Shown piece by piece: positions 1 through 5,949 of a DNA stretch of 5,949 nt; positions within the stretch are counted from its first letter, which is position 1; the number at the start of each line of letters is the position of its first letter. Source of the DNA: Nitrospinota bacterium (lineage in GTDB: Bacteria > Nitrospinota > Nitrospinia > JACRGO01); contig JACRGO010000203.1 in assembly GCA_016212295.1 (NCBI GenBank), positions 1-5,949 of the forward strand, written 5' to 3'. The translations under genes were made by a program, and so were the position numbers. The notes under the pieces were generated by a model. The model did not search any database. It was not told the DNA's origin and saw nothing but the letters and a program-made list of their open reading frames with translations.

Positions 1-90
1 AAGGGCGTGAATCACGGCAATATTGCAAGGGATTTTTAGGGCATTCCACCTTGGTTATAGTGCCGCTCAACAAAAATCTGCGTGGGTACA

Positions 91-106
91 GGGTTTTATA
101 AAACCC
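91..106. repeat. 16-bp perfect palindrome in the alr leader
   Basis: The sequence gggttttataaaaccc equals its own reverse complement. It lies about 60 bp upstream of the alr start and has a TATAAA core at 97-102. It could be an operator or a promoter element, or simply a chance A/T-rich dyad. No convincing -35 hexamer lies 16-18 bp upstream, so I do not call it a promoter. Confidence 0.5.
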
Positions 107-107
107 G

Positions 108-135
108 GAACCCTGAACCTGAAACCGTGAACGGT
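108..135. repeat. degenerate short tandem repeat, about 4 units of 6-8 bp
   Basis: Four consecutive units begin with GAA and follow the pattern GAACCCT, with small indels, starting at 108, 115, 121 and 129. The last two units also form an inverted repeat (AACCGT, GA, ACGGTT at 123-136) that ends 28 bp before the alr start. The style matches the heptamer arrays at 2526-2554 and 2584-2639, though the unit sequence differs. Confidence 0.5.
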
Positions 136-164
136 TACAAAAATCCTTTGTCCTTGATTAACGA

Positions 165-1307
165 ATGCCTTATTTCCCCCCATCAATCGTTACCATTGAT
201 CTTTCGGCCATTACCCATAATTTCCGAAAAGTAAAAAAAAGAGTGGGGCCATCGGTGAAGGTCCTAGCCGTGGTAAAATCCGACGGCTATGGACACGGCC
301 TTGTCCAGGCGGCGAAACGGTTATCGTCCAGTTTCGGCGCGTCGCGGGACGAAGCAGCGGACGCCTTTGGCGTTTCGTTTGTCCAGGAGGGGATTACATT
401 GAGAAAGGCGGGGGTAAAGGAACCGATCATGGTCCTTGGCGGCGCGCTGCATGGAGAAGAAGACGCGGTCCCGGTGCATTCCCTTGTCCCCTTCGTTTCC
501 TCAATGGAAGGCATCCAAAGGTTGAATGCAGCAGGGAAAAAAGCCAGGCGCAAGATAAAGGTCCACATTAAAGCCGATACAGGGATGTCACGCTTGGGCA
601 TGCCTTTGAAGGAGGTCTTGCCCTCGCTCAGGGAATGCTCCAAGTTGAAGTTCATCAAGGTGGAAGGGCTGTGCACTCATTTCGCGTTTGCCTTCCTAAA
701 GGACAAGAAAAAAAACCTCCGTCAATTGAAACGGTTTGACAACCTGGTCCAGGAAGTGAGAAAAGAGGGACATGCCATCCCGACGATCCACGCTTGCAAC
801 AGCGCCGGGATCTTCGCCTATCCAGAGGCCCATTATGACATGGTGCGCCCTGGAATAGTCCTCTACGGCTCCTCCCCCTTTGATTATCCCTTTCCTGGAC
901 TGGACCTCAAACCTGCCATGCGATGGACGACCCGCATCGTCCACATCCGTGAGCTCAAAAAAGGGGACACCGTCTCATACGGAGGAAATTTCACGGTCAG
1001 CAGGGACAGCAGGATCGCCGCCCTGCCCGTGGGATATGCACGGGGACTCTTTCGCAATCTTTCCGGCAGGATTCAAGTCCTGGTGCGCGGGAGGCGCGTC
1101 CAGCAGGTGGGGACCATCTGCATGGACTTCACCTCAATTGATGTTTCAGCCATTGATAATTGCCGCGTCGGCGAGGAGGCTATTCTCATCGGCTCGGAAA
1201 ACGGAGAGGAAATCACCGCCTCGGAAATGGCCGGGAATTTAGGGTCCATCTCCTACGAAATCCATTGCCACGTTGGCAGCCTTGCGAAAAGAAGATACGT
1301 GAAATGA
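165..1307 (+). CDS. alr: alanine racemase (PLP-dependent)
   Basis: Cytoplasmic alanine racemase, interconverting L- and D-alanine and so supplying D-alanine for peptidoglycan. The 380 residues match the usual length. Visible family landmarks are the PLP-lysine motif VVKSDGYGHG (K38, with Y42), KADTGMSRLG (K136 and R143, spaced like the carbamylated lysine and the arginine of the Geobacillus enzyme), NSAG (S213), MVRPGIVLYG (R228, facing the PLP pyridine ring), the second catalytic base Y272 in SYGGNF, and ICMD around M320. An N-terminal TIM-barrel (about 1-235) and a C-terminal beta domain are therefore both complete. The ATG at 165 is the only possible start: an in-frame TAA lies at 159-161, and no other start codon precedes the conserved IDL segment. 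No Shine-Dalgarno sequence is evident. The gene overlaps smpB by 4 bp (ATGA). The broader Alr/DadX-type family is certain; biosynthetic Alr is inferred from context. Confidence 0.97.
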   Translation: MPYFPPSIVTIDLSAITHNFRKVKKRVGPSVKVLAVVKSDGYGHGLVQAAKRLSSSFGASRDEAADAFGVSFVQEGITLRKAGVKEPIMVLGGALHGEEDAVPVHSLVPFVSSMEGIQRLNAAGKKARRKIKVHIKADTGMSRLGMPLKEVLPSLRECSKLKFIKVEGLCTHFAFAFLKDKKKNLRQLKRFDNLVQEVRKEGHAIPTIHACNSAGIFAYPEAHYDMVRPGIVLYGSSPFDYPFPGLDLKPAMRWTTRIVHIRELKKGDTVSYGGNFTVSRDSRIAALPVGYARGLFRNLSGRIQVLVRGRRVQQVGTICMDFTSIDVSAIDNCRVGEEAILIGSENGEEITASEMAGNLGSISYEIHCHVGSLAKRRYVK

Positions 1308-1765
1308 CGGATAAAATAAAAATAATCACGGAGAACAGGAAGGCGTATCATGACTACCATATTCATGAGCGCATGGAGGCGGGCATGGTCCTGAAGGGCA
1401 CGGAGATCAAGTCCCTGCGCATGGGGAAAGCCCACCTCAGAGACAGCTACGCGGAAATAAGAAACGAGGAGTTGTTCCTGGTGAGCTGCCATATAAGCCC
1501 TTATGATCCGGCCTCGCAGTTCAACCACGACCCCTTGCGCCGCAGGAAACTCCTGATGCACAAAAAGGAAATCCAAAAGCTCTTTGCTAGGATAGAGATC
1601 AAGGGATTCAGTCTCATTCCCCTGAAGATTTATTTCAAGGGCGGCATGGCGAAGGTAGAATTGGGAATAGCCACGGGGAAAAAGGAGTTTGACAAGAGGG
1701 AGTCCATAAAAAAGAAAGAGGCGGACATGGACATCGCCAAGGCGATGAAGCAAAGAGTGACATGA
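1304..1765 (+). CDS. smpB: SsrA (tmRNA)-binding protein SmpB
   Basis: SmpB binds tmRNA and places it in the A site of stalled ribosomes during trans-translation. The 153 residues fit the family (about 150-160). Recognisable segments are the N-terminal NRKAYHDYHIHE, the GTEIKSLR motif (residues about 32-39), the DPLRRRKLLMHKKEI block and LIPLKIYF, which together form the OB-fold core. The basic tail, KKEFDKRESIKKKEADMDIAKAMK, is the part that folds as a helix in the mRNA channel. The ATG overlaps the alr stop (ATGA, 1304-1307), and there is only a weak purine stretch (AGAAGA) upstream, so translation is probably coupled to alr. A longer in-frame ORF reaches back inside alr, but the extra N-terminus is alr sequence in another frame and has no family match. 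No tmRNA gene (ssrA) is visible in this window. The 3' end converges on the next gene 51 bp away without a clear terminator. Confidence 0.97.
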   Translation: MTDKIKIITENRKAYHDYHIHERMEAGMVLKGTEIKSLRMGKAHLRDSYAEIRNEELFLVSCHISPYDPASQFNHDPLRRRKLLMHKKEIQKLFARIEIKGFSLIPLKIYFKGGMAKVELGIATGKKEFDKRESIKKKEADMDIAKAMKQRVT

Positions 1766-1816
1766 GCGCGGCAAGACGCCCCGAAATACGAATATAAAAT
1801 ATCGAACTCCAGCATT

Positions 1817-2281
1817 TCAAGACCACTGAAGCCCGTTTGAACACGCCTCTTCCAAGAAGGTCTTGAAAAACGGATATTCCTTGTCCTTGGCGCCTTGGAT
1901 AAGGGCCAATGCCCGCATGTGCTGGGAATTTCTTTTGTCGCAGATATTTTGAAACACCTGCTCGCCTGTCAAATAACCGTCCCCGGTTAAAACCGATATC
2001 TTTTTGATCCTGCCCAGCAAGGCCCTGATGGTTTGAAAGATTTCAGCGGCCTTTTTGTTTGCCTTTTGCTGATAAAAAGGAAGGCCGGCGCTTTTTAAGA
2101 ATCTGTATGCGTTAAAATAAGTATTGATTTTAAAAATAGCGTCAAGGATGGAATTTTTCATATCGATCATTTCCACTCCGGTCCTGTATTTAAGCAGATT
2201 CGAATCCAGTTCTTCGCAATCGCCGTCCAGAATGACCATATCCGCGGTTTCCTTGCATACCTGGGGAACTTTAGCCAGCAT
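1817..2281 (-). CDS. hypothetical protein, 154 aa, mostly helical
   Basis: I do not recognise this protein. It is supported as a real gene by a good ribosome binding site (AGGAG, 6 nt before the ATG), by its 154-codon length in a moderately AT-rich region, and by a composition unlike a shadow frame. It has no signal peptide or obvious membrane segment. Residues about 38-95 look like two amphipathic helices rich in Lys, Phe, Tyr and Ile, with the segment YFNAYRFLKSAGLPFYQQ. Another helical stretch follows at about 118-150, containing HMRALALIQGAKDKEYPFF. Acidic residues cluster near the N-terminus (DGDCEELD, 19-26). Four cysteines are scattered and do not form a metal motif. It is convergent with smpB and transcribed in the same direction as tex upstream, but a 360-bp gap separates them, so it probably has its own promoter. 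A soluble, cytoplasmic, lineage-restricted protein is the best description. Confidence 0.75.
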   Translation of the reverse strand: MLAKVPQVCKETADMVILDGDCEELDSNLLKYRTGVEMIDMKNSILDAIFKINTYFNAYRFLKSAGLPFYQQKANKKAAEIFQTIRALLGRIKKISVLTGDGYLTGEQVFQNICDKRNSQHMRALALIQGAKDKEYPFFKTFLEEACSNGLQWS

Positions 2282-2287
2282 TTTTAT

Positions 2288-2292
2288 CTCCT
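2288..2292 (-). promoter_or_regulatory. ribosome binding site of the 154-aa hypothetical gene
   Basis: AGGAG on the minus strand, 6 nt upstream of the ATG at 2281. It fixes this start codon and is a main reason to accept the gene as real. Confidence 0.75.
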
Positions 2293-2329
2293 GTTCTTTA
2301 GGGGTTGGATTATTTTGGCGGTTTTCAAA

Positions 2330-2357
2330 AATTTAATGCTTTCCTGCTATAGGGCAA
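2330..2357 (-). promoter_or_regulatory. possible sigma70-type promoter of the hypothetical gene
   Basis: On the minus strand, TTGCCC (2352-2357) and TAAATT (2330-2335) each match four of six consensus bases and are separated by 16 bp, about 50 bp upstream of the start codon. The -35 side overlaps a small imperfect dyad (GGCA...TGCC, 2353-2367). This is weak and based only on consensus matching. Confidence 0.25.
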
Positions 2358-2525
2358 TTCTAATGCCAAAGCAGAAACAAACGGCCAAATTCCCTGTCAC
2401 ATGGAGAAAATAAAGCCCAAGCTCAACAGAGCCCGCTAAATTACCCCGATCTTTAATAAACCCTCCTCCAAAAAAAGAATTTTTTTCCTGACGCCAAGGG
2501 AAAATTTTTCCTGCTTATCATCTGT

Positions 2526-2554
2526 ACTCCTCGACTTGCCACTCGTTACTTCTC
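2526..2554. repeat. degenerate heptamer tandem repeat (ACT-initial units)
   Basis: Four consecutive units begin with ACT at 2526 (8 bp), 2534, 2541 and 2548 (7 bp each); examples are ACTTGCC and ACTCGTT. The 7-bp period is shared with the array at 2584-2639 just to the right, but the unit differs. Confidence 0.5.
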
Positions 2555-2583
2555 GGAACAAAGTGATTTGTCAGATTGCAAAT

Positions 2584-2639
2584 GCCGCATGCATCATGTA
2601 TCCTGCATCCTTTATCTTGCTCCCTGTCCCCTGCCCCCT
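2584..2639. repeat. degenerate heptamer tandem repeat, 8 units, abutting the tex stop codon
   Basis: Eight consecutive 7-bp units with no indels fill 56 bp and end 3 bp from the tex stop codon. Units drift from left to right: GCATCAT at 2591, GTATCCT at 2598, GCATCCT at 2605, then GTCCCCT at 2626 and GCCCCCT at 2633. Most units start with G and end in CCT, so the array becomes progressively C-rich towards tex. No open frame or hairpin explains it. Confidence 0.65.
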
Positions 2640-2642
2640 TCC

Positions 2643-4940
2643 TTACCTAACCCTAAACCCCGCCTTCTCCCAGGCGCTGACGTCCTTAAGCTTATCACTA
2701 ACCGGCTTGGGGCTTTTTTCAGGCCGGGGCCGGGCCGCCGGCGCCGGCTTCTTCCCGCCCTCTCCGCCTTTCGGGTCTGCCTCCTTTATTGACAGGGAAA
2801 CGCGGTTTCTTCCCTTGTCCACTGAAAGGACCTTTACCTTCACCACCTGCCCCACCTTCACCACGTCCGCCGGGTCCTTCACATACCGGTTCGCCAGATG
2901 GCTTATGTGGACCAGACCGTCCTGGTGCACGCCGACGTCCACAAAGGCGCCGAAGGCGGTGACATTGGTTACTGTACCTTGCAAGATCAGCCCATCCTTG
3001 AGGTCGTCGATCTTGGTGATGTCCTCCCGGAACACCGCTGCCTGGAATTCCTTTCTGGGATCACGGCCCGGCTTTTTCAGTTCCTCTATTATGTCGGTAA
3101 GGGTCGGGAGGCCCACTTGGTCCGTTATATAACGCTTGAGGTCTATCGTTTCCAACAAGGACGCATTAGCCGCAAGCTGCTCTACGGTCGCGGACAAGTC
3201 CCTGGCCATGGATTCCACCAGACCGTATCTCTCCGGATGGACCCCGGTGTTGTCCAGGGGAAATTCCCCGGCGCGGATACGGAGAAATCCGGCGGCCTGC
3301 TCGTATGCCTTTGGTCCGAAACGGGGGACCTTAAGCAGTGCCTGGCGCGAGGGAAAGGGACCGTTAGCATCACGGAAATGGACAATTGCCTTTGCCAGGG
3401 CGTCGCTGACCCCGGCCACGTATGACAGCAGGGCGTAGGACGCAGTGTTCAGCTCCACGCCCACGTAATTAACGCACGACTCCACCACGGAGTCCAGGCC
3501 CTTTTTCAGTAAATTCTGGTTCACGTCGTGCTGATACTGCCCGACGCCGATGCTCTTTGGATCGATCTTCACAAGCTCCGCCAGCGGGTCCTGCGAGCGC
3601 CGCGCGATTGAGATGGCGCCCCGCACGGTAAGATCCAGGTCCGGGAACTCCTCCCTTGCAATGGGTGAGGCGGAATAGACGCTGGCCCCTGCCTCGTTCA
3701 CCATCAGCGTCAAGACCTGCCGCCCGGCCTCGCGCAGCGTCTCGCGCGCGAATTGCTCCATCTCGCGCCCGGCTGTCCCGTTGCCTATGGCTATAAGCTC
3801 GATGGAATGCCGGTCCAGCAGGCGCAGCAGTTCCTTCTTCGCCTTTTCCTTTTGTCCATCCCCGCCCGTGTGCGGGTATATGGTCACGTGCTCCAGGAAA
3901 CGCCCTGTTTCATCAACCGCGGCCAATTTGGAACCGGTGCGGAGTCCGGGGTCGATCCCAAGCGTCCGCTTGCTTCCAGCGGGCGGTTGCAGCAATAAAT
4001 TCTTCAGATTTTCGGAAAAGACCCTGATGGCGGTTTCATCAGCGCTTTTTTTGGAGTCCAGCCGCACCTCCACCGCGATGGAAGGGGCAAGGAGTCTCTT
4101 GTAGGAATCTTCCGCCACCTTTTCCAGGAGCGATTCAAAAATGCTCTTCCCGAGAATCAGACGTCCCTTCAATCCATCCAGAATTTCCTCTTCCGGCGCG
4201 TCTATGGAAAGGACAAGGACCTCCTCATTCTCCCCTCGGCGCATGGCGAGCATGCGATGGGAAGGGATTTCCCTGACCGGTTCCTTGTAATCGTAATACA
4301 TCTGGAACTTCGTGGCTTCTCCCTCCTTGCCTGAAGCCACCTTGGTCCGGAAAATCCCCTTTTCCTGGGTCAGACGCCTCGCAAAGGCCCGGACGTCGGC
4401 GTCCTCGCTCAACCGCTCCGCCAGGATGTAGCAGGCCCCTTCCAAGGCGGCCGCCTCGTCAGGGACCTCCTTTTCCGGGTTGACGTAGGGAAGGGCCGCC
4501 TCTTCAGGAGTCCCGGACCTTAATTCCTGGGCCGCCATGAGGTCCGCCAGCGGCTCAAGGCCCCGCTCCCTGGCTATTGTGGCCTTTGTGCGGCGCTTGG
4601 GTTTAAACGGTAGGTACAGGTCCTCCAGTTCCGTTTTCTTGCGGACCGCCTCCACTCTGGCCTTTAGTTCAGGGGTGAGCTTCCCCTGCTCCTCAACTGA
4701 TTTCAAAACAGTGGCCTTGCGCTCCTGCAATTCCTGAAAATAGGCCAGGAGTTCTTCGATGTTCCGGACTTGCACCTCGTCCAGTTCCCCTGTCTGCTCC
4801 TTCCGGTAGCGGGCGATGAACGGAACGGTCCCGCCATCCAGAAGCAGGGCCGCTGTGTTTTGGACCTGGAAGGGCTTGAGCCCTGCCTCCTCCACTATGT
4901 AAACGAGAATTCGGGGTAGTTGCTCTTCAGAGACCGCCAT
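2643..4940 (-). CDS. tex: RNA-binding transcription accessory protein Tex
   Basis: Tex is a cytoplasmic nucleic-acid-binding protein, related to eukaryotic Spt6, that associates with the transcription machinery; its exact bacterial role is not settled. The 765 residues are full length. In order: helical N-terminal Tex region (about 1-320, with PFIARYRKEQTGELDE at 40-55 and DLYLPFKPKRRTKA at about 107-120), YqgF/RNase H-like domain (TLGIDPGLRTG at 326-336, GNGTAGREME at 386-395, VNEAGASVYSAS at 414-425), the conserved SIGVGQYQHDVNQ (463-475), tandem helix-hairpin-helix region (about 496-555), and an S1 RNA-binding domain (about 651-719, GTVTNVTAFGAFVDVG). The tail beyond S1 is a Lys/Pro/Gly-rich linker ending in a short basic segment (AWEKAGFRVR). 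I chose ATG 4940 because GAGGA lies 8 nt upstream. The alternative TTG at 4955 would place that same GAGG inside the coding region. It is a single-gene transcription unit by spacing. Confidence 0.97.
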   Translation of the reverse strand: MAVSEEQLPRILVYIVEEAGLKPFQVQNTAALLLDGGTVPFIARYRKEQTGELDEVQVRNIEELLAYFQELQERKATVLKSVEEQGKLTPELKARVEAVRKKTELEDLYLPFKPKRRTKATIARERGLEPLADLMAAQELRSGTPEEAALPYVNPEKEVPDEAAALEGACYILAERLSEDADVRAFARRLTQEKGIFRTKVASGKEGEATKFQMYYDYKEPVREIPSHRMLAMRRGENEEVLVLSIDAPEEEILDGLKGRLILGKSIFESLLEKVAEDSYKRLLAPSIAVEVRLDSKKSADETAIRVFSENLKNLLLQPPAGSKRTLGIDPGLRTGSKLAAVDETGRFLEHVTIYPHTGGDGQKEKAKKELLRLLDRHSIELIAIGNGTAGREMEQFARETLREAGRQVLTLMVNEAGASVYSASPIAREEFPDLDLTVRGAISIARRSQDPLAELVKIDPKSIGVGQYQHDVNQNLLKKGLDSVVESCVNYVGVELNTASYALLSYVAGVSDALAKAIVHFRDANGPFPSRQALLKVPRFGPKAYEQAAGFLRIRAGEFPLDNTGVHPERYGLVESMARDLSATVEQLAANASLLETIDLKRYITDQVGLPTLTDIIEELKKPGRDPRKEFQAAVFREDITKIDDLKDGLILQGTVTNVTAFGAFVDVGVHQDGLVHISHLANRYVKDPADVVKVGQVVKVKVLSVDKGRNRVSLSIKEADPKGGEGGKKPAPAARPRPEKSPKPVSDKLKDVSAWEKAGFRVR

Positions 4941-4948
4941 TTGTATTT

Positions 4949-4953
4949 TCCTC
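4949..4953 (-). promoter_or_regulatory. tex ribosome binding site (decides the start)
   Basis: GAGGA on the minus strand, 8 nt before ATG 4940. A TTG start at 4955 overlaps this site and has no ribosome binding site of its own, so the shorter protein (765 aa) is preferred. Confidence 0.75.
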
Positions 4954-4980
4954 AAGTAAAAAATAGCCGGTAATTTTTAT

Positions 4981-5018
4981 TATTATGGCCTATAATACTA
5001 CACCTGAATTTGATTCAG
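4981..5018 (-). promoter_or_regulatory. putative tex promoter region with two perfect dyads
   Basis: TATTATGGCCTATAATA (4981-4997) has perfect 6-bp arms around a 5-nt centre. It supplies -10-like hexamers on the minus strand (TATTAT, CATAAT) and TATAAT on the plus strand. Seven bases further upstream of tex is a second perfect dyad, CTGAATTTGATTCAG (5004-5018), with 6-bp arms and a 3-nt centre. It sits where a regulator covering the spacer and -35 would bind. No good -35 hexamer is visible. The promoter role is inferred from position, 40-80 bp before the tex start. Confidence 0.4.
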
Positions 5019-5221
5019 CCACTTTTTCCCGGCTTTTCCTGATAACGAATATGCAAAACTCGGCATGGCCGCGCTGTGGGAACCACACGGCAACGGATAC
5101 CAACGCCGGGCTGGCATGGCGGACGACCGAAGGTGGCGCAATTACCTGAAAGGCGGAGGTGGACAGATGCGAGGCGGACCTGCAATTAACCATATCGAAA
5201 TAGAATGCGCATAAAAATTCC

Positions 5222-5238
5222 CCGCCTTGGAGAGGCGG
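5222..5238 (-). repeat. CCGCCT/AGGCGG hairpin with nearby T-run
   Basis: A perfect 6-bp GC-rich stem (5222-5227 with 5233-5238) has a 5-nt loop. Read on the minus strand it is followed after a GGAA-like spacer by TTTTT. It resembles the dispersed intergenic hairpins that create false PPLQGG-type ORFs in many genomes. It could act as a weak terminator, but no minus-strand gene needs it, since the hicB terminator lies upstream. Confidence 0.4.
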
Positions 5239-5262
5239 CGCGAACGAACTGCTAGCCAACGC

Positions 5263-5277
5263 GCGCAGAGCTTGCGC
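5263..5277. repeat. GCGCA/TGCGC hairpin
   Basis: Five perfect base pairs (GCGCA and TGCGC) enclose a 5-nt loop (GAGCT), inside a GC-rich island flanked by A/T-rich DNA. No function can be assigned. Confidence 0.35.
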
Positions 5278-5314
5278 TTAAATATAAACTTTGTAGCGCA
5301 CGGACAATTGAACC

Positions 5315-5352
5315 AAAAAAAAGCCTGCTGGTAAGCGTCTGGCTAAGCAGGC
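5315..5352 (-). terminator. rho-independent terminator of hicB
   Basis: On the minus strand, GCCTGCT (5346-5352) pairs perfectly with AGCAGGC (5323-5329) across a 16-nt loop. The stem is followed immediately by eight T residues (5315-5322). It begins 11 nt after the hicB stop codon, so it ends the hicA-hicB transcript. Confidence 0.85.
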
Positions 5353-5363
5353 GGTTAGGTGTC

Positions 5364-5582
5364 TTATGCTGCCTGGTAAATTAAAGGGCGGAATGTCGGT
5401 TTTGGAATAGCTTTTCCGCTTTTATTTGCTGTTTCCAGCCATGTTTTTTTGGCTTTTAAAACCTCTTCGAGCGCTGCCTTGGGGGTGGAGCCAAATGCTG
5501 AACAATATTTCAGATCAGGAATATCGGCTATATAGCCTTCGTCTTCTTCGCTGTAAAAAATGTTAATATGATAATCTTTCAC
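5364..5582 (-). CDS. hicB: HicB-family antitoxin (short form), orphaned
   Basis: Antitoxin of a type II HicAB toxin-antitoxin pair; HicB proteins bind and block the HicA mRNA interferase. The 72-residue sequence is a complete short HicB: an N-terminal strand, FYSEEDEGYIADIPDL (residues about 9-24), the conserved YCSAFGSTPKAALEEV helix region (26-41), and a C-terminal KPIPKP-like end (GKAIPKPTFRP). It consists of the HicB RNase H-like fold only, with no DNA-binding domain at the C-terminus. The start is GTG at 5582, with GGAGG 7 nt upstream. That GTG shares its first G with the TAG stop of the hicA remnant (TAGTG), the normal coupled arrangement. A strong terminator follows 11 nt after the stop. 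Because the adjacent toxin gene is broken, this is an antitoxin without a cognate toxin here. The family is clear; whether it still has a function is unknown. Confidence 0.9.
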   Translation of the reverse strand: MKDYHINIFYSEEDEGYIADIPDLKYCSAFGSTPKAALEEVLKAKKTWLETANKSGKAIPKPTFRPLIYQAA

Positions 5583-5770
5583 TATTTTTCCTCCATTTGA
5601 AGGTTATACTTCTCTATAAGTTTCAGTAGTTGCCTGATTTGATACGGTTTGGCCCTTCCTTCAATTCAGCCGAGCCTAAAACCGAATGCTACCGCACAGG
5701 ACCGGGCTTCTTTAAACCGGATATTTTTCGATCCGGAAAGCAATTTTTTGAACAATTTTTGCTTGTTCAC
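5582..5770 (-). pseudogene. hicA: hicA toxin pseudogene (internal deletion plus in-frame TGA)
   Basis: Read from GTG 5770 in one frame, 62 codons precede the TAG that overlaps the hicB start. The first part reads NKQKLFKKLLSGSKNIRF and, near codons 28-33, AFGFRL. After a TGA at codon 35 (5666-5668) the same frame continues with EGRAKPYQIRQLLKLIEKYN and ends MEEK. These are the N-terminal and C-terminal motifs of the HicA family that partners short HicB. In intact members, roughly 20-25 residues with the GSHH motif (the catalytic His of the mRNA interferase) lie between them. Here that segment is absent and the two parts meet at AFGFRL-G-stop-IEGRAKPYQ. The product is therefore both truncated and lacking its catalytic residue. 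A TAA four codons before the GTG bounds the frame on the left. No good Shine-Dalgarno sequence is visible. Family assignment comes from remembered motifs, not a search. Confidence 0.8.
5590..5594 (-). promoter_or_regulatory. ribosome binding site of hicB
   Basis: GGAGG on the minus strand, 7 nt before the GTG start at 5582. It lies inside the last codons of the hicA remnant and supports the GTG start rather than an internal ATG. Confidence 0.8.
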
Positions 5771-5813
5771 TGTGTTTTCTTATTATTTCAATTTCAGGTT
5801 CTTATTTCATGCC

Positions 5814-5849
5814 CGTTAGCCAGTAGCTAACGCAACACTTACTACTGGC
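5814..5849. repeat. two overlapping, mutually exclusive hairpins
   Basis: CGTTAGCcagtaGCTAACG (5814-5832) is a perfect 7-bp stem with a 5-nt loop. GCCAGTAG (5819-5826) can instead pair perfectly with CTACTGGC (5842-5849), 8 bp around a 15-nt loop. The shared bases mean only one can form at a time. They lie between the hicA remnant (44 bp from its start codon) and the possible gene starting at 5897, so they may belong to either leader, or be an operator dyad for the old hicAB promoter. Confidence 0.5.
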
Positions 5850-5896
5850 GAAAGGTGACGTCTTCATGAATGCCTATTGAATGGGAGTAGAATATC

Positions 5897-5949
5897 GTGT
5901 CAAAAAAGGATAATCAAGTAAAACCGTCATTCAGAGACAGAGCTCCAGT
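5897..5949 (+). CDS. possible start of a gene cut by the window edge
   Basis: A GTG start with GGGAG (5883-5887) 9 nt upstream opens a frame that remains open for 17 codons to the window end, beginning SKKDNQVKPSFRDRAP. The Lys-rich, hydrophilic beginning is typical of many cytoplasmic proteins and the other two frames close early (TGA at 5878-5880, TAA at 5911-5913). Too little is present to name it. It would be divergent from hicAB, with the alternative hairpins in between. Confidence 0.4.
   Translation, partial: MSKKDNQVKPSFRDRAP

Follow-up and report, generated by a model that had tools for sequence, protein, structure and literature searches.

Probable decay of a Class 1 hicAB toxin-antitoxin module: a hicA remnant upstream of an intact hicB in a Nitrospinota contig

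Results

We identified a hicA gene reduced to a remnant directly upstream of an intact hicB gene in a 5,949-nt stretch of DNA (hereafter the window), which makes up the whole of contig C164. The genome bin to which it belongs has 237 contigs, 3.74 Mb in total, and is 90.5% complete. HicA is an mRNA-cleaving toxin and hicB encodes the antitoxin. We hold with high confidence that the locus is a decayed Class 1 hicAB module, in which hicA was destroyed by a nonsense mutation and a 63-nt deletion while hicB stayed intact and, over most of the period after two genomic copies of the module diverged, under purifying selection. The other of these copies, on contig C42 of this genome (positions 2457-2806, minus strand), was used for comparison.

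The hicA remnant

Translation of the minus strand from 5770 to 5582 gives VNKQKLFKKLLSGSKNIRFKEARSCAVAFGFRLG, a stop, IEGRAKPYQIRQLLKLIEKYNLQMEEK and a second stop; the two ends of a HicA protein thus stand in one frame (Table 1), as a sequence-only reading of this DNA had proposed. A HicA profile built from eight intact relatives was searched against 212 six-frame segments of the window and against 200 shuffled windows. It picked exactly two of the 212 segments, which correspond to the two halves of the remnant (33.4 bits, E 3e-10, and 36.7 bits, E 3e-11), and the top score among the shuffled windows was 7.5 bits. Two members of the profile have irregular starts, L040 being without the usual first residues and L037 without ATG, GTG or TTG at the expected start. 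Pfam and NCBIfam returned no match to either half, which we attribute to the shortness of the pieces and to the deletion of the best-conserved part. While intact relatives reach 34-46 bits against PF07927, with all four relative HicA proteins tested exceeding its cut-off, the window hicA does not match this dsRBD-like domain as a whole in Pfam. Both halves are nonetheless homologous to HicA, in profile order and in frame, and the window hicA is a relic derived from the PF07927 family, not a working member of it.

Alignment with the C42 copy shows a gap of exactly 21 codons (63 nt) in the window, bounded by GAATTGA and AGGAAGG, which confirms and sizes the loss of the central, GSHH-containing part that had been read from the sequence. 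In alignment with intact relatives, the window passes straight from FGFRLG*I (asterisk, stop) to EGRAKPYQIRQ, the GSHH motif and the segment downstream of it being gone, and the G-S-H motif that holds the catalytic histidine falls within the deleted 21 codons. Imperfect ATTGA/ATTAA matches flank the deleted segment in the copy that retains the middle and would suit a short-repeat deletion. The TGA at codon 35 is present as described earlier; it adjoins the deletion junction but was not created by the deletion, being a separate mutation of a codon that reads CGA in the C42 copy. An altered genetic code was considered for the in-frame TGA codons and rejected, as these stand at a conserved Gly in C42 and at an Arg in the window, and the alr and smpB genes of the window end in TGA.

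Table 1. Features of the hicAB locus, its surroundings and related sites in the same genome
Feature	Positions	Strand	Evidence or remark
hicA remnant, N-terminal part, 34 codons, GTG start, ends at TGA	5669..5770	-	translation and profile, 33.4 bits, profile positions 2-33
nonsense TGA, codon 35	5666..5668	-	CGA (Arg) at the same codon in the C42 copy
junction of 63-nt in-frame deletion (21 codons including GSHH)	5660..5661	-	comparison with the C42 copy
hicA remnant, C-terminal part (IEGRAKPYQIRQLLKLIEKYNLQMEEK)	5585..5665	-	36.7 bits, profile positions 58-82
native hicA stop TAG	5584-5582	-	overlaps the hicB GTG (5582) by one base
altered first-helix segment	window 5681-5710; C42 2678-2707 (approximate)		
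hicB, intact, 72-aa antitoxin, GTG start	5364..5582	-	Pfam (sub-cut-off), identity to relatives, structure model
hicB ribosome-binding site, GGAGG	5590..5594	-	7 nt before the GTG; sequence
probable intrinsic terminator 3' of hicB	5315..5353	-	GCCTGCT...AGCAGGC then eight T; folds as 7-bp outer stem, z -1.5
promoter-like site of hicAB, ATGAAA-17-AATAAT	5782..5810	-	TTGAAA-17-AATAAT in the C42 copy
end of multi-copy element, most likely an insertion sequence (CCCGTTAGCC...)	5812..5949	+	14 genomic matches, mostly at contig ends
further copies of this element, same genome	C235, C168, C167, C191, C163, C10, C189, C169, C44, C120, C38, C190		

The intact hicB

The hicB product matches two Pfam families, UPF0150 (PF21748, E 1.2e-4) and HicB_lk_antitox (PF15919, E 1.7e-4), both under the curated cut-offs, and is 61-74% identical to the HicB of seven intact relatives. 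Its matches are to HicB-type domains only, a DNA-binding domain being absent. The 1-nt overlap with hicA and the length of 72 aa (range 67-97) are also those of Class 1, and the ancestor is placed in this class by its gene order (hicA-hicB) together with a small HicB that has no DNA-binding domain. An AlphaFold2 model of HicB (nine sequences, pLDDT 85) has a beta-beta-beta-alpha core in agreement with the partial RNase H fold of HicB (beta-beta-beta-alpha-beta), although the C-terminal end is of low confidence and the last strand is not seen in the model. A Foldseek search with this model placed HicB chains at the top (probability 1.00, TM 0.71-0.79, E only ~1e-3), and the closest solved structures are the antitoxins 4p78, 6u0i, 6hpb and 6g26 as well as Thermus TTHA0281 (2dsy).

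Judged from its sequence, the putatively orphan hicB is probably still functional. Its own GGAGG makes it translatable without the upstream gene, and coupling is not needed. The sequence-only reading had stated that coupling with hicA persisted; the one-base TAGTG overlap does remain, but ribosomes that start at hicA would halt at the TGA, ~84 nt upstream of hicB. The promoter-like site of the module is weak evidence, since about one to two such sites are expected by chance per scanned stretch.

A second, differently broken copy

The C42 locus is 87-95% identical to the window hicAB in three blocks. Its hicA retains the middle (GRIDASHHIYERPDIPEIVNFQSIKGKAKPY), with ASHH instead of GSHH, and carries a TGA at codon 13; a 76-nt deletion has taken the 3' end of hicA together with the first part of hicB, and a further 89 nt are deleted inside hicB. 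Common to both copies is an altered first HicA helix (EA..CA.AFGF, compared with EFV.LVEAFGF and variants in the eight intact relatives), and hicA may therefore have been impaired already before the copies diverged. In this 90.5%-complete bin, the broken C42 copy is the sole close relative of the window hicAB, and the other HicA homologues are distant. Six of these lie on C199, C40, C128, C148, C224 and C179, and a HicB-like frame adjoins at least two of the six.

Intact relatives and distribution

We searched 84,980 genomes with a query of 51 residues, the open stretch in the C42 copy, and found eight loci, in Desulfobacteraceae, Desulfotignum, Leptolyngbyaceae, Richelia, Coleofasciculus, Chloroflexi, Acidobacteriota and Peptococcaceae bins. 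All eight encode a HicA with GSHH (~82-90 aa) followed by a HicB of 70-80 aa at a distance of -4 to +1 nt. The inactivation of the toxin by internal deletion upstream of an intact hicB, as first read from the sequence, gains support from these intact relatives and from the differently broken C42 copy.

Among the other genomes examined from the class or phylum, no close relative of the window hicAB was found. In a genome of the same genus (G001), Tex is 82% identical and no hicAB lies beside tex. Plasmid collections held one distant HicB (Thiolapillus plasmid, 43.5%) and phage collections none. Within the class of this organism, an open HicA-like frame still adjoins 11 of the 14 hicB-like loci examined, which suggests that decay is not the rule there.

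Selection on hicB and hicA

We compared substitutions across 39 shared hicB codons and 36 hicA codons of one sequence pair, the window and C42. Over these codons hicB shows nine synonymous and no nonsynonymous changes, which departs from neutrality at every transition bias tried (p < 2e-5), whereas hicA shows seven synonymous and nine nonsynonymous changes, including one stop per copy, and is not clearly different from neutral (p 0.04-0.17 by the transition bias assumed). The contrast between the genes (9:0 versus 7:9; Fisher p 0.008) indicates that hicB was constrained and hicA weakly constrained or unconstrained, and that selection lasted longer on hicB than on hicA. Identity to the intact relatives follows the same direction: the window HicA ends reach 49-61% and HicB 61-75%, a gap wider than in most pairs of intact relatives.

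With dS near 0.4-0.5 between them, the two copies are, by this estimate, old. As hicA is not clearly different from neutral, the relaxation of constraint on it may extend over much of the divergence, and the counts of nine nonsynonymous and seven synonymous changes leave the earlier suggestion of recent decay unestablished. Constraint on hicB nearly throughout in both lineages implies that the hicB of C42 broke late.

A repeated element at the promoter side

The end of a repeated element sits 41 nt upstream of the hicA start and abuts the putative -35 box, with position 5812 two bases beyond it. Nearly all copies of the element begin CCCGTTAGCCAGTAGCTAACG, and its terminus (CCCGTTAGCCAGTAGCTAACGCAACACTTACTACTGGCG...) is identical across 138 nt in many copies that, like most of the 14 genomic matches, stop at contig ends. 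A reading frame within the element opens at ~5898 (VSKKDNQVKPSFRDRAP). From its sequence, the element is most likely an insertion sequence, and it probably broke the assembly at the window edge, where the contig ends. A pattern scan of viral contigs for this element found none. An integron cassette or compact mobile unit, suggested by homology between the copies ending 39 nt upstream of hicA, was rejected, as the upstream end is explained by the element at 5812.

Two other features of the contig were recorded. A 154-aa reading frame (1817-2281, minus strand) with smpB on one side and tex on the other has no match in Pfam, PADLOC or PHROGs. A 58-bp repeat at 5185-5242, which includes CCCCGCCTTGGAGAGGCGGCG, has ~25 genomic copies at 75-91% identity and looks like a REP-type palindromic repeat in its sequence. 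An Rfam search gave no match above chance.

Discussion

With the 63-nt deletion HicA lost its catalytic histidine and the greater part of its central beta-sheet region, and we propose that the remnant would make no toxic RNase and hicA would be non-toxic. HicB would still be translated by means of its own GGAGG and might retain the ability to bind a related HicA. Loss of the toxin may have been tolerable owing to a spare hicB/hicA pair, and hicB may have been held partly by neutralising the HicA of the sister copy, or of an incoming relative, until the sister broke too.

The present standing of hicB is where an alternative carries the most weight. It may be a mere passenger of a dead operon, without present function and simply the last part to decay, a view that we consider plausible while leaning against it. 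In its favour, two deletions have broken the sister hicB on C42, and the degradation of pairs is listed among the origins of orphan antitoxins (PMC7192599). Conversely, the absence of nonsynonymous changes among the nine substitutions in the shared hicB codons, compared with nine of 16 in hicA, speaks for selection on the gene, although such selection could still have ended recently. A stronger claim, that HicB proteins of this family have long been kept by selection without a toxin of their own, either as a standing antidote to sister or incoming HicA or in a role apart from toxin control, seems to us improbable.

That the lesion is an artefact of assembly, with an intact hicA collapsed or two hicAB copies spliced in a metagenome bin, is very unlikely. 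The bin is in 237 contigs, the window spans a contig from end to end with a repeat at its edge, and the pieces missing from the two copies are complementary. However, no exact match of 12 nt or more between the copies spans the junction, the longest shared match (29 nt) lying elsewhere; moreover, the junction flanks bear substitutions specific to each copy, the nonsense codon constitutes a lesion of its own, and the deleted segment is non-repetitive. It is scarcely credible that the 34-residue frame (5770-5666), or the remnant in full, is kept as a small protein with a function such as HicB binding: the frame is open on either side of the TGA and the deleted length is divisible by three, but amino-acid change is elevated, the two copies have their stops at different positions, and no relative has a counterpart.

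Decay of a hicAB module in both copies, with hicB outlasting hicA, remains our preferred reading. To the sequence-only reading the present analysis adds how large the deletion is and what it removed, that the nonsense mutation is separate from it, that a second copy is also broken, that selection differed between the two genes, and that a probable insertion element lies on the promoter side. The window shows how a toxin-antitoxin module dies, its toxin being lost by nonsense mutation and deletion while its antitoxin, held by selection, persists for longer; the two copies in this genome were broken by independent events. Remnants such as this hicA escape standard annotation, such that some antitoxins counted as orphans may conceal the recent loss of a toxin. 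The decay is an ordinary kind of event, and its effect on general understanding is small.

Among known systems, Class 1 hicAB loci have a HicB of 67-97 aa without a DNA-binding domain and overlapping genes in the order hicA-hicB, and are stated not to have been analysed by experiment (PMC10865869). The window shares the gene order, the overlap and the small HicB (72 aa) without a DNA-binding domain, and differs in that its hicA has been disrupted, by a nonsense codon and by the loss of 21 codons. The same source mentions solitary hicB genes and notes that toxin-antitoxin loci are frequently near transposases or IS elements (PMC10865869). Orphan antitoxins are common in Klebsiella, with a median of nine per strain (PMC7192599), and resemble the window in that an intact antitoxin gene has no functional toxin gene as its neighbour; in the window, however, the toxin remnant is still readable and a differently broken second copy gauges selection. 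The toxicity of Burkholderia HicA requires His24 and Gly22 (PMC3969222). The first His of the GSHH of the intact relatives aligns with this catalytic His24, mutated in 4c26, at a weak similarity (E 0.01). The intact relatives of the remnant thus share the G-S-H motif with Burkholderia pseudomallei HicA (4C26, 6G26; PMC3969222), whereas the window remnant is without the segment that holds it.
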